Source of the DNA: Phycisphaerae bacterium
GTDB taxonomy: Bacteria > Planctomycetota > Phycisphaerae > UBA1845 > Fen-1342
DNA length: 64,000 bases
Direction of reading: 5' to 3'
NCBI GenBank assembly: GCA_028279405.1
Contig: JANQNU010000090.1
Location: forward strand, 62,001 to 126,000
Within the stretch, counting starts at the first letter, position 1. The number at the start of each line of letters is the position of its first letter. Positions 1-64,000 of the stretch are shown piece by piece. The notes under the pieces were generated by a model. It saw nothing but the letters and a program-made list of their open reading frames with translations, was not told where the DNA came from and made no database searches. The position numbers and the translations under genes were made by a program.

Positions 1-591
1 CCGGAACTCGACGCGGCGTTGCCGGTCCCCGTCCTGGGCGTGGTTGAACCGGGGGCAGCAGCAGCAGCTCGGCATGCCCAGGGCCACCCCGTCGCGGTCA
101 TCGGTACCGAAGCCACTATCGGTAGCGGCGCCTATCTTCGTGCGATCCAGTCCCACGATCCGACACTGGCCGTCGACGCGATTGCATGCCCGTTGTTCGT
201 TCCGCTGGTGGAAGAGGGCCGCGACAGCGACGACCCGTTGGTGACGCTGACCGTGAAGGACTATCTTCAGCCGTTGCGGGACGACGACGTCCGTGTTGTC
301 GTACTGGGCTGCACGCACTACCCGCTCTTGCGGGACGCGATCGCAGGCTTCCTTGGCGGCCGGGTGCGGATCATCGACAGCGGTGAAGAGACCGCGATCC
401 GCGTTCAGGCGACCCTCGCGGAACGCGACGCCTTGAGTCGGACAAGCGGCCGCGGTAGCATCCGCTCATTCGTAAGCGACAACCCGGAGCGATTCGAGCG
501 TGTCGGGTCGCGTTTCCTCAATGAACCGATAGATCACGTGGAGCTGGTCGAGCCGGATGAATATGCCTGGTCTGCCGCACAGCATTCATAG
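1..591 (+). CDS. murI: Glutamate racemase, C-terminal part (5' end outside window)
   Basis: The reading frame is open from base 1, so the gene starts upstream of the window; 196 residues are visible. MurI makes D-glutamate from L-glutamate for peptidoglycan precursors in the cytoplasm. The motif GCTHYP (second catalytic Cys, codon 310-312) followed by LLRDAI and the IIDSGE segment is diagnostic of the aspartate/glutamate racemase family. The upstream GTEATIGSGAY matches the MurI ATxxTxxSxAY region. The first catalytic Cys lies outside the window. The next gene starts inside its 3' end, suggesting coupled expression. The family call is firm; the full length cannot be judged. Confidence 0.93.
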   Translation, partial: PELDAALPVPVLGVVEPGAAAAARHAQGHPVAVIGTEATIGSGAYLRAIQSHDPTLAVDAIACPLFVPLVEEGRDSDDPLVTLTVKDYLQPLRDDDVRVVVLGCTHYPLLRDAIAGFLGGRVRIIDSGEETAIRVQATLAERDALSRTSGRGSIRSFVSDNPERFERVGSRFLNEPIDHVELVEPDEYAWSAAQHS

Positions 592-1438
592 GCCGCGGGG
601 CACAGCCCGGCGGACGCACATCGGCGCGCTAGCGCTGCTGGTATCGCTCATGCTGGTGCTACCGGCGTGTCGTCAGAACGGGGCTGCGCGACTGAAGAAG
701 TGGAAGCTGATCGGCCCGTCGCCACGCGAGTGCATGCAGACGGCGCTCTCAGCGGATGCCGCTGCGCAACGCCGCGAAGCCCTGCTGGAAGTCCACGAAA
801 GCACCAAGCACGACGAACCATGGGCGATCGACGGATACTGCACGATCGCGCGGCTCGAGTCCGACGCCCAGACGCGCTGTACAGCGATTCGCGCGTTGGC
901 GGAGACGCGCGACCCCCGCGCTGGCGCGACCCTGGTGCAGGTGCTCGACTGGGAACACGAGCCGAAGGACACGGTGCGTCCGCCGCAAGCGATTTGCCGC
1001 TGGGATGCGGCGGCGAGCCTCGCGACGCTCGCGGAACGTGGCGCGATTGCCGAGCAGGACCGACCACGGGCCGAGGCGACGTTGGCGCTGACGCTCACCG
1101 GCGACTCCGAGCGTCACGCCCGATTGCATGCCGCGGCCGCGCTTGGTCACTTCCCGTCGGCACGATCGGTGGAAATGCTGATCGGCGGGCTGGCTGACCG
1201 CGACTTTGCCGTCGTACGCCAATGCGAGCTATCGCTCGTGCAGCTTACTGGTCAAACACATGATTGTGATCAGTCGGCCTGGCGCGAATGGTACGAAGGG
1301 CATCGTACGAACCTCTTTGCGCATGCCGGCGAGATTCCCGAGTCGCGCCGAGCGCCGTACAACAACCGCTTCCAGAAATTCAGCTACAAGACACGGCAGA
1401 CGCTACGCTGGCTCTGGCCGGGAGACGCGGAAAAGTGA
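557..1438 (+). CDS. HEAT-repeat lipoprotein
   Basis: A 293-residue protein with a basic N-terminus, a hydrophobic stretch (about residues 22-36) and a lipobox ending LPAC, so probably lipidated and exported. The body reads as helical HEAT/PBS-lyase-like repeats, with segments such as CTAIRALAETRDPRAGATLVQ and ARLHAAAALGHFPSARSVEMLI, a fold used for protein-protein contacts. The start at 557 overlaps the end of murI by 35 bases; ATG 563 is an alternative. No catalytic motif is visible and the function is unknown. Its place between murI and pgeF suggests an envelope role, by context only. Confidence 0.75.
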   Translation: MNMPGLPHSIHRPRGTARRTHIGALALLVSLMLVLPACRQNGAARLKKWKLIGPSPRECMQTALSADAAAQRREALLEVHESTKHDEPWAIDGYCTIARLESDAQTRCTAIRALAETRDPRAGATLVQVLDWEHEPKDTVRPPQAICRWDAAASLATLAERGAIAEQDRPRAEATLALTLTGDSERHARLHAAAALGHFPSARSVEMLIGGLADRDFAVVRQCELSLVQLTGQTHDCDQSAWREWYEGHRTNLFAHAGEIPESRRAPYNNRFQKFSYKTRQTLRWLWPGDAEK

Positions 1439-1549
1439 CGGGTTTGCGGACCTTGTCGAGGTCGAGGCTCCGGTCGTTCGAGCGTAGGATCTGCCGCTGC
1501 CGGTTATTGGCGCCCGACGACGATCGGCGCAGGGGGCGACAATCATGAC

Positions 1550-2377
1550 ATGCCACCACCGAGGCTCGGCTGGGGATCGGCTCCGGTCGCGCAAGATTCC
1601 ATGAACTGGATCTCGCGCGGCGAAAGCACCTACCTACAGTTCCCGCGACTGAGTCGCGAAGCCGGTCTCGTGCACGCGATCTGCACGCGGCCGTGCGATG
1701 TATCGATGCGCACCGATCTGCGGGCGGAAGAGCGTGCGTCCCGTCGTACGGCCTTTGTCCGCGATTGGGGCCTGGACCCGACTCGGCTGCACTGCTGCGT
1801 CCAGATTCACGAGCCTGCGATCGCGGTCGTTCCGTCGAGCCCGGACGCGTCGACGGCATCCGGACCCACGCGTGTCGAGGACACTGACGGACTGATATCG
1901 GCAACGCCCGGCGTCGGATTAATGACGTTCTCGGCGGACTGCCCGTTGGTGCTGTTGTTCGACCCGATTCGCAATGTGGTCGGTATGGTGCACGCCAGCT
2001 GGCGGAACGTCGTCGCTTTGGCAACCGCGCGGCTCGTAGCGCAAATGGGCGCAGCATTCGGCTCGGAGCCGCAGCACCTGCTAGCGGGGATCGGTCCGAG
2101 TGCCGGGCCCGAGCAGTACGAGGTTCAGTCGGACGTATTCGAGGCGGCGATCCACTTGCCGCAACGCGAGACACTCTTTCCAAAGCGTGACGGTCGGATG
2201 TTCTTCGACCTGTGGCGGGCCAACGCGGTATTGCTCGAACAAGCCGGGCTGCGAGCGGAGAACGTCGAAATCGCCCGGATCTGCACCATGAGCGATGCGA
2301 CGCACTTCTATTCGTTTCGGCGCGAGGGCGCCGGCTGCGGGCATTTCGCGCTGCTCGCAGGCCTGCGGGAGTCGTGA
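1550..2377 (+). CDS. pgeF: Peptidoglycan editing factor PgeF (YfiH/laccase-domain family)
   Basis: A 275-residue member of the DUF152/multicopper polyphenol oxidase family, whose E. coli member YfiH removes wrongly incorporated L-Ser from UDP-MurNAc precursors. The three conserved metal/catalytic residues are present: His in CVQIHEPA, Cys in TFSADCPLVLL and His in GMVHASWRN. The usual HAGWRG is changed to HASWRN. GIGPSAGPEQYEV matches the conserved GIGP..CYEV block, although the usual Cys there is replaced. The ATG at 1550 follows a purine-rich AGGGGG; ATG 1601 (MNWISRGES) is an alternative. Close to murI and a SPOR protein, in keeping with peptidoglycan metabolism. Confidence 0.88.
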   Translation: MPPPRLGWGSAPVAQDSMNWISRGESTYLQFPRLSREAGLVHAICTRPCDVSMRTDLRAEERASRRTAFVRDWGLDPTRLHCCVQIHEPAIAVVPSSPDASTASGPTRVEDTDGLISATPGVGLMTFSADCPLVLLFDPIRNVVGMVHASWRNVVALATARLVAQMGAAFGSEPQHLLAGIGPSAGPEQYEVQSDVFEAAIHLPQRETLFPKRDGRMFFDLWRANAVLLEQAGLRAENVEIARICTMSDATHFYSFRREGAGCGHFALLAGLRES

Positions 2378-2380
2378 TCG

Positions 2381-3721
2381 ATGTCGGCCGGCGCACCAAC
2401 ACTGCTCTTCACGGATGATGAACGCGATGCGGCCCGCGTTCGGCGAATCTCGCTAACGACTGTCATCGCGCTGTATTGCGCAACCCGACTGGTCGTATGG
2501 ATCGCGGCGTACACGGGCTCGATCATGGAGTTCCGTATCAACCTCGGGCTCGAGCGACCGTTTTCGAAGCACGAGGCCCGGTTACGGACGGCGTTCGCCG
2601 ACCCAACGTCGGCGGACGGACGCGAGGCCGTTCGGCTACTGGCGGATTTTGCGCCGCTGTGCCGCTTCGACGGCGACCACTATCGATCGATCATCGAAGG
2701 CGGCTATCAGTACAAACCCGTGACAAAAGACGCGCCCCAATCGGAAAAAGAACAGAACATCGCCTTTTTCCCGCTCTATCCGCTACTTTGCTCCCCGCTG
2801 ACCGCAGTGATGTCAACGCACACCGCGATGATCCTCATTTCGCATGGATGCTCCCTGGCAGCAATGCTCGTGCTGTTCGAGTGGATCCGCAAGCGAATCG
2901 ATGACGCGGTCGCGCTGTTCACAGTTGCGATCGTCTGCTGTCTGCCGCAAGCCTGCTACTTCAGTTTTGGCTACGCCGAGTCGTGCACGCTGCTGCTGGT
3001 CGCGCTGACGTTCCTGGCCATCGATCGGCGACAGTGGCTCCTGGCGGCGATCGCGTGCGGCCTCTGCACCGCGACGCGACCGACAGCAGCCAGCCTGATC
3101 CCGGTGCTCCTCCTGGCGTACTGGATGTTCGCGACGTCAAGCGGCCACGGGCGGATTCTGCGACTGCTGCTCATCGCAGTCGTTGCGGGCGCGGGCATCG
3201 GGCTCTACGCAAGCTACCTGACCTACCGATTCGAGTCACCGTTCGTGTACTTCACCAATTTTCGGATGGGCTGGGTGACGGATGAGCGCCGCTCGAGTTG
3301 GTTCGAGTACCTCACGCTGGCCCGCGTGTGGGACCAGTTCAAGTATTTCGGACGCGCGCTGAAGTTCCCGCCGGTGAGCCTGGTGCAGTTGATCAATCCG
3401 TTCGCGTGGAACATGACGACTAACCTGCTGATCATCTTCATCAGTCTCGCCGGCTGGCGACGTGTACCGCGCAGTTTTCGACCGTTGCTGCTGCTGGGGC
3501 CGATCGTTTTCGCGCAATCCTATCTGGCGTCCGGCGGTGCAACGTTCGGCGTCGAGCCCATCTCGCGGTACATGTCCGTCGCATTGGGCGCGTTCGTCGT
3601 TCTCGCGGCGTGGGCCATGCGCGAATGGAAGGTCGGGTACCGTTACGCGCTGCTCACGGTGCTGCTGCTGCTACAGGGCGCGTGGGCGTTTCGTTTCGGA
3701 CTGGGCGAGTGGTCTAGCTAG
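2381..3721 (+). CDS. PIG-V-like GT-C membrane glycosyltransferase
   Basis: A 446-residue multipass membrane protein with around ten hydrophobic segments. The order RFDGDHY, then AFFPLYPLL, then FGYAESCTLLLVAL, then CTATRPTA is the pattern of the PIG-V/Mannosyl_trans2 group of GT-C enzymes, which take a polyprenyl-phosphate sugar donor and act on the outer face of the membrane. The substrate cannot be read from sequence. It starts 3 bases after pgeF, so it is probably co-transcribed. Confidence 0.75.
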   Translation: MSAGAPTLLFTDDERDAARVRRISLTTVIALYCATRLVVWIAAYTGSIMEFRINLGLERPFSKHEARLRTAFADPTSADGREAVRLLADFAPLCRFDGDHYRSIIEGGYQYKPVTKDAPQSEKEQNIAFFPLYPLLCSPLTAVMSTHTAMILISHGCSLAAMLVLFEWIRKRIDDAVALFTVAIVCCLPQACYFSFGYAESCTLLLVALTFLAIDRRQWLLAAIACGLCTATRPTAASLIPVLLLAYWMFATSSGHGRILRLLLIAVVAGAGIGLYASYLTYRFESPFVYFTNFRMGWVTDERRSSWFEYLTLARVWDQFKYFGRALKFPPVSLVQLINPFAWNMTTNLLIIFISLAGWRRVPRSFRPLLLLGPIVFAQSYLASGGATFGVEPISRYMSVALGAFVVLAAWAMREWKVGYRYALLTVLLLLQGAWAFRFGLGEWSS

Positions 3722-3770
3722 CGGCGCCGCCACCCATTGCGGATTATGCACCGCGCGGTAGGCTTCCGAC

Positions 3771-4601
3771 ATGAGAAACCACCCACTTCGGATCGGTCTG
3801 CTCGTCTTCGGGCTCCTGGTCGGCGGCGGCTGCCAGTCACTGACGCCGCAGGAGTTGGACTGGCTGGACGGAGCGCGCGCGGACTTCGAGGCCAAGCGGT
3901 ATGAGCGAACAGTCGAGCAACTGGCGCTGTTCATCGACCGCGTCGAAAATGCGCCGGAGCTTGCGGACGCGTACTACCTCCGTGGCATTGCGAGCGCCAA
4001 GCTGCGCCGGCGGCGGGACGCGTACGATGATCTGAACGCGGCGATCCGGTCGTACCCGAACCCGGAGGTGCAATGGAAGGCGCGGGTGACGCTGGGTGTC
4101 ATGCTCTTCGAGGATCGGCGCTGGAGTGATGCATCGATTGTCTTGCGAGACGCGCTTGATCGGATGCCGCGTCGCAGGAAAGCCAACCCGCTCGGCATGG
4201 GGGAAACCGGTTCCCGGCGCAACCCGACGCCATACGTCCTTTATCTGCAAGGGCTGAGCCTCGAACGGAGCGGCGCATGGAGCGAAGCGCTCGTTCCGTT
4301 CGAACGAATCACCCGCGACTTTCCCAACTCGCCGCAGTCGGAAACGGCCCGACTGCGATTGCGCGTTCGACCGACGCACTTCGCTGTCCAGTGTGGCGTC
4401 TTCGGACGCGCAAACAACGCCGACCAGCGTCTGACCGAGCTACAGCGCGCCGGGTTTCGGCCTTATTTGAAGCAGGAACCGCGTGGTCGCAAGCTGGTGA
4501 ACGTCGTGCTCGTCGGCCAATATCGCGATTACCAACAGGCGTTGCGAGAGCTGGCCCGGGTCAAGGGCTTCGTCCCGGACGCGGTCTTGTGGCCGTCATA
4601 G
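3771..4601 (+). CDS. TPR and SPOR-domain lipoprotein
   Basis: A 276-residue protein with a signal peptide and lipobox (LLVGGGCQS). Residues about 30-190 form TPR-like helix pairs (YYLRGIASAKLRRRRDAYDDL, YLQGLSLERSGAWSEALVPFE). The last 75 residues, beginning HFAVQCGVFGRANNAD and containing VVLVGQYRDYQQALREL, form a SPOR domain. SPOR domains bind peptidoglycan stripped of stem peptides, often at division sites. An envelope protein that scaffolds or senses septal wall is the likely role. It follows the GT-C gene by 49 bases in the same direction. Confidence 0.8.
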   Translation: MRNHPLRIGLLVFGLLVGGGCQSLTPQELDWLDGARADFEAKRYERTVEQLALFIDRVENAPELADAYYLRGIASAKLRRRRDAYDDLNAAIRSYPNPEVQWKARVTLGVMLFEDRRWSDASIVLRDALDRMPRRRKANPLGMGETGSRRNPTPYVLYLQGLSLERSGAWSEALVPFERITRDFPNSPQSETARLRLRVRPTHFAVQCGVFGRANNADQRLTELQRAGFRPYLKQEPRGRKLVNVVLVGQYRDYQQALRELARVKGFVPDAVLWPS

Positions 4602-4677
4602 CACGAACCGCGACAAGGCGGGGTGCCACGACATGTCTGCGCTTCACCAGGAGCAGCGCCGCTACTACACTACTGGT

Positions 4678-5382
4678 ATGGGTGATTCAAAGACGGTTTG
4701 CGTATTGACTTTCGGCAGCGCTGTTGAAGCGCTGGGCTGGCAACGGCGTGAAGTCCCGGCAACGAGCGCGATGACGGTCGGCGCGCTGGTTACGGAACTC
4801 GAGCGCGACTGCCCTCGACTGGCAGCGGCGCGCGAGCGCGTGAGCTATGCGGTGAACCAACAGTACGCCACGTTGGAGACGCCGATCAAGGCCGGCGACG
4901 AGGTCGCGATCATCCCGCCAGTCTCCGGCGGCAGTTCCGAGACAGACTCGGGACCGCGTCCGCCTGCTGCCCGACTCGTTCGAACACCCATCGACCCACA
5001 GACGTTGCTCCTCGAGGTCGGACACGAGCGGGTGGGCGCGGTGGCGACGTTCCTGGGAGTCGTCCGCCACGAGCGAAATGACGACGGTCGGCTGCTGACG
5101 GCGTTGGATTACACCGCGTACGAAGAGATGGCCCTCAAGGAGATGCATCGGTTGTGTGCGCAGGTCTGCGACCAGCATCCACTGCACAAGGCCGTGCTGG
5201 TCCACCGGCTCGGCCGACTGCGCGTGGGAGAGATCTCCGTCGCTTCGGTGACCTCTTCGCCGCATCGCGCCGAGGCGTTCGCGGCATGCCGGGACCTGAT
5301 CGAGGGACTCAAAGCCTCGGTGCCGATCTTCAAGCAGGAGTTGTGGCAGGACGGGGGACGGGCGTGGGTAGACGGAATATGA
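4678..5382 (+). CDS. Fused molybdopterin synthase, MoaD-MoaE
   Basis: A 234-residue protein from ATG 4678 (an upstream in-frame ATG lies at 4633). Residues 1-85 are MoaD-like, ending AIIPPVSGG, the Gly-Gly that must carry a thiocarboxylate. After a short linker, residues about 105-234 are MoaE: VGAVATFLGVVR, YEEMALKEM, HRLGRLRVGEISV, and VPIFKQELW with the conserved Lys. Molybdopterin synthase puts the dithiolene sulfurs on cPMP. In the mycobacterial MoaX fusion the MoaD part is known to be freed by cleavage after Gly-Gly; the same would be needed here. No other moa genes are in the window. The stop overlaps the next start (ATGA). Confidence 0.88.
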   Translation: MGDSKTVCVLTFGSAVEALGWQRREVPATSAMTVGALVTELERDCPRLAAARERVSYAVNQQYATLETPIKAGDEVAIIPPVSGGSSETDSGPRPPAARLVRTPIDPQTLLLEVGHERVGAVATFLGVVRHERNDDGRLLTALDYTAYEEMALKEMHRLCAQVCDQHPLHKAVLVHRLGRLRVGEISVASVTSSPHRAEAFAACRDLIEGLKASVPIFKQELWQDGGRAWVDGI

Positions 5383-6224
5383 CCCGTCGCTGGCTACCGG
5401 GCGGCCTGTGCTGGGCCCTGCTGCTGGCAATCGGCTGCGATCGCCAGGTGCCGACGTCGCAGCCGAGCCAGTCACGAACCCCGGCAAAACAGCCACCGAA
5501 AACGGTTACGCCGGCATGGCTCGAATGGTCCCGCGAGGACGCGCTGGCCAAACTACGCGACGAAACGACCGCGGTGCAGGCCGCGGCGCGGCTCGTTCAG
5601 CTGGAGCACGCAGGGGCGCTCGTGGTTGCCGGCGAACTCAATGATCGCAGCCTGGCGCTGTTGCGGCTCGTTCCGTTGGACGAAGGCGCACGCGCGCTGG
5701 GGTTCGCGACGGAAGACGAGCGCGTAATCCGTGCGGCGATCCTCATCAGTGCAGAAGGCGACATTACCCGACCGACAGTCGGTGCTGAGGAAGAACTAGC
5801 CTCCCTTTTTGTATCGCGCGAGTCTGCGGTGTTTCCCCATTTGATCGTTACTCCGGAGCGGGTGTTGGCCGCGAAGCTGCCGGTAGAAACCGCAATCGAA
5901 CTCGAAACGCCGGAGGTGGCCTACTTTGCGTACGAGGACAACCAGGGCGTTCCCTATGTCGCGCTGCGGCCCCTCGACGGGACGGGAACCGAAGAGGCGA
6001 CGCGGTACCGTTGGGACCCATACGAGCTCTCGTTTCTGGGCCCGGCGATGGACGTGCTCGCCGAGGATACGGAGTTGACGTTCAAGATCGACTTGCCGCG
6101 AAGCGAGCTACTGACGCCGATGGGAGGCAAGATCGAAAGCCCCGACCTGCCCGAGCCCACCACCAAGCCGTCCGATGAGGAACCGCCGATCATTCTCGAT
6201 GAGCGTCGCAGCCTGCCGACATGA
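5379..6224 (+). CDS. Hypothetical lipoprotein
   Basis: A 281-residue protein whose start at 5379 overlaps the MoaD-MoaE stop by 4 bases (ATGA). This start gives a clean signal peptide with a lipobox, LLLAIGCDR, followed by a Thr/Pro/Gln-rich linker. The rest is acidic and soluble and I do not recognise a domain. The C-terminus is Pro/Asp/Glu-rich. The frame is open much further upstream, but that part overlaps MoaE and is not coding. It shares another ATGA overlap with the methyltransferase-like gene downstream. Function unknown. Confidence 0.7.
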   Translation: MTRRWLPGGLCWALLLAIGCDRQVPTSQPSQSRTPAKQPPKTVTPAWLEWSREDALAKLRDETTAVQAAARLVQLEHAGALVVAGELNDRSLALLRLVPLDEGARALGFATEDERVIRAAILISAEGDITRPTVGAEEELASLFVSRESAVFPHLIVTPERVLAAKLPVETAIELETPEVAYFAYEDNQGVPYVALRPLDGTGTEEATRYRWDPYELSFLGPAMDVLAEDTELTFKIDLPRSELLTPMGGKIESPDLPEPTTKPSDEEPPIILDERRSLPT

Positions 6225-6904
6225 GTGAGCTGCCGATATATGCACGCCCGGCGTCGCTTTCGGTCGCCACGGTGCTCATGACCGGTCTCATAGGCGCGCT
6301 GCTCTTCCTGATGATCGGCTCGCTGAACCATCCGCAGATCTGGGCCTATCTGATCGGTATGATGCTGCTCGGCATCACGGCGATTCATGTCGTGGACCCC
6401 GGCCTGATCGTCGAACGGCTACGGCCGGGCCCCGGCGGCCGGGACGGCGTCGTCATTCATGCCGGCCAGATGCTGTTCGGCGCGCACTTCGGGCTTGTGG
6501 GCCTCGACCTCGGTCGCTGGCACCTGTCGGTGGTCGAACCGTGGGGACTGCGCTGGATCGCCCTGACCGTTATGCTCGCCGCCGGGCTCGGATTTGTCTG
6601 GTCGATGGCAGTCAACCGCTTCTTCTCGTCCGTGATCCGGCTGCAAGCCGACCGCGGCCATCAGTTGATCCGACAAGGTCCCTATCGCTTCGTCCGGCAC
6701 CCGGGGTATACCACGGGCATTGTGCTTTGTATCGCCAGCGGCATCGCGCTCGGATCGTGGCTCTCGAGCGTTCCAACCGTGCTATTCGCGCTGCTGATCG
6801 TTCGGCGAACGGTGCTGGAGGATCGGTTCCTGCTCGAGCAACTCGACGGCTACCGGGCCTACGCTGCCGAGGTGCGCTACCGCCTCGTGCCCGGCGTATA
6901 TTAG
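6221..6904 (+). CDS. Isoprenylcysteine carboxyl methyltransferase-family membrane protein
   Basis: A 227-residue protein with about five membrane segments. The C-terminal half has the ICMT/PEMT signature: GPYRFVRHPGYTTGIV, then a hydrophobic pair, then EDRFLLEQLDGYRAYAAEVRYRLVPG. This motif forms the S-adenosylmethionine site in the family, which methylates prenyl-cysteine in eukaryotes and various lipids or small molecules in bacteria; the substrate here is unknown. Starts within the stop of the preceding lipoprotein gene, so translation is probably coupled. Confidence 0.8.
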   Translation: MSELPIYARPASLSVATVLMTGLIGALLFLMIGSLNHPQIWAYLIGMMLLGITAIHVVDPGLIVERLRPGPGGRDGVVIHAGQMLFGAHFGLVGLDLGRWHLSVVEPWGLRWIALTVMLAAGLGFVWSMAVNRFFSSVIRLQADRGHQLIRQGPYRFVRHPGYTTGIVLCIASGIALGSWLSSVPTVLFALLIVRRTVLEDRFLLEQLDGYRAYAAEVRYRLVPGVY

Positions 6905-6955
6905 GTCGCCGCAAATGATGGCGCTGCATCACTAGCAACGGGAGGTCAAACGAGA

Positions 6956-7546
6956 ATCCGCCGCAATGCGTTTCAACTCGAGTGCCACCCGTTAACGTCG
7001 GCTCGCTGGGACGATCTCGTCGCCCTCTTCGGGCCGCGAGGCGCCTGTGGTGGATGTTGGTGCATGACGCCGCGCCTGTCGGCGTCAGCGTACGAACGCA
7101 ACAAAGGCGACAAGAACAAGCGCGCCCTCAAGCGGCTGGTGGATGCGGGCGATCCGCCGCCGGGCATTGTCGGATATGTGGATGGAACTCCGACCGCGTG
7201 GTGCGCCATCGAGCCGCGGTCGGCGTTCGTTCGATTGGAGCGCTCCCGGGTGCTCAAACCGGTCGACGATGCACCGGTCTGGTCGATTGTTTGTCTGTTC
7301 ATCGCCAAGCCCCACCGTCGCCAGGGAGCGTCGCGGGCACTGATCCGCGCCGCCGTCAACCACGCGCGCGATCACGGCGCTCGAATTGTCGAAGCCTATC
7401 CGATCGCGCCACGGCAAGCGTCGATGCCGGACGTCTTTGCCTGGACGGGCCTGCTGAGCGCGTTTCTTCGCGAGGGGTTCCGCGAAGTGGCGCGGCGCTC
7501 GCCGACACGTCCGATCGTCCGCAAGCGTCTGCGCGCACGCCGCTAG
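6956..7546 (+). CDS. GNAT-family acetyltransferase, probable non-canonical ATC start
   Basis: The conserved part starts well before the first in-frame ATG at 7064: translation from 6956 gives TSARWDDLVALFG and then RGACGGCWCM, the N-terminal signature of a bacterial GNAT subfamily. The GNAT core follows, with VCLFIAKPHRRQGASRALI as the acetyl-CoA loop. The frame is closed by a stop at 6902, and no ATG, GTG, TTG or CTG occurs between there and the conserved segment. GGAGGT at 6941-6946 is correctly spaced for ATC at 6956, giving 196 residues. An out-of-frame ATG at 6966 opens only a 9-codon ORF. Either a rare start codon or a damaged 5' end. Confidence 0.72.
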   Translation: MRRNAFQLECHPLTSARWDDLVALFGPRGACGGCWCMTPRLSASAYERNKGDKNKRALKRLVDAGDPPPGIVGYVDGTPTAWCAIEPRSAFVRLERSRVLKPVDDAPVWSIVCLFIAKPHRRQGASRALIRAAVNHARDHGARIVEAYPIAPRQASMPDVFAWTGLLSAFLREGFREVARRSPTRPIVRKRLRARR

Positions 7547-7640
7547 CGCACGGCGCGCCTGGCGCATGACCTGTCAAACCGAGTACAATCAGGCTTGGTT
7601 GTTTCTCCGCGGCCGTACTTTGGTGAGAGGAAGCGAGCGC

Positions 7641-8597
7641 GTGATCCGCGATCCCAAACGATTCGCGATGACGCTCAGCGTTTCGGTCAGCATCATCATG
7701 CTGGTCGGCAAACTGACGGCGTACTTCCTTACGGCCAGCAAGGCGATCCTCGCGGACGCGGCTGAATCGGTCGTGCACGGAGGCGCAACCGCCCTGGCCG
7801 CGTTCGCACTGTGGTACGCAGCCAAGCCGGCGGATGAGTCACACCCCTACGGCCACGGACGCATCTCCTACTTCTCGGCCGGCTTCGAAGGCGCCCTCGT
7901 ACTATGTGCAGCGATCGCCGTCATCTACAGCGGTATCGCTGGGCTGATTCACCATCAGCCGCTCACGAATCTAGGGGTGGGCCTCGCGATCGCCAGCGGA
8001 CTTGCGCTCATCAACCTCTTCGTCGGCGGCCTGCTCGTTCACGTCGGCAAGACGCATCACTCGCTAATCCTGGTCGCGAACGGGAAGCACGTTCTCTCCG
8101 ACATGTGGACCACGGTGGCGTCGATCGTCGGCGTCGGGTTGGTAATGCTGACCGGGCGCTGGTGGGTGGACCCGATGACGGCGATTCTCATGGGGCTCTA
8201 CGTCGGCTGGACCGGCTTCTCGCTGTTGAAAGCCGCATACACCGGCTTGATGGACCAAGTGCCGGCGCGCGTTCGGGACACGCTCGTTGCCGCCCTCAAC
8301 GACGGGGTCACCGCCGCACTCATCACGTCGTATCACCAGTTGCGTTGTCGCACCATGGATCACGAGGTATGGGTGGATGTACACATGCTCGTACCCAGCG
8401 AGCTATCGATCAGCAAGGCGCACGAGCAGGTCACCGCGGTCGAGCAGTTGATCCGCGAGCGGTTCCCGGACGATCGGGTCTATGTCACCTCTCACATCGA
8501 ACCCAGCGACCACGACGCCGCCCACCCGGAAGGGCACGGCGACGTGGACGACCCGTTGACACCGAAAGGTCACACCATCGCAAGCCGCAACCGCTGA
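7641..8597 (+). CDS. Cation diffusion facilitator metal transporter
   Basis: A CDF-family divalent metal/proton antiporter, about 318 residues from GTG 7641, which is preceded by GAGAGGAAG; the frame is open from 7566, so a longer form is possible. Five to six membrane segments carry the family metal site: ILADAAESVVHG in TM2 and HVLSDMWTT in TM5, plus HPYGHGRISY in the first loop. The C-terminal domain (about residues 210-300) is the cytosolic dimerisation domain, and the tail is His-rich (SDHDAAHPEGHGD). Zinc, manganese, iron or cobalt are all possible substrates. Confidence 0.9.
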   Translation: MIRDPKRFAMTLSVSVSIIMLVGKLTAYFLTASKAILADAAESVVHGGATALAAFALWYAAKPADESHPYGHGRISYFSAGFEGALVLCAAIAVIYSGIAGLIHHQPLTNLGVGLAIASGLALINLFVGGLLVHVGKTHHSLILVANGKHVLSDMWTTVASIVGVGLVMLTGRWWVDPMTAILMGLYVGWTGFSLLKAAYTGLMDQVPARVRDTLVAALNDGVTAALITSYHQLRCRTMDHEVWVDVHMLVPSELSISKAHEQVTAVEQLIRERFPDDRVYVTSHIEPSDHDAAHPEGHGDVDDPLTPKGHTIASRNR

Positions 8598-8605
8598 CGA
8601 TTCGC

Positions 8606-9691
8606 CTACCGCCGACCGCGCGTACGGCCAATGCGCTGCAGCGCGCGCTCGAAATCGGAGCGCTGCTCGGCATCAAAAAGTTCGATCAACTTGGCACGGG
8701 TCTCTTCAACAACGCGACTTTGGCCGGCTTTGTCCTTACGGCTCAATGCGCGTGAGGCGCGCGTGCTCTCGCGCTCGAGCGACTTGAGCGCGGCGCGCTG
8801 CTCCTTGTCGAGATCCACGCGACGCGCGGCACGAAACAGCGTACGGAGATCCACGCCGGAATCTCGACGCCCGTCCGGCGCAGCTGCCGGCATGATCTCT
8901 TCGCGGAACTCAGCCAAGGCCCCCTTCTGATCCTCGCGTAACATCTGGTCGACGCGCTCGAAGAAGGTCGGCAGGACGTCCTCGAGCCGCGGGAATGCGT
9001 TCTCGACTTGCGCCTCGAGCTCGCGGACTCGTGCCGTGTCTCCGGCCTCCTGCGCTTGCCGCAGTTCTTCAAACTTGCCGCGCATGGACTGGAACCGCTC
9101 ACGCATCGCGGTCCGCTGCTCGTCGATCATGGCGTCGAACTCGGCTTGCTGTTCCTCGTCGAGGTCGAGCGCCGTGGGCATTTCCTCCACGATTCGGCGA
9201 TAGGTGGACATCGCCTCTTCCCGGCTGCGTCTGCGTTCGCGCCACGTATTGAGCGATTCCAACTGGCCCGGGCTGAGGATCGGCTCGACATCCTCGACCG
9301 CCGCCCGGATCAGATCGCGAGGATTGGGAAGGTCGGCGACCGCATCCCGCCAATCCTCGGGCCGCATCTCGGCCCCGCTCTCCATCGCCTCCTGGTAGAT
9401 CGCGTTGTACTCCTTCGCGACCTCGCGCAGCTCGTCGCGATACACCGAGACGATCTGGTCGTATGCGTCGCGCTGGACGTCATCCAACTCCAGTCGGGAT
9501 GAGATGCGATCAAAGACGCGATCGACCCAGGCCGTATCGCCACGGTTCCACCAACGTCGCGTGTCTCGTTGCCCCTGTTGCCCGGGTCCCCCACCCGGCG
9601 GGCCCGGAGGTGGCGGCGGAGGTTGTTGCGCAACCGCCGCAAGCGGTGCCAGAACAAGCAGGAACGCCAAAATGTGCCGACTGGCGATCAT
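8606..9691 (-). CDS. Secreted Pro-rich, helical hypothetical protein
   Basis: A 361-residue protein with a signal peptide (MIASRHILAFLLVLAPLAAVAQ) followed by a run of Pro then Gly/Pro. The remainder is almost all charged helix, with repeated DLDEEQQAEF, LELDDVQRDAYDQI and VDLDKEQRAALKSL segments that recall the LTxxQ motif of periplasmic Spy/CpxP-like proteins. The resemblance is weak. It lies downstream of the prepilin-like gene on the same strand with a 154-base gap. Function unknown; a periplasmic chaperone or stress protein is one possibility. Confidence 0.7.
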   Translation of the reverse strand: MIASRHILAFLLVLAPLAAVAQQPPPPPPGPPGGGPGQQGQRDTRRWWNRGDTAWVDRVFDRISSRLELDDVQRDAYDQIVSVYRDELREVAKEYNAIYQEAMESGAEMRPEDWRDAVADLPNPRDLIRAAVEDVEPILSPGQLESLNTWRERRRSREEAMSTYRRIVEEMPTALDLDEEQQAEFDAMIDEQRTAMRERFQSMRGKFEELRQAQEAGDTARVRELEAQVENAFPRLEDVLPTFFERVDQMLREDQKGALAEFREEIMPAAAPDGRRDSGVDLRTLFRAARRVDLDKEQRAALKSLERESTRASRALSRKDKAGQSRVVEETRAKLIELFDAEQRSDFERALQRIGRTRGRR

Positions 9692-9845
9692 ATTCAGCCC
9701 TCACAACGAGCGATAACCGAAACGAATCCGGATTCGAACGAACGATTGCCCAAGCTGAACGCATTGGGCGTACGACGATTGCCAGTATTATTGTAACAAT
9801 CGAATGGAGTCGTCCCAACCGCGCCCCGCGTTCGCTAACCGTAGG

Positions 9846-10706
9846 TCACCAGGACCGCCAATCCGGCACATAATACGGGTCGTTCTCGAGCGTCACCGAG
9901 GCGATCGGGAGCGCCGAAGCGCCTGGCGTCCGGCGCGTCGACGGACGATACGCCGACACATGCCCGTCGACATGTCCGGCGTTGGTCCGTCCACGATGTC
10001 GAAACGCGGTCGTCGGGCTCGGGTTTCGGCGCCAACTGCGCCCCTGATAGAGCATCGGAGGATCGAGCAGCGCCGTGTTGGTGCCGCCGTTCATTCCCAG
10101 TAGCGTGTCGGCGAACGCGAAGAGACGGGCAGGATCGGGCACGACATCGATACTCTGCCATGGCCGGTGTCCGATCGACCAGGACCATCCCGGGGTAAAC
10201 GCCGGCGTGAGATAATACCCGTTGTACCCGTATGTGCTCGTGACCGCTTGCGCGGTTCCTTGAAGCCGATAGCTGCCCCAGGGCTGATCCGGACACTCGA
10301 AGAGCCCCGCCGGCTCAAGGACGCTGCGCAAGTATGGATGCAGAAACCCCTTAGTATGGTCCACGCCGTCCGCAGAATCCGAACCCCACCAGTAGCGCGG
10401 GTCCGCGCCGCCCGTCGCGGCGAAGTCGACGTATGCCAGGGGCATCGCTCGGCTGTTATAGTCGGCGGCATAGTGATGAAACGCCTGTCCGATCTGGTTG
10501 AGATTCGCCGCACAGCGGATCCGCCGACCCTCGGCCCGCGCCCCGCGGAGCGCAGGGAGCAGGACCGAGACCAGAACCGCCAGTATGGCGATCGTGACCA
10601 GCAGTTCGATCAGCGAGAACGCCCGTGCACCATCCGGTCGGCGACGGGCACCGTGCATTCTCGGCCTACTTGGTCGCATCGACTGGACGCGCTCAGCCAT
10701 CGGCAT
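9846..10706 (-). CDS. Type IV prepilin-like/pseudopilin protein (planctomycete DUF1559-like)
   Basis: A 286-residue protein with a basic leader and the prepilin methylation motif [17 protein letters not shown] (Glu at +5). The residue before the predicted cleavage is Ala (GARA/FSL) rather than the usual Gly. The C-terminal [15 protein letters not shown] resembles the H-x-DG-type motif of the large planctomycete prepilin-like families. The ATG at 10706 has GGAGG 9 bases upstream and lies inside the 3' end of the propeller gene (14-base overlap), so translation is probably coupled. This places it third in the riboswitch-led unit. Confidence 0.8.
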
Positions 10707-12213
10707 CGGTCAGGGCCTCCACGAAACCGTTGATATCCGCTACCGAGAGCTGCCCATCGTGCGAGAAATCGCCGTTGAGCGGATCGCAGGTCGGAAAGAT
10801 CTGCGCGTATTGTTCGGGCATGCTCAGCGCTTGCACGAACGGATTGATGTCCCCGACGGAGAGCGCGCCATCGCAGTTCATATCGCCAGCCGTCCGCGCT
10901 CCGAACGCGGTCAGTCCGGCGACACCGAGGCTGTACAGGTTGCCGAAGCGGTCGATCGCTGGCGATCCGCCGGCACCATCCGCGGAAGCGCTTACGAAAG
11001 CAATCCTGGACGGATCAGTGGTGAGATCGAGCGCAACCAGCGTTTGATAGGGTCCGAACAACCCGCCGCCGCCAGGGGTGCCGACAAAGAGCGTATCGCC
11101 GACCCGTACCGGGTGATGCGTCCAACCGCCGACACGCACGGCGCCGCCCGAGTCGACATGCGTATCCCAGATCAGCATGGCATGATCGCCCTGGTCCTGA
11201 AACGCCTGCACCTTGATCGCGGAACCGAAGCCGTCGATTCCACCGGCCAGCAGCACCAAGCCGTCATCACCAACGATCGGGATCGAATCGGTTCGTTCGC
11301 AGGGGACGGTCCACCGTACGTCGCCACTGACGAGGTCGAGCTTTACGAGCAGCGTGTTGTTCTGGCCACCCGAGAAGTTGTACGCCGCCGCGAAGACCGC
11401 ATCGCTTCGGACGCTGGCACCGCCAAAAAAACCATCGATCCCCCCGATCGGCGTCGTCCAGACCGCTTGACCGCTGCGAACGTCGACCGCTCGCACGGTA
11501 TTGGACACTGCAATGATCGCCGTCTCGCCGGCAATGGCGGGCGTGGCGCCAACGGCTCCCGGCGCCGGTGCAGTCCAGACCACCTCGCCAGGTTCCCACG
11601 GATTCGCCGTCGGATGGAACGGGTCGACGTTGATCGCATACAGCTGCCCGCTGCCGACCGTGTCATAGTCGGTGATCAATACACGATTGCTGGGAACGCC
11701 CAGAGTCTCCAGATCGGTCGTCACCGCCGGCGAAGCGTTGACCAGCGGCAGGTCCGTCGGCCGGTCCCAGACGACCGCGCCGTCATCAAGGTCGATCGCG
11801 TAAACGGCAAAGCCGCTCGCGACATAGACCCGACGCCGAGCCGCATCGATCGCAGGCGTCGCCCAGCTATCAAAGAGATCGGACTCGATCTCCGCTTCCC
11901 AACACCGGGCCCCTGTCCCCCGCTCAAACGCGATCACGCGATTGAAGAACTCGGCGCCGCCGTCAACCCGTGACGTGACGATCACGAGGTCGTCACAAAC
12001 GAGCGGACTGCTCAGACTCACAAACAATTCACCCAGATCGGGCTCGATACGCCAACGTTGCCACGCAAGGTCCTGCGGACCGACAGCAGCGCTTCCCGGT
12101 CGCTCCGCGGCCTGCGCGAGATGTGTCCAATCCGCCCCGCGCAAATCGGCCGCGACCGATACGCTCAGCGCTGCCATCAGGATGGTCTCGCGAGTTCTCA
12201 AAATCATTTGCAT
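10693..12213 (-). CDS. Secreted PQQ-type beta-propeller with dockerin-like tail
   Basis: From ATG 12213, preceded by GGAGA, the product is 506 residues with a signal-like N-terminus. Residues about 40-440 contain repeated blades of the PQQ/YvtN type: [48 protein letters not shown]. The C-terminus holds two dockerin-type calcium loops, [18 protein letters not shown] and [18 protein letters not shown]. In planctomycetes such tails are common on exported proteins without a cellulosome. It lies 61 bases after the PEP-CTERM gene and overlaps the prepilin gene, so it sits second in the unit under the cobalamin riboswitch. By analogy, the Bacteroidetes surface B12-binding protein BtuG is also a propeller; a shared role here is only inference. 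Confidence 0.82.
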
Positions 12214-12231
12214 TGCTTCGTCTCCGGTAAA

Positions 12232-12260
12232 GACATACCCGACGCGCGGTCGGGTATGTC
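12232..12260 (-). other. Perfect 12-bp inverted repeat between the PEP-CTERM and propeller genes
   Basis: GACATACCCGAC and its exact reverse complement flank a 5-base GCGCG loop. It sits in the 61-base gap between two same-strand genes and has no U-run. It could be an attenuating or RNA-processing hairpin, or an operator. Strong as a structure, uncertain as to role. Confidence 0.6.
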
Positions 12261-12274
12261 TCGCGCCGTCTGCG

Positions 12275-13093
12275 CTACCGACTGCTTCTTCTCCGGAGAG
12301 CAAACGAAACCAACAACGCCGTCATCGCCGTTGCCGGCTCGGGCACGACGACGACCGCATCCACTTCCGGGCTGCTGCCCGCGTCTGTCGGAACGGTAAT
12401 GCGAACGTAGTTCGCGGACGCCAGCCCCGTGCCGGCAATGTCGATCGGCACGCCACCCGCCGAGTTGCCATACAGCGCAAGCGCTTCCTCATATGTCAGC
12501 CCGAGAAAGTCGTCGAGTGTCAGCGACGGATCCATCGGCGACTGAAAGTCGGTTGGAATGGTGCCGGGCGTGCTGTCGAACGGACCGTTGTCCAGGTAGC
12601 CCTGCGTGGGAAACAGCCCATCGTTCACGGCGCCCGTGGAAACGAAATCCGTACCGTTCTCGCTGACCCAAACCTCCATGGGCCCCTCGGCGAACAGGCC
12701 GCCCACCCGGCTTTGCGAATCGCCGGTGAAGAATCCGTTGCCGTAGACGATCAGGTCGACGCCGAACGGGTTGGCGGGGTCGTCCGTAGCCGGCTGTCCC
12801 AGGGAAAGCGTCAGCTCGCCGCCGGCACTGATGGTCACGATCTCGTCCTGGCCGAATGCACCGTTGAAAAGCGTCACCGCACTGGGAAAGCCCGCATCTT
12901 CGCCGGTGAACCGCTCGGGCGCGCCGAGCGCCGTGTTCGGATCGCTGAAGTCGGGACTCGGCGCGCTACCGGCATCGTAGCTGACAACGCCGGTCGCCCA
13001 GGGCCCCCCAGCCAACGCACCACTCATCCCCACGAACAGCGTCAGCGCTACCCCCGGAAGCCCCATTCCTCGACCTACACCTGAACCGATCAT
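12275..13093 (-). CDS. PEP-CTERM secreted protein, first gene after the cobalamin riboswitch
   Basis: A 272-residue protein with a signal peptide (VALTLFVGMSGALAGG) and a C-terminal sorting tail: VPEPATAMTALLVSFAL followed by RRRSSR, the PEP-CTERM pattern recognised by exosortases. The mature part is rich in Gly, Asp and aromatic residues (FGVDLIVYGNGFF, GGLFAEGPMEVWVSENG, YVRITVP) and looks like an all-beta extracellular domain. I do not know a characterised function. ATG 13093 has GAGGAG 5 bases upstream. The gene is about 235 bases downstream of a clear cobalamin riboswitch on the same strand, so it should respond to B12 level. Confidence 0.8.
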   Translation of the reverse strand: MIGSGVGRGMGLPGVALTLFVGMSGALAGGPWATGVVSYDAGSAPSPDFSDPNTALGAPERFTGEDAGFPSAVTLFNGAFGQDEIVTISAGGELTLSLGQPATDDPANPFGVDLIVYGNGFFTGDSQSRVGGLFAEGPMEVWVSENGTDFVSTGAVNDGLFPTQGYLDNGPFDSTPGTIPTDFQSPMDPSLTLDDFLGLTYEEALALYGNSAGGVPIDIAGTGLASANYVRITVPTDAGSSPEVDAVVVVPEPATAMTALLVSFALRRRSSR

Positions 13094-13281
13094 GCTTCAC
13101 TCCTCTCTACGACGCCCGACCAACGCCAGGCGTCCACAAACACGACAGCGAGTGAAGTTATCGGTGTGGCAATAATGCGTGCGACTCGACCGACACAGTG
13201 GACGCCAACCCGGATGACGGGCATCGCGCGCACGTCCCCCAACAGCGCCGGCCGATCGTAATCGTGCAGCATGAACACCAT
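13090..13281 (-). CDS. Possible small ORF in the riboswitch leader
   Basis: A 63-codon ORF from ATG 13281 whose stop overlaps the PEP-CTERM start as ATGA. It lies wholly downstream of the riboswitch. The product (MVFMLHDYDRPALLGDV...) has a mildly hydrophobic middle and no recognised domain, and there is no good ribosome binding site. It may be a leader peptide, a small real gene, or chance in GC-rich DNA. Confidence 0.25.
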   Translation of the reverse strand: MVFMLHDYDRPALLGDVRAMPVIRVGVHCVGRVARIIATPITSLAVVFVDAWRWSGVVERSEA

Positions 13282-13284
13282 ACC

Positions 13285-13309
13285 GGTTGACCGTCCCACG
13301 CTGTCAACC
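13285..13309 (-). promoter_or_regulatory. Hairpin between riboswitch and downstream genes, possible expression platform
   Basis: Seven-base perfect arms GGTTGAC/GTCAACC with an 11-base loop lie 18 bases past the end of the riboswitch aptamer on the minus strand, just before the small leader ORF. There is no U-run, so simple intrinsic termination is unlikely. It may be part of the switching region. Confidence 0.35.
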
Positions 13310-13327
13310 AAGCTAAGGGGTCCACCT

Positions 13328-13514
13328 GGCAGGTCTTCTGACTCTCGGGCGCGCGACCGAAGTCGCACCTACTCACCACACCTTCTCAGCCGCAAATGCG
13401 GACTAATGGACTTCCGTGGCTTTCGTTCCCGATCACAGCGGCGGGGCCGTCCCGGACTTTCACCGGATTCCCTATTCTCCTGCCGACACCCAGTCGGCAA
13501 GCACCAGTGACCGC
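13328..13514 (-). ncRNA. Cobalamin (B12) riboswitch aptamer
   Basis: On the minus strand the core is clear: GGGAATCCGGTGAAAGTCC, then GGACGGCCCCGCCGCTGTGA, then a P6-P9-like region, and finally AGTCAGAAGACCTGCC, which matches the B12-box consensus at the 3' end. The 5' end has the paired GCTTGCCGACTGGG/GTCGGCAGG region. The aptamer binds adenosyl- or related cobalamins and usually represses transport or biosynthesis genes. Here the first genes downstream encode secreted surface proteins rather than a known transporter or enzyme. Confidence 0.95.
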
Positions 13515-13519
13515 GGGGG

Positions 13520-13548
13520 AAGCTACCGGCCCGCCACGAACGCGTCAA
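13520..13548 (-). promoter_or_regulatory. Predicted sigma-70-type promoter of the riboswitch unit
   Basis: On the minus strand TTGACG (-35) and TAGCTT (-10) are separated by 17 bases. The predicted start falls just before the first paired element of the cobalamin riboswitch, which supports the call although the -10 is weak. Confidence 0.5.
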
Positions 13549-13764
13549 GTCGCGGGTGCCCGTTTCGCTTCTGACAGGCCGAAAAACAGGATCGCAGAGA
13601 TGTAGTCAGGTGAGTTCCCTTCAATTGACCACTCCGTTGGCCCTCCTTTTGTCCCACCCCCAATGCGTAGGGCGGCCGTCTCGCCCGCTATCGACCGCCC
13701 CCTCCCTTGCGAAGACGGCGCACGAGAGAGCGATGGGCGTCACCTTGGCTTGGTCCTGTTTGGT

Positions 13765-13967
13765 GCCCCAGGGTTCTACCCTGGGCACCATACCCCCATT
13801 GACCGCTCGCTCGCGCTCGCGGCTCGCATTGACGCCCTCAGCCACACAACGAGCCCCGAGCGCAAGCGAGGGGGGAGCAAGCTCCCAGGATGAGGCCTGT
13901 GTCTACGCCACAGGCCCCGATACGAACCAGACGCTCAACACAACGAGCCCCGAGCGCAAGCGAGGGG
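13765..13967. repeat. Block of mosaic GC-rich hairpin repeats
   Basis: Contains a hairpin CCCAGGGTTCTACCCTGGG (about 13768-13786), a variant of the CGAGCCCCGAGCG...GCGAGGGG element at 13801-13830, and two further copies around 13848-13872 and 13942-13967, plus GGGAGCAAGCTCCC. The rest of the gap 13549-14007 shows no gene. The same elements occur at several other intergenic sites in the window. Confidence 0.8.
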
Positions 13968-14007
13968 TTCAAGGTGCGCGAAACGAGGAGGTTGCGCGCG
14001 ACCGCGA

Positions 14008-14928
14008 TCAGGCGCCCGCGACCACCGCCCCGGCCGGAAGCTGAGCCGGCGGAAAGGTGTTGCGCAACGCCATGAGAATCGTGCGCGTCGCCGGCGACTT
14101 GTTCAGCGTATAGAAATGGATTCCCGGCGCTCCCTTATGCAGCAGCTCGAGACACTGCGCCGTCGCATGTGCAACGCCCAACGAGAGCACCGCCTGCGGA
14201 TCGTCCTGCAGTCGACGCAGTTCGTTCAGCAGCAGCTCCGGAATTCGCGCGCCGCACATCTGCGTGAACCGCTCGACCTGCTTTACATTGGTAATCGGCA
14301 TGATGCCGGGAATGATCGGTACGCCGATTCCCGCCGCCCGAGCGCGGGCCACGAAGTCGAAGTAGTGCTGATTGTCGAAGAAGAGCTGTGTGATCAGAAA
14401 CTCACAACCAGCTTCGAGCTTACGCTTCAGGTTCTCCAGATCCGTGTCGCGATCCGGCGCTTCGATGTGCTTTTCAGGGTAGCAGGCGCCGCCCAGGCAA
14501 AAACCGAACTCCTGGCGTGCAAAGGCCGCGAGCTCATTAGCGTACCCGAACCCATCAGGGTGCGGCGTAAACCCATCTTCACCCGTCGGGGGATCTCCGC
14601 GCAACGCCAGCACGTTCTCCACGCCGGCCGTCGCCAACCGCTCGAGCACCGCACGGATCTCCTCACGGCCTGCGCCGACGCACGTCAAATGCGCCATGGC
14701 CTCCAGACCGTAGTCGTCACGCAACTGGGTCACCAACTCGAGGGTCCGTTCACGCGTGCTGCCGCCGGCCCCGTACGTCACCGAGACGAAGCTCGGCGCC
14801 AATTCGCGCAGCTCGCTCAGTGCCGCCCGCAGGTTGCGCAACCCGTCAGCACTCTTCGGCGGAAAGAACTCGAACGAAATGCAAGGTCGACCACAGGAGA
14901 GTAGTTCTCGTATTCGCATGGTGGCCAT
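14008..14928 (-). CDS. metF: Methylenetetrahydrofolate reductase
   Basis: A 306-residue TIM-barrel flavoprotein that reduces 5,10-methylene-THF to 5-methyl-THF for methionine synthesis. Motifs: ISFEFFPPKS near the N-terminus (with the catalytic Glu), FVSVTYGAGGST, HLTCVGAG, LALRGDPP, GGACYPEKH, FLITQLFFDN and PIIPGIMPITN, all conserved in MetF. The length is normal. It is on the same strand as the cobalamin-controlled unit and upstream of it, separated by about 460 bases with repeats; the functional link through B12-dependent methionine synthase is suggestive but the riboswitch lies after, not before, metF. Confidence 0.95.
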   Translation of the reverse strand: MATMRIRELLSCGRPCISFEFFPPKSADGLRNLRAALSELRELAPSFVSVTYGAGGSTRERTLELVTQLRDDYGLEAMAHLTCVGAGREEIRAVLERLATAGVENVLALRGDPPTGEDGFTPHPDGFGYANELAAFARQEFGFCLGGACYPEKHIEAPDRDTDLENLKRKLEAGCEFLITQLFFDNQHYFDFVARARAAGIGVPIIPGIMPITNVKQVERFTQMCGARIPELLLNELRRLQDDPQAVLSLGVAHATAQCLELLHKGAPGIHFYTLNKSPATRTILMALRNTFPPAQLPAGAVVAGA

Positions 14929-15095
14929 CCTACCCGATTCCGCCGCGCCGCGCCACCGCGTGGCCGACGCGACCGGTCATGGGCTTGTTCGTCCGCGGTT
15001 TCCTGGACAGTCGGGAATGCGTGCGGGGGAACCCGTGCCTTACCGAGTTCCCCCGACGGGAGGAGAGAGAGATCGTTCGGTGCACGAGGCGTGCG

Positions 15096-15866
15096 TCAAG
15101 CGACCATATCGCACGCGGCGTGTGCAAACCGCGTCCGCAACTGGTCCATGATCTCTGCGTGGCGCTGACAGACGCGCGACTCGCTCACACCAAGCACCGC
15201 GCCGATCGATGCCATCGTCAATTTCTCGTAGTAGTAGAGCGTGAGAATCAGCCGGTCCTGCTCCTTGAGGCCGCGGGTCAGATACTCACGAATCAACTCG
15301 CGTTCGGTATGCTGCACAGGACCGGGACCGGGATCCACCGGCATGAGCGCACCGATTCGCGAATCGTCATTGCCGCGATCCTGTGCCGCATCGAGGGGCA
15401 CGGAGTGCGCTGCCGTCACGCTGCGACGCATGCGTGAGAAACGATCCCCATCGATACCGAGATCGTCGGCCAACTCTTCGCTGGTCGGCGTGCGGCCGTT
15501 GATCGCCTGGAAGCGATCCTCGGCGGCGTTGAGCGCCCGCTCGAAGTTGCGGCCAGACCGTCCCAGCGGATCGATCTCGCGCTGCCAGTCGCGGATCGCA
15601 CCGACGATTCGCTGACGACAATAGGTTTCGAACTTTACACCCCGGGCCGGATCAAACGAATTCACGGCTGCAATCAGGCCGTCGTAGCCGGCACTCGCCA
15701 ACTCCTCGGCCGTCACCCGCGGCCAAAGACGACGTGCCAGGATCTCAGCGACCTTCTGCACGATCGGCATGTAGTTCTCGATGAGGGCATTCCTTGCCTC
15801 CAACGAGCCATCCTTGTGAAAACTTCGCCAGAGGTTCGTGATCTGCGCTGTGGACTGCTTCTTCAT
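15096..15866 (-). CDS. FliA/WhiG-type RNA polymerase sigma factor (sigma-28 family)
   Basis: A 256-residue group 3 sigma factor from ATG 15866, which has AAGGAG 10 bases upstream. Region 2 includes VTAEELASAGYDGLIAAVNSFDPARGVKFETYCRQRI, region 3 has GRTPTSEELADDLGI, and region 4 is ILTLYYYEKLTMASIGAVLGVSESRVCQ. This architecture is shared by flagellar FliA and sporulation/developmental WhiG. No flagellar or anti-sigma (FlgM) gene is near, so the regulon is unknown. The frame is open 39 bases further upstream. Confidence 0.88.
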   Translation of the reverse strand: MKKQSTAQITNLWRSFHKDGSLEARNALIENYMPIVQKVAEILARRLWPRVTAEELASAGYDGLIAAVNSFDPARGVKFETYCRQRIVGAIRDWQREIDPLGRSGRNFERALNAAEDRFQAINGRTPTSEELADDLGIDGDRFSRMRRSVTAAHSVPLDAAQDRGNDDSRIGALMPVDPGPGPVQHTERELIREYLTRGLKEQDRLILTLYYYEKLTMASIGAVLGVSESRVCQRHAEIMDQLRTRFAHAACDMVA

Positions 15867-16174
15867 GGGGACCGGACTCCTTCCCGATGTTCCTCTCTGC
15901 CTCACGATTTGCGACGATCTGGAGATGCTTGTTTACGCCGCACGTGTGTCCGCCTGACAGGGGTGATATCGAAGAAGCGCCGGCTCTCGCTTTAAAGAAT
16001 GTTGACCCCGAAACCGCTCCCGATTTTTCACCAGTTTAACACTTTGTCGGCGCCGCACGTTCAAAATGCGGAAAATACAGGACTTACAGAGTTTGGAGTG
16101 GCTTGGGACCTTGAGGGATTTTGTTGAGAAAATGTCAACTTTTTGGGGATAAGCGCCGATTGTGGCGGTTTCGG
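15867..16174. other. Intergenic region with no gene seen
   Basis: About 308 bases between the sigma-factor start and the GH3 stop. It probably holds the sigma-factor promoter, but I see no convincing -35/-10 pair. A small palindrome GTTGA-7-TCAAC lies at 16123-16139. The DNA is noticeably more AT-rich than its neighbours. Confidence 0.5.
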
Positions 16175-17839
16175 TCAGGCCTCGGCGGGCGAGACCGCCA
16201 ACAACGCCGCGTCCTCCCCGACCCGCGTCAGCAGTGTCTGACGCTTGTACTGTTCCGCGGTCGCGCCACGTCGCGTCATCATCTCACGGTCCAGCGCCCG
16301 AATCCTGCCGCTTCCGACGCGAACAACTTCTAACGAACCCAGACGAAACGACTTACGGCGCGACGCGTACTCTTCGTTCGCGCGCTGGAGCGAGGCGTCG
16401 AACGCTGCGATCCAGCGCTCATCGGGTGCTTGCTCGCAAAGCAGCCGATAGGTCGGCGGATCGCCCCACACTGGCGCTAACAAGTAGTCGAATTCACCGC
16501 CGCCGGCTTCCACGCACGCCGACCGGAACGCATCAACAACCTGATTCTCCGTCAACTTCTCACCAGCAAGTGAGGACACCCGCCCGCCGCGGTACAGAAA
16601 CGCCAGCGTCGGCGCGCCCCCGACATGACCGGTACATCGGACGATATCGTCCAGACGATAGCGAAACAGGCCCGCCGGGTTGGTCAGGACGACCGCGTAA
16701 TCGCCACCGACGTCGAGCTGCGAGAAGTCGAGCGTCCGCGGCGTCTCATGATCGAACTCGGCAACTGGAATGAACTCGAAACACCCCGCAGTCACGTCGA
16801 GCGGCCCGGAAGCGGTTCCGAACGTTGTCGGGATCGTGACCCGGCCTTCACTGGCCAGCAGACCGACGTCGCGGACTGGAAGCGGTCCGTACCAGTCGCC
16901 GAGCCGTTCGAGGTACTGGCCCATGCTGCCGCCGGTCCAGCACGCGACGAAGCTGAGATTCCATGCGTCGCGCGGCCGCAACACGCCGTGCGTTGCGCGT
17001 AGCCCTTCGAGCACGCGTGCCCGCGCGGGCTGCGGACGCACGCCGCGGAGCAACGTCGACCGCAACGCAGGATCGGGGACTTGTTCCGCCGACAGCGTGC
17101 CGTCATGGATATCACGGATCAGCGCCTCAGCGTGTTCGTCTGCACACCGTGCCATTCCGATCAGGGTTGCCGGGTTCGCGGTGATCGCGAACGCCACATC
17201 CCGCGCCAGGCCGAGCCGCATCAGTACATAGTAGCGCGCCAGCGCATCGCTGAGCAGCGCGATCTCCGGTCGGCCGACGTAGTATCGCCGAACGATACGT
17301 TTCTGGGTTCGAGCGAGCAATCCGGTGATTGCGCCAACCGGTACGCCGGTCGATGTGTGTTCTGCATCATGGCGTCCCGAGCTTTGCAGAATCGCCCGCA
17401 GCAGCGCCTCGGGATGGTCCGAGAGCATCTTGGCCCCGAACGTGTTCCAGCCGCGCCGGTAGTCTTCGACGAACGCCGACGTGACCGGAATCCGCTTCGG
17501 TGCGGCGGTCGTCCCGCTGCTCGTTGCGAACATGTGCAGACGCGTCCCCGGCGCAAACAGCGCGCCGGTTTCGCCGACCACAACGCGGTCAATCCACGGC
17601 CGCAGGTCCTCGTACCGATGGAGCGGGAGCGCAGCCCGCAGGTCGTCCAGCGTCCGCACACGGTCAAGGCGATGGGCCTGCGCGAACGCGCTGCCACGCA
17701 CCTGTTGCAATGCTCGCTGCAAAGCCGTCTGCTGAGCCGGTCGCGCGTCGCGCAACGCGCGTTCGAAACGCCCGAATTGTCGACGGGCATGCTGTAGTGC
17801 GAGTGTGGCGGCGATGCGATCGAGCAAACCGACGGGCAT
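16175..17839 (-). CDS. GH3-family acyl-adenylating protein
   Basis: A 554-residue member of the GH3 (auxin-responsive promoter) family, part of the firefly-luciferase adenylate-forming superfamily. The phosphate-binding motif is MFATSSGTTAAPKRIPV (about residues 103-119); later segments FNPAGLFRYRLDDIVRCTGHV-like (TNPAGLFRYRLDDIVR) and SLAGEKLTENQV match the conserved C-terminal blocks. Plant members conjugate amino acids to acyl substrates; bacterial substrates are largely unknown. The start lies 18 bases downstream of the alpha/beta hydrolase stop, suggesting an operon with that gene and a membrane glycosyltransferase. Confidence 0.88.
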   Translation of the reverse strand: MPVGLLDRIAATLALQHARRQFGRFERALRDARPAQQTALQRALQQVRGSAFAQAHRLDRVRTLDDLRAALPLHRYEDLRPWIDRVVVGETGALFAPGTRLHMFATSSGTTAAPKRIPVTSAFVEDYRRGWNTFGAKMLSDHPEALLRAILQSSGRHDAEHTSTGVPVGAITGLLARTQKRIVRRYYVGRPEIALLSDALARYYVLMRLGLARDVAFAITANPATLIGMARCADEHAEALIRDIHDGTLSAEQVPDPALRSTLLRGVRPQPARARVLEGLRATHGVLRPRDAWNLSFVACWTGGSMGQYLERLGDWYGPLPVRDVGLLASEGRVTIPTTFGTASGPLDVTAGCFEFIPVAEFDHETPRTLDFSQLDVGGDYAVVLTNPAGLFRYRLDDIVRCTGHVGGAPTLAFLYRGGRVSSLAGEKLTENQVVDAFRSACVEAGGGEFDYLLAPVWGDPPTYRLLCEQAPDERWIAAFDASLQRANEEYASRRKSFRLGSLEVVRVGSGRIRALDREMMTRRGATAEQYKRQTLLTRVGEDAALLAVSPAEA

Positions 17840-17857
17840 GATAACGGGGTGCTTCCT

Positions 17858-18976
17858 CTAGTTCCGAGACGGTACCGGCCCCGCGACCACCGGTCCGGAC
17901 GACGGAGCGTCCACGCGCCGTTGGGGTCGCACGTCTCCCGCCAGGTATCGATTGAAGAAATCCGTCACCATCCGCTGGTACTGCTCGTTATGGATCACGA
18001 CCGCCTGATTGTGCCGCGCACCGGGAGCGATCCAGAGGTACTTCGGCTGGCCGGCGATTGCATAGAGCTTGCGACTCTGCTCCACGGGCAGGTACGAGTC
18101 CTTCTCACCATGAATGAAGAGCATCGGCGACGGCTTCATCCGTAACAACGCCTTCCGCACTGAAGGGAACCGGCATCGAAACTCACGGCTCGCGAACTGG
18201 ATCATCGCCCAGCGCAGGAACCGCCAGAAGAACGGATGATGGTTCTCGTACAGCACTCGTACCTTCGCAAAGATGTACGCCCAGCGCTTCATCAGGTACT
18301 CGATCGTCGTATCCGTGCTGAACGCCCCATCCGAGACAATGGCGCGAACCGTCGGATCCTCGCCGGCCGCAATGATCGCGGCGCAGGCGCCGCGCGAGAT
18401 CCCGAACAGGCCGATGTGCACCGGGCGTCCCTGCTCGCGAAGCCACTGCTGCGCGAACGCGAGCGCTCCGCGCATATCATTAATCTCACGCTCGGTCACC
18501 CATTGTCTCGGCGTGTAGCCCGGCTCCGCTTCGGTCTGGCCATGTGCTCGAAAGTCGAAGGTCAGAATATCGTAGCCCGACAGATACAGGTCACGGCAGT
18601 AGCGACCGCAGGAGTGCATGTCGGAGCAGTATTCGTGCGCGAAGATGATCAGCCCGCGCTGCGGCGCCGCGCTGGCGGACCGCACCAGCATTCCGTTCAG
18701 CGGCAATCCATCGTACGCCGGGAAGCGAACCGCCTCGCCGGTCAGGCGCTCGAAACCCAGCGGGTTGCGCGCCAACGGTGGCTTGGTGGTCCGCATGATG
18801 TTCAGCGAGATGCGCACATACTTGAGGATGATCAGAATCGGCACGATCACGAGAAAGATGATCGTCGAGACGATCGCCACGAGCGCCCAGTTACGGGCAA
18901 GCGCATCGAGGATCGAATGCAGAAATGCGACCACGGCACCTCCGGCGGACTCGGGGATTGCCGCCTCAATGGGCAT
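17858..18976 (-). CDS. Membrane-anchored alpha/beta hydrolase
   Basis: A 372-residue protein with an N-terminal membrane segment (about residues 30-55, ALVAIVSTIIFLVIVPILIIL) and an alpha/beta hydrolase domain. The nucleophile elbow is GISRG, the acid is probably the Asp in HGEKDSYLP, and the base is the His in ARHNQAV. GYDILTFDFRAHGQ is the oxyanion-side strand of the fold. The substrate is unknown; the pairing with a GH3 acyl-adenylating enzyme suggests an ester or amide substrate. Start is 3 bases after the upstream stop. Confidence 0.82.
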   Translation of the reverse strand: MPIEAAIPESAGGAVVAFLHSILDALARNWALVAIVSTIIFLVIVPILIILKYVRISLNIMRTTKPPLARNPLGFERLTGEAVRFPAYDGLPLNGMLVRSASAAPQRGLIIFAHEYCSDMHSCGRYCRDLYLSGYDILTFDFRAHGQTEAEPGYTPRQWVTEREINDMRGALAFAQQWLREQGRPVHIGLFGISRGACAAIIAAGEDPTVRAIVSDGAFSTDTTIEYLMKRWAYIFAKVRVLYENHHPFFWRFLRWAMIQFASREFRCRFPSVRKALLRMKPSPMLFIHGEKDSYLPVEQSRKLYAIAGQPKYLWIAPGARHNQAVVIHNEQYQRMVTDFFNRYLAGDVRPQRRVDAPSSGPVVAGPVPSRN

Positions 18977-18979
18977 GGA

Positions 18980-20329
18980 TCATACGGTTCCGCGAGCCGA
19001 ACGTCCACGCCGAGCCCAAAGCCCCGCCAATCCGGACGCCAGCACGGCCACGTAGACCGGGACGAAGACTGCGGCTGCGACCCACGTCGGCATGTCCCAT
19101 TCGCCGACCGTCTCGCGCACTCGATCCGCCTCCCATGCGAAGACGACCGTCACGACGGCCACAATCCAAGGACAGGCGCGGCGCGCGCACAACGCAGGGA
19201 GCAGCCAGGTGAGATACCATGGGTGCACCGTCGGCAGCAGCAGGATCGCGCCGCCCAGAATCCACAGCATGGCCCGGGCCGCAGATAAGCGAAACCCGGC
19301 AACGGCGAGCGCGATCAGAACGATCGCCGCACTCGCCAAAGCGCCTGCGACGGCGGGGTCCACGGCCTGGCGCAGGATCGACTGCGCCAGGTCAAGCGTG
19401 TGAAAGGCGTCGGCGAAATGGCGCAGTGGCCCGACGATCGCGAGCCCGGCATCCTTGTAGGCGATCGCGGGCAGCAGAACCATCGCCGCCACCAGCAAGG
19501 TCCCGACGGCTGCTGAGGCCGGTCCGCGAATTCGGCCGGACGCTCGGCGATTCAGGTCCGTCACCCACCATGGCAGCAGCAGGAGCGGCACCCACTTGGC
19601 CCCGACGGCCAGTCCCAGCCCAGCGCCAGCGAGCGCAATGAGCGCGTAAGAACCGCGCCGACGCGCTTGTTCGTCGGCGACCAGCCAGGTGGCGATCCCC
19701 AACACGACGAACGCATCGAGATGCGCCTCGCGCGCGAACGCCGCCAAGGTCAGCGGGCAGAGCGCATAAATGCCCGCCCAACCTTCGGGCATTCCGCGTC
19801 GGCGCAACCAGCCCGCCAGCAATACGACCGCTCCGAGGTCGGCCGCGACCATCACGAGTTTGACCGTCATCAGGTTCGGGCTGATGGCTGCGATGGTCGT
19901 AAAGACGAGTTGGATGGTCGGCGGGTAAATCGCAGCGTGCTCGGGATGGTTGACCAGTGGCCAATGATCGTCGCGGAGCGACCGCAGTACCTCGGCGTCC
20001 GGCGCAAGCAGATAGGGGTTGTAACCCGCGAGCCGAACGCGACCTTCCCAGACATATCGATACACATCATCCGAAACCGGTGCCGGAAGCAGTACCGCCC
20101 GAAACAACAGCCCGATCAACAACAGGTTACGAAGCGACAACGGGCGTTTCTGCGACGTTTCCGCGTCGTAGAGGCTACGAAGCAGGAGCAGCCAGCCGCC
20201 TGCCGCGACCACATAGCAGGCCTGCATCAGACGAGTCGGCTGGTCGCCAAGCGTGATCCACGCCAGCAGGTAGCCGAACGGGTACGTCGAGATCAGCCCC
20301 ACTGCAATTGCCGGCAACCATCGCGTCAT
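18980..20329 (-). CDS. GT-C membrane glycosyltransferase (GT87/mannosyltransferase-like)
   Basis: A 449-residue multipass protein from ATG 20329; a TTG at 20365 would extend it. The segment SDDVYRYVWEGRVRLAGYNPYLLAP, then AIYPPTIQ, then AREAHLDAFVVLGI is characteristic of bacterial polyprenyl-phosphate-mannose-dependent GT-C enzymes. Around eleven hydrophobic segments follow. First gene of a likely three-gene operon with the hydrolase and GH3 protein. The transferred sugar is not predictable. Confidence 0.78.
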   Translation of the reverse strand: MTRWLPAIAVGLISTYPFGYLLAWITLGDQPTRLMQACYVVAAGGWLLLLRSLYDAETSQKRPLSLRNLLLIGLLFRAVLLPAPVSDDVYRYVWEGRVRLAGYNPYLLAPDAEVLRSLRDDHWPLVNHPEHAAIYPPTIQLVFTTIAAISPNLMTVKLVMVAADLGAVVLLAGWLRRRGMPEGWAGIYALCPLTLAAFAREAHLDAFVVLGIATWLVADEQARRRGSYALIALAGAGLGLAVGAKWVPLLLLPWWVTDLNRRASGRIRGPASAAVGTLLVAAMVLLPAIAYKDAGLAIVGPLRHFADAFHTLDLAQSILRQAVDPAVAGALASAAIVLIALAVAGFRLSAARAMLWILGGAILLLPTVHPWYLTWLLPALCARRACPWIVAVVTVVFAWEADRVRETVGEWDMPTWVAAAVFVPVYVAVLASGLAGLWARRGRSARGTV

Positions 20330-20469
20330 AGCGCTCGGGATACCGCGAAGGCGACACAGTGACAAGCGGCGTCAACGCTCCCGACCTCGCAAGACGACGT
20401 TCTGAACACAGGCAAACGATCGGGCGTCGCCTCTTTGCATTGCCAGGGCCACCCGAGCGACGCGCCTTT

Positions 20470-20713
20470 GATCCCCTCGCTCGCGCTCGGGGCTCGTTAT
20501 GTGAGCCCTGGGACGCCAATACGAGCCCCGAGCGCGAGCGAGGGGATCCGATACCGCCGATCGGCAAGCGAAGGCGAGCCCGACTGGTACGCAACAATTC
20601 GAGCGCCACCGGTGCCCGTCACTAGCGCTCCGGGCTCGCCTGGGCGACTCCTTACGGAGCACCAACGCGCGCCCTGGGAGACCAATACGAGCCGCGAGCG
20701 CGAGCGAGGGGTC
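20470..20713. repeat. Inverted GC-rich hairpin repeats
   Basis: A 28-base element at 20470-20497 is repeated as an exact inverted copy at 20521-20548, so the two can pair over a 23-base loop. Each copy itself contains CTCGCTCGCGCTCGGGGCTCG-type internal symmetry. A diverged third copy lies near 20689-20712. No gene is seen in 20366-20837. Confidence 0.85.
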
Positions 20714-20837
20714 GACGACGGACGAAACGCCCCCCCCGCCCTGAGTTCGTGGACGGTCCATAGAAGGCGTGCGTGAACCATGCCAACGATCCGTCGCCGA
20801 TAATAAATGGGCTCCTCGGAAAATCGCGGCGGTGTAG

Positions 20838-20866
20838 TTGTCCCCGCCTGATTTCGGCGCTATGCT
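20838..20866 (+). promoter_or_regulatory. Predicted promoter for the secreted protein at 20933
   Basis: TTGTCC and TATGCT are separated by 17 bases, with a leader of about 60 bases to the ATG at 20933. Both boxes match four of six consensus positions. Confidence 0.45.
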
Positions 20867-20932
20867 TGATTGCACGCCAAAAGCGACGTGGTACACGATC
20901 TGTGCGCCCGGGCTCCCTCGGAGACAGGTTTG

Positions 20933-21964
20933 ATGCGACGATACACTCCGGCCTTTTTCACGATGTTGTTCTGCACCTCCGCATTTGCCGAAGTGCTTGC
21001 GATACGCGGGGCAACGGACGTTCAGCTACAGGAATTCCTGTTCAACGAACCCGGCGACCTCGAAGAGGTTTCCGAGGACTTTCCGGGCACGTCGGACGAG
21101 CTGCCGATCGCTGCGGTGACGAAACTGGTCGCGCTCGATCCGGAGGAGGCGGCGGGCTCGGTGGCCGCCCTGTTCGCCGACCCGACCGAGCTGGACCAGC
21201 CCAATCCCGAAGAATTCGCGATGAACTTCGCGCTCAGCAGCGTAACGCCGCATACGTATTACGAAGCGCTGGCTGCCTCGTCGGAGGAGCGTGATATCGT
21301 CTTCAGTTCGGCGGAGATCGTCGGCACGCAGGATGGCGACGAGATCGAGCTGATTGGCCGGCTGTTCCTCGACGGGGCGCTGACGATCTTCGCTGCGGAG
21401 TCGGCGAAAGATATCTCGAATGTCGATGTCACGCTGCGGGTTACGGTCACCAAGATCGCCAGCGACGAGACCGAGACCACGGTGTTCGAAGGCACAGTGA
21501 CGCTCGCGGGCGCGGCCGATGGGCAGGTAACCATCGAAGCGGACGGCGATCTGCCGACCGACACGCTCGTGCTGTCCGACCTTTCGGTCCTGAACCCGGA
21601 CTTCGGCGTGTTCCAGGTGCTGATCATTCCGCCGATGGAGCTTGATTATCAGTATGACGCGGTTGTTGGCGAGCAGTTCACGCTCGCCGCGAAGTTTCAG
21701 GTCGAGGGGCGCAACGACGTGGACGGCATCGGCTGCGCCGCCATCATCGGCACGCCGGTCGATTCGCTGAACGAGGTGATCGCACTGACGGCCGACGCGG
21801 CGACCGCGAACATGATGCAGCGGCAAATCCGGCAGGAGCGCGACGCACCAACCGGCACGCTCGTCTTCCAACCCCAGACCCCGACGTTCGGCCTCTGTCC
21901 GGCAGCAGGGCTTTTCTCCCTCGGGATGCTCGCGTTCGGAATCTTCGTCACGCGACGACCCTAG
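20933..21964 (+). CDS. Secreted acidic protein with C-terminal membrane anchor
   Basis: A 343-residue protein from ATG 20933, which has GGAG upstream; the frame extends to 20870 but without a better start. The signal peptide is MRRYTPAFFTMLFCTSAFAE. The mature part is acidic and probably all-beta. The C-terminus has a hydrophobic helix (PAAGLFSLGMLAFGIFV) followed by TRRP, the same layout as PEP-CTERM tails but without the PEP motif (TFGLCPA instead). It may be a variant sorting signal. No recognised domain. Confidence 0.72.
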   Translation: MRRYTPAFFTMLFCTSAFAEVLAIRGATDVQLQEFLFNEPGDLEEVSEDFPGTSDELPIAAVTKLVALDPEEAAGSVAALFADPTELDQPNPEEFAMNFALSSVTPHTYYEALAASSEERDIVFSSAEIVGTQDGDEIELIGRLFLDGALTIFAAESAKDISNVDVTLRVTVTKIASDETETTVFEGTVTLAGAADGQVTIEADGDLPTDTLVLSDLSVLNPDFGVFQVLIIPPMELDYQYDAVVGEQFTLAAKFQVEGRNDVDGIGCAAIIGTPVDSLNEVIALTADAATANMMQRQIRQERDAPTGTLVFQPQTPTFGLCPAAGLFSLGMLAFGIFVTRRP

Positions 21965-22064
21965 TCGACACAGGCCCGTTCGCGGCTGCGATCCGGTTGC
22001 CCGACAAGACGCGACAACCGTTGCCGTTGAAAACTCCGGCGAGATCGCGGACGATCCGGTTTGA

Positions 22065-23288
22065 ATGTTCTACTTACGGTTGATCATCTCGGCGATCCGT
22101 AGCCTGGACGCGAACTTCCTGCGCTCGATCCTCGCGACGCTCGGCGTGCTGATCGGCGTCTCGTCAGTCGTCGCGTGCATGTCGATCATGGAGGGGTTCT
22201 CGAACAACCTGATGCGGCAGTTCAAGTCGCTCGGGTCGAATCTGCTGTACGTCATGCCGCAGTCCACACTCGTCGGTGGGCGGCAGCGCGCCCTCGCCCA
22301 GACCCTGACGCTCGATGATTGTGAGGCGATCAAGCGCGAGTTGGGCGGCGAACTGGCCGCGATCGCCCCTCAAGCGACCGGCTCGGCGACAATCAAACGC
22401 TTCCAGAAATCGGACACGTTTCCGGTCATCGCGACCTCTGACGCCTACTTCGATGTCCACGCCTTTGACGCCGCCTCGGGCAGGGTTTTCACCACGGATG
22501 ACGCACGGGACGAGTCTTCGAGCGTCTGTTGCCTCGGCGACCGCGTCGCGGAGCGGTTGTTCGGCGGAATGGAGCCCGTGGGGCAAAGCGTGAAGATCAA
22601 CTCCGTCCCCTATCGCGTCGTCGGCGTCATGGAGGAGAAAGGGAGTCTGGGGTTCCTCAACGCCGACGAGGTTGTGTACATTCCGATTGCGGCCGGGCTC
22701 AAGCGTTTTCTCAACCGCCGATGGCTGGACAGCATCACGGTCGCTGCTGAGGATCCAAATCGGCTCGAGGCAATCGAGAAGAAGCTGGTTCTGCAATTGC
22801 GTACGCTGCACGGGACGGCCAAGGCGGGCAAACCGGACGATTTCCGCGTTACGAATCAGGAATCGTCGCTCGAGAACTTCAAGCAGATCATGCTCTACTT
22901 CCGCGTGGTGTTCTACAGCATTGCGGGCATCAGCCTGGTCGTCGGCGGAATTGGCATCATGAACATCATGCTGGTATCGGTCACCGAGCGGACGCGTGAG
23001 ATCGGCGTTCGGATGGCGGTCGGCGCCCGGCGGTGGGACATTCTCGTGCAGTTCCTCGTGGAGTCGCTGATCATCAGTCTTTTCGGGGGCGCGTTCGGAT
23101 TGCTGCTGGGGGCGATGTTCGCCGACCTGCTCGGGAAGGTGATCGAGGGATTCTTCAAGACGGAAATCACGGCCGGCATCATCTGGACCGCCTTGCTGAC
23201 ATCCGTGCTGGTCGGGGTGTTTTCCGGCGTCTACCCCGCCTGGAAGGCCAGCCGACAAAACCCGGTGGATGCGCTACGCTACGAGTAG
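22065..23288 (+). CDS. MacB/FtsX-type ABC transporter permease
   Basis: A 407-residue permease with one N-terminal and three C-terminal membrane segments around a large periplasmic MacB-PCD domain. Typical blocks are NFLRSILATLGVLIGVSSVV, LGSNLLYVMPQ, VVGVMEEKGSLGFLN, GIGIMNIMLVSVTERTREIGVRMAVGARR and a closing SGVYPAWKASRQNPVDALRYE. Such permeases work with a MacB/LolD-like ATPase in mechanotransmission, lipoprotein or peptide export. No ATPase or membrane-fusion partner gene is adjacent, so it is an orphan here. Confidence 0.9.
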   Translation: MFYLRLIISAIRSLDANFLRSILATLGVLIGVSSVVACMSIMEGFSNNLMRQFKSLGSNLLYVMPQSTLVGGRQRALAQTLTLDDCEAIKRELGGELAAIAPQATGSATIKRFQKSDTFPVIATSDAYFDVHAFDAASGRVFTTDDARDESSSVCCLGDRVAERLFGGMEPVGQSVKINSVPYRVVGVMEEKGSLGFLNADEVVYIPIAAGLKRFLNRRWLDSITVAAEDPNRLEAIEKKLVLQLRTLHGTAKAGKPDDFRVTNQESSLENFKQIMLYFRVVFYSIAGISLVVGGIGIMNIMLVSVTERTREIGVRMAVGARRWDILVQFLVESLIISLFGGAFGLLLGAMFADLLGKVIEGFFKTEITAGIIWTALLTSVLVGVFSGVYPAWKASRQNPVDALRYE

Positions 23289-23392
23289 CGGCCGGGTGAC
23301 GACGCGGCGCCGAGCGGCTAGTATCCCGCGAGCGAATTCGAGGCGGTCCGTGCAGCGTTGCGGCACGCGACCGAGTGATTTGGAGCACAGGT

Positions 23393-23995
23393 TTGGCGAT
23401 CCGTTTCCGCTGCAAACAGTGTCAGGAACCGATCGAGGTCGACGAGGAGCTGGCTGAAAAGCTGGCCCGCTGCCCGTTCTGCCAGACGGTCGTGACCGTT
23501 CCCGGTCGCTCGGAAGTCGAGATCGACGAGGTCGCCACGGCGCGGCCGGTCGAGCCTGCTTCGGGTGGATTGCCTCCGGTGCCGGCGGCGAACGTCCCGT
23601 TGCACGTCGGCCCGCGGCCAATGACCTACGCACAGCACGGTGCCGTGGCATACGGAAACTACTCGCTGATCGCGACGGCGCTTTTCATTACGCTCACTGT
23701 GGCCATGGCAGTGATCCTGGCAATCGAGCTCTCGCATATACAGGCGGGCTCGTCCCAGCCGACCCAGCCCCCGTCCTTTGCCGAGGCGACGGAAATGCTG
23801 GAGGATGTCCGCAATCGGAAGCCGTGGATCAGCGCCTTGCCGATGGGTGGCCTTTTCTTCGCGCTAATCGGCCTCGTTTTCGGTATCATCTCATTATCCA
23901 AGTGGGTTGGAAGCTGGCGTGGCTGGGTTGCCGTCACGATTTGTGGCGGGTACCTGCTGATGAGTTGTGTCGGGGCGCTTCTCACGCTGGTGTAG
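23393..23995 (+). CDS. Zinc-ribbon membrane protein
   Basis: A 200-residue protein from TTG 23393, with GGAG 7 bases upstream; a GTG at 23375 is possible. The N-terminus has two CxxC pairs (FRCKQCQEPIEV and RCPFCQTVVTVP), an MJ0042-like zinc ribbon common in planctomycete proteins. Three hydrophobic segments follow (about residues 88-110, 140-162 and 172-196). Function unknown. Confidence 0.7.
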   Translation: MAIRFRCKQCQEPIEVDEELAEKLARCPFCQTVVTVPGRSEVEIDEVATARPVEPASGGLPPVPAANVPLHVGPRPMTYAQHGAVAYGNYSLIATALFITLTVAMAVILAIELSHIQAGSSQPTQPPSFAEATEMLEDVRNRKPWISALPMGGLFFALIGLVFGIISLSKWVGSWRGWVAVTICGGYLLMSCVGALLTLV

Positions 23996-24037
23996 TTTGA
24001 AACCGTTCCCTCACCGGGCTCGTAGGAAATAGAATCG

Positions 24038-24484
24038 ATGGCGATCAAGAAGGACACTGAGGAGACCGCACCGTCAGAGGGGCCCCGTTTCCAGAAGCTC
24101 TTCACGCTTGACGAAGCGAACCGGGCGCTCGTGCTCGTTCGCCGCGTCGTCGCGGAGATTCGCCAGCACTACGGGGTGCTGCTGGCGACATACCAAAAAA
24201 TGCAGGAGTTCGGGCGCGATCTCGAAAACAGCGACGAGTTCGCTGCCTGCCGGGAGAAGCTCGAGGCACTCACCGACCAGCTAAACCGGCTGAACGCCGA
24301 GTTGCTGGAGATCGGCTGCTACCTCAAAGACTGGAAGCTGGGCCTGATCGACTTCCCCGCCGAACATCACGGGCGCGTCGTCTGGCTATGCTGGAAGGAC
24401 GGCGAGGACTCGATTGGCCATTGGCACGAACTCGACGTTGGTTTCCAGGGCCGCCGACCCGTCAGCGAATTGACCATCATCTGA
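24038..24484 (+). CDS. DUF2203 family protein
   Basis: A 148-residue cytoplasmic protein. FTLDEANRALVLVRRVV at the N-terminus, a central helical region, and the C-terminal signature GLIDFPAEHHGRVVWLCWKDGEDSIGHWHELDVGF match DUF2203. The conserved His, Trp and acidic residues suggest a ligand or metal site but no activity is established. Convergent with serS. Confidence 0.85.
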   Translation: MAIKKDTEETAPSEGPRFQKLFTLDEANRALVLVRRVVAEIRQHYGVLLATYQKMQEFGRDLENSDEFAACREKLEALTDQLNRLNAELLEIGCYLKDWKLGLIDFPAEHHGRVVWLCWKDGEDSIGHWHELDVGFQGRRPVSELTII

Positions 24485-24573
24485 CGGCATCCGGCCCCCT
24501 CGTTTGTCCGCCGCCCGGGCCAATATGACGGGCTGCGCGGCGGTGCTATCGCGCCGTGTCCCCCCTACGGTAT

Positions 24574-25857
24574 CTACGGCACGACGATCCGCTCCATGTT
24601 GTTCATGTACGGCCGCAGCGCCTGCGGGATGGTGACACTGCCGTCCTCGTTCTGGTTGGTCTCCAGAAGCGGAATCAGAATCCGCGGCGAAGCCACAACC
24701 GTGTTGTTGAGCGTGTGACAGAACTGCGGCTTGCCGTTGCCGTCTCGGTAGCGCAAGTTCAATCGTCGCGCCTGGAAATCGTGGAAGCGGCTGGCCGAGT
24801 GGGTTTCGCTATACGCCTCCCGGCTGGGCATCCAGGTCTCGATGTCGTACATCCGCACCTTGCCTTGTCCCATGTCGCCGGTGCAAACCTCGACGACCCG
24901 ATAGGGTAGCTCGAGCGCTCGCAGTACTTCCTCCGCGTTCTTGATGATCACCTCATGCCACTTCGCCGACTCCTCGGGTTCGGCCCGACACAGAACGACC
25001 TGCTCGAGCTTGTCGAAGAAGTGAATTCGATAGAGCCCGCGCGTGTCCTTGCCCGCGGCCCCGGCCTCACGTCGAAAACACGTACTCCGCGCGACGTATA
25101 GCTTGGGAAGGTCAGCCTGATCGAGGATCTCGTCCATGTGCAGGCCGGTAACCGGCACCTCGGCCGTGCCGACCAGGCACTGTTCGTCGCGCTCCGCGAG
25201 GTAGACTTCGTCACGATGCAGCGGAAAAAAGCCGGTACCGTACATCAACCGCTCGAGCACGAGCACCGGAACGGTCAACGGCATGAACCCACCTTGTATC
25301 ATGTTGTCCCAGGCGAGACGCAGCACCGCCTCGTGCAACATCGCGCCCGCCCCGCGCAGCACGTAGTTCCGCGAACCGGCAAGCTTGACCCCGCGCTCGA
25401 TATCGAACAGTCCGAGCTGTTCGCCAATCTCAACGTGGTCGCGGAAACGAAAACCGAACTGATCCTTACCACGCGGCGTACCAACCGTCCGCACCTCAAC
25501 ATTCTCGGCGTCACTGGCACCGACCGGTGCATCGGGATGCGGAATCTGCGGCACGCGCAACATGAGGTCGTGCTGCTCGGAATCAACCGTCTCGCGCTCG
25601 CCTTCGATCGCCTTCAGCCGGGCTTTGATCGGCGCCATCTCCTGGCTCATCCGCGCCTTGTCGTCCTTATCGGCTTTCGCAATCTGCTCACCGATCTGCT
25701 TCTGGCGATGGCGCAGCTCGTTGAACTCGGTCTCGAGCGTTCGACGACGGGCGTCAACCGCGAGCACTTGGTCAACGACCGCCGGGTCCATGTTTTTCAC
25801 GCGACAGGCCTGCCGGACCTCGTCGGGCGCTTCGCGAATCATACGGATATCAATCAT
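24574..25857 (-). CDS. serS: Seryl-tRNA synthetase
   Basis: A 427-residue class II aminoacyl-tRNA synthetase. The N-terminal half is the coiled-coil arm that grips the tRNA-Ser long variable arm (residues about 28-105, ETEFNELRHRQKQIGEQIAKADK). The catalytic domain contains TAEVPVTGLHMDE, motif 2 ARSTCFRREAGAAGKDTRGLYR and HFFDKLEQ, and motif 3 with LLETNQNEDGSVTIPQALRPYM. The length is normal and the gene appears complete. Confidence 0.96.
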   Translation of the reverse strand: MIDIRMIREAPDEVRQACRVKNMDPAVVDQVLAVDARRRTLETEFNELRHRQKQIGEQIAKADKDDKARMSQEMAPIKARLKAIEGERETVDSEQHDLMLRVPQIPHPDAPVGASDAENVEVRTVGTPRGKDQFGFRFRDHVEIGEQLGLFDIERGVKLAGSRNYVLRGAGAMLHEAVLRLAWDNMIQGGFMPLTVPVLVLERLMYGTGFFPLHRDEVYLAERDEQCLVGTAEVPVTGLHMDEILDQADLPKLYVARSTCFRREAGAAGKDTRGLYRIHFFDKLEQVVLCRAEPEESAKWHEVIIKNAEEVLRALELPYRVVEVCTGDMGQGKVRMYDIETWMPSREAYSETHSASRFHDFQARRLNLRYRDGNGKPQFCHTLNNTVVASPRILIPLLETNQNEDGSVTIPQALRPYMNNMERIVVP

Positions 25858-26161
25858 GACGGAATCGGCTCTCTCGCATAGGAACTTACGAATCGACGCG
25901 CACCAGTCCGCATCGTACCCGACCCGAGACTTCTGTCGACGGGCGTCAGCGGGCGAGACGCCGGCCTCATAGAGGGAGCTTGCTCCCGGGGCGGGACGCC
26001 CGCCTCACCCTGCGCTGGACTCCGACTCCGAAGGATCGTCGGAGACGAGGATCACGTCCCCTTTTCGTCCGCCGATCGAGACGCAATACTCAGGACGTCG
26101 CGCACGGCCCGCGCGCCGCGCAGGCAGACGTACGACCAAACGGCTTTTTTGGGAGTCCGAC
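25858..26161. repeat. Intergenic region with hairpin repeats
   Basis: Between serS and the GH172 gene. It includes GGGCGAGACGCC, the palindrome GGGAGCTTGCTCCC (about 25976-25989) and GGGACGCCCGCCTC, all members of the mosaic repeat family seen elsewhere. The rest should hold two divergent promoters, but none stands out. Confidence 0.6.
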
Positions 26162-27280
26162 ATGTTCGCACCGTCCGCGCTCGCCGCCCTGCCACACCTT
26201 CGCGACTACGTCAGCCGGCGTGTCAGCAGCTACGACCCCACCGGCGGAAACCGCGACTGGATCGACATCGAGCCATCGGAAACGCGGACGATCGCGACCA
26301 TGGACGGTCCCGGGTGCATCCGTCACATCTGGATGACCATGCTCTTTCAGGACGAGCGGCTCCTGCGCGGCGTGCTCCTCCGGTTCTACTGGGACGACTG
26401 CCCGGAACCGAGCATCGAATGCCCGATCGGCGACTTCTTCGGGCTGGGCCACGCAAAACGCAAGAACTTCGTCACCGCCGTCAATCAGATGAGCCCGCAG
26501 GAAGGCCGCGGCTTCAACTCCTGGTGGCCGATGCCCTTTCGCGAACGGGCGCGCGTCGAAGTCTTAAACCCCTCGGACGAAACATTCCCGCTGTACTTTT
26601 ACTTCGACTACGAGTCATACGATTCACCGGCCAGACTCGACGGACAATCGTACCTCCACGTCCAATGGCGCCGGGAAAACCCGACCGCCGGCTGGGGCGC
26701 CGAGTACGACCACCTCAAAGGCGTCGACGAGGAACAATGGCGCCAAAAGATGTTCTTCGGCGACGATCCGCGCAGTCTCAATACCGACGGAAAGGAAAAC
26801 TACGTCATCCTCGAATCGAATGGCGACGGCATCTACTGTGGCGCCCACCTCGATATCGACATCTTTCGCCGACAGAAGAACGACTGGTTCGGCGAGGGGG
26901 ACGACATGATCTTCGTCGACGGAGAAGCCTGGCCGCCGAACCTGCACGGAACCGGTACCGAAGACTGGTGCAACACGGCCTTCGGACCGTCCGAAGAGTA
27001 CCACGCGCCCTACCACGGTGTGCTGCTTTACAACGGTAACGAAACCTGGAAATGGAAAGGAAAGCAGTCGATCTACCGTTACCACATCGAGGACCCGATC
27101 CGGTTTCGAAAGTCGATCCGCGTCACGATCGAGCACGGCCACGCCAACAAACTCGAGAACGACTACTCCAGCACCGCCTACTATTACCTCTCCCAACCGC
27201 AACGGGGCGGGCCCGCCTTGCCCCCAATGGCTGACCGCTTCCCGCGACCGGACGAGCCGCCCTACCCAACCGGCGATTGA
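26162..27280 (+). CDS. DUF2961 / glycoside hydrolase family 172-like protein
   Basis: A 372-residue protein with the DUF2961 motifs in order: MDGPGCIRHIWMT, CPIGDFFGLGHA, SWWPMPFRERARVEVLN, HVQWRRENP, GDDMIFVDGEAWPPNLHGTGTEDW and YRYHIEDPIRFRKSIRVTIEHG. GH172 members act on fructofuranosyl or arabinofuranosyl linkages. The start at 26162 has GGAG 6 bases upstream. There is no signal peptide, so an intracellular substrate, perhaps an imported oligosaccharide, is likely. The convergent downstream regulator may or may not be related. Confidence 0.87.
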   Translation: MFAPSALAALPHLRDYVSRRVSSYDPTGGNRDWIDIEPSETRTIATMDGPGCIRHIWMTMLFQDERLLRGVLLRFYWDDCPEPSIECPIGDFFGLGHAKRKNFVTAVNQMSPQEGRGFNSWWPMPFRERARVEVLNPSDETFPLYFYFDYESYDSPARLDGQSYLHVQWRRENPTAGWGAEYDHLKGVDEEQWRQKMFFGDDPRSLNTDGKENYVILESNGDGIYCGAHLDIDIFRRQKNDWFGEGDDMIFVDGEAWPPNLHGTGTEDWCNTAFGPSEEYHAPYHGVLLYNGNETWKWKGKQSIYRYHIEDPIRFRKSIRVTIEHGHANKLENDYSSTAYYYLSQPQRGGPALPPMADRFPRPDEPPYPTGD

Positions 27281-27311
27281 ACACCCATGCGGTCCGGCAA
27301 CGCCGAAACGA

Positions 27312-27983
27312 CTAGCGCGCCGGCTTACGCCGCGTCCGACCCTTGGAACCCGAGGCCGAGCCCGACTTCTTGGGTCGCACGGGGATCAGAAACGTGGTCA
27401 AGGCGAACAATTCCCGCTCCTCGTCATCATCTTCGTTGGCTTCGAGCACACCCAGCAACTCATCCAGCAACGCCTGCACGCGCTGCAGCTCGCTTCGCGA
27501 GAGCCAGCCCTTGATCCGCCCGTGCCGCACATTGCGACCGGGACCGACCGAACGAAGATCCCCGCGGCGCACAGCCGCCCGAAAATCACGCTCCGTCAGA
27601 CCGAGCAGCTTTTCGTAAACCCGCTGCACCGCCGTATTGTGGGTCGTGTCCTGCGGCGAGAAAGGTGTTCGCAACCGCCGCGCAGGAGCGTCATAGACCG
27701 CCTCGTACCGCTGCCCGGTCGGACGCTGGCCCTTGTCGACCAGCAAGTCCACTTTCACCAGCTTGCGGATGTGGTAGTAAAGCGAGTCGGGCGCGCGTCC
27801 GAGAAACGCGGCCACGGTCGCGATCGAACAAGGACCCAGGACGCGAAATGCATCCAGAACTTCCAGACGAACCGCCGAAGCGATCGCAGCGAGCTGTTCC
27901 GGACGCTTGATCGTGTAGAGGCTGGTGTCGGCAGGCAAGATGCGGCTCCGATACGATGCACGATTCCGATCCAATGACGCCAT
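27312..27983 (-). CDS. Winged-helix (ArsR-like, HTH_20) transcriptional regulator
   Basis: About 223 residues from ATG 27983; the frame continues to 28049. The N-terminal domain has the winged-helix pattern RPEQLAAIASAVRLEVLDAFRVLGPCSIATVAAFLGRAPDSLYYHIRKLVKVDLL, then a long helical region that could be the dimerisation or sensor part. The C-terminus is very basic (SKGRTRRKPAR). No ligand can be inferred. Convergent with the GH172 gene, 31 bases apart. Confidence 0.75.
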   Translation of the reverse strand: MASLDRNRASYRSRILPADTSLYTIKRPEQLAAIASAVRLEVLDAFRVLGPCSIATVAAFLGRAPDSLYYHIRKLVKVDLLVDKGQRPTGQRYEAVYDAPARRLRTPFSPQDTTHNTAVQRVYEKLLGLTERDFRAAVRRGDLRSVGPGRNVRHGRIKGWLSRSELQRVQALLDELLGVLEANEDDDEERELFALTTFLIPVRPKKSGSASGSKGRTRRKPAR

Positions 27984-28406
27984 TTGAGCCGACCGGCCGC
28001 GATCGAGCAATCGGCGTCGGCGAAGTCTGCGTAACGTGCGGTTCCGCAAGCGGCACGCGCGGTACTTCCAAGGGTGGGGCGGGCGTCTCGCCCGCCATGG
28101 ACTGCTTGCTCCTCGCTCGGGGCTCGTTGTATCTGACGTTTGATTCGCGCCGGTGCAGGCGGCGTAGACGCTTGCCTCCTGAAGGGAGCTTGCTCCCCCC
28201 GGAGCGCAAGCGACGGGTCCCGGAACCGTTCGACTCGCGGTCGTTGGAGGATCTGCTACAATACGGGGTTCGATCGTCGAGGCGCCGCCGTGCTTGCGGT
28301 CTGCGCCAACGTCAGGGTCGAGGTGTCATGCGGGTCGGCATCCGGGCGGCCCGATACCAAACGAGTGGCCGCAGCGCTGGCGCGGTGTGGTACGGCTGGA
28401 GTATCC
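27984..28406. repeat. Repeat-containing gap upstream of uvrA
   Basis: Contains GGGCGGGCGTCTCGCCCGCC (about 28076-28097), a partial CTCGCTCGGGGCTCGTTG element, a copy of the GGCGGCGTAGACGC unit and GGGAGCTTGCTCCC with GGAGCGCAAGCGACGGG (about 28160-28220). The uvrA reading frame is open through part of this region, but the repeats show that it is non-coding. The uvrA promoter is presumably between 28220 and 28406. Confidence 0.65.
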
Positions 28407-31316
28407 GTGGAAGCGAAGTGCATCCGAGTCGTCGGCGCCCGACAGCATAATCTGCAGAACATCACAGTGGACGTGCCGCGCGAGCAACTGGTCGTCGTCA
28501 CCGGCCTCAGCGGATCGGGCAAGAGTTCACTCGCATTCGATACCATTTATGCGGAAGGGCAGCGGAAATACGTCGAATCCTTGAGCGTTCATGCGCGGCA
28601 CTTCCTCGAGCAGGTCGGCAAGCCGGACGTGGATCGCATCGAGGGCCTTCCGCCGACACTGGCAATTGAGCAGCGCGCATCGGCCGCAAACCCGCGTTCG
28701 ACCGTGGCGACGACGACCGAGGTATACGATTTCCTGCGGCTGATGTTTTCGCGCGTCGGGACGCCCCACTGCCCCGGTTGCGGCACGCCGCTGGTTCGCC
28801 GTACTGCGGACCAGGTCGTCGACGAGGTGATGCGCGGACCGGATCGCCAGCGGGTGATGATCCTGGCGCCGCTCGCGCGAGGGCGCGTCGGCGACCCGCG
28901 CCCGATCGTCCGCAGAATGCAGCGCGACGGTTTCGTCCGCGCGCGGGTCAATTCCGTACTGCGCGATGTGGTGGACCTCGCGGAGTTACCGAAGGACCAG
29001 CCGCTCGACATCGACGTCGTCATCGATCGCTTGACACTGCGTGCCGACATTCGCCCGCGGCTCTCCGATGCGGTCGAGCTTTCGTTCACGCTCGCCGAGG
29101 GAACGGTGGTCGTGGCGGTCGAGCAACCGAGTGACGCTGCGGGCGGGGCTGACGGCGGATGGCGCGACCACGTGTACAGCAACCAGCACGCCTGCACTCA
29201 ATGCGGCGTCATGGTCAGCGACCTTTCGCCGCGCGCATTCAGCTTCAATTCGCCATATGGTGCGTGCGAGGCGTGCGACGGTCTCGGCACGACATTGCGT
29301 TTCGACGAATCGTTGATCGTCCCGGATGATAGCCTCTCGCTCGTGGGCGGCGCGATCGCTCCCTGGACGACCGGCAAGCAGAAGGTCGGCGCCGCGTACC
29401 TCAAACTCATCAAGACGCTGCTTGGCGCAGTTGGCGTCTCCCCCAGCACCCCCTTCGGCCGCTTGTCGGCGGATGTCCGCCGAATCGTCATGCACGGCAC
29501 GAACCCGAACGATGTCGAGGAGATGGGCGTCGAGTTCGAAGGCGTGCTTCCCAATCTGGATCGTCGGCTCAGGGCAGCCGGAAACGGTTCCAGCCGAACG
29601 CGGTTCGCGGCCTACCAGACGGAAGACGTATGTACGTCATGCAATGGCGCGCGGCTGCGTCCGGAGCCGTTGGGCGTCCGCATCGACGACCGCAGCATTC
29701 ACGATATCACGCGACTTTCGATCGGCGTGGCACGACAAGTGTTCGACGAGATGCAGTTCGACGGCGAGCGCGGCCAGATCGCCGATCCGATCCTGCGCGA
29801 GATTCGTCAACGCCTGCGTTTCATGGATGATGTCGGCCTCGGGTATCTCACGCTGGAACGGGTCAGCGCCACGCTCTCGGGGGGCGAGGCGCAACGCATC
29901 CGGCTCGCGACCCAGCTCGGCAGCGGGCTGGTCGGGGTGTGCTACGTCCTCGACGAGCCAACGATCGGGCTGCACCAGCGTGATAATGAGCGGCTGTTGC
30001 TGGCCATTCGTCGACTCGTGGACGCCGGCAATACGGCGGTGGTGGTCGAGCACGATGAGGACGTGATCCGCGCCGCCGACCACCTGATCGACATCGGCCC
30101 CGGCGCTGGCCTCCACGGCGGGCGCGTGATCGCGGTCGGCGCGCCGGACGACGTCTTCCGCAACCCGGACTCCATCACCGGGCGTTTCATTCGCGGCGAG
30201 TACTCGATCCCGCTGCCGGAAAGCCGCCGAACGCCGCGCAAGAGCGAGATGCTGCAAGTGCTGGGCGCGGCAGAGAACAACCTTCAGGGGCTGGATGTGA
30301 AGCTTCCGCTCGGCGTTTTCTGCGCCGTCACCGGAGTATCCGGCAGCGGCAAGAGCACGCTCATCTCTCAGATTCTGCTCCCGGCGTTGCGTCGCCGACT
30401 GAACCGCTCGACCGAGCGCATCGGAGCGCACGAGCGACTGGTCGGCGTCAACCGCATCGATAAGGTGATCGAGATCGATCAGACGCCCATCGGCCGCTCG
30501 CCACGCAGCAATCCTGCGACCTACACCGGTGTGTTCGACGAAATCCGCGAGCTGTACGCCAAGACCCGGGAGGCGAAGATCCGCGGGTACAACGCCTCGC
30601 GTTTCAGCTTCAACGTCAAGGGCGGCCGGTGCGAAGCGTGCCAGGGTCAGGGTACCAAGCGGATCGAGATGCATTTTCTGCCGGACCTCTACGTGGTCTG
30701 CCAGGAATGCAAGGGAACCCGTTACAGCCGGGAGACGCTCGAAGTACGCTATCGCGGGAAGTCGATCGCGGACGTCCTCGACATGCGCGTCGAGGAAGCC
30801 ATCCCCTTCTTCGAGAGCTTCCCGAAAATCAAGCACGGGCTTCAGGCGCTCTCCGACGTCGGGCTGGGTTACATTCGCATCGGGCAACCCTCGAACACCC
30901 TTTCGGGTGGTGAAGCGCAGCGCGTCAAGCTCGCCGGCGAGTTGGCTCGCGGGGCGCTCCATCCGCTACCGACCAACGGACCGCCGATCGCGAGTGCGAC
31001 GGAGCGCGCCAAGTACGACTCGCACACGCTCTACGTCTTGGATGAGCCGACCACCGGGCTGCACTTCGCCGACATCCAGACGCTGCTGGCCGTGCTCAAT
31101 CGGCTGGTGGACATGGGCAACACCGTGCTGGTCGTCGAGCACAACCTGGACGTGATCAAGACGGTCGACTGGATTATCGATTTAGGCCCGGAAGGTGGTG
31201 AAGACGGGGGTCGAATTGTCGCCGAAGGAACGCCGGAGGAGGTGGCCGCGTGCCAAGCGAGCCAGACGGGCCGCTTCCTGGCACCTCGACTGAAGTCGGT
31301 CGAGTCGGTCGCCTAG
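28407..31316 (+). CDS. uvrA: Excinuclease ABC subunit A
   Basis: From GTG 28407 (GGAG 5 bases upstream) the product is 969 residues, normal for UvrA; the frame continues upstream to 28140 but through repeats. UvrA is the DNA-damage sensor of nucleotide excision repair. Both ABC modules are visible: Walker [10 protein letters not shown] (residues 33-41) and [10 protein letters not shown], signatures [12 protein letters not shown] and [12 protein letters not shown], and Walker [10 protein letters not shown] and DEPTTGLHF. Zinc-finger CxxC pairs occur at [13 protein letters not shown] and [14 protein letters not shown]. Confidence 0.97.
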
Positions 31317-31484
31317 TCGGATCATAAGTCGTTGATATAAATGATGTTATGAGAGATTCCGATTCCTGGAGAGCGTGCCGTCGGAAAAAATTCGCAAAAA
31401 AGCAGCGCATCGGACGCGCCGATGGCGCTTTATAGTATGACGGACGAGGTACACGTAGACTCGAGATCAATAAGGGATAGCGCC

Positions 31485-31916
31485 ATGAGACGCCTCTTTG
31501 CAACCTTCACGATGATGTTGGCCCTGGCCGCGGCGGCCCACGCTGGCGGCGAGTTCACGCTCGACTGGATGACAATCGACGGCGGCGGCGGCACGAGCGT
31601 CGGCGGCAACTTCGAGCTGTCGGGGACCATCGGGCAGCCGGACGCCGGCGGACCGATGACCGGCGGGAACTTCACGCTGGTCGGCGGCTTCTGGCCCGGA
31701 ATCCAGACGGCAGGACCGGGACTGCTCGGCGACATGAACTGTGACGGGAACGTCTCCGTCGGCGACATCAATCCGTTCGTGTTGGCGCTGACTGACCCGA
31801 CCGGATACGCCGCCATGTTCCCGGATTGCAATATCCTCAACGGCGACTGCACCGAAGACGGCAACGTCTCCGTCGGCGACATCAACTGCTTCGTCGCGCT
31901 CGTCACCGGCGGCTAG
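31485..31916 (+). CDS. Small secreted protein with dockerin-like tail
   Basis: A 143-residue protein from ATG 31485, with AAGGGA upstream. After the signal peptide (MRRLFATFTMMLALAAAAHA) comes TIDGGGGTSVGGNFELSGTI and the GGNFTLVGGFWPG motif, a short domain I recognise from planctomycete exported proteins. The C-terminus is a pair of dockerin-type loops, [18 protein letters not shown] and GDCTEDGNVSVGDINCFV. A partner cohesin is not visible. Function unknown; the motif suggests a surface or exported role. Confidence 0.8.
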   Translation: MRRLFATFTMMLALAAAAHAGGEFTLDWMTIDGGGGTSVGGNFELSGTIGQPDAGGPMTGGNFTLVGGFWPGIQTAGPGLLGDMNCDGNVSVGDINPFVLALTDPTGYAAMFPDCNILNGDCTEDGNVSVGDINCFVALVTGG

Positions 31917-31937
31917 CCTCAAAAACGAATGCGTCAC

Positions 31938-31965
31938 GGGTGCGTTCGACCTCTCGAACGCACCC
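31938..31965 (+). terminator. Terminator-like hairpin after the dockerin gene
   Basis: A perfect 12-base stem GGGTGCGTTCGA/TCGAACGCACCC with a 4-base loop, 22 bases past the stop codon. There is no U-run, so it could stabilise the mRNA end or act as a factor-assisted terminator. Confidence 0.6.
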
Positions 31966-32296
31966 CAAGCGCTGCCCGCACGCCTGGGGCCAGCGTGCGC
32001 ACCGAACTCCTCTCGCAACACTACCCTCCAATCGGCACTGTTCGCCTTTTTATGGCGGACGCGCCAAGCGACCAGCCCCTGCGAATGGCAGACTGGTCGC
32101 TTTACTTGTTACCCGACAAGGTGAGTCGCAGCGGCACACATCATTGACCTCCCCTAGAGGGCGCGCACCGACAAACGGTCCGTTCCCGAACAAAACGAGC
32201 CCCGAGCGCAAGCGAGGGGATCCGGGGGCGCGAGCGGGACCAAGCGCCCTTTGTGAGGCCGGCGACTACGCCGCCTGCTCCGGTGCGAACGAGGCC
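31966..32296. repeat. Gap with one GC-rich repeat copy
   Basis: A single copy of the ACGAGCCCCGAGCG...GCGAGGGGATC element lies at 32195-32222, with the same 28-base sequence as one of the pair near 20500 except one base. No gene is seen in the rest of the gap. Confidence 0.7.
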
Positions 32297-32803
32297 TCAA
32301 GACCCCGCTTCGCGCCGGTCAAGTTGCTTGCGCAACATCCTCACGATCGGCTCGAACACATCCGCGTTCTGTCCGCTGATGCCGGCGAGTTCCTCATGGC
32401 ACGCGAGCATGAGCTCGATCAACTCCCCATCGTCCGTCGGGGCGTGCGCGCACGCGATTTCACGCGTCTCGCTCGGCGGCGCGACATCATCGAACTGGAA
32501 TAGCCGATCGACACTCATCTTTCGCAGCGTTTGCCGACACTGGTCGCTACACCGCGACAGCGTGAGCGTGCCACCCCGGGCCGCCAGCGCCCGGTGCTGA
32601 CGGAGCAGCCAGCCGGCCATCGTGCTGTCGACCCATGCGCAGCCCTCGAGGTCCACCACCAACGACGGTTGCTCAGCAGTCTCGAAGAACCCGTCCGCAA
32701 TCGCGTTCGCGGTCCGGCAAGCGAGATGGGTGGCTTTGCCGCCGACGTGCAGATAGAGTCTGCTATCGACGGCGCCGACACGGATGGTGTCCGATTCCGA
32801 CAT
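32297..32803 (-). CDS. STAS-domain protein (anti-anti-sigma-like)
   Basis: A 168-residue protein from ATG 32803. Residues about 8-105 match a STAS domain: VDLEGCAWVDSTMAGWLLRQHRALAARGGTLTLSRCSDQCRQTLRKMSVDRLF. DST is at the position where the Ser/Thr of SpoIIAA/RsbV proteins is phosphorylated. The 60-residue tail is unrelated. Such proteins usually pair with an HPK-type kinase and a PP2C phosphatase; a SpoIIE-type phosphatase is encoded at 36252 but no kinase is in the window. Confidence 0.82.
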   Translation of the reverse strand: MSESDTIRVGAVDSRLYLHVGGKATHLACRTANAIADGFFETAEQPSLVVDLEGCAWVDSTMAGWLLRQHRALAARGGTLTLSRCSDQCRQTLRKMSVDRLFQFDDVAPPSETREIACAHAPTDDGELIELMLACHEELAGISGQNADVFEPIVRMLRKQLDRREAGS

Positions 32804-32876
32804 GTGGGTGCCTCGTCCTCTGGAAACGCTAAGTATACCCCAACCGTCCGCACCCTGCGGCGAAATGGAGCAGAAC

Positions 32877-33263
32877 ATGACCGCGCCCGAAAAGACCGTA
32901 GCGGTCGTCGGCGCCTCGGCCGACCGCAACAAGTTCAGCAACAAGTCGATCCGCGCCCACGCGCAGCAAGGCTGGCACGTATTCCCCGTCAACCCCAAAG
33001 GTGGGGAGATCGAAGGGCTGCCCACGTACCCGAACCTCCAAGCAATTCCAGCAGCGTCGTTGCAGCGTGTCACTATGTACGTCCCACCGACCGTCGGCAT
33101 CGGATTGCTCGAGGAGATCGCCGAGCGGTCGCCGACCGAGTTCTTCGTCAACCCCGGTGCGGAAAGCCCGGAACTGGTGGAACGAGCCCGCGCCCTCGGG
33201 CTGGAACCGATCCTCGCATGCAGCATCGTCGAGCTTGGCGTCTCACCCGCCGAGTTTCCCTGA
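32877..33263 (+). CDS. CoA-binding domain protein (YccU-like)
   Basis: A 128-residue Rossmann-fold protein from ATG 32877, with GGAG 6 bases upstream. VAVVGASADRNKFSNKSIRAH followed by GWHVFPVNPKGGEIEGLPTYPNL, then VTMYVPPTVG and the closing CSIVELG match the small stand-alone CoA-binding family. No catalytic residues are implied; these proteins probably bind CoA or acyl-CoA. Divergent from the STAS gene. Confidence 0.87.
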   Translation: MTAPEKTVAVVGASADRNKFSNKSIRAHAQQGWHVFPVNPKGGEIEGLPTYPNLQAIPAASLQRVTMYVPPTVGIGLLEEIAERSPTEFFVNPGAESPELVERARALGLEPILACSIVELGVSPAEFP

Positions 33264-33316
33264 TGCCAACCAGTGGCCGCGGGCGGATTGCGACCCGAGA
33301 CGCGCGCTGTTAGCGT

Positions 33317-33817
33317 GTGCCCGGAGCAGGGCGACCCGCCTGCTGGCACGACGCCATCGTCGTCATAACGCGCCCCATTTCAAACGAGGCCGACCTGAAC
33401 ACCGCCCCGACCACACTCGTGCTCATCGCGATCGCCGGCGGCGTCGGATCCGTGCTGCGCTATCTGGTCGGCGGCTGGGGCCAGGCCTGCCTGGGCGCGC
33501 TCATGCCAGGACTCGACGCCCGCTTCCCGCTCGGCACACTACTGGTCAACGTCGTCGGCTGCGGCGCGCTCGGCTTTCTCGCAGCGCTTTTTGCGAGTTC
33601 CACGACCTGGTCGATCGAAGTTCGCATGGCGGTGACCGTCGGGCTGCTCGGCGGATTCACCACCTTCTCGACCTTCGCCCGCGAGACTGTTGCGTTGCTC
33701 GCGGACGCTCAATGGGGCGCCGCCCTGCTCAATGTCCTGCTGAGCAACGTCCTTGGCATTCTCGTCGCATTGGTCGGCTATCGGATCGGCGAGCGAATCT
33801 ACGGAGTCAGTGGATGA
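33317..33817 (+). CDS. crcB: Fluoride exporter CrcB/Fluc
   Basis: The body from about residue 30 matches CrcB: IAGGVGSVLRYLVGG, FPLGTLLVNVVGCGALGF, VGLLGGFTTFSTFARE and LLSNVLGILVALVGY. The GFTTFSTF phenylalanine box and the Asn in LLVNVVG are the fluoride-pathway residues. The protein forms dimeric fluoride channels in the inner membrane. The listed start (GTG 33317) adds about 28 residues with no membrane segment, and the true start may be further in, for example CTG 33395. No fluoride riboswitch was found upstream. Confidence 0.85.
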   Translation: MPGAGRPACWHDAIVVITRPISNEADLNTAPTTLVLIAIAGGVGSVLRYLVGGWGQACLGALMPGLDARFPLGTLLVNVVGCGALGFLAALFASSTTWSIEVRMAVTVGLLGGFTTFSTFARETVALLADAQWGAALLNVLLSNVLGILVALVGYRIGERIYGVSG

Positions 33818-33842
33818 AATGCGACATCGTCAGCGACGTGCG

Positions 33843-34020
33843 CCAATACGAGCCCGGAGCGCAAGCGACCGGAACCGGCGGCGTTCGGTATCCCAGCCGA
33901 GGTCGAGCACGACCTCGCATGACCACTAACATCGTTTGATCCCCTCGCTTGCGCTGGGGGCCCGTTGTGTGGGGCCAAAGAGCGCCAGTGCGAGCCGCGA
34001 GCGCGAGCGAGCGGTCCAAG
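33843..34020. repeat. Three diverged GC-rich repeats
   Basis: ACGAGCCCGGAGCGCAAGCG near 33848-33869, an inverted copy beginning GATCCCCTCGCTTGCGCT near 33939-33968, and GCGAGCCGCGAGCGCGAGCG near 33990-34015. They fill most of the 283-base gap between crcB and the aminotransferase. Confidence 0.7.
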
Positions 34021-34100
34021 ACGCGCACGGCGACAGGATCCATCTCTTGCCAGCGGCGGGTCTAGTCCTCGATTCCCGGATGGATTGCGAACGAGATCGG

Positions 34101-35468
34101 TCAGTTCTTGCCGACCGTCTCCAGGCACTCGTCGAGACAGTCCGCGAGGAAGTCGCAATCATCCTTCGTCAGGCACATCGGCGGCTTGATCCGTAGCACG
34201 TTACCGAAGAGTCCGCCTTTGCCGATGAGCAGCCCGCGATCCTTCGCATGCTCGAACACCGCCGCCGTCTCGGCACCCGCCGGCTCTTTCGACCCGCGAT
34301 CGCGAACCAACTCGACGCCGAGCATCAGCCCCAAACCGCGCACATCGCCGATCAACGGATGACGTTCCTGCAATTCCAGCAACTTCGTTTTCAGGTACGC
34401 GCCGACCTCGAGTGCCCGCTGCTGAATCCGCTCCTCGTCGATGATCTCCAGCACGGTCGCACCGGCCGCGGCGGAAACGGGGTTGCCGGCGAACGTGTTG
34501 AAATGCAGCTTGCGTTTGATGTTCTCGGCGATATCACGCCGTGTCGTGCAGGCGCCCAGCGGCGATCCGTTCCCGATCCCCTTGGCCATCGTCACCAGGT
34601 CCGGCGTCACGCCCCAATTCTCGAATCCCCAATAGTGATGGCCCGTCCGACCGAATCCGGTCTGCACCTCATCCGCGACGCAGAGTCCGCCGGCGTCGCG
34701 CACGATCTCGTATACGATCGGGAAGTACTCCTTGGGCGGCACCACCGCCCCGCCGACACCCTGGATCGACTCCGCGACGAACGCCGCCACTTCGCCGGAC
34801 GTCTGGTAGCGAATCGTGTCGCGCACGCTATGTGCACAGCGCATCTCACATGATGGGTACTCCAACCCGAACGGACAACGATAGCAGTACGGTGCCGGCA
34901 CGTGCACGGTTCCCGCCGGCGCCGGAACGGGAAAACGCCAAGTGCCGATCGCGGTCATGCCCATGGTCGCCGCCGAACCGCCGTGGTAGCCGTTGTGCAA
35001 CGTGATGACGTCGAGTCGTTTGGTGTCCAGCCGCGCCATCAGGACCGCAAGTTCGTTGGCCTCGCTGCCGGAGGTCGTGAAGTACGTCGATCCGAGCCCG
35101 GCGTCCGAGGGTAGTTTTTGCGCCAGACGCTCGGCCAGTTCGAGCAGGTTCGGATGCAGATAGATCGTTGTTGCGTGAACGAGCGTGCTCACCTGCTCGC
35201 GAAGCCGGGCAGTCACCTTCGGATGACAATGGCCGACCGACACCGACACGATCCCGGCGAATCCATCAAGGTAGCGTTTTCCGGTCTCGTCCCACAGATA
35301 CTGCATGTGTCCTTCAACGATGCAGACCGGTTCCTTGTAGTAGAGAAACACGCCGGGGTTGATGTACGCGTCGCGCTTGGCACGCAGTGTCTCGCGATCC
35401 GGACCTTGATAAGGTTTCGGGGTATGTTGTGTTACCGGCAACGGTACGCGAGTACGCGGCTGGCTCAT
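34101..35468 (-). CDS. Class III pyridoxal-phosphate aminotransferase (AGXT2-like)
   Basis: A 455-residue PLP-dependent enzyme of the ornithine/GABA/alanine-glyoxylate aminotransferase class. [38 protein letters not shown] (phosphate-binding SGSEAN), [24 protein letters not shown] (with the DE that contacts the PLP ring) and [14 protein letters not shown] (the Schiff-base Lys) are in the expected order. A Cys cluster, [17 protein letters not shown], marks the group near alanine-glyoxylate/beta-alanine-type enzymes. The exact amino donor cannot be assigned. Confidence 0.92.
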
Positions 35469-35632
35469 TGCAATTGCTCCTCTCGGCCGGCACTACCGAC
35501 GGCTCGTGACCAGCGTAACGGGTGGCGCCGCCACAACCAAGGCGCGCCGGAAGGTCGATGAACCGACTGGTCGGGACGAGTGATGCGCGCTATCCTACGA
35601 CTTGGAGTTGGTCTTTTTCTGGTGGAAGGCGC

Positions 35633-36172
35633 ATGAAGCACATGCATTTGGCGATCTTTGGCGGACTTGCGGCCCTCGTAGCGGTGATGGTCGTCGGCTG
35701 CATCGGCAATTCGAATACGGCGCCCACCGACAACGGTTCCGGCTCGGGCCGAGCCAGCGACGCTCGGCGAGCGTTTCCGCTCGACACGCTTCCTACGGCA
35801 CAAGTGCAGGTCAACGACACGACGCTGGAGGCATGGGTCGTCGACAACGACCAGGAGCGTGCCGAAGGGTTGATGTTCGTCCCCGACGAGGAACTCGCGA
35901 ACGACGAGGCCATGCTCTTCGTTTTTCCGAACGAACAGATGCTCGGCTTCTGGATGCTGAACACCATCACGCCGTTGGATATCGCGTACGCGCGCATGGA
36001 CGGCACGATCGTCACCATCTGGCAAATGCCGCCACTCACCATTCAGAGCTTTCCCTCGCTGGAGCCGGCGATGTTTGCGCTCGAGGCCCGCGAAGGCACC
36101 TTCGAACGACTCGGGATCCGCGAAGGCGACCAGCTCATCATCCCCGAGGCAATAATCAAGTCCGCGCGCTAG
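35633..36172 (+). CDS. DUF192 lipoprotein
   Basis: A 179-residue protein from ATG 35633, with GGAAGG upstream. The signal peptide ends in a lipobox (VMVVGCIGN) and a Ser/Gly-rich linker follows. Residues about 60-175 are DUF192: VDNDQERAEGLMFVPDEEL, AMLFVFPNEQMLGFWMLNTITPLDIAYA and an ALEAREGTFERLGIREGDQL close. The family is exported and its activity is unknown. Confidence 0.85.
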   Translation: MKHMHLAIFGGLAALVAVMVVGCIGNSNTAPTDNGSGSGRASDARRAFPLDTLPTAQVQVNDTTLEAWVVDNDQERAEGLMFVPDEELANDEAMLFVFPNEQMLGFWMLNTITPLDIAYARMDGTIVTIWQMPPLTIQSFPSLEPAMFALEAREGTFERLGIREGDQLIIPEAIIKSAR

Positions 36173-36251
36173 GCGGTCGAAGCCAAGGGTACCGCCGGCC
36201 AGTCATGATTGCCGGCTGCCACGGTTATCGGCCGTTTACGCAAGGATCGCG

Positions 36252-37439
36252 ATGGCAGCTCAGCCCAATCTCGTGCTCTTCGATGCGGAGCCTGCGCGGA
36301 CCGCACAGTTACGTGCGCTGCTCGACCAGCGCGGCATCGACGCGGTAACGTTACCGGTCGACCAGATCAGCGGCACGGAGCAGATCCCGAAACCGGACGT
36401 AGCGTTGCTCGTGTTGGGCGCGGCCCGTCCTGAGGACCGCAGCGAGATCGAGCAGTTGGTGCGTCAACTCGCGGACAACAACGTCGCGACACTGGTCTGG
36501 GGACAGGCCGGCTTTGCGCCGACCAACCACCCGATGCTCGAATGCTTCGACGACAACGTAACCGTTCCCGAGATCGTCGGGCATCTTTCAACCGCCACGC
36601 ACTACGGCCCGCTCGTGCGACGCATGGAGCGTGAACTCAGCCAGCTACAGCGCCTCGGCGACCAGCTCAACCGCTACTTCAGCGAGGTCGATCAGGAGAT
36701 GCGGCTCGCTGGTCGATTGCAGCGTGACTTCCTGCCGACCACCGTGCCCGACCTCGAACCCTTTACCATCCAGACGCTCTACCGGCCCGCGAGTTGGGTC
36801 AGCGGCGACACCTACGACGTCTTCCGGATCGACGAAAAGCACGCCGGCGTGTTCCTCGGCGACGCCATGGGGCACGGTGTGGCCGCAGGCATGATCACGA
36901 TGTTCCTGCAACAGGCGCTTGTCAGCACGAAGCTGGAACGCGGCCAGTATCGGATCGTTTCACCCAGCGAATCGCTGACGGAACTGCACAATCGCCTCGC
37001 CAGCCAGAAGCTGCCGAACTGCCAGTTCATCACCGGCGTGTACGCGGTGCTCAGCCCCGAGCAAGGCAGCGTGCGGTTCTCGCGCGCCGGGCACCCGCTG
37101 CCGATTCACTTCTCGCAGCAACACGGACTGCGTGAAGTTCCGGCAGAAGGCGGGCTGCTGGGCCTGGCCGACATCGAACCCGATTTCGAGGAGGTCGAGG
37201 TCCGGATGGACGTCGGCGACAAGCTGCTGCTCTTCACCGACGGTCTCGAAGACGCAATCGTCCAGGAAATGCCGGCCGTTACGGACGCCGACCAGAACCG
37301 CTTCATGGAGTGGCTCGAGCAATGGCGCGACAAGCCCGGGCTCGAACTGATGGAGAGTATCCGCGGCCACCTCGATAACCAGGCCGGCTCACTGCACCCT
37401 ACCGACGACGTTACGCTGATCATCATCGAACGAACATAG
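36252..37439 (+). CDS. SpoIIE-type serine phosphatase with receiver-like domain
   Basis: A 395-residue protein. Residues 1-115 resemble a response-regulator receiver (NLVLFDAEPARTAQLRALL...PDVALLVLG), but the phosphoacceptor Asp is replaced by Val, so it is probably a pseudo-receiver. A coiled-coil (REL..DQLNRYFSEVDQEMRLAGRLQRDFLP) leads into the PP2C/SpoIIE domain, with SGDTYDVFRID, GDAMGHGVAAGMIT, LLLFTDGLEDA and PTDDVTLIII holding the metal-binding Asp residues. These enzymes dephosphorylate STAS anti-anti-sigma proteins; the STAS protein at 32297 is a candidate partner. Confidence 0.87.
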   Translation: MAAQPNLVLFDAEPARTAQLRALLDQRGIDAVTLPVDQISGTEQIPKPDVALLVLGAARPEDRSEIEQLVRQLADNNVATLVWGQAGFAPTNHPMLECFDDNVTVPEIVGHLSTATHYGPLVRRMERELSQLQRLGDQLNRYFSEVDQEMRLAGRLQRDFLPTTVPDLEPFTIQTLYRPASWVSGDTYDVFRIDEKHAGVFLGDAMGHGVAAGMITMFLQQALVSTKLERGQYRIVSPSESLTELHNRLASQKLPNCQFITGVYAVLSPEQGSVRFSRAGHPLPIHFSQQHGLREVPAEGGLLGLADIEPDFEEVEVRMDVGDKLLLFTDGLEDAIVQEMPAVTDADQNRFMEWLEQWRDKPGLELMESIRGHLDNQAGSLHPTDDVTLIIIERT

Positions 37440-37448
37440 CCGTACGAT

Positions 37449-37673
37449 TTGACCGCTCGCTCGCGCTCGCGGCTCGCACTGGTGCCCTCTGATCACACAA
37501 CGAGCCCGGAGCGCAAGCGACGGGTTTCTGTCGTCGCACGTCCCTTGATCCCCTCGCTTGCGCTCGGGGCTCGTGTACGGATTGGGTGGCATGCCGACGC
37601 GCAGCGCTCGGCATGCTTCGTGAAGGCGCCGCAAGAATGAGCACGCCGAGCGCTGCGCGTCGGCGTGGCACCC
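37449..37673. repeat. Repeat cluster with a long inverted repeat
   Basis: Three copies of the GC-rich element (about 37451-37480, 37497-37523 and 37548-37575), then a 33-base inverted repeat: left arm 37584-37616, right arm 37641-37673, 24-base loop, 3 mismatches. It fills the 247-base gap between two convergent genes. The cruciform could also terminate both transcripts. Confidence 0.8.
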
Positions 37674-37686
37674 AGTGCGTCACTCG

Positions 37687-38949
37687 CTACGACAGCGGGT
37701 TGACGACCAAACCGCTCGCGAGTTTCGGGTAGAAGAACGTGCTTTTCTGCGGCATCAGGTCGCCGGCGAGGCAGACCGCACACATCTCTTCCATGGTCGA
37801 CGCCTGCATCAGAAACGCCGAGCCGCTGGTTTCGTCGGCTAGTCTCACGGCGGCGTCGGCCGCCTTCACGTAGCTGATCTCGGGCGCGCCGCCCTGCGGC
37901 GTGACGCAACGATCCAACAGGTATGCGTGCAGGAACGCCAGACCCAGTCGGCGCCAAGCGGGACTGTGGTCCTCGACAAGACCGTCCAGCAGTTCCGCAC
38001 GCCGCGGACGAATCGCAAAGACCCCATCGGGCGTATGAAGCGCCACCGCCTGCGGTCCGAACTGCGCCAGCCGCATCGGCACCTCGGCGGGCGCCAGGCC
38101 GGGCATCGGCGTCACTTCCAACTCGGCGTCGGACTGGAGCGCAGCGAGCTTTACCATGCGGCCCGTGAGCACGCGGTGTGTCGGGAGGATCAGCAGCCCG
38201 GGGTCGGACATGGCACAGAACACACACAACACGTAGTTTGCCGGGTGGTCTTCCGGCAACGGGCCACCGTTTTCGGCGATCGCCTGCTCGCGATACATCA
38301 TCGCCGTTCCATAGCGGTGGTGCCCGTCGGCGATATAGACCGGCTTCTCAGCCAATAGGCCGCAGACCGCCGCAACTGTATCGGGATCACTCACGGCCCA
38401 AAGTCGGTTGGTCGTACCGTCGAGCGGGCCTTCGTTGACCGGCGGGCCGGCCGTGTGTGGCTCGAGCGTCTTCGCAACCTGGTTGGATTGGTCCTCGTAG
38501 AGCCCGAAGATCGGGCTGAGGTTGCAACGGGTGCTGCGTGTGAGGTGCAAGCGATCTTCCTTCGGTCCGCCGAAGGTCTGCTCGTGGGGGTAGACGCCTT
38601 CACCGAAGGGGACGATACGCAGTCGAGCGAAGAACATTTTTCGCGTAAACGGACGGCCGGCATACTCGAACGCCTGGTGATACACGTAAATCGCCGGCTG
38701 TGCGTCGCGTGTCAACGTGCCATCCTGGAGCCAATCGTCGAGCGACTGGCGCGCGGCAGCGTACGCTTCCGGCGGGCCGGCGTGCTTGGGCGGCACGTGG
38801 GGCAGATCGATCTTGACGAAGTTCAGCGCGTCGCGCTCGAGCAAAGCTGCCTTGTCGGCCTGCTCGAGCACATCGTAAGGCGGCGCCAGCCGCGTCTCGA
38901 GGTCGCGCCCCGCGTATCGAATGGCACTAAAAGGACGGATCTCACTCAT
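37687..38949 (-). CDS. DUF1015 family protein
   Basis: A 420-residue protein with the DUF1015 layout: PFSAIRYAGRDLETRLAPPYDVL at the N-terminus, NFVKIDLPHV, a middle FGEGVYPHEQTF and GPKEDRLHLTRSTRCNLSPIFGLY, and later VYIADGHHRYGTAMMYRE. ADGHHRY is the most conserved block and suggests an active site. The family is widespread and cytoplasmic, and its bacterial activity is not established to my knowledge. Confidence 0.87.
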   Translation of the reverse strand: MSEIRPFSAIRYAGRDLETRLAPPYDVLEQADKAALLERDALNFVKIDLPHVPPKHAGPPEAYAAARQSLDDWLQDGTLTRDAQPAIYVYHQAFEYAGRPFTRKMFFARLRIVPFGEGVYPHEQTFGGPKEDRLHLTRSTRCNLSPIFGLYEDQSNQVAKTLEPHTAGPPVNEGPLDGTTNRLWAVSDPDTVAAVCGLLAEKPVYIADGHHRYGTAMMYREQAIAENGGPLPEDHPANYVLCVFCAMSDPGLLILPTHRVLTGRMVKLAALQSDAELEVTPMPGLAPAEVPMRLAQFGPQAVALHTPDGVFAIRPRRAELLDGLVEDHSPAWRRLGLAFLHAYLLDRCVTPQGGAPEISYVKAADAAVRLADETSGSAFLMQASTMEEMCAVCLAGDLMPQKSTFFYPKLASGLVVNPLS

Positions 38950-39106
38950 CTCGAGCCCCTTCCAGGACCTCCCCGAAGGACCCGTAACATGTTGCGGGAC
39001 GGGGGGTCAGCCAGCGTTTGGATCGAAGCACCTAACTCTTTGATCTTATTGGACTAATCGCGTTCCTACAAGGCGCCCGGCAGCCTGTCGTGAGAACCGG
39101 ATTTCA

Positions 39107-39135
39107 TTGACTGGTCACTTGGCTACGGGTACATT
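39107..39135 (+). promoter_or_regulatory. Predicted promoter of the FG-GAP lipoprotein gene
   Basis: TTGACT and TACATT are separated by exactly 17 bases, about 100 bases before the ATG at 39232. The -35 box matches five of six consensus positions and the -10 box four of six. Confidence 0.55.
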
Positions 39136-39231
39136 GAGATGGCGGAGGCGATGTGTCGCGGCTTCTGCCAACCGGCATGTTCTCATCGAAAACCTAGGTG
39201 TAGCGAGTTGTACCCGTCGGAGGTCTCGTCG

Positions 39232-42200
39232 ATGTCATTCAGGACACCCTTCCTTACTCCCTTTACATCCATGCTGGCCGTGACGGCGCTGGCGACCATG
39301 TTGATGGTCGGTGGCTGCCCGGTCGAGCAGGTACCGACGACGCCGACGACTGACGACGCCGACAACGGCGATTCGACGTCGACGCCCGTGGTCAACAATC
39401 AACGCGACCGCAATCGGCCGATTCCGCCGGTGCCGGTCGACGATACGGACAACGTCGATGGGGGCGGCGGCGGTTCGACCGGGGGTGGTGACGCCGATCC
39501 GCCGGACTTTGGCGAAACGGTGTCTCCGCCGATTACGATCAATATCACGGCGCCGGCCGGGGCGGACATCAACATTCTCGGTGGGCGTGAGTCCACGATG
39601 AGCTACGAAGTGTTCGGCGGTGATCCCGCGGACGGCGCGATCACGGTCGACTTGTTCTTCGACGCGGACGGCAACCGCGACACGGGCGACGAGACGCTGC
39701 TGCGCCAGGGACTGCCGGTTCGCGGCACCGAGAACTTCTCGACGGACGGGATCGCACCGGGACGCTATTTCCTCGGTCTGCGTGCGTTCAATCGATCGGA
39801 GACGACGACAACCTATGCCACCGGCGCTTTGGTCGTCGTGGGTGAGGCGGCGATCGAATTCGATCAGCCGGCGGCCGACATGAACATTCGACCCGGTTCG
39901 GGCGTGACGGTGGCGGGAACGATCGATTCACTCGCCCGCACGCTTTCCTGGTCGGTCTTCCTGGACGTGGACACCACGTTCAACGGCAATGAGATCGAGC
40001 AGTTCACGGGCGGCGGAACCAATGTCAACGGCACGGCATTCACTGAAGGCCTGGCGGCGGGAACGTACTTCATCGGCATGTCGGTCGACGACTCGGTCGG
40101 CAATCCGACGAAGACGGTTTACTTCAGGGAGAATGGGACACCGCGCGAGATCCGGCTGAATGAATCCCCGACGATTACGGTGGCTCAGCCGGCGACCGCG
40201 ATGACGATCCGCCAGCCGACGGACATCACCATCGTCGCCAACGCATCGGACCCGGAGGGGAACGCCACGGTGACGCTGTTCCGCGATCGCAACGGCGCGT
40301 TCAACGGCGACGAGTTTGCCCTGGCGACCTTCCAACTCACCCAAGCGCAGGAACTCTTCCAGACGACGATCAACACGGGCCCGCTGCAGCCCGGCGGCTA
40401 TCGTTTCGGCGCGTTCGTGACCGACGGAATCGGTTCGCCGGTCGCTGCGTATGCTCCGGGTGCGATTACGATCCCCGGTCCGCCGTCGGTCGAGATCCAG
40501 GTGGTCAACCTGAATGACGAGGTGACCGTACGGCCGGGCACGAACGTGCAGTTCACGTTTGTCGTCGCTGATTCACAGAACGTGCTCGCGAGTCAGCCGA
40601 CCGGCCTGAAGGTCGACGTGTACCGCGACGACGACTCCAACGGGGCGCCGGATGGCGACGCGATCCTGACGTCTTCCGACCCGAACTTCCGCATTGGACA
40701 AAACACGTTGCCGATTAACAGTCAGCTGCTGGCCAACGCCGGTCTGACGGATGGTTTCGGTCGGTTCATCGTCGAAGTGACGGCGAACGAGCGGAACGGT
40801 AACCAGGTGAAGCAGATGGCGGCCGGTTCGATCGTCGTCGACGCGGTGCCGCCGGTCATCGAAGTGACCGATCCCGCGACCGACATCGACGTTAATCGGG
40901 ATCTCCAGACCCTGCCGTTTACGGTCGTTCCGACAGACAACAGTGAAACGCAGGTCACGGTGTTGCTCGACCCGGATCTCAATCCGCAGAACCAGAACGA
41001 GTTCCTGCTCGCGATCGGTACCGTTCCGCAAGGCGGGCAGTTCGAGGAGGCGGGGCTGTCGATCGTGGACATTCCGCCGGGCGAGTACTTCCTGATGGTG
41101 GTTGCCATCGACGGTGTCGACAATGATCCGCAGACGTTCTACGCTCCGAATCTGCCGTCGGGCAGCGGTCCGGGCTTCGACTATACCGAGGTCGCGGTGA
41201 GCAATCGGCTGATCGGAAATGTAGACGTTTCCGACTTTGCCAACCGTAGCGACACGGCGTTGCTGCGGGGCTTCAAGCCCGGCGACCTCGCGGGCAGCAC
41301 GATCCGCGGCGTTCCGGACTACAACTTCGACGGGACCGGCGAATTGCTGGTGGGCGCGCGTTACGGCAAGGCGCACAACGTCAACCTCGGCGTTGACGCC
41401 AACGACCAGGGTGTCGGGTTCGGCGAAGCCTATCTGGTGTATGGCCAGCGCGACCGGATCACCGGGTCGCAGTCGCTGAACGCCGCGGGAGCGGGCCTCG
41501 ACGGACTGCTGTTCTCGGGTATTCGCACGGTGCTTTCGTCGATCACGAGTGCGGACGGCCGACCGAACCGCGCCTCGACGGAAGGCCTGGCGGACGTCAC
41601 GGTCGTTGACGACATGGACGGCGACGAACTGCCTGAACTGGTGTTCTCGTTCCCGCGAAGTGAGTCGATCAGCCTCCAGATGCGCGACTCGCGGGTCCAT
41701 CCGGCGGACATCTGGCCGACCGAGCCGAACACCGGCCGACTCGAATACAACGCGTTCTACCCGTCCAACATGCCGACGTGGCACCCGGGCGAAGCCCAGT
41801 TCACGCGCGGCGGGATCGTGATCGTCTCAAGTCACAACCGCAACCTGCAAGAGCCCGAGTTGCTCAATCGGCGGTTCAACCGTGAGATCGACCTGCATGA
41901 AGTCGGCCAGATCTTCACCAATATGAACAATGCCCGATTCCAGCCTTACATCCGTTCGATCGAGCCGGATATGGGCGCCGCGTGTGCGAACTGCGATCCG
42001 GATGTGATTGATCCGGATTCGCTGGAATGCACCGAAGGTTGCGAGTTGTGCGACAACATCCCGGACAACGTCAACGAGTCGCCGCAGCAGAATTGGATCG
42101 TGCGGTGGGATGCCGTGTTCGACAACCAGCCGCCGGGCGGGTTCACCCAGTGGTGGACGCGCTTCCCGATCGGCGACGCCGACTTCCCGCTCTCGTCACC

Positions 42201-43962
42201 GATTCAGTGGCCGTGGATGAGCATCGGTGACATCTCGATGTCGCTCTACCCGATTCCGGACGGCATGCCGTTGACGCCTTGCGACTTCGAGGTTGATGAC
42301 ATCGCATGTAACTTCACGAACGCATGGTTTGACTGGTCCGACCAGGGTGGCTCGTGCATGGGTGCCTTCCCGATGGGTCGACCGGCGGCGGACACGGTCA
42401 ACGGCAACTCGGTGTGTGTGACAGACTCCTGGGCCACCGGGTTCGACATGGACCAGAACATGTCGCCCGATCCGTTCTGGACCGGCTTCTATCCGCCGAC
42501 GACCCAGGTGCTCGACTTCACTGTCGGTGCGCGGATTCTGGGACAGAATCAGTTCGATCGATTCGGTTCCGAGATCTCTCACGACGGTACGTGGCTGTAC
42601 ATCGCGTCGCCGGAGCACACTGCGATTCCGCAGGACGTCCCCGGCTTGCAGTCCAATCGTCCCAGAGCCGGTGTGGTCTATCAGCTACGAACCAATCTCG
42701 GCGGATCGGGTGGTGGTCTGACGCGTCTGCAGCTCTGGCAGGAGCCGGGGCGTTCGTGGCCGCGGCCGGACCAGGAGCAGGTGCAGCGGATCGACTTCAC
42801 GATTCCGACGCCGCACCAGTACATCATCGAGACGGTCGGTTCCTTGCGTGGCCAGTATATTGGCGCGCCGGCCGACTACACGCCGCCGCCGATCACGCAG
42901 GGCATCGCGCCGGACAGCACTTGTCCGCCGGCGTTCGATGCAGGTACGGGCGGTCAGGATGCGTTGTGGGCATTCAACTATGTTCCACGTAACACGAGCA
43001 GCGTCGCGACCTGGGTGGACAATACGCCCCAGATCGTCGGCCCGCACGAGGGCTCGCGTATCGGTCACGTACGTGCCCTGGGCGACGTCAACGGCGACGG
43101 CATCAATGACTTCGCGGTCGGGTCGTCGAGCGTACGATCGGTGTTCGGAAACCCGGGCAGCGACGTGGTCGGTGGTATCTTCATCGTCTTCGCCCGCTCT
43201 CCGAGTGGTGTGGGTGACGGCTACCGCCTGGAAGAGATGGCGAGCCCGGCCCAGGCCAACTTCGATGGCGTCTGGATTCGCGGAACGACCACTGGTGCCA
43301 ATCGGCTCGCGCGGGCCGTCAGCCCGGCGGGCGACTTCAACGGCGATGACTTCGACGATGTGATCGTCGGCGATCCGGCCAACGACCGTGCCATGCTCAT
43401 CCTGGGTGCCGGCAACCTGCAAAGTGTTGACGGTGGCTCGACGTACGAGCAGCTCATCGCCGACGGCAGAGCCATCGGGTTCACTGGCGTGACCGGCGAC
43501 CTGACCGGGTTCAATGTCAGCAACGCCGGTGACGTGGACGGCGACGGCAACGATGACGTCCTGATCGCCGCACCGAGCGCCGACCCCGGTGGACGCATCG
43601 ACGCCGGCAAGGTCTACCTCGTCTACGGCTCGCGGAACTACATCGGCGGCGTGGAGTACGATCTCGACTCGATCGCCGGTTCGCTCGCGTTGCCGAGCGT
43701 GGTCTTCGAGGGTCGCGCCGAGAACGATCAGCTCGGTGGTGGCATGGCCGTGCGGTCACTGTTCAACGGCGGGATTCCGGAAGGCTTCCCGGTCGGGTCC
43801 TACGGTCAGGGTCTGGCGGCACTTGGCGACCTCGATGGCGACGGGCTCGACGACGTCGCGATCAGTGCGATGTTGGCCGACCCGCAGAACAAGCAGGACG
43901 CCGGCGAAGTGTACGTGTTCTACGGACGCGGACGTGACGGCGGCGGGCCCAACCCGCGATAA
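39232..43962 (+). CDS. Very large FG-GAP/integrin-like repeat lipoprotein
   Basis: A 1576-residue protein from ATG 39232 with GGAGGT 7 bases upstream. The signal peptide ends in a lipobox (LMVGGCPVE), followed by a Thr/Asp/Gly-rich linker. Residues about 95-650 are a series of Ig-like beta modules with Ca-binding-like loops (FFDADGNRDTGDE, FRDRNGAFNGDE, YRDDDSNGAPDGD). From about 680 on come FG-GAP blades: DYNFDGTGELLVGAR, DVNGDGINDFAVGSS, DFNGDDFDDVIVGDP, DVDGDGNDDVLIAAPS and DLDGDGLDDVAISA. Such repeats form beta-propellers with calcium loops. A Cys-rich insert (CANCDPDVIDPDSLECTEGCELCD) lies near residue 920. Surface adhesion is one possible role. Confidence 0.85.
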   Translation: MSFRTPFLTPFTSMLAVTALATMLMVGGCPVEQVPTTPTTDDADNGDSTSTPVVNNQRDRNRPIPPVPVDDTDNVDGGGGGSTGGGDADPPDFGETVSPPITINITAPAGADINILGGRESTMSYEVFGGDPADGAITVDLFFDADGNRDTGDETLLRQGLPVRGTENFSTDGIAPGRYFLGLRAFNRSETTTTYATGALVVVGEAAIEFDQPAADMNIRPGSGVTVAGTIDSLARTLSWSVFLDVDTTFNGNEIEQFTGGGTNVNGTAFTEGLAAGTYFIGMSVDDSVGNPTKTVYFRENGTPREIRLNESPTITVAQPATAMTIRQPTDITIVANASDPEGNATVTLFRDRNGAFNGDEFALATFQLTQAQELFQTTINTGPLQPGGYRFGAFVTDGIGSPVAAYAPGAITIPGPPSVEIQVVNLNDEVTVRPGTNVQFTFVVADSQNVLASQPTGLKVDVYRDDDSNGAPDGDAILTSSDPNFRIGQNTLPINSQLLANAGLTDGFGRFIVEVTANERNGNQVKQMAAGSIVVDAVPPVIEVTDPATDIDVNRDLQTLPFTVVPTDNSETQVTVLLDPDLNPQNQNEFLLAIGTVPQGGQFEEAGLSIVDIPPGEYFLMVVAIDGVDNDPQTFYAPNLPSGSGPGFDYTEVAVSNRLIGNVDVSDFANRSDTALLRGFKPGDLAGSTIRGVPDYNFDGTGELLVGARYGKAHNVNLGVDANDQGVGFGEAYLVYGQRDRITGSQSLNAAGAGLDGLLFSGIRTVLSSITSADGRPNRASTEGLADVTVVDDMDGDELPELVFSFPRSESISLQMRDSRVHPADIWPTEPNTGRLEYNAFYPSNMPTWHPGEAQFTRGGIVIVSSHNRNLQEPELLNRRFNREIDLHEVGQIFTNMNNARFQPYIRSIEPDMGAACANCDPDVIDPDSLECTEGCELCDNIPDNVNESPQQNWIVRWDAVFDNQPPGGFTQWWTRFPIGDADFPLSSPIQWPWMSIGDISMSLYPIPDGMPLTPCDFEVDDIACNFTNAWFDWSDQGGSCMGAFPMGRPAADTVNGNSVCVTDSWATGFDMDQNMSPDPFWTGFYPPTTQVLDFTVGARILGQNQFDRFGSEISHDGTWLYIASPEHTAIPQDVPGLQSNRPRAGVVYQLRTNLGGSGGGLTRLQLWQEPGRSWPRPDQEQVQRIDFTIPTPHQYIIETVGSLRGQYIGAPADYTPPPITQGIAPDSTCPPAFDAGTGGQDALWAFNYVPRNTSSVATWVDNTPQIVGPHEGSRIGHVRALGDVNGDGINDFAVGSSSVRSVFGNPGSDVVGGIFIVFARSPSGVGDGYRLEEMASPAQANFDGVWIRGTTTGANRLARAVSPAGDFNGDDFDDVIVGDPANDRAMLILGAGNLQSVDGGSTYEQLIADGRAIGFTGVTGDLTGFNVSNAGDVDGDGNDDVLIAAPSADPGGRIDAGKVYLVYGSRNYIGGVEYDLDSIAGSLALPSVVFEGRAENDQLGGGMAVRSLFNGGIPEGFPVGSYGQGLAALGDLDGDGLDDVAISAMLADPQNKQDAGEVYVFYGRGRDGGGPNPR

Positions 43963-43993
43963 CGCGGCTGCAACCCACTTCGATTGCACACAC

Positions 43994-44023
43994 AAGGCCG
44001 GCAAATGCCGGCCTTTCTTTTTT
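43994..44023 (+). terminator. Rho-independent terminator of the FG-GAP gene
   Basis: An 8-base GC-rich stem GGCCGGCA/TGCCGGCC closed by two bases, followed by TTTCTTTTTT, 31 bases after the stop. A textbook intrinsic terminator on the plus strand. Confidence 0.92.
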
Positions 44024-44049
44024 GTCGCGACGTTCTCGGCTTGGATTGA

Positions 44050-45189
44050 TCAACCGACCGTGAGCGATCCTTGCGTAGTGGCCGTCGTTCGCGTGGCATC
44101 GCTGACGGTCCGCACCAAGTCGGCCAGGGCATTGGGCATCTGAGTGGCCAATCGGCGGGTTTCGATGGCAGTGATGAAATCCGCGACCTGGGCCTCTTCC
44201 GGCCACATCTGCCCATCCTGCCAGCTGATCGGGCTTAACGCGGGTTCGTCGCCGCGTAACACCCAATGGCCCGGGCAATCGCGGATCGCCCAGCTCGCGT
44301 AGGTGTAGCAGACCTCGGCGATCACGGGGTTCCCGGCACGATCCCACAGGAAATCGATCGCGCACGACTCGGCGCCGAGCTTGTACGCTGTCTCGAAGGC
44401 GAGCCGGACCAGCCGGGGGTCGACGCCGTTCGGGTCCCAGTCGAGCTTGCCGCTGCCGCTGGCTCGAAAATCGTCGTCCCGATTCCAGCGTCGAAAGCCG
44501 AATGCCCGTCGACCGAGCACGGTAACGCGCGTGTCATACGGATTGTCCGGCAGAAACTCCTGAAACAGCGCATAGTTCTTGTGCAGCTCCCACCGTGAGC
44601 GTGGGGCGCTGTGCAGCGTTCCTTTCAGGAACGCTTTCACTGCCGCCTTCGACCGCTGCACGAGTGATGCGCGGCGCCGCGGTGTCGCGGGCAGGTGGTA
44701 GGCACCGTCGGCAAACATCAGGTCGATCCACGCCAGCGCGTCGCGGGCGGAGGAGACCAGCCGCACGTTCTCGGATCCGGCGCCTTCCCAGAGCTTGAAG
44801 ACCAGCGGATACTCGGCGTCCGCCGCCCAGGCACGGGCACGTTCGTGGTCGAACCAGACCCAGGTTCGGGGCATCGGGATCTGTAACGCGTCGTACAGGT
44901 AGATCTGGGTGATCTTGTCGTCGAAATACCAACAGGCGTTTTGGCTTGGGTACACGACCATGCCGAGTTCGCGTTCCAGCACCGGCAGCAATCGCCGGGC
45001 GATCTGCCACATCCCGTGCAACTGCCCGAAACGCCACATGAAGCCGTCACAGCCCGCGAGCTGGCTAACGATATCCCGACGATAAACGTCTACCCACCGC
45101 ACTTCGCAGCCGCGCTCAGCCAACAGCGCCGCCCAACGCGGCGACGAAGCGCCGTCGGCATAGTCATCAGGTTGGATCGCAATCTGCAT
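44050..45189 (-). CDS. ATP-grasp family enzyme
   Basis: A 379-residue protein from ATG 45189, with GGGGAGG upstream; the frame extends to 45282. The N-terminal domain has VDVYRRDIVSQLAGCDGFMWRFGQLHG. The ATP-grasp core includes YPSQNACWYFDDKITQIYLYDALQIPMPRTWV, PLVFKLWEGAGSENVRLV (nucleotide-binding Lys and Gly loop), ALFQEFLP and the metal-binding CAIDFLWDRAGNPVIAEV. The family makes amide or peptide-like bonds; this subgroup has been seen near polysaccharide genes but its substrate is not known to me. Confidence 0.8.
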   Translation of the reverse strand: MQIAIQPDDYADGASSPRWAALLAERGCEVRWVDVYRRDIVSQLAGCDGFMWRFGQLHGMWQIARRLLPVLERELGMVVYPSQNACWYFDDKITQIYLYDALQIPMPRTWVWFDHERARAWAADAEYPLVFKLWEGAGSENVRLVSSARDALAWIDLMFADGAYHLPATPRRRASLVQRSKAAVKAFLKGTLHSAPRSRWELHKNYALFQEFLPDNPYDTRVTVLGRRAFGFRRWNRDDDFRASGSGKLDWDPNGVDPRLVRLAFETAYKLGAESCAIDFLWDRAGNPVIAEVCYTYASWAIRDCPGHWVLRGDEPALSPISWQDGQMWPEEAQVADFITAIETRRLATQMPNALADLVRTVSDATRTTATTQGSLTVG

Positions 45190-45300
45190 CGGTCGCACTC
45201 CTCCCCTACCATCGGCGGTTGCCCCCCGGGCCCCCGCACTCGCTGCGCCGCTCGGCGTCGGAATTGCGCGGCTCCTGCCCACCGCTCCCAGACAGCCCGG

Positions 45301-46176
45301 TTACTGCTGGATCAGCTCGGGCCAGAGCGTTGCGAGAAGCATTGTGCGACCGTTGAACAGCATGTGGAGCAAGATGCACGGAATGAGCGACCCGGTCCGC
45401 AGCCGAACGTAGCCCAGCAGCAGGCCGAGCGTCGTCAGCGGGATCCAGGCCTGGGGCTGGGCATGAACCCCCGCGAACAGTCCGGCCGAGAACAGTATCG
45501 CGAGCCAGTTGCGGCCGAGTGTTCGCCGAAGACCGTGCAGTAGCAGCCCGCGAAAGAAAATCTCCTCCGTCGCGGCCGCCACGACAATCGCTGTCACGTA
45601 CAGGTAGAGCTGCCCCGCGCGTCCCCAGGCGCTGTTGTGGAGGGCCAGTACGACATCGTGCTCCGGAGCGACCCGACCCGGATCGAGCCAGCGGATGACG
45701 ACCTCGCCGGCGCGCGCCTGCAACTCAACGATCGGAAGAACGCAGACGAGGCCGACGACAGCGTATGCCGTCATTGCACCAGCACCGATGCGTTTCGACG
45801 GTTTCCGTCCGAACGCGAGCAGCAGCAGTGCAACACCCGAGGCGACGAGCTTCGCGATGTCCTGGGCCACCAGGCGCGCGAACCAAACCTCCGAGCCGGG
45901 TGGATCCACCGGCTGGGACGATTCAGTCGTCGCGGGTTGGCTGGGTGCCGTTGTCGTCGGCGCGTCCGGTGCCGGCAGTAGCGCAAGGAGCGACAGGAAG
46001 AAGATCCCGAAAACCGCGACCGCTCCGAACAGGTCCGGGCCGCGCCCCGGAATACCGACACCCCGCAATGGCTCACGGAGCGCGCCGGTCCTCGCTGCCC
46101 GCGCAAGCACCCAAACCAGCGCCATGACGCCGACCGTGTTACTGACGATCGAGATTGCGATTTGCGTCGCGGGCAT
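45301..46176 (-). CDS. CPBP-family intramembrane metalloprotease
   Basis: A 291-residue multipass membrane protein from ATG 46176 (a GTG at 46218 is possible). The CPBP/CAAX protease motifs are present in order: EEIFFRGLLLHGLRR, GVHAQPQAW (motif 2 His) and HMLFNG (motif 4 His). A Thr/Ser/Pro-rich loop follows the second membrane segment. Members cleave prenylated or other membrane peptides or protect against bacteriocins; the substrate is unknown. Divergent from trpC. Confidence 0.87.
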   Translation of the reverse strand: MPATQIAISIVSNTVGVMALVWVLARAARTGALREPLRGVGIPGRGPDLFGAVAVFGIFFLSLLALLPAPDAPTTTAPSQPATTESSQPVDPPGSEVWFARLVAQDIAKLVASGVALLLLAFGRKPSKRIGAGAMTAYAVVGLVCVLPIVELQARAGEVVIRWLDPGRVAPEHDVVLALHNSAWGRAGQLYLYVTAIVVAAATEEIFFRGLLLHGLRRTLGRNWLAILFSAGLFAGVHAQPQAWIPLTTLGLLLGYVRLRTGSLIPCILLHMLFNGRTMLLATLWPELIQQ

Positions 46177-46235
46177 GACACTCGCTACGATGCCCCGCGC
46201 CGCCGGACGTGGCGGCACAGGAGGCAGTCGCGTTC

Positions 46236-47039
46236 ATGAACGATATCCTCGCCGAGATTCTGGCGCACAAGCGACGAGAAGTCGAGAGCGCCAAGAATAC
46301 CCGCCCGTTGTCGCAGCTCCGCGCAACGCCGACCCACGCCGCGCCGTGCCGCGATTTCACCGCGGCTTTCGCGCGGTCCGGTCCCGAACCGGGTCTGATC
46401 GCCGAAGTGAAGCAGAAGAGCCCCTCTGCAGGTGTATTACGGCAGCCCTATGATCCGGTCGGCATCGTTCGACAGTACGCCGACGGCGGTGCCGCGGCCC
46501 TGAGCGTGCTCACCGACACGACCTACTTCGGCGGCGCCCTCGAGCATATCCAGCAGGTCAAATCCGCCGTCAAGCTGCCGGTGCTGCGCAAAGATTTCCT
46601 GGTCGATCCGTACCAGGTCGATGAGAGCAAGTCGGCGGGGGCCGACGCGATCCTGCTGATCGCTGACGCACTACCGACCGAGCAATGGTCCCCGATGCTC
46701 GAAACGGCCCTGTCGCTCGGTATGAGTGTACTCGTCGAAGCCCATAGTTCGTCGGCACTGGACACCATCATCGAAGTGCTGCCCACGCCGCGCGCCAATG
46801 TGCTCATCGGGATCAATAATCGCGATCTGGCGCGGCAAGTGACCGATCTGGCGCATTTCGAAACGCTCAGCCGCCGCGTACCACCGGGCTTTCCACGCAT
46901 CGCTGAGAGCGGAATCCATACCCGCGCCGACGCACAACGAATGCACGCAGCCGGCGCGACCGGCCTGCTCATCGGCGAATCTCTACTCAAATCGAACGAC
47001 CCCGCGACCCAGATCCGCACGTTGCTGGGCCGATCGTAG
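46236..47039 (+). CDS. trpC: Indole-3-glycerol-phosphate synthase
   Basis: A 267-residue TIM-barrel enzyme from ATG 46236 that closes the indole ring in tryptophan synthesis. LIAEVKQKSPSAGVL (catalytic Glu and Lys), LSVLTDTTYFGG, LPVLRKDFLVDPYQ, ADAILLIA, VLVEAHSS, IGINNRDL and PRIAESGIHT are all present. The gene is alone among unrelated neighbours, with no other trp genes in the window. Confidence 0.95.
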   Translation: MNDILAEILAHKRREVESAKNTRPLSQLRATPTHAAPCRDFTAAFARSGPEPGLIAEVKQKSPSAGVLRQPYDPVGIVRQYADGGAAALSVLTDTTYFGGALEHIQQVKSAVKLPVLRKDFLVDPYQVDESKSAGADAILLIADALPTEQWSPMLETALSLGMSVLVEAHSSSALDTIIEVLPTPRANVLIGINNRDLARQVTDLAHFETLSRRVPPGFPRIAESGIHTRADAQRMHAAGATGLLIGESLLKSNDPATQIRTLLGRS

Positions 47040-47072
47040 CAGGCGTACCTGCCACACGCTCACGGCGCCGCG

Positions 47073-49076
47073 CTACCTCCAACGGGATTCGATGCGGGCC
47101 AGGTCCGCGGCGCTCAGCTTGAACAGGAGAATCGAGTAACCGACGCGCGCACTGGGCCTGCGGCTGCGCAGCTCGGCGATCAGACGCTCGGCCCGCACGC
47201 GTCGATAACTCCGACGAAAATCGAGCATCTCGCGGCGCGCTGCAGAATCCTGCGGCTCGACCGTCGGGAACGCCTGCTGGCGCACCGTTTGAAAGGCGGA
47301 CTGAAACTTCGCCGACCACCAGGACGACGCCCGTCGAAACGGGTCGTACAGGCCCAACAACTCATTGACACTGATCGCGTAGGTGCCGGGACCGATCGGC
47401 GCGACGTCTCCGGTCTCGAATCCGCTCGGTAGCGGCTTTGCATCCAGGTAGTGCCGGTGGTCGACGCTCCCGAAATAGGACAGATAGATGGTCTCGTCGG
47501 GATGCGCATCGACGTATTCGCGCAGACGAACGAGATCCTGCCCCCAGTCGATGTTGCTGTCCGCAAGGTAGTCGAGTCCGCGCGTCGGTCCGCCGGCGAA
47601 CTCGTTGAAATAGGCGAGGTAGTGCGGGAACACGCTGATATTGGCCACGATCAGCCAGAGACATCCGATCCCGACGACCCAACGGACCGCAGACGACGAC
47701 CATTGCAATGCCAGCGTTCCGCCGACGACAAGTAGCAGCGGATAGGCTGGCAACATGTGCCGCAACCCAATATTGAGGTGGCCACGCGCCGCCACGCCTG
47801 CGTAGATCAACGAGAACGTGAGAAGACCGGCCCACAGCACCGGCTGACGGGAGCCCCAAAGCTTCGAGCGCGCGATCGACCACAGGCCACCGACAATCAT
47901 GGCCATCACAACGATCGGCGTCTTCAACCCGTACGCGACTGGAAAGTAATACCACCACCCCGTCGTCGAATAGGCCCCGAGAAGATACGCTCCGCGGGCC
48001 TGCGCCCGATGAACGGTATGGGTGAACCCGTAAAGGTAGGCCTCCGGCAGCAGTCGACCGTCGCGCGCCCAGCGGATGACGTCGGCAACAACCCGCTTGC
48101 CGTGCGTTTGCTCGAGGTCGACCAGCGCCATGCTCCAGGCCGTTCCCCGGGTGATCCGACAGTCGTCAGCTGTCGCGGCGGCGGTCGTTGGCGCAACGCC
48201 GCTGTCAGCGACCGGCGTTTGCACAATGTCAACGGGCGCAAAGCTGCTGTAGCGGAATCCGTAAGCGGTCCAGATGCCGGCGTACCCGCCAGCGCCCAGT
48301 CCCAGCAACAGTAGCGTCGCGGTACCGGTTCGCCGCAGGATCTCAGCCCCCCCCACGCGTTGCGTACCGTCAATGCGTGAGGCGATTGCCATCACGACCA
48401 ACGCTGGCGCGATCAGTACGCCGGAATACTTGGTCAACGCGAGGCATACGACACACGCCGCGCAACCGGCAAAGCGTACGATCGTGAACCGTTTCAGCAC
48501 CGCGGCGAAGGTCAGCAGGACGCAAACAGCGAACAGCGTCACGGGCACGTCGGAAGTCACAAGCACACCGTGCGCCAACAGTAGCGGGCTGAAGGCCGCA
48601 AGCGTCAATGTCAGCAGCGCGGCGCCCCGTCCGAACAGCGCCCGCGACAAGCGGTAGGTCGCCCATAACGTCAGCCCGAGCAACACCGCCATCATCAGCC
48701 GCGCCCGTCTCAGCAGACGTTCGCCGTCGTTGTGTTCGTTGAACCACGCACGCGCGAACTCCCATTGGTGGCCGGCGACCCAATCAGGATGATCGTCAGG
48801 CCAGGCGTAGGCGGTCATCACGACGGGCAGCGCCGCCCATACCGATGACAACGGCGGGTTTTCCGGATCCATTCGAAAATCATGCGTGTGCAGGTAGCTG
48901 ACGCCCGCGGTCAGATGAGCCAACTCGTCATAGGTCACGCTGTCACGCCGGGAAGCGACGACAGCAAGAATCAGCGACAAGGCGATAATCGCCGCCACTG
49001 GAAGCGCCCGTCGGAACCGCGACGGTCGGCCGCGCTGAGGTGCGGGTGCGGCAAGGACGTTCGAGGGCTCACTCAT
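47073..49076 (-). CDS. GT39-like (PMT/ArnT superfamily) membrane glycosyltransferase
   Basis: A 667-residue protein from ATG 49076; the frame goes on to 49208 but without membrane features. A first-loop acidic motif, SVTYDELAHLTAGVSYLHTHDF, then PENPPLSSVWAALP, is the GT-C/PMT pattern. About eleven membrane segments follow, and the C-terminal 150 residues are soluble. Enzymes of this class take polyprenyl-phosphate sugars for glycosylation on the outer face of the membrane. Located 13 bases downstream of the deacetylase gene, so probably in the same transcript. Confidence 0.83.
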   Translation of the reverse strand: MSEPSNVLAAPAPQRGRPSRFRRALPVAAIIALSLILAVVASRRDSVTYDELAHLTAGVSYLHTHDFRMDPENPPLSSVWAALPVVMTAYAWPDDHPDWVAGHQWEFARAWFNEHNDGERLLRRARLMMAVLLGLTLWATYRLSRALFGRGAALLTLTLAAFSPLLLAHGVLVTSDVPVTLFAVCVLLTFAAVLKRFTIVRFAGCAACVVCLALTKYSGVLIAPALVVMAIASRIDGTQRVGGAEILRRTGTATLLLLGLGAGGYAGIWTAYGFRYSSFAPVDIVQTPVADSGVAPTTAAATADDCRITRGTAWSMALVDLEQTHGKRVVADVIRWARDGRLLPEAYLYGFTHTVHRAQARGAYLLGAYSTTGWWYYFPVAYGLKTPIVVMAMIVGGLWSIARSKLWGSRQPVLWAGLLTFSLIYAGVAARGHLNIGLRHMLPAYPLLLVVGGTLALQWSSSAVRWVVGIGCLWLIVANISVFPHYLAYFNEFAGGPTRGLDYLADSNIDWGQDLVRLREYVDAHPDETIYLSYFGSVDHRHYLDAKPLPSGFETGDVAPIGPGTYAISVNELLGLYDPFRRASSWWSAKFQSAFQTVRQQAFPTVEPQDSAARREMLDFRRSYRRVRAERLIAELRSRRPSARVGYSILLFKLSAADLARIESRWR

Positions 49077-49089
49077 ATCGTCCCGATTG

Positions 49090-50058
49090 TCACCCGAGAA
49101 CCTGACGCGTCCACTCTGTGAGCGGAGATTCGGCCGAAACCGGCAAATCGTTCGTATCCAGTCGGGGCAGCGTGAACAGGTCGTCAGTCCGCAGGTCGGC
49201 CAAGGCAACGCGGGTGGTCAAGCCAAGCGCGTACCCGCGATCGCGCAGCAACGCGCACGTCACCTCCGACCACGACCCGAACGGATAACACATCACGCGT
49301 TCCGCGGGGGCGACGCCGACGGAATCCAACAGCGCCGTGCAAGCGTCGATCTCGCGCGCCTGCTCATCGTGATCGAGGGCAGCCAGCCACTCGTGCGTCT
49401 CACCATGCCCACCGACGAACATGTCCGCCGCATGCATCGCCATCAACTCGGCAACAGAGACGTAAAGCTGGTCGGCAAACGCAGCCTCGTCCGTCGTTAC
49501 CCACTCTCGAAACAACATGTCGCAAAGCCGGCTGCGCATCGTGCGCGGCAACAACCGCTGCAACGCCCGTTTGATGAACAGCACACCCGGCGGATCAAAT
49601 CGGCTCCGCTCGGTCAGCTCCCGACGGAGCGCTGCCGCATCCGGCGCGCCGAATTGCTCCCGGTGCTCGTCAATCAACGCGCAAACCCGGTGCTCGAGCG
49701 CATCGACATCGCTCGCCGATGCGAGGACGAACTGGATCTTGTTCACATCGAGCACCCGTCGCCGACAAACAGACGCCACGGACGGAAAGAACGACCCCTG
49801 CCACCGACGTCTCTGTAGTGCGGGCAATACCGTTTCGAAGTGCTCGCGGTACCCGTCGTCGAACGTCAACACGCAAGCGTTCGACGGTAACGCTTCGGGC
49901 ACCGACTGCGCCGCCAGTACGTCCTGCATCCGAACGACCGTGTAGTGCCGTGCGATATAGTCGAGTTGCCCATCGAACGCTTTCACGTCGCGCGCCTTGA
50001 TCGCGCTGAACGGCGGCCGCGGATCGCGCACATAGTGATACATGACGATCGTCAGCAC
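49090..50058 (-). CDS. NodB-type polysaccharide deacetylase
   Basis: A 322-residue protein. MLTIVMYHYV opens the fold, VLTFDDGYREHFETVLPAL is motif 1 with the metal-binding Asp pair, GGHGETHEWLAALD is motif 2 (His residues in an H-x3-H arrangement), and MCYPFGSWSEVT is motif 3. The family removes N-acetyl groups from hexosamine polymers. No signal peptide is visible, so it may act on lipid-linked precursors. It overlaps the acetyltransferase gene by 7 bases, a clear operon sign. Confidence 0.88.
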   Translation of the reverse strand: MLTIVMYHYVRDPRPPFSAIKARDVKAFDGQLDYIARHYTVVRMQDVLAAQSVPEALPSNACVLTFDDGYREHFETVLPALQRRRWQGSFFPSVASVCRRRVLDVNKIQFVLASASDVDALEHRVCALIDEHREQFGAPDAAALRRELTERSRFDPPGVLFIKRALQRLLPRTMRSRLCDMLFREWVTTDEAAFADQLYVSVAELMAMHAADMFVGGHGETHEWLAALDHDEQAREIDACTALLDSVGVAPAERVMCYPFGSWSEVTCALLRDRGYALGLTTRVALADLRTDDLFTLPRLDTNDLPVSAESPLTEWTRQVLG

Positions 50059-51164
50059 GCCACACCACCCCAGTCCGCAGGCAACGGCCAGACGTTTGGA
50101 CGATCCATGTCGCCGTCAGACTTAACGACGTACAGCTCATTCGGCGTCAAGACCGGAGCATCCGCCGGCAAGCGCCAACACATGTTGATCGGCGATGCAT
50201 TCCGCAACGGCTGAAACAGCTGCGGTACGCGTCCGACAGCAGTCTCGTCAACCGGCTGCTGCACGAATCCGACCGCCGACAGCAACGGCCCGAGTCGGGC
50301 AGACGCATGCTGAAAATCGGCCAGCACGCAGCACGCAGCCCGCCCCCAGGAAAGCACCCCGCTCAGCAACGCCGCGATCCCCTCCGACACACGTCCCTCC
50401 CACGCTCCACCGTCACGCGGCACGATTTCGATCAGGCGCAGCACGCGAACGCCATGGGCAGCCGAGTCCGCTCCCGCAATACAACGTTCGATCCGAGCGA
50501 CGACGAAGCCATCCACGTGCGGTTTCCCGAAGAAACGGTACGTGTAGCCCGTCGATGCCGCATAACGCCAACGCCAGTAGCCGGAATCGCGATCGACTCC
50601 GAAGCGGAACCGGGGACGCACGGATTCTGCGAACAAGTCAGCAACCGCATCGGGGTTGAGCGTATTGGGGACGGCTGGCGCGACAGACGACACCTCGCTC
50701 GGCCAATCGTCGCCGGGCGCATCGAGCAGCAAATCAGCGCCCGGTCGATCCAGGACCGCCAGATAACGGTTCAACCGCGGTAGAAAGTGGTAGCCGAAAT
50801 GTTCGTAGATCGGCTTCACCGCCGCGTTGATCCCGAGACAAATGCAGCAGCTGAACTGCTCATGCAGGCGGCGCAGGGCAAACACGCCCAGCCCGCGATC
50901 GCGCAAGTCGGGACGCACGACCCACAACGCGAGTGCCACACCGTCGAGCAATTGGGCGTCCAGGAAATACTGTCCCGGGATAGCCCCCAGAAAGCCGACA
51001 ATCTCATTCTCGTGCGCGATCACGAGCGAAGCGCAACCGGAGCCGATACGATACTGCCAGTCGAACAGTTGCCGATGTGTAATGGGATGACCGGCGCGCC
51101 AGTGCGCGTCCAGCAACGCGGCCAACCGTGGCCAATCCGCAGCGTCGTACGGGCGAATCTCCAT
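50052..51164 (-). CDS. GNAT-like acyltransferase
   Basis: A 370-residue protein from ATG 51164, whose N-terminus MEIRPYDAADWPRLAALLDAHWRAGHP is typical of GNAT proteins. VRPDLRDRGLGVFALRRLHEQ is the acetyl-CoA motif (R-x-x-G-x-G). A second helical half follows, in a layout like the FemAB/GNAT proteins of exopolysaccharide loci. The start codon shares the CATG palindrome with the divergent sialidase-like gene. First gene of a likely operon with deacetylase and GT39. Confidence 0.75.
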   Translation of the reverse strand: MEIRPYDAADWPRLAALLDAHWRAGHPITHRQLFDWQYRIGSGCASLVIAHENEIVGFLGAIPGQYFLDAQLLDGVALALWVVRPDLRDRGLGVFALRRLHEQFSCCICLGINAAVKPIYEHFGYHFLPRLNRYLAVLDRPGADLLLDAPGDDWPSEVSSVAPAVPNTLNPDAVADLFAESVRPRFRFGVDRDSGYWRWRYAASTGYTYRFFGKPHVDGFVVARIERCIAGADSAAHGVRVLRLIEIVPRDGGAWEGRVSEGIAALLSGVLSWGRAACCVLADFQHASARLGPLLSAVGFVQQPVDETAVGRVPQLFQPLRNASPINMCWRLPADAPVLTPNELYVVKSDGDMDRPNVWPLPADWGGVAC

Positions 51165-52305
51165 GCCGCCAAATGGTATCCGAAAACGAGCCTTCCACGC
51201 CATCGCCAACTGGCGCTGGCCCACTCGCGCCGGCTTGCTTTCGGTCGCTATCATCGGGCCGTTGATGATCCTGTTCGTGAGCGGTTGTCCCGCGCTACCG
51301 ACAGCGGAACTCGCGGACGCGAGGTTCGTGGTCGACGAGCGGCTCAGCGGCCAGACATTTCTCGAGCTGCCCGATTCCGGCGCCGCGGTCCCGATCTTCG
51401 ACCACATCGCGGATAAGAGCGGCAGCCACGCGCCGACAATCGCCGCCCTGGGCGACGGGACCCTGATCGTCGCGTGGTACGCCTACGATGGGCCGCACGA
51501 ATTGCGCGGTGCCGACATCTATGTGAGCCGCCGGGAACCGCACGATGAAACCTGGTCGCGGCCGAACGCCGTCGTCGATCGTCGCGAGTCAGTGGGAAAC
51601 CCGGTGCTGTTTGCCGAGGGTACGCGATTGTGGCTCTTCTTTGCGGTCGTTCCCGGAGGATGGAGCACGGCGCGCATCGAGTTCGTAACGTCGAACGACG
51701 CCGGCGTTACCTGGTCGGCACCCGCTGTGCTCAGCTCGCGACTCGGCAGCAATGTCCGCTACCCGCCGGTCCGCCTGGAATCGGGCGCCCTGCTGCTACC
51801 GGCTTACGACGATCTGCTCCAGCGTTCGCTGTTCTTCGTGTCCGAGGACGACGGTACGCGCTGGTCGTTGCGCTCCGAACTCGCATCTCCTACCCGACCA
51901 GGGATCCAACCGGCCATGGTGCAGCGCGACGACGGAACGCTGTTAGCTGTTCTTCGTGCGGTGGGTGGCGGAACGAAGCTGGTCAGTGCGGAATCGAGCG
52001 ACGAGGGACGCTCCTGGCGGGTCTGGAGCGACAGCGGTTTGTTTAACCCGGGAAGCCCCGCTGCGCTGACGCGCATCGGCCCGCAGGAACTGGCGCTGGT
52101 CTACAACGACAGCCCCGCCAAACGTAACCCGCTGTCCATCGTCGTGTCGAACGACGACGGTCGCACGTGGGCGCCGCCGAAGGTGCTTGTCGATGCCGCC
52201 GGCGCCCACAGCTACCCCGCAACCGCGGTCACGGCGGATGCGCTGCACGTCGTGTACTCCCACGACCGCCGTTGGATCGGCTACGTTCGCTTGTCGCGAC
52301 GATAG
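51163..52305 (+). CDS. Sialidase/BNR-repeat lipoprotein
   Basis: A 380-residue protein. A basic, then hydrophobic N-terminus (RAGLLSVAIIGPLMILFVSGCP) ends in a lipobox. Four Asp-boxes (S-x-D-x-G-x-x-W) are visible: SNDAGVTWS, SEDDGTRWS, SSDEGRSWR and SNDDGRTWA, the mark of six-bladed sialidase-type propellers. The usual sialidase Arg triad could not be confirmed, so it may bind or hydrolyse another glycan. Its ATG overlaps the divergent GNAT ATG in a CATG tetramer. Confidence 0.8.
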   Translation: MPPNGIRKRAFHAIANWRWPTRAGLLSVAIIGPLMILFVSGCPALPTAELADARFVVDERLSGQTFLELPDSGAAVPIFDHIADKSGSHAPTIAALGDGTLIVAWYAYDGPHELRGADIYVSRREPHDETWSRPNAVVDRRESVGNPVLFAEGTRLWLFFAVVPGGWSTARIEFVTSNDAGVTWSAPAVLSSRLGSNVRYPPVRLESGALLLPAYDDLLQRSLFFVSEDDGTRWSLRSELASPTRPGIQPAMVQRDDGTLLAVLRAVGGGTKLVSAESSDEGRSWRVWSDSGLFNPGSPAALTRIGPQELALVYNDSPAKRNPLSIVVSNDDGRTWAPPKVLVDAAGAHSYPATAVTADALHVVYSHDRRWIGYVRLSRR

Positions 52306-52457
52306 AGCCAAGAGCGCACACGCAGCTCGTGGGTAGTGGCCATCAAGATCCAACCGGACTGGTCTTCTTACCGGCTTTCGGTCCCGTCGAATGCGAAGAA
52401 CGCGCACGAGGACGCGATGGACCGACACCTTGTGCCCTTATTGTAGATGAGTCGGCG

Positions 52458-52526
52458 CCCCAGGGTTCTACCCTGGGGGACACAATGTGCTCGGCCAAAC
52501 ACGTCCCCCACCCTAGAAGGGTGGGG
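52458..52526. repeat. Two repeat hairpins between convergent genes
   Basis: CCCCAGGGTTCTACCCTGGGG at 52458-52478 and CCCCACCCTAGAAGGGTGGGG at 52505-52526. The first is the same hairpin as the one at about 13768. They probably help end both convergent transcripts. Confidence 0.7.
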
Positions 52527-52553
52527 CACCTCACCGTTGAGCGAGGGCGGGGA

Positions 52554-54218
52554 CTATTGCTTTTGCGGCCCGCCGATCCCGAACCCGGAGAGCCCGAAGC
52601 GGTACTCAAACGCGCCGATGTCGACCAGCGGCGCTGTTCCTCGGCCCGAGTCCGGCGTCATTGGGTCGTCGATGAACCGCGGCTGCCCGTGCACGTCGAG
52701 CAGCAGCGTTGCGAACCCGCCGCGGGTTGCGAGGATGAACGTAATGACCGAGTTGTCGCCGGCGTCGATCAGCGGTGAGCCCGCAGAGAGCGTCAGATCG
52801 TCATCGGCCGTTCCGGCCTCCCCGTCCGGTCCGATCGGATCGCTGAACAACGGGTCGCTTCCGGTCGATCCCGGACCACCAACTCCGATGGGCAGGCCCA
52901 TTACGCAACTATAGGAGAGGTTAACGACCCCCGGGGCATTGATCTGAGCGAGCAGCGGATCGTTGCCGCTGTCCTGATTGGCCCAGAGGATCGTGTTCGT
53001 GATCTGCACGCCGACCGCGTTGTTGAGCAGGACGCCGCCGGTGCTCGCCGCTGCGCGGTTTGCGTGAATCGTCAGCCCCATGAGAACGCCGAAAGCGCTG
53101 TTTTCCATCGCGATGCCGGCGCCAAGCTGGGCGTCGTTACCGGCGATGACGGAGTTCATCAGCGTGATACCGCCGTTGGATTGCGAACCCACGGCGCCGC
53201 CAATCAGGGCGGCGTTACCGTGAAACAGGCACCCGCCGACAACTGCGTCCGTGTTGCCCCGAAGCGACAAAGCTCCGCCGCGCGCGGCTGCGGAGTTGAA
53301 CCGGAAGTCGCAGTATTGAATGATCGGTCGGCTGCCAGTCTCGACAGCGATCGCGCCACCCTGCCCCGCCGAGTTCTGCCGAAACAGACAATCCACCATG
53401 ATCGCGTCACTGGCCGACATGTGCACGGCGCCTCCGGCGCCAACAGCGGTGTTTTGCAGGAAGGTGCAGCGCGCGACCGTCGTGCTCGAACCGATGAGGA
53501 GCAGCCCGGCTCCGCGGTCGGCCAGGGCACCACCCGCCCCATCGCCCACGCCGCCGACAATCGTGAACCCGTCCAGCAAGGTCGCGTGATCGGTCCCGAT
53601 GCCTGCGACGACGTGGTACGCGTTGTCATCGTGTGCGGTCAATCCGCCTTCAGCGTCGTTCTTGAGGAGGTCGCCGCTGAGGATCGTGGGGTTCGCGACG
53701 ATGTCGCGCTGGTCACGACTGGTTTCGGTTCCTTCGAAGCCGCCATAAAGCTGCACGCCGTTGACGAGCCCGAAGGTTGCGTTTCGGCCGCCGCCACGTG
53801 ACGGGTAGTAGGTACCGCCCGCGACCCAGACCTCGGTCACCAGGCCACCGCTGTCGAAGGCGGCATCGAGCGCCTGCTGGAGATCGTTGAAGGCATGCTG
53901 CCAGCAACGCCCATTGCCAAGGCCGCGTGCCTCGGGGTCAACGTACCGAATTGGATTGACGGCCGTCCCGGTTTGCGGCCCACCACCGCCGACGGGGTCG
54001 GTAGCGTTCAGTTCATCGCAGCGGTCCTGCGTGGTATGCTCGACACCGTCGCCGCCGGCGGGATCATCGCGCTCGAGTCCCAACGTGACCACATGGAAAC
54101 GGAGCGGCGACCCGATCGGAATCCTGATCAGCGCGGCGTGAGCAACCTGCCCCACCGCCAGCAGCCCGCCGACCAGCAACCCGACACCCAGCCTTCGCCG
54201 ACGCGCGTCAACACTCAT
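52554..54218 (-). CDS. Secreted right-handed beta-helix protein
   Basis: A 554-residue protein from ATG 54218. The signal peptide is hydrophobic (LGVGLLVGGLLAVGQVAHA). From about residue 95 the sequence shows the planctomycete parallel beta-helix layout: YVDPEARGLGNGRCWQHAFNDLQQALDAA, VWVAGGTYYPSR, LYGGFEGTE, then repeated GGA/AGGAV coils such as FLQNTAVGAGGAVHM and FRQNSAGQGGAIAV. It closes with SPLIDAGDNS and DIGAFEYRF. Such proteins are exported and may bind or cleave polysaccharide. The start overlaps the regulator stop by 4 bases (ATGA). Confidence 0.82.
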   Translation of the reverse strand: MSVDARRRRLGVGLLVGGLLAVGQVAHAALIRIPIGSPLRFHVVTLGLERDDPAGGDGVEHTTQDRCDELNATDPVGGGGPQTGTAVNPIRYVDPEARGLGNGRCWQHAFNDLQQALDAAFDSGGLVTEVWVAGGTYYPSRGGGRNATFGLVNGVQLYGGFEGTETSRDQRDIVANPTILSGDLLKNDAEGGLTAHDDNAYHVVAGIGTDHATLLDGFTIVGGVGDGAGGALADRGAGLLLIGSSTTVARCTFLQNTAVGAGGAVHMSASDAIMVDCLFRQNSAGQGGAIAVETGSRPIIQYCDFRFNSAAARGGALSLRGNTDAVVGGCLFHGNAALIGGAVGSQSNGGITLMNSVIAGNDAQLGAGIAMENSAFGVLMGLTIHANRAAASTGGVLLNNAVGVQITNTILWANQDSGNDPLLAQINAPGVVNLSYSCVMGLPIGVGGPGSTGSDPLFSDPIGPDGEAGTADDDLTLSAGSPLIDAGDNSVITFILATRGGFATLLLDVHGQPRFIDDPMTPDSGRGTAPLVDIGAFEYRFGLSGFGIGGPQKQ

Positions 54219-55468
54219 GACACACTCCCGGAACCGCGAACGACCTTCGCGGTCTGAATGATCTTCCAACCCGTACTGCGAAACTCGGGAAAGCGACCCA
54301 TCGTCCCCGTGATCAACCGCCGATCTTCATCATCGATGGTATACGGCAACTCCAGCCCCGTCGCGTCAACCAATGTCTCGTGCAACCGATACTGAACGCT
54401 GAAGACCCGTTCACGCAGCGCCCAGTTGTCGAGTCGATCCGCGATCTCCAAGGCCTTGTTCGTAAAGATCGCCATATGCTGCTGCAGCGGTCGGCCCTCG
54501 AGGTGGCGCAGCGCAATGTTTGCGCCGAACACGCAGCACCACCCGTAGCTCTCGAGCGCGTCGGCCACCGGATCCGCCGCCGGGTCCACAACCGCCTCGA
54601 GCCGCGCGTTCAACTCATCGACCGCGTCCGCTGGCGCCAGACAGCCCGACTCCACCCGCACCTCGAACAACGCCGCCTCGGCCGTGGCCGCGATGCCCGA
54701 CAACCGCTCGTCCCCAAGATCCTGCACCAGGCGCTCGTGCAACACCAAACAGTGCTCCAAATCCGCTTCAGCCCGCGCACAATAGTCAGCATGCTGCTCC
54801 GTCACTCGACCGAGCATGCGCCGAAATGCGTTGCCACGAACGTAGTACGTGAACGCTTCCGTCTTCCGATCGATCTCGTCTGTCGGCGGACTGGACCGGA
54901 ACCACTCCACGACCACGTGCGCGTGAGCGATCGCCGAATCCAATTCCCACAAGGTGTAATGCGCGTTCGCGAGATTGGCCTGCAACTGCATTCGACGGGT
55001 CGTGCTGATCGGGCTCTGCTGAAGACCGCGGATCGCGGCATCCCGCGCATTGGTGAACCGCCCGAGACCGTCCCACGCGCCGACTTCGCGATTCGCGGCA
55101 CGCGCACGCTGCTCCGGTCCGTCGGCGATCGCATACATCTGCCGCGCGACGCGGGCCATCTCCGCGAACGCCCCCTCACAATGATGACGACGCGCCTGCG
55201 CATCCAGCGTCGCGAAATCCGCGCCGTTGCGCTGCAGCTCCTGCGGCGTCCCATGCCAGATGTACTCCACCACATCACCCACCGGCCACTCGAGAATGTC
55301 CGACAGGGCAACCAGCAGTTCCAGCTTGGGGTTGTCCGTGTTGGGAAACAACTTGGTCGAATCGCGATTCAGCGCCCGGGCCAGATCGGCCCGACTCCAA
55401 CCACGATAGACCCGTGCGAACTCGATGAGCTTATGCAGCCGTTCCTTGCGGTCCGCTGTCGGCACCAT
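54215..55468 (-). CDS. XRE-type HTH regulator with TPR-like C-terminus
   Basis: A 417-residue protein from ATG 55468, with AGAGG upstream; the frame is open to 55597. An XRE helix-turn-helix lies at residues about 8-65 (YRGWSRADLARALNRD...LELLVALSDILEWPVGDVVEYI). The rest is helical and repeat-like (GRFTNARDAAIRGLQQSPISTTRRMQLQANLANAHYTLWELDSAI), similar to TPR sensor domains of peptide-responsive regulators. It is translationally coupled to the beta-helix gene. Palindromes upstream of the start may be its own operator. Confidence 0.77.
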   Translation of the reverse strand: MVPTADRKERLHKLIEFARVYRGWSRADLARALNRDSTKLFPNTDNPKLELLVALSDILEWPVGDVVEYIWHGTPQELQRNGADFATLDAQARRHHCEGAFAEMARVARQMYAIADGPEQRARAANREVGAWDGLGRFTNARDAAIRGLQQSPISTTRRMQLQANLANAHYTLWELDSAIAHAHVVVEWFRSSPPTDEIDRKTEAFTYYVRGNAFRRMLGRVTEQHADYCARAEADLEHCLVLHERLVQDLGDERLSGIAATAEAALFEVRVESGCLAPADAVDELNARLEAVVDPAADPVADALESYGWCCVFGANIALRHLEGRPLQQHMAIFTNKALEIADRLDNWALRERVFSVQYRLHETLVDATGLELPYTIDDEDRRLITGTMGRFPEFRSTGWKIIQTAKVVRGSGSVS

Positions 55469-55514
55469 CGTACTGCCTCTGCTTTCTTTCCCGGTCCGTT
55501 GCTCGAAACGGAGA

Positions 55515-55572
55515 AATGGGTCGGTCCCATTATGGGCCACCCAAGTGCGACAGCCCACTATTTTTGCAAAAA
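55515..55572 (-). promoter_or_regulatory. Palindromes upstream of the XRE regulator
   Basis: AATGGG-TCGGT-CCCATT at 55515-55531 and the perfect palindrome TTTTTGCAAAAA at 55561-55572 lie 47 and 93 bases before the regulator start, within an otherwise empty 462-base gap (55469-55930). They are plausible operator sites; the rest of the gap shows no gene. Confidence 0.4.
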
Positions 55573-55930
55573 AAGCAATCCCCGACCCAACCCCCAACCC
55601 GCGATGCGCCCGCCGCGGTTTGCCCCTGACGCCGACCTGTGCTCCTCCCCCGGAAACAGACCGATAACGCCGCGGCTGCCCGAAATGCTCCCGGGCCGAC
55701 GCCGGTTAGCGCTGCGATTCTAGAGCCGGTGCATCGAAAACCCGACGCGTTTCCATATCCCGACGGCGTCCTGCGGCAAAATTCGACTTCACCGCGTCAC
55801 CGATCACGGATCGTGGCCGGGCGGAACCGGGACGCGGACCAACCCTGGGACCCCCGGCGCGGTCCGCTACTCGCAGATAGCGACCCCAGGTTCCAGTTCC
55901 GTCTTTGCGTATGCCGATTTCCAGGATGAG

Positions 55931-56173
55931 ATGGACGAGTCGTTCGACTGCTACGATACGGAACCGGGTCCGGAGACTCCCGGCCAGGGCTCCGAAAACC
56001 AGGGAAGTCGGCCCTATATCGGCATCTCGTTCGAATGCTGCAACATCTACGTGCGCGTCTATCGCAAGCCGGAGGACATGCACTATCGAGCGCGTTGCCC
56101 GCGCTGCCTGCGCGAAGCCCGGCTGCGCGTCGGCCCCGGCGGTACCAGCGCCCGGATGTTCAGGGCATTCTGA
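55931..56173 (+). CDS. Small Cys-rich conserved planctomycete protein
   Basis: An 80-residue protein with an acidic N-terminus (ESFDCYDTEPGPETPGQGSE) and a C-terminal block YIGISFECCNIYVRVYRKPE then ARCPRCLREARLRVGPGGTSARMF. I recall this C-terminal pattern as a conserved small planctomycete family. Cys pairs (ECC and CPRC) could bind zinc. Function unknown. Confidence 0.72.
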   Translation: MDESFDCYDTEPGPETPGQGSENQGSRPYIGISFECCNIYVRVYRKPEDMHYRARCPRCLREARLRVGPGGTSARMFRAF

Positions 56174-56264
56174 TCCCGCCCGTCGCTTCAGCGGTGGCGT
56201 CTCCGTCCCTGGCCACGTGCTTCTGCGGGCCCACCGCGTTGTCGCCGAGTTCGAACGCGACGTT

Positions 56265-56780
56265 TCACGGACGCCGCGGGACCAGGAAACTCAAGTGGTG
56301 GGCGGTGTGAATGCGATGGAGCTTCACCAGCGTCTCCTTGTCCAGCATACCGAACAACGGCGATGGCTTGAATGGCCCTGTGTGCGCTAGCAAGCGCTCG
56401 ACAGCTTCGCTGAGCCTTGCGACCGACTCCGCATCGTCGCCGCCCGCGCTCGGAATTGTCCGCTTGTCGGTTGGCGTACCCCGGGGCCAGACCCCCGATT
56501 TCAGCACCTTGTTCAGCTGACCGCGGGCCACCGTGTGTTTCAGGAGCCACGCGACCACGTTGAGCGGAAACGCAAACCGCGGGAACCCGTCGATGGGATA
56601 CTCCATCAACACCGCAAGGTGGTGGCAACACTGCGACAGGTCCCAGTTTCCCACACGCTCGTAGCCAGTTGCCAGCAAATGCTCGGCGTCACGAACGGCC
56701 TCGTCGAGGCTTGCGAATCGTAGCGGTCGTCGCCGCGTCGTGGTTGTTCCGATGGGGATCTCCTGGTTATTGGCCGTCAC
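56265..56780 (-). CDS. DUF1569 (DinB-like) protein
   Basis: A 171-residue protein. FASLDEAVRDAEHLL, NWDLSQCCHHLAVLMEYPIDGFP and LHRIHTAHHLSFL match DUF1569, a DinB/YfiT-superfamily helical bundle with three metal-coordinating His positions. Role unknown. Divergent from hpt. Confidence 0.83.
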   Translation of the reverse strand: MTANNQEIPIGTTTTRRRPLRFASLDEAVRDAEHLLATGYERVGNWDLSQCCHHLAVLMEYPIDGFPRFAFPLNVVAWLLKHTVARGQLNKVLKSGVWPRGTPTDKRTIPSAGGDDAESVARLSEAVERLLAHTGPFKPSPLFGMLDKETLVKLHRIHTAHHLSFLVPRRP

Positions 56781-56942
56781 TCGACCTGATGATAGCGCGG
56801 GGACCTAACCCGCCTTCATCGAGGCAGACATTGCACATCGGCGCACTGACCCTTGGTCGGACAACGCCTCCGTCTGTCCAAAGACGGGCCTGCAATTATG
56901 TCGGCCGGTGCAAGCCCGCGGCCGTTCCCGTATAATCCGCCC

Positions 56943-57482
56943 ATGGAAGAGGATGTGGCCCGTATTCTGATCCACCGCGAGGAGATCGAGCGGCGATTGG
57001 CGGATATGGCCGAGGAAATCGCGCAGACCTACCACCGCGACGAGGAAGGGCTGACGCTGATCCCGGTGCTGGCCGGCTCGATCATCTTCCTGGCCGACCT
57101 GATGCGCAAGCTCCCGTTGAAAATGAAGATCGGCCTGGTCAGCGTGTCGGCGTACCCCGGTCGCACCACGCGTCCGACGGCACCGAAGACGGTCATCGAA
57201 TTGACCGGCGACCTTGCCGGGCGTCACGTGCTGATTATTGACGATATACTCGATACGGGTCGCACGCTGCGAAAGGTGCGCGAGATGGTCCTGCAACGAG
57301 AACCGGCCAGCGTGCGAACTGCGGTGCTCTTGCGTAAGCCGAGCAAGGCGCCGCCGGACGTGAGCGCCGATTTCGTCGGGTTCGATATCGAGGATGAGTT
57401 CGTGGTCGGTTGCGGGCTGGACTATGACGACCACTACCGCAATTACCCGCATATTGGCGTCTTGCGCCCGGAGATCATGTGA
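56943..57482 (+). CDS. hpt: Hypoxanthine phosphoribosyltransferase
   Basis: A 179-residue purine salvage enzyme. ATG 56943 is chosen because the first conserved residues follow immediately (LIHREEIERRLADMAEEI). The PRPP motif is HVLIIDDILDTGRTL, with LIPVLAGSIIFLADLMR in the flexible-loop region and DFVGFDIEDEFVVGCGLDYDD binding the purine ring. Complete and of normal length. An in-frame open stretch reaches 56853 without a fitting start. Confidence 0.95.
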   Translation: MEEDVARILIHREEIERRLADMAEEIAQTYHRDEEGLTLIPVLAGSIIFLADLMRKLPLKMKIGLVSVSAYPGRTTRPTAPKTVIELTGDLAGRHVLIIDDILDTGRTLRKVREMVLQREPASVRTAVLLRKPSKAPPDVSADFVGFDIEDEFVVGCGLDYDDHYRNYPHIGVLRPEIM

Positions 57483-57574
57483 TCCGCGGGCCCGACCGGC
57501 GATCGATCGCTGCCGGAACACGATCGTCGACACCGTCGGAAGAGAACGCCGACGCCCCGAGGGAGTATCAGCCC

Positions 57575-58168
57575 ATGGAGCCTCGTGACCTGCACATGGC
57601 GACGCCGGCGCCCGATCTGGCCGCGCCGGAAGTGCTGCCGCGGCCAACCATCCGTCCGCGTGAGAAGGTCGCGATGGACCTTGGCGGCGACGAGCTGATC
57701 CAGGTCACGATCCGTCCTTCCGTCTGGTTCATCGCGCTCGTCTCCTACAAGTGGGTATTCGCAACGTTGGCGATTGCGTCGCTCCTGGTGATTACCGCCG
57801 GCGGGGTGCTGACAACCGCACATAGCATCATCTTCCAATTGCTCAGCATCTCAGCGGTTGCGCGGGTCGGCGTAGCCACGCTCCAGTGGGCCAGTCGGCT
57901 CTACGTGCTGACGAATCGCCGAATACTCTGCTTTCGCGGTGTGCTGCAAGTCGAGAAACGGGAGTGCCCGCTCGACGGTGTGGGCGAAGCGCAGCTGCTG
58001 GTCGCTGGCCTCCAGGCACAGCTCGGCCTGGGGACGTTGCGCGTCGTTCCCAGCGATCCGGAAGGCAGCCCGCCCGTCGCACTGCAATGGACGCACATTG
58101 CCCGGCCGCGCGAGATTCATGAACGCGTGTTACGTGCGATCCAGAACGCCCGCTCCGGCCGCTCGTAA
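57575..58168 (+). CDS. PH-domain membrane protein (YdbS/bPH2-like)
   Basis: A 197-residue protein from ATG 57575, with GAGGGAG upstream; a GTG at 57479 overlapping the hpt stop is possible. A Pro-rich cytosolic N-terminus leads to two membrane segments (about 50-75 and 80-105), then the bPH2 pattern WASRLYVLTNRRILCFRGVLQVEKRECPLDGVGEAQL. The domain probably binds lipids or proteins at the membrane. Function unknown. Confidence 0.78.
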   Translation: MEPRDLHMATPAPDLAAPEVLPRPTIRPREKVAMDLGGDELIQVTIRPSVWFIALVSYKWVFATLAIASLLVITAGGVLTTAHSIIFQLLSISAVARVGVATLQWASRLYVLTNRRILCFRGVLQVEKRECPLDGVGEAQLLVAGLQAQLGLGTLRVVPSDPEGSPPVALQWTHIARPREIHERVLRAIQNARSGRS

Positions 58169-58267
58169 CACAATGCGGTCTGCCCGCCAAACGCCCCCCC
58201 TTGGAAGCGACTTTGCGCCAACCCGCCCGAGCCCCGTTGCAACATTCGCCGGGCGTAGCGGAACAAG

Positions 58268-59683
58268 ATGACCGATTGCAAACACAACCGGGTGCTCGTC
58301 GTTGCGATCATCGCTTCGCAATTCGCGCCACCCTTCATGTTCTCCGGCGTTGCGGTAGCACTACCGTCCATGGGTTCGGAACTGCGTGCGGGAGCGACTT
58401 CTCTCTGGCTAGTGGAAACGCTCTTTCTTGGTTGCCAGCTGGCGGTACAACTCCCGCTCGGCCGCCTCGCCGACGCCACCGACAAACGCACCCTCTACAA
58501 GCTCGGGCTCGCAACGTTCGGCGGCGCATCCGTGCTGATCGGATGTCTCTCGTGGATGCCCGCGATCCTGTTGCTACGCTGCGTTCAGGGAGCCGCCTCC
58601 GCCACCTTCGGCGTCACATCGCCGGCCATTCTCTCGGAACTGGTACCGCCGGAGCGCCGGGGGCGCGTGTTCGGCGCGCTGCTGGGGGTCGCTTACAGCG
58701 GTCTGCTGCTGGGCCCGATCATTGCGGGCGTGCTGACGAAAGCATTCGGCTGGCGAGCCGTGTTTCTGGTGGGCGCGAGCGTGCTGCTCGCCGGCGCGAT
58801 AATGATCCACATGATGATGCCTTCCGGCTGGCGTCGACCGGGCAACGTCATTCACGTGCCGAGCACCCTACTGGTGGGATTGTCCGTTCTGGGGCTCGTC
58901 ACCGGCAGCGCGCTCGTGAAGGACGGACTCTCGGGATATGCGCTCCTGGCGGGCGGCCTCATTGGTAGCGCGATTTTCGTAATGCTCCAGCCGCGCCTTA
59001 CGTCGCCACTGCTGGATGTTCGAACACTGGTCCAGAATCGCGTTCTCAGTCGGGCATTGCTGACGCAGCTTCTGCTGTACGTCAACGCGTTCGCGTCCAT
59101 CCTGCTCATCAATCTATTCCTGCAAGTATCGCAAGGATACTCGCCACGCCAGGCCGGCCTGATCATGGCTATCGGAGCGGCGTTGATGGCAGCGATGGCA
59201 CCGATCGCGGGCCGGCTCGCGGACCGCTACAACGCCGGCTTGATTGCACGGCTGGGAGCGATCGCAGTGCTCGTCAGTGCGGTGCTCGGCATGCAGTTGA
59301 CCCGCGAGTCGACCTTGCTACTGATCGTACCCGTCTTGCTCGCACACGGGTTGGGGTATGCGCTGTTTGCATCGCCGAACATGACCATCATCATGAACAG
59401 CGTTCCGACGGAGCTCAGCAGCACGGCTTCGTCCTTGAGCGCCAAGGCGCGCTCACTCGGAATGGTCGTGGGCCTGATCGTCCCGAGCGTGCTGATTTCG
59501 CTCCTTATCGGCCAGGATCCGATCGAAGATCACCCGAGCGAGCTCGTCCGCGTAATGACCATCACCTACGTCATTCTCGCGGCCCTGCTCGCACTCGCGC
59601 TGGCGATCGCACAAGCGCCCCGCCCCGTGCCGTCCGCTCACGCACCATCGACAGCGGAATCGGATGCGCCGCCGAACCGCTGA
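58268..59683 (+). CDS. MFS drug exporter (DHA2/EmrB-like, about 14 TM)
   Basis: A 471-residue major facilitator with about 13 to 14 hydrophobic segments. The N-terminal ANxxLPxI region is diverged (FSGVAVALPSMGSELRAG). PLGRLADATDKRTLYKLGL is motif A, and LVPPERRGRVFGALLGVAYSGLLLGPIIAGVLTKAFGWRAVFLV is motif C of drug:H+ antiporters. An internal repeat of motif A, GRLADRYNAGLIARLG, starts the second half. Substrate not predictable. Confidence 0.9.
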   Translation: MTDCKHNRVLVVAIIASQFAPPFMFSGVAVALPSMGSELRAGATSLWLVETLFLGCQLAVQLPLGRLADATDKRTLYKLGLATFGGASVLIGCLSWMPAILLLRCVQGAASATFGVTSPAILSELVPPERRGRVFGALLGVAYSGLLLGPIIAGVLTKAFGWRAVFLVGASVLLAGAIMIHMMMPSGWRRPGNVIHVPSTLLVGLSVLGLVTGSALVKDGLSGYALLAGGLIGSAIFVMLQPRLTSPLLDVRTLVQNRVLSRALLTQLLLYVNAFASILLINLFLQVSQGYSPRQAGLIMAIGAALMAAMAPIAGRLADRYNAGLIARLGAIAVLVSAVLGMQLTRESTLLLIVPVLLAHGLGYALFASPNMTIIMNSVPTELSSTASSLSAKARSLGMVVGLIVPSVLISLLIGQDPIEDHPSELVRVMTITYVILAALLALALAIAQAPRPVPSAHAPSTAESDAPPNR

Positions 59684-59749
59684 GCCATCCCATGCTGGCC
59701 TACGTGACCTGACCGAACGCACAATCCGGAAACGCCATCGTTGGGCGCA

Positions 59750-60157
59750 TGGCTACCGGGTGGCATTGGTAGCTTGCTACCAGTGCTCAGGAGGTGCTTA
59801 CGCGGTATTCGCGTACGCCGCCAACGACTTGATCAGATGCACGCTCTTAACACTGGCGGACAAGCCGCCAGTGCCACCCGGAAAGAAAGCATCTTGCGAG
59901 GGCAGGCGGCGTAGACGCCTGCCTCATAAAGGGAGCTTGCTCCCCCCTCGCTCGCGCTCGGGGCTCGTTGTGTTGAGCGTCTGATTCGCGCCGGGGCCTT
60001 TGGCGCAGACAAAGGCCTCGCAGAGGGAGCTTGCTCCCCACTGGCGGACAAGCCGCCAGTGCCACCCGGAGAGAGAGCATCTTGCGAGGGCAGGCGGCGT
60101 AGACGCCTGCCTCATAAAGGGAGCTTGCTCCCCCCTCGCTTGCGCTCGGGGCTCGTT
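59750..60157. repeat. 119-base direct repeat of hairpin-forming units
   Basis: 59851-59969 and 60039-60157 are nearly identical, in the same direction, 69 bases apart. Each has, in order, CACTGGCGG/CCGCCAGTG, GGCAGGCG/CGCCTGCC, GGGAGCTTGCTCCC and a CTCGCTCGCGCTCGGGG element. A further hairpin is at about 59766-59785 and a further GGGAGCTTGCTCCC near 60025-60038. The gap 59684-60210 contains no gene. Confidence 0.88.
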
Positions 60158-60210
60158 CTTTGTGCCGCGGGTGAAAAGGCGCCGCGCTACCACTCGCGAA
60201 GTAGCATGAC

Positions 60211-60242
60211 ATAAAAAAAGACAGGCGCCTGTTCGGCGCCTG
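60211..60242 (-). terminator. Rho-independent terminator of the PEP-CTERM gene at 60273
   Basis: Minus strand: an 8-base stem CAGGCGCC/GGCGCCTG with a 5-base loop, followed by GTCTTTTTTTA. It lies 30 bases after the stop at 60273. Confidence 0.92.
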
Positions 60243-60272
60243 CCGTTTCGTGAGAGTAGGTGAGTTGGCGAC

Positions 60273-61088
60273 TTACTGTCGACGGCGCATGCCGAACAGG
60301 CCGACGATGACCAAGAGCGTCGCCGAGGTGGGTTCGGGAACCCGGAAGCTGAGTGCGCTGGTGTTGAGGCCAACGTCGCCGGCTGCTTGAGCAACGCCGG
60401 TGTCTTTGTTGATGGTGAACAGATCGCCACCTTCTGCGAGCAGCAACGTGGAGCCGTCGGCGTTGAAGTCCATCCCGCCGATGGCGCCGGCACTGATGCC
60501 GCTATTGCCGACCAATTCGACGCTACCGTCCAGCGTACTGATCTTGTAGAGGCCTTCGGTGCTGCTGTCGTAGCCGTAGAGCGTGCCGGTGGCCGGGTCC
60601 ATTGCGAGGCCGATGAGTTGCGTCAACCCGGTCTCGCCGATCTCGGTGAACGTCGCCGAGCCACCGAGCGAGCCGAACACGTAGAGCGAGTCGCCGGCGG
60701 TGCCGTCGCCATCATCGACCGTGACGAAGAGTCGGTTCCCGTCGTTGCTGAGGGAAGCGTCGCCGTCGCCGCTGTCGCTGAACGGGATCGTGGTGATCTG
60801 GTTGTTGACGTTGTTGTTCCAGAACCACAGTCCGCGGTCGCCGGGATCGTTCAGCGTGTCGGTGCTGACAAAGTAGTAGAACGAGTCCGGCCCATTGAAG
60901 TCCATGCCGCGATTGAAGTTGCCGTCGACGCTGCCGAGCGTTTGCTGGGAGCCGCCGGGGTCGGCGAGATCGAATGCGGTCACCGGATCGGGACTGCCGG
61001 CGGTGCTGATGAAGCCCCAGTCGGCGTCAGCGAGTGCTGCCGTCACGCCGAACGTGGCGATCAGGCAGATCGAGCAAGTGATTTTCAT
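60273..61088 (-). CDS. PEP-CTERM secreted protein, propeller-like
   Basis: A 271-residue protein from ATG 61088, with AAGGAGG in good position; the frame extends to 61169. The signal peptide is MKITCSICLIATFGVTAALA. The mature part has repeats such as DASLSNDGNRLFVTVDDGDG, GLAMDPATGTLYGYDSSTEGLYKI and GGMDFNADGSTLLLAEGGDLFTI, which look like blades of a propeller. The tail is VPEPTSATLLVIVGLFGMRRR, a good PEP-CTERM signal for an exosortase. Function unknown; a strong terminator follows and a promoter is predicted upstream. Confidence 0.82.
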   Translation of the reverse strand: MKITCSICLIATFGVTAALADADWGFISTAGSPDPVTAFDLADPGGSQQTLGSVDGNFNRGMDFNGPDSFYYFVSTDTLNDPGDRGLWFWNNNVNNQITTIPFSDSGDGDASLSNDGNRLFVTVDDGDGTAGDSLYVFGSLGGSATFTEIGETGLTQLIGLAMDPATGTLYGYDSSTEGLYKISTLDGSVELVGNSGISAGAIGGMDFNADGSTLLLAEGGDLFTINKDTGVAQAAGDVGLNTSALSFRVPEPTSATLLVIVGLFGMRRRQ

Positions 61089-61169
61089 ACCCTTCCTCCT
61101 TCTCCCCCGAGAAACAGAACGTGACACCCAACCCAGCCACACGAGGCAAGCAATGCCTCCTATCTTCAC

Positions 61170-61199
61170 ACCCTAGTAGAAAAGCAAGGGTAGTTTCAA
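61170..61199 (-). promoter_or_regulatory. Possible promoter of the PEP-CTERM gene
   Basis: Minus strand: TTGAAA and TAGGGT separated by 18 bases, 80 bases upstream of ATG 61088. The -10 is poor; a tentative call. Confidence 0.3.
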
Positions 61200-61350
61200 C
61201 CCAAGATTGGTGTGACACGAAAAATGGTGTTCTTTTTCATTATTGGCGGAAAAGGGGCGAATCCCGACTGTGGACGTCGATTATTGCCGGAAGGAGACCC
61301 CCTGTGGGGGCAGAACGGGGGCTTGGGTTATTGACAACCGGCGATTGGAA

Positions 61351-61679
61351 TGGGCCCTGCAGGGCTCGAACCTGCGACCAACGGATTATGCAAGCTGGTC
61401 CCGCGATTTCCCGCGGGCTTGGACTGTCCCTTCACCCGTTCTGGGTGGGCCGCCGTCCAGTCTCTACACACGCCCGCCGACCGACTTCGCGGTCGACTGC
61501 TTGGCTCGGGATTGGCATGGGTCTTTCGACCGGTAGCGTTCCCCGACTTTGACGGCCTGCGAATTCGACGTTCCCGCCGAAAAGACCCAACGTCCGCGAG
61601 CATGCCTCGTATCGGAAACGAGGTTTAGCGTCCCGGACGCAATCAAGTCCGCCGCTCTAACCGACTGAGCTAAGGGCCC
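61351..61679 (-). tRNA. tRNA(CAU), probably tRNA-Ile2 (or elongator Met), interrupted by a group I intron
   Basis: The two exons are 61646-61679 (34 nt) and 61351-61390 (40 nt). Together they give a complete cloverleaf: acceptor GGGCCCT/AGGGCCC with A as discriminator, a D arm with AGCTCAGTCGGTTAGAGC, a TpsiC arm GCAGG/CCTGC around TTCGAGC, and an anticodon stem GCGGA/TCCGT. With the intron removed the anticodon loop reads CTCATAA. CCA is not encoded. The body resembles tRNA-Ile2 (CAU read as AUA after lysidine modification by TilS), but elongator tRNA-Met has the same anticodon and cannot be excluded. Confidence 0.92.
61391..61645 (-). ncRNA. Group I self-splicing intron in the tRNA anticodon loop (255 nt)
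   Basis: Minus strand. The catalytic core of a group I intron of the bacterial tRNA type (IC3-like) is clear: CCCGAGCCAAGC (61499-61510), GTGTAGAGACTGGACGG with the P7 5' strand (61453-61465 holds its core), the P8 hairpin CCCACCCAGAACGGGTGAAGG, and GGACAGTCCAAG with the P7 3' strand (61418-61429), followed by a P9 hairpin. It ends in G (61391), as group I introns must, and the 5' exon ends in U. P1 can form between exon CGGAC and intron GTCCG; a U-G wobble at the splice site needs a one-base bulge. No homing endonuclease ORF is present. The Azoarcus tRNA-Ile(CAU) intron is the nearest known relative by motif. Confidence 0.88.
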
Positions 61680-61761
61680 TATATGTTCAATGGTAGAGCG
61701 ACGCCCACCGGCGTTCAAGCAAGTCGTCCGATCCGTACTTCCCCCGTCTCGGTCCGCAGTA

Positions 61762-63102
61762 CTAGTCGTCCAACGTCGGCCGCGGCCACAGGCACACGTC
61801 GCGCTTGTCGTCGCCACCATCATCCGAACGGTCCGCGCCGACCGAGTAGAGCCGGAAGTCGTCGCTTTCGCGTTGATAGACAAGCTGCTCGTCCGTGAAC
61901 GGATCGATGATCCACGGCTCCCCGGTGAAGTTGTCGAGCGAATCGGGAAACGCTCCCGTTTCGTTGCGGTAGGCAAACAGCCGCAGGACCAGCACGGCGC
62001 CACGATGGTGGGCCTCACCTCGCCGATAGGCTTTGCCGACGTGTCTGAAGCTTGGCACGAAGATGGCGATAATCGGATGCAATCGGCCACTCTTCACAAC
62101 GTGGGCCAGAGCGTCAAACGATTGCGCATCGGGCGGACGACTATGGACGTAGACCGTTTCGTCGTAAAGCGCGTCGGCCTGACGAACCAAGCCCGGGAAC
62201 GCGATCCGCGGCACTTTCCACGATTTGCCGGCCATGTTCTGCACGGCGTCGAGAAGCATCGCCCGTTCGAACTGAATGCACTGGCTGATCGGGCGGGGGC
62301 GCGCGGTCCAGGTCGCAACCCGTTCGGCCAGTTTGGCAAAGTCCGCCGACGCCGGGTTCTCAACGGGGATGTCCATCACGCCAGCGCACGCCAGATCCTG
62401 AGTCGCGAGTCCGACCATTGCTTCGATAAGCCACGACCCGGCGCCGATCATGGCACCCACCCGTTCAACCGAAGCATAGCGTTCGACAGCTTCGGCGTAG
62501 CGACCCTCGTGCAACAGCATTCGGCCTTCGACCGCTACGAGCTTGGCCAACGCGCGCATTTGGCTAAGGTGTTCGAGGAGAACTCCGGCCAGCGTCCCAT
62601 CGGAGCTGGTCAACGGCCAGGTTGCATGGTCATGGCCCGCCGCTTCGCGAAACAACCGCAGCGCTTCCCGGTTTGACTCGACCCAATCTCGAAGAGCAGA
62701 ATCCGCCAGCGCCGACGGATCTCCTGCCCGGGCTCGATCAGGTAGGTCGACCCGATCACCGTCGTCATCCGGCCATTCGACATAAGCGGCGTACGCGGCG
62801 TCGAAGACCGGTGCACCGTTGGTAAGGTGCGTTTTGTCTCGCCAACGCTGGGCGTCAACCCACGCAACATAATCGACGGGATCATCCAGGTTGGGTACCG
62901 GGACAACAATGCCCGTCGCGAGAACAGCCGGTCTTGGGTCGATGTCCGGCAGCGCACGCACTACCTTGGGAAGCAACCAGGGCTGGAGGTAGGCAAACCC
63001 AGACAGCAGTCCCACGAACAGCAGCACCACTGCCGGCGCCACGAATGCCGTCATCTTTCGCGAAATCACAGCTTCTCCGGTCGCTCGGCCGAGTCCCCCC
63101 AT
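61762..63102 (-). CDS. Membrane-anchored planctomycete protein, paralogue 1
   Basis: A 446-residue protein with an N-terminal membrane segment (about residues 18-40). The middle is helical, with EGRMLLHEGRYAEAVERYASVERVGAMIGAG reminiscent of TPR units. The C-terminus has LRLFAYRNETGAFPDSLDNF, then DPFTDEQLVYQRESDDFRLYSVGADRSDDGG. This resembles the C-terminal signature seen on planctomycete prepilin-like and related proteins. ATG 63102 is 6 bases after the preceding gene; ATG 63054 is an alternative. Paralogous to its upstream neighbour. Function unknown. Confidence 0.7.
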   Translation of the reverse strand: MGGLGRATGEAVISRKMTAFVAPAVVLLFVGLLSGFAYLQPWLLPKVVRALPDIDPRPAVLATGIVVPVPNLDDPVDYVAWVDAQRWRDKTHLTNGAPVFDAAYAAYVEWPDDDGDRVDLPDRARAGDPSALADSALRDWVESNREALRLFREAAGHDHATWPLTSSDGTLAGVLLEHLSQMRALAKLVAVEGRMLLHEGRYAEAVERYASVERVGAMIGAGSWLIEAMVGLATQDLACAGVMDIPVENPASADFAKLAERVATWTARPRPISQCIQFERAMLLDAVQNMAGKSWKVPRIAFPGLVRQADALYDETVYVHSRPPDAQSFDALAHVVKSGRLHPIIAIFVPSFRHVGKAYRRGEAHHRGAVLVLRLFAYRNETGAFPDSLDNFTGEPWIIDPFTDEQLVYQRESDDFRLYSVGADRSDDGGDDKRDVCLWPRPTLDD

Positions 63103-63108
63103 CCCGGC

Positions 63109-64000
63109 TCAGTTCTTCGGCGGACGGGGCCAGAAGCGGAGGTCGCCGACGGCATTGCGGCCGTGCTCACCTCCTTCGTCCGTCCCATTCTGCCCCAGCG
63201 AATAGAGCAGGAAATCATCGTCGACCCGCTGGTAAACGAAGCGCTCGTTGGTCAAGGGATCGACAACGAACGGTCGATCGCCGAACGCGTCGAGCGAGTC
63301 GGGGAGTTGGCCATGCTGTTGCTTGTAGGCCATGATGTTGGTCAACAGCAATGAAGCCTGCCGCGTCGTGTCAGCGCGCTTTCCCATGAAGTCGGCGCGC
63401 CCCAATGCCGGCAGGAATGTCTTCAACATGTATCCGCCGGACTGCGTCACAAGGTCTCGGTCGATCGCAGCGAACGCCGCCTTCGATTCCGGGAACGGAC
63501 GGGATGAGGCCACGACCATCCGATCGTACATCCGGTTCGCCTGGGCGACGAGTTCGTCATACTCTTCATGCTTCAGCGGAATCGGCGCTGGATCATCGTC
63601 CGATCCGGTCATGTTCACGAGCCGGTTGAACTCTTGCTCGTTGGAGTGATAGGTTCCCGAGGACTCGTCGTAATCGTAGACGCGCTGCACCGAGTCCATG
63701 AACATCGCGCGCTCGAACTGCACTGTCTCCGACATCGGCCGCGGCCGCTCGTATGCATACTCGAGCCGGGCGGCAAGGTCGATGTAATCGATCGTATCCG
63801 CATCATGCCGCGTGGGCAGGTCCATCAGTGTTTCCGCGGTAGCCCCTTGCATCGCAACGCCGACCAGGTTTTCGATCAAGGTCGGTCCGCGCCCGGTCTG
63901 CGCGCCCGCGACCAGCGTATCCAGGTAGAGATCGATCGCATCGTCGACGCGCCCCTCCGACTCGAGTGTCCGGCCTTCGATGATCGCTGTCCGTGTCAGC
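63109..64000 (-). CDS. Membrane-associated planctomycete protein, paralogue 2 (5' end outside window)
   Basis: At least 296 residues; the frame is open to the window edge, so the gene starts beyond 64000. It is homologous to the gene just downstream along the whole visible length: EGRTLESEGRVDDAIDLYLDTL versus EGRMLLHEGRYAEAVERYASV, then RPRPMSETVQFERAMFMDSVQ versus RPRPISQCIQFERAMLLDAVQ, and DPLTNERFVYQRVDDDFLLYSLG versus DPFTDEQLVYQRESDDFRLYSVG. Tandem duplicates in one transcript. Function unknown. Confidence 0.7.
   Translation of the reverse strand, partial: LTRTAIIEGRTLESEGRVDDAIDLYLDTLVAGAQTGRGPTLIENLVGVAMQGATAETLMDLPTRHDADTIDYIDLAARLEYAYERPRPMSETVQFERAMFMDSVQRVYDYDESSGTYHSNEQEFNRLVNMTGSDDDPAPIPLKHEEYDELVAQANRMYDRMVVASSRPFPESKAAFAAIDRDLVTQSGGYMLKTFLPALGRADFMGKRADTTRQASLLLTNIMAYKQQHGQLPDSLDAFGDRPFVVDPLTNERFVYQRVDDDFLLYSLGQNGTDEGGEHGRNAVGDLRFWPRPPKN

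Follow-up and report, generated by a model that had tools for sequence, protein, structure and literature searches.

What interrupts a tRNA gene in the middle of its anticodon loop, can such a gene still yield a tRNA, and where did the interruption come from? These questions are raised by a tRNA gene with anticodon CAU in the genome of a Phycisphaerae bacterium (GCA_028279405.1). It lies on contig JANQNU010000090.1, of which we analyzed a stretch of 64,000 nucleotides (hereafter the window).

A tRNA(CAU) gene interrupted between U33 and C34

When allowed to consider introns, ARAGORN identified a tRNA(cat) at c[61351-61679], with a 255-nt intron after gene base 34, i.e., after U33, and a spliced product of 74 bases. 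Run without introns, it found no tRNA anywhere in the window. The gene is on the minus strand, as are all the parts of it described below; the preliminary description of the locus had not given the strand. The 5' exon (61646-61679, ending ...GGACU) extends through U33. The 3' exon (61351-61390) begins with C34, A35, and U36 (CAUAAUCC...) and terminates in the discriminator A, the CCA not being encoded. Joined, the two halves restore the anticodon loop CUCAUAA. The same layout is found in uninterrupted relatives: in 19 genomes of the same family (a count that leaves out the family genomes G003, G005, G006, and G009), the halves are joined exactly at U33/C34. A boundary slid by one base is ruled out by mismatches at both ends, since the intron starts with U and the 3' exon with C, while the 5' exon ends with U and the intron with G. 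Hence, the ARAGORN cloverleaf, the fixed boundary, and the 19 empty sites uphold the preliminary description, in which a 255-nt insert splits a CAU tRNA at U33/C34.

The spliced tRNA opens with GGGCCC, carries the pairs C4-G69 and C5-G68, and matches the tRNA-Ile2(CAU) of the family. In tRNA-Ile2(CAU), C34 is turned into lysidine. The two pairs are the TilS determinants known in E. coli, and the genome encodes TilS; together with the CAU anticodon, these are the features of a TilS substrate. Among the 51 tRNA-model matches in the genome, there is no other tRNA-Ile2(CAU) and no tRNA-Ile(UAU). The other CAU genes are uninterrupted and comprise two clear initiators (L172, of which L154 is a repeat, and L178), one initiator-like gene (L169), and one of elongator type (L171). 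The interrupted gene is thus the only tRNA-Ile2 gene seen in this draft assembly, which is 95.5% complete and from which a second one could be missing. Because tRNA-Ile2(CAU) is single-copy in the assembly and TilS is present, splicing should be needed for the reading of AUA. In other words, the decoding of AUA in this genome appears to depend on one self-splicing RNA.

The insert has the hallmarks of a group I intron

We built a covariance model (R2) from 30 bacterial tRNA introns outside the host family. It contains none of the four introns of the family, i.e., the present one and its sisters in G004, G007, and G020. R2 scored the insert (61391-61645) at 85.4 bits (E 1.3e-21) and also detected the three sister introns (78-83 bits). 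The search with the Rfam group I model suggested in the preliminary description succeeded in part: RF00028 matched the insert with 28.8 bits (E 3e-5), which is under its gathering score of 50, a cut-off for detection that does not define group I introns biologically. In a control search, RF00028 had matches in 4 of 14 control genomes and none in the host genome.

The core reads GUGUAGAGACUGGACGGC...GUGAAGGGACAGUCC, like those of bacterial tRNA (IC3) introns, and the intron ends in a terminal G, so that the earlier proposal of a group I core with a terminal G is borne out. Three features speak for an IC3-like intron: a P3-P8 catalytic core with a conserved P7 and P4/P6 junction, as indicated by the R2 score and the pair counts; a U.G wobble at the 5' splice site in P1 of all four introns; and a P9.0 with compensatory changes before the terminal G. 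In the alignment of the four introns, the 48 named pairs are 99% paired. Six pairs are changed on both sides, versus 2.3 in shuffles and 0 or 1 in slid structures. The folding energy of the whole intron is only modestly better than that of shuffles (z -1.96).

From this comparative evidence, we hold with high confidence that the only tRNA-Ile2(CAU) gene of the genome is interrupted by an IC3-like group I intron that lacks an endonuclease gene and whose splicing would join U33 to C34. Very probably, the 255-base RNA cuts itself out. Protein-type tRNA splicing was set aside in view of the complete group I core. A decayed intron that no longer splices and has inactivated the tRNA gene would fit the Rfam score under the cut-off, but is highly improbable, given that the catalytic helices are all intact and compensated in four divergent genomes, that both exons are intact, and that no substitute tRNA is seen among the tRNA matches of the genome.

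Anatomy of the intron and predicted splicing

The 5' splice site is separated from the guide by a long hairpin, the P1 extension (61589-61645), which has a like fold in the four introns and a length of 57-119 nt. The sequences of its P1a stem differ almost throughout among the four, yet are paired in each. The internal guide sequence G|GGUC (61584-61588) starts 58 bases into the intron and is invariant and pairing in all four. Its GGUC pairs with exon bases G30, A31, C32, and U33 to form P1, with U33.G at the cut, and its first G can pair with C34 (P10). Since G30 and A31 are used by both P1 and the anticodon stem, the two helices compete. A guide placed by eye in the first 20 bases of the intron was dropped, as no consistent P1 is found there.

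Downstream of the guide, the four-intron comparison delineates a P2 hairpin (61566-61579) with a GGAA tetraloop (GCAA or GGGA in the relatives). The 5' strand of P3, GGCCGUC (61551-61557), shows a compensatory C-G to U-A change with its 3' strand (61448-61457). P4 and P5 (61506-61546), the latter capped by GAAA, include two compensatory changes in P5. They are followed by P6 with a variable hairpin and a conserved GAGCCAAG entry (61470-61505), recognized from homologous introns and the R2 model. The guanosine-binding helix P7 is made of GACU (61459-61462) and AGUC (61422-61425), which pair in all four introns. The comparison also yields a P8 hairpin (61433-61447) and a P9 hairpin with a GAAA loop (61400-61417). 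Finally, the 3' strand of P9.0, CUU, stands with the terminal G at 61391-61394 and pairs with AAG (61418-61420). In the four introns, P9.0 reads AAG/CUU, GAG/CUC, GAG/CUU, and AAU/AUU, with two pairs compensatorily changed.

With this architecture, the intron would most likely follow ordinary two-step group I splicing. In the precursor, P1 would form between G30-A31-C32-U33 and the guide GGUC, and a guanosine bound in P7 would attack after U33. The terminal G would then occupy the guanosine site, and the bond preceding C34 would be attacked by the freed U33, which would ligate U33 to C34 and restore the loop. TilS could then modify C34 of the mature tRNA to lysidine, enabling it to read AUA. 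As C34 is the first base after the cut, lysidine is presumably made only once splicing has occurred. We infer from the sequences that splicing occurs, that it depends on RNA only, and that lysidine is made afterwards.

The P1 extension contains an internal loop reading GCUAAA...CAUGC in the present intron and GCUAA(A/G)...(C/U)A(U/C)GC across the four, which we take to resemble the 11-nt GAAA-tetraloop receptor. An intron from Pyrinomonadaceae (L127) has CUAAG...UAUG at the corresponding place. A strict scan for the receptor motif in 238 introns gave 3 matches, one of them an artefact, versus 2.2 in shuffles. As this is barely above chance, the identification of the loop as a GAAA receptor is only a lead.

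Comparison with other tRNA introns

A pattern scan over bacterial genomes found at least 116 stretches with such cores, mostly in tRNA genes. Among them, the tRNA-Ile2 introns of beta-proteobacteria lie after CAU (36/37) and have the guide GUG, in agreement with the contrast that the preliminary description had drawn with the Azoarcus site. The Azoarcus-type tRNA-Ile2 intron is also reported from Acidovorax and Burkholderia (PMC8450103). The introns of this type resemble the present one in their tRNA, tRNA-type core, U.G at the 5' cut, terminal G, and P9 GAAA loop. They differ in having a 3-bp guide, GUG, directly before P2, whereas the present intron is at 33/34, uses GGUC, and has a P1 extension of 57-119 nt in its family. 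Hence, by site and guide it is not of the Azoarcus type. It also falls outside the Azoarcus-type clade in our best tree, with the proviso that joining the two is unrejected by an AU test on a core of about 155 columns.

The 33/34 position is not unique, since tRNA-fMet introns occupy it in many phyla and tRNA-Ile2 introns are found there in Accumulibacter (L094), Pyrinomonadaceae (L127), and Verrucomicrobiota (L085). The site had thus been given too much weight at first. The tRNA-fMet(CAU) introns, found in Nitrospirae, Actinomycetota, Planctomycetota, and Patescibacteria and also in cyanobacteria, share with the present one the site in a CAU tRNA, a long P1 loop, and the terminal G. They differ in the host tRNA, as the initiator genes of the present genome are uninterrupted and its intron is in tRNA-Ile2, and in several of them the core is preceded by a reading frame, which the present intron lacks. 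The introns L094, L127, and L085 are in the same tRNA and at the same site, and L127 also shares the loop in the P1 extension, but their cores are distant from that of the present intron. A literature search with thin coverage of subscription journals found no published planctomycete tRNA group I intron. The intron seems to represent an unreported lineage, from a family that is probably planctomycete, and it gives tRNA-Ile2 group I introns a second insertion site.

The assignment of the host to the planctomycetes is consistent with seven matches to SBP_bac_10 (PF07596) in its genome, a domain absent from the 14 control genomes. This falls short of proof, and a search of the host genome for PSCyt2 (PF07583) gave no match.

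Distribution in the family and history of the intron

Three genomes of the same family, G004, G007, and G020, have homologues of the intron at this very site, with lengths of 334, 275, and 325 nt, respectively. Across 114 genomes of the order, the intron was found in the four family members only, other matches being distant. Across 392 genomes of the phylum, there were only weak matches, including the fMet intron L204. The flanking reading frames share almost no neighbours across the family, so we found no conserved gene context there. In one further family genome, a tRNA-Ile2 3' half (L012, G003:C2:9841-9914) has no normal 5' half upstream; it may be what is left of an attachment site or result from a join in the assembly.

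In the gyrB tree, the present genome (G000) and G020 are sisters, and G004 and G007 stand apart. The introns themselves form one clade (98/99), in which G007 is closest to G020. A gain with some exchange between members and one old gain with losses both fit these data. A serious possibility, which we place somewhat below even, is that the intron was ancestral to the family and disappeared repeatedly, as opposed to having been gained by members or exchanged among them. In its favor, the introns form a single clade, and one gain plus two losses could account for the three changes on the gyrB tree. Against it, the carriers are scattered, a tree with all carriers in one clade comes close to rejection (p-AU 0.059), and in the intron tree it is G007, not the sister genome G000, that pairs with G020. 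This patchy pattern, together with the clean empty sites, makes the family a good setting for studying intron gain and loss.

The preliminary description had suggested an independent acquisition. The separate clade of the four family introns makes it plausible, but the AU tests reject no alternative: core trees of about 155 columns, which cannot decide the origin, leave unrejected a grouping with Azoarcus-type introns, with fMet-type introns, or with the remaining tRNA-Ile2 33/34 introns. One such alternative, which we regard as possible but unlikely, is a jump of a 33/34-type tRNA-fMet intron into tRNA-Ile2 by reverse splicing or homing. Such a move could occur because the CU|CAUAA loop is common to the initiator, elongator Met, and Ile2 tRNAs. 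Introns in tRNA-fMet from several phyla, Planctomycetota among them, have the same site, the same terminal G, the same two guide bases beside the cut, and a long P1 loop. Against this, the four introns do not group with fMet introns in the core tree, and the joined tree is 28.5 log units worse (AU p 0.16). Slightly less probable in our view is an ancestry shared with the Azoarcus-type introns, with the splice site shifted by three bases from 36/37 to 33/34. These introns are in the same tRNA and give the best non-family scores with the family model R1 (73-83 bits). However, site and guide differ (GUG for CAU versus GGUC for GACU), and the Azoarcus type forms a tight separate clade (joined tree 11.2 log units worse, p-AU 0.35). 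A phage or viral source was also considered and rejected: among 100 viral loci scored with the family model, the best reached 75 bits, versus 188-208 for the family.

It is also conceivable, if doubtful, that the 33/34 tRNA-Ile2 introns of the family and of Acidobacteriota constitute an undescribed lineage in which a GAAA-tetraloop receptor in the P1 extension docks L5 or L9. If true, a tetraloop of the intron itself would dock on the splice-site helix. To our knowledge, this layout has not been described for Azoarcus-type introns.

Other introns and elements observed

In the tRNA-fMet 33/34 introns L037, L073, L111, and L204, from Nitrospirae, Muproteobacteria, Methylomirabilota, and a genome of the present phylum, the core is preceded by a reading frame (HLVEADKRQRKPRS...), which may encode the endonuclease known from fMet introns of cyanobacteria. 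Genes for tRNA-Asn in Actinomycetota and for tRNA-Thr and tRNA-Phe in Patescibacteria also harbor group I introns at position 33/34 or close to it (L088, L089, L050, L122, L087, and L099 for the three tRNAs). ARAGORN misreads the anticodon when the intron of a CAU tRNA starts with CAA or UGA, calling it Leu or Ser (L084:555-1177; L085 around 4112-4291), which would hide intron-bearing CAU tRNA genes in annotations. Elsewhere in the window, there is a cobalamin riboswitch at 13310-13523 on the minus strand (99 bits).

In viruses, 120 stretches (IMG/VR contigs L235-L354) have tRNA-type group I cores, many of them in phage tRNA genes (e.g., L301:3860-4147, L305:11300-11585, and L292:7566-7901). 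In 2014, a review knew of phage group I introns only in protein-coding genes (PMC3984707). Where they are in tRNA genes, the viral cores frequently belong to tRNA arrays of phages (Leu, Arg, Thr, Met, and others).
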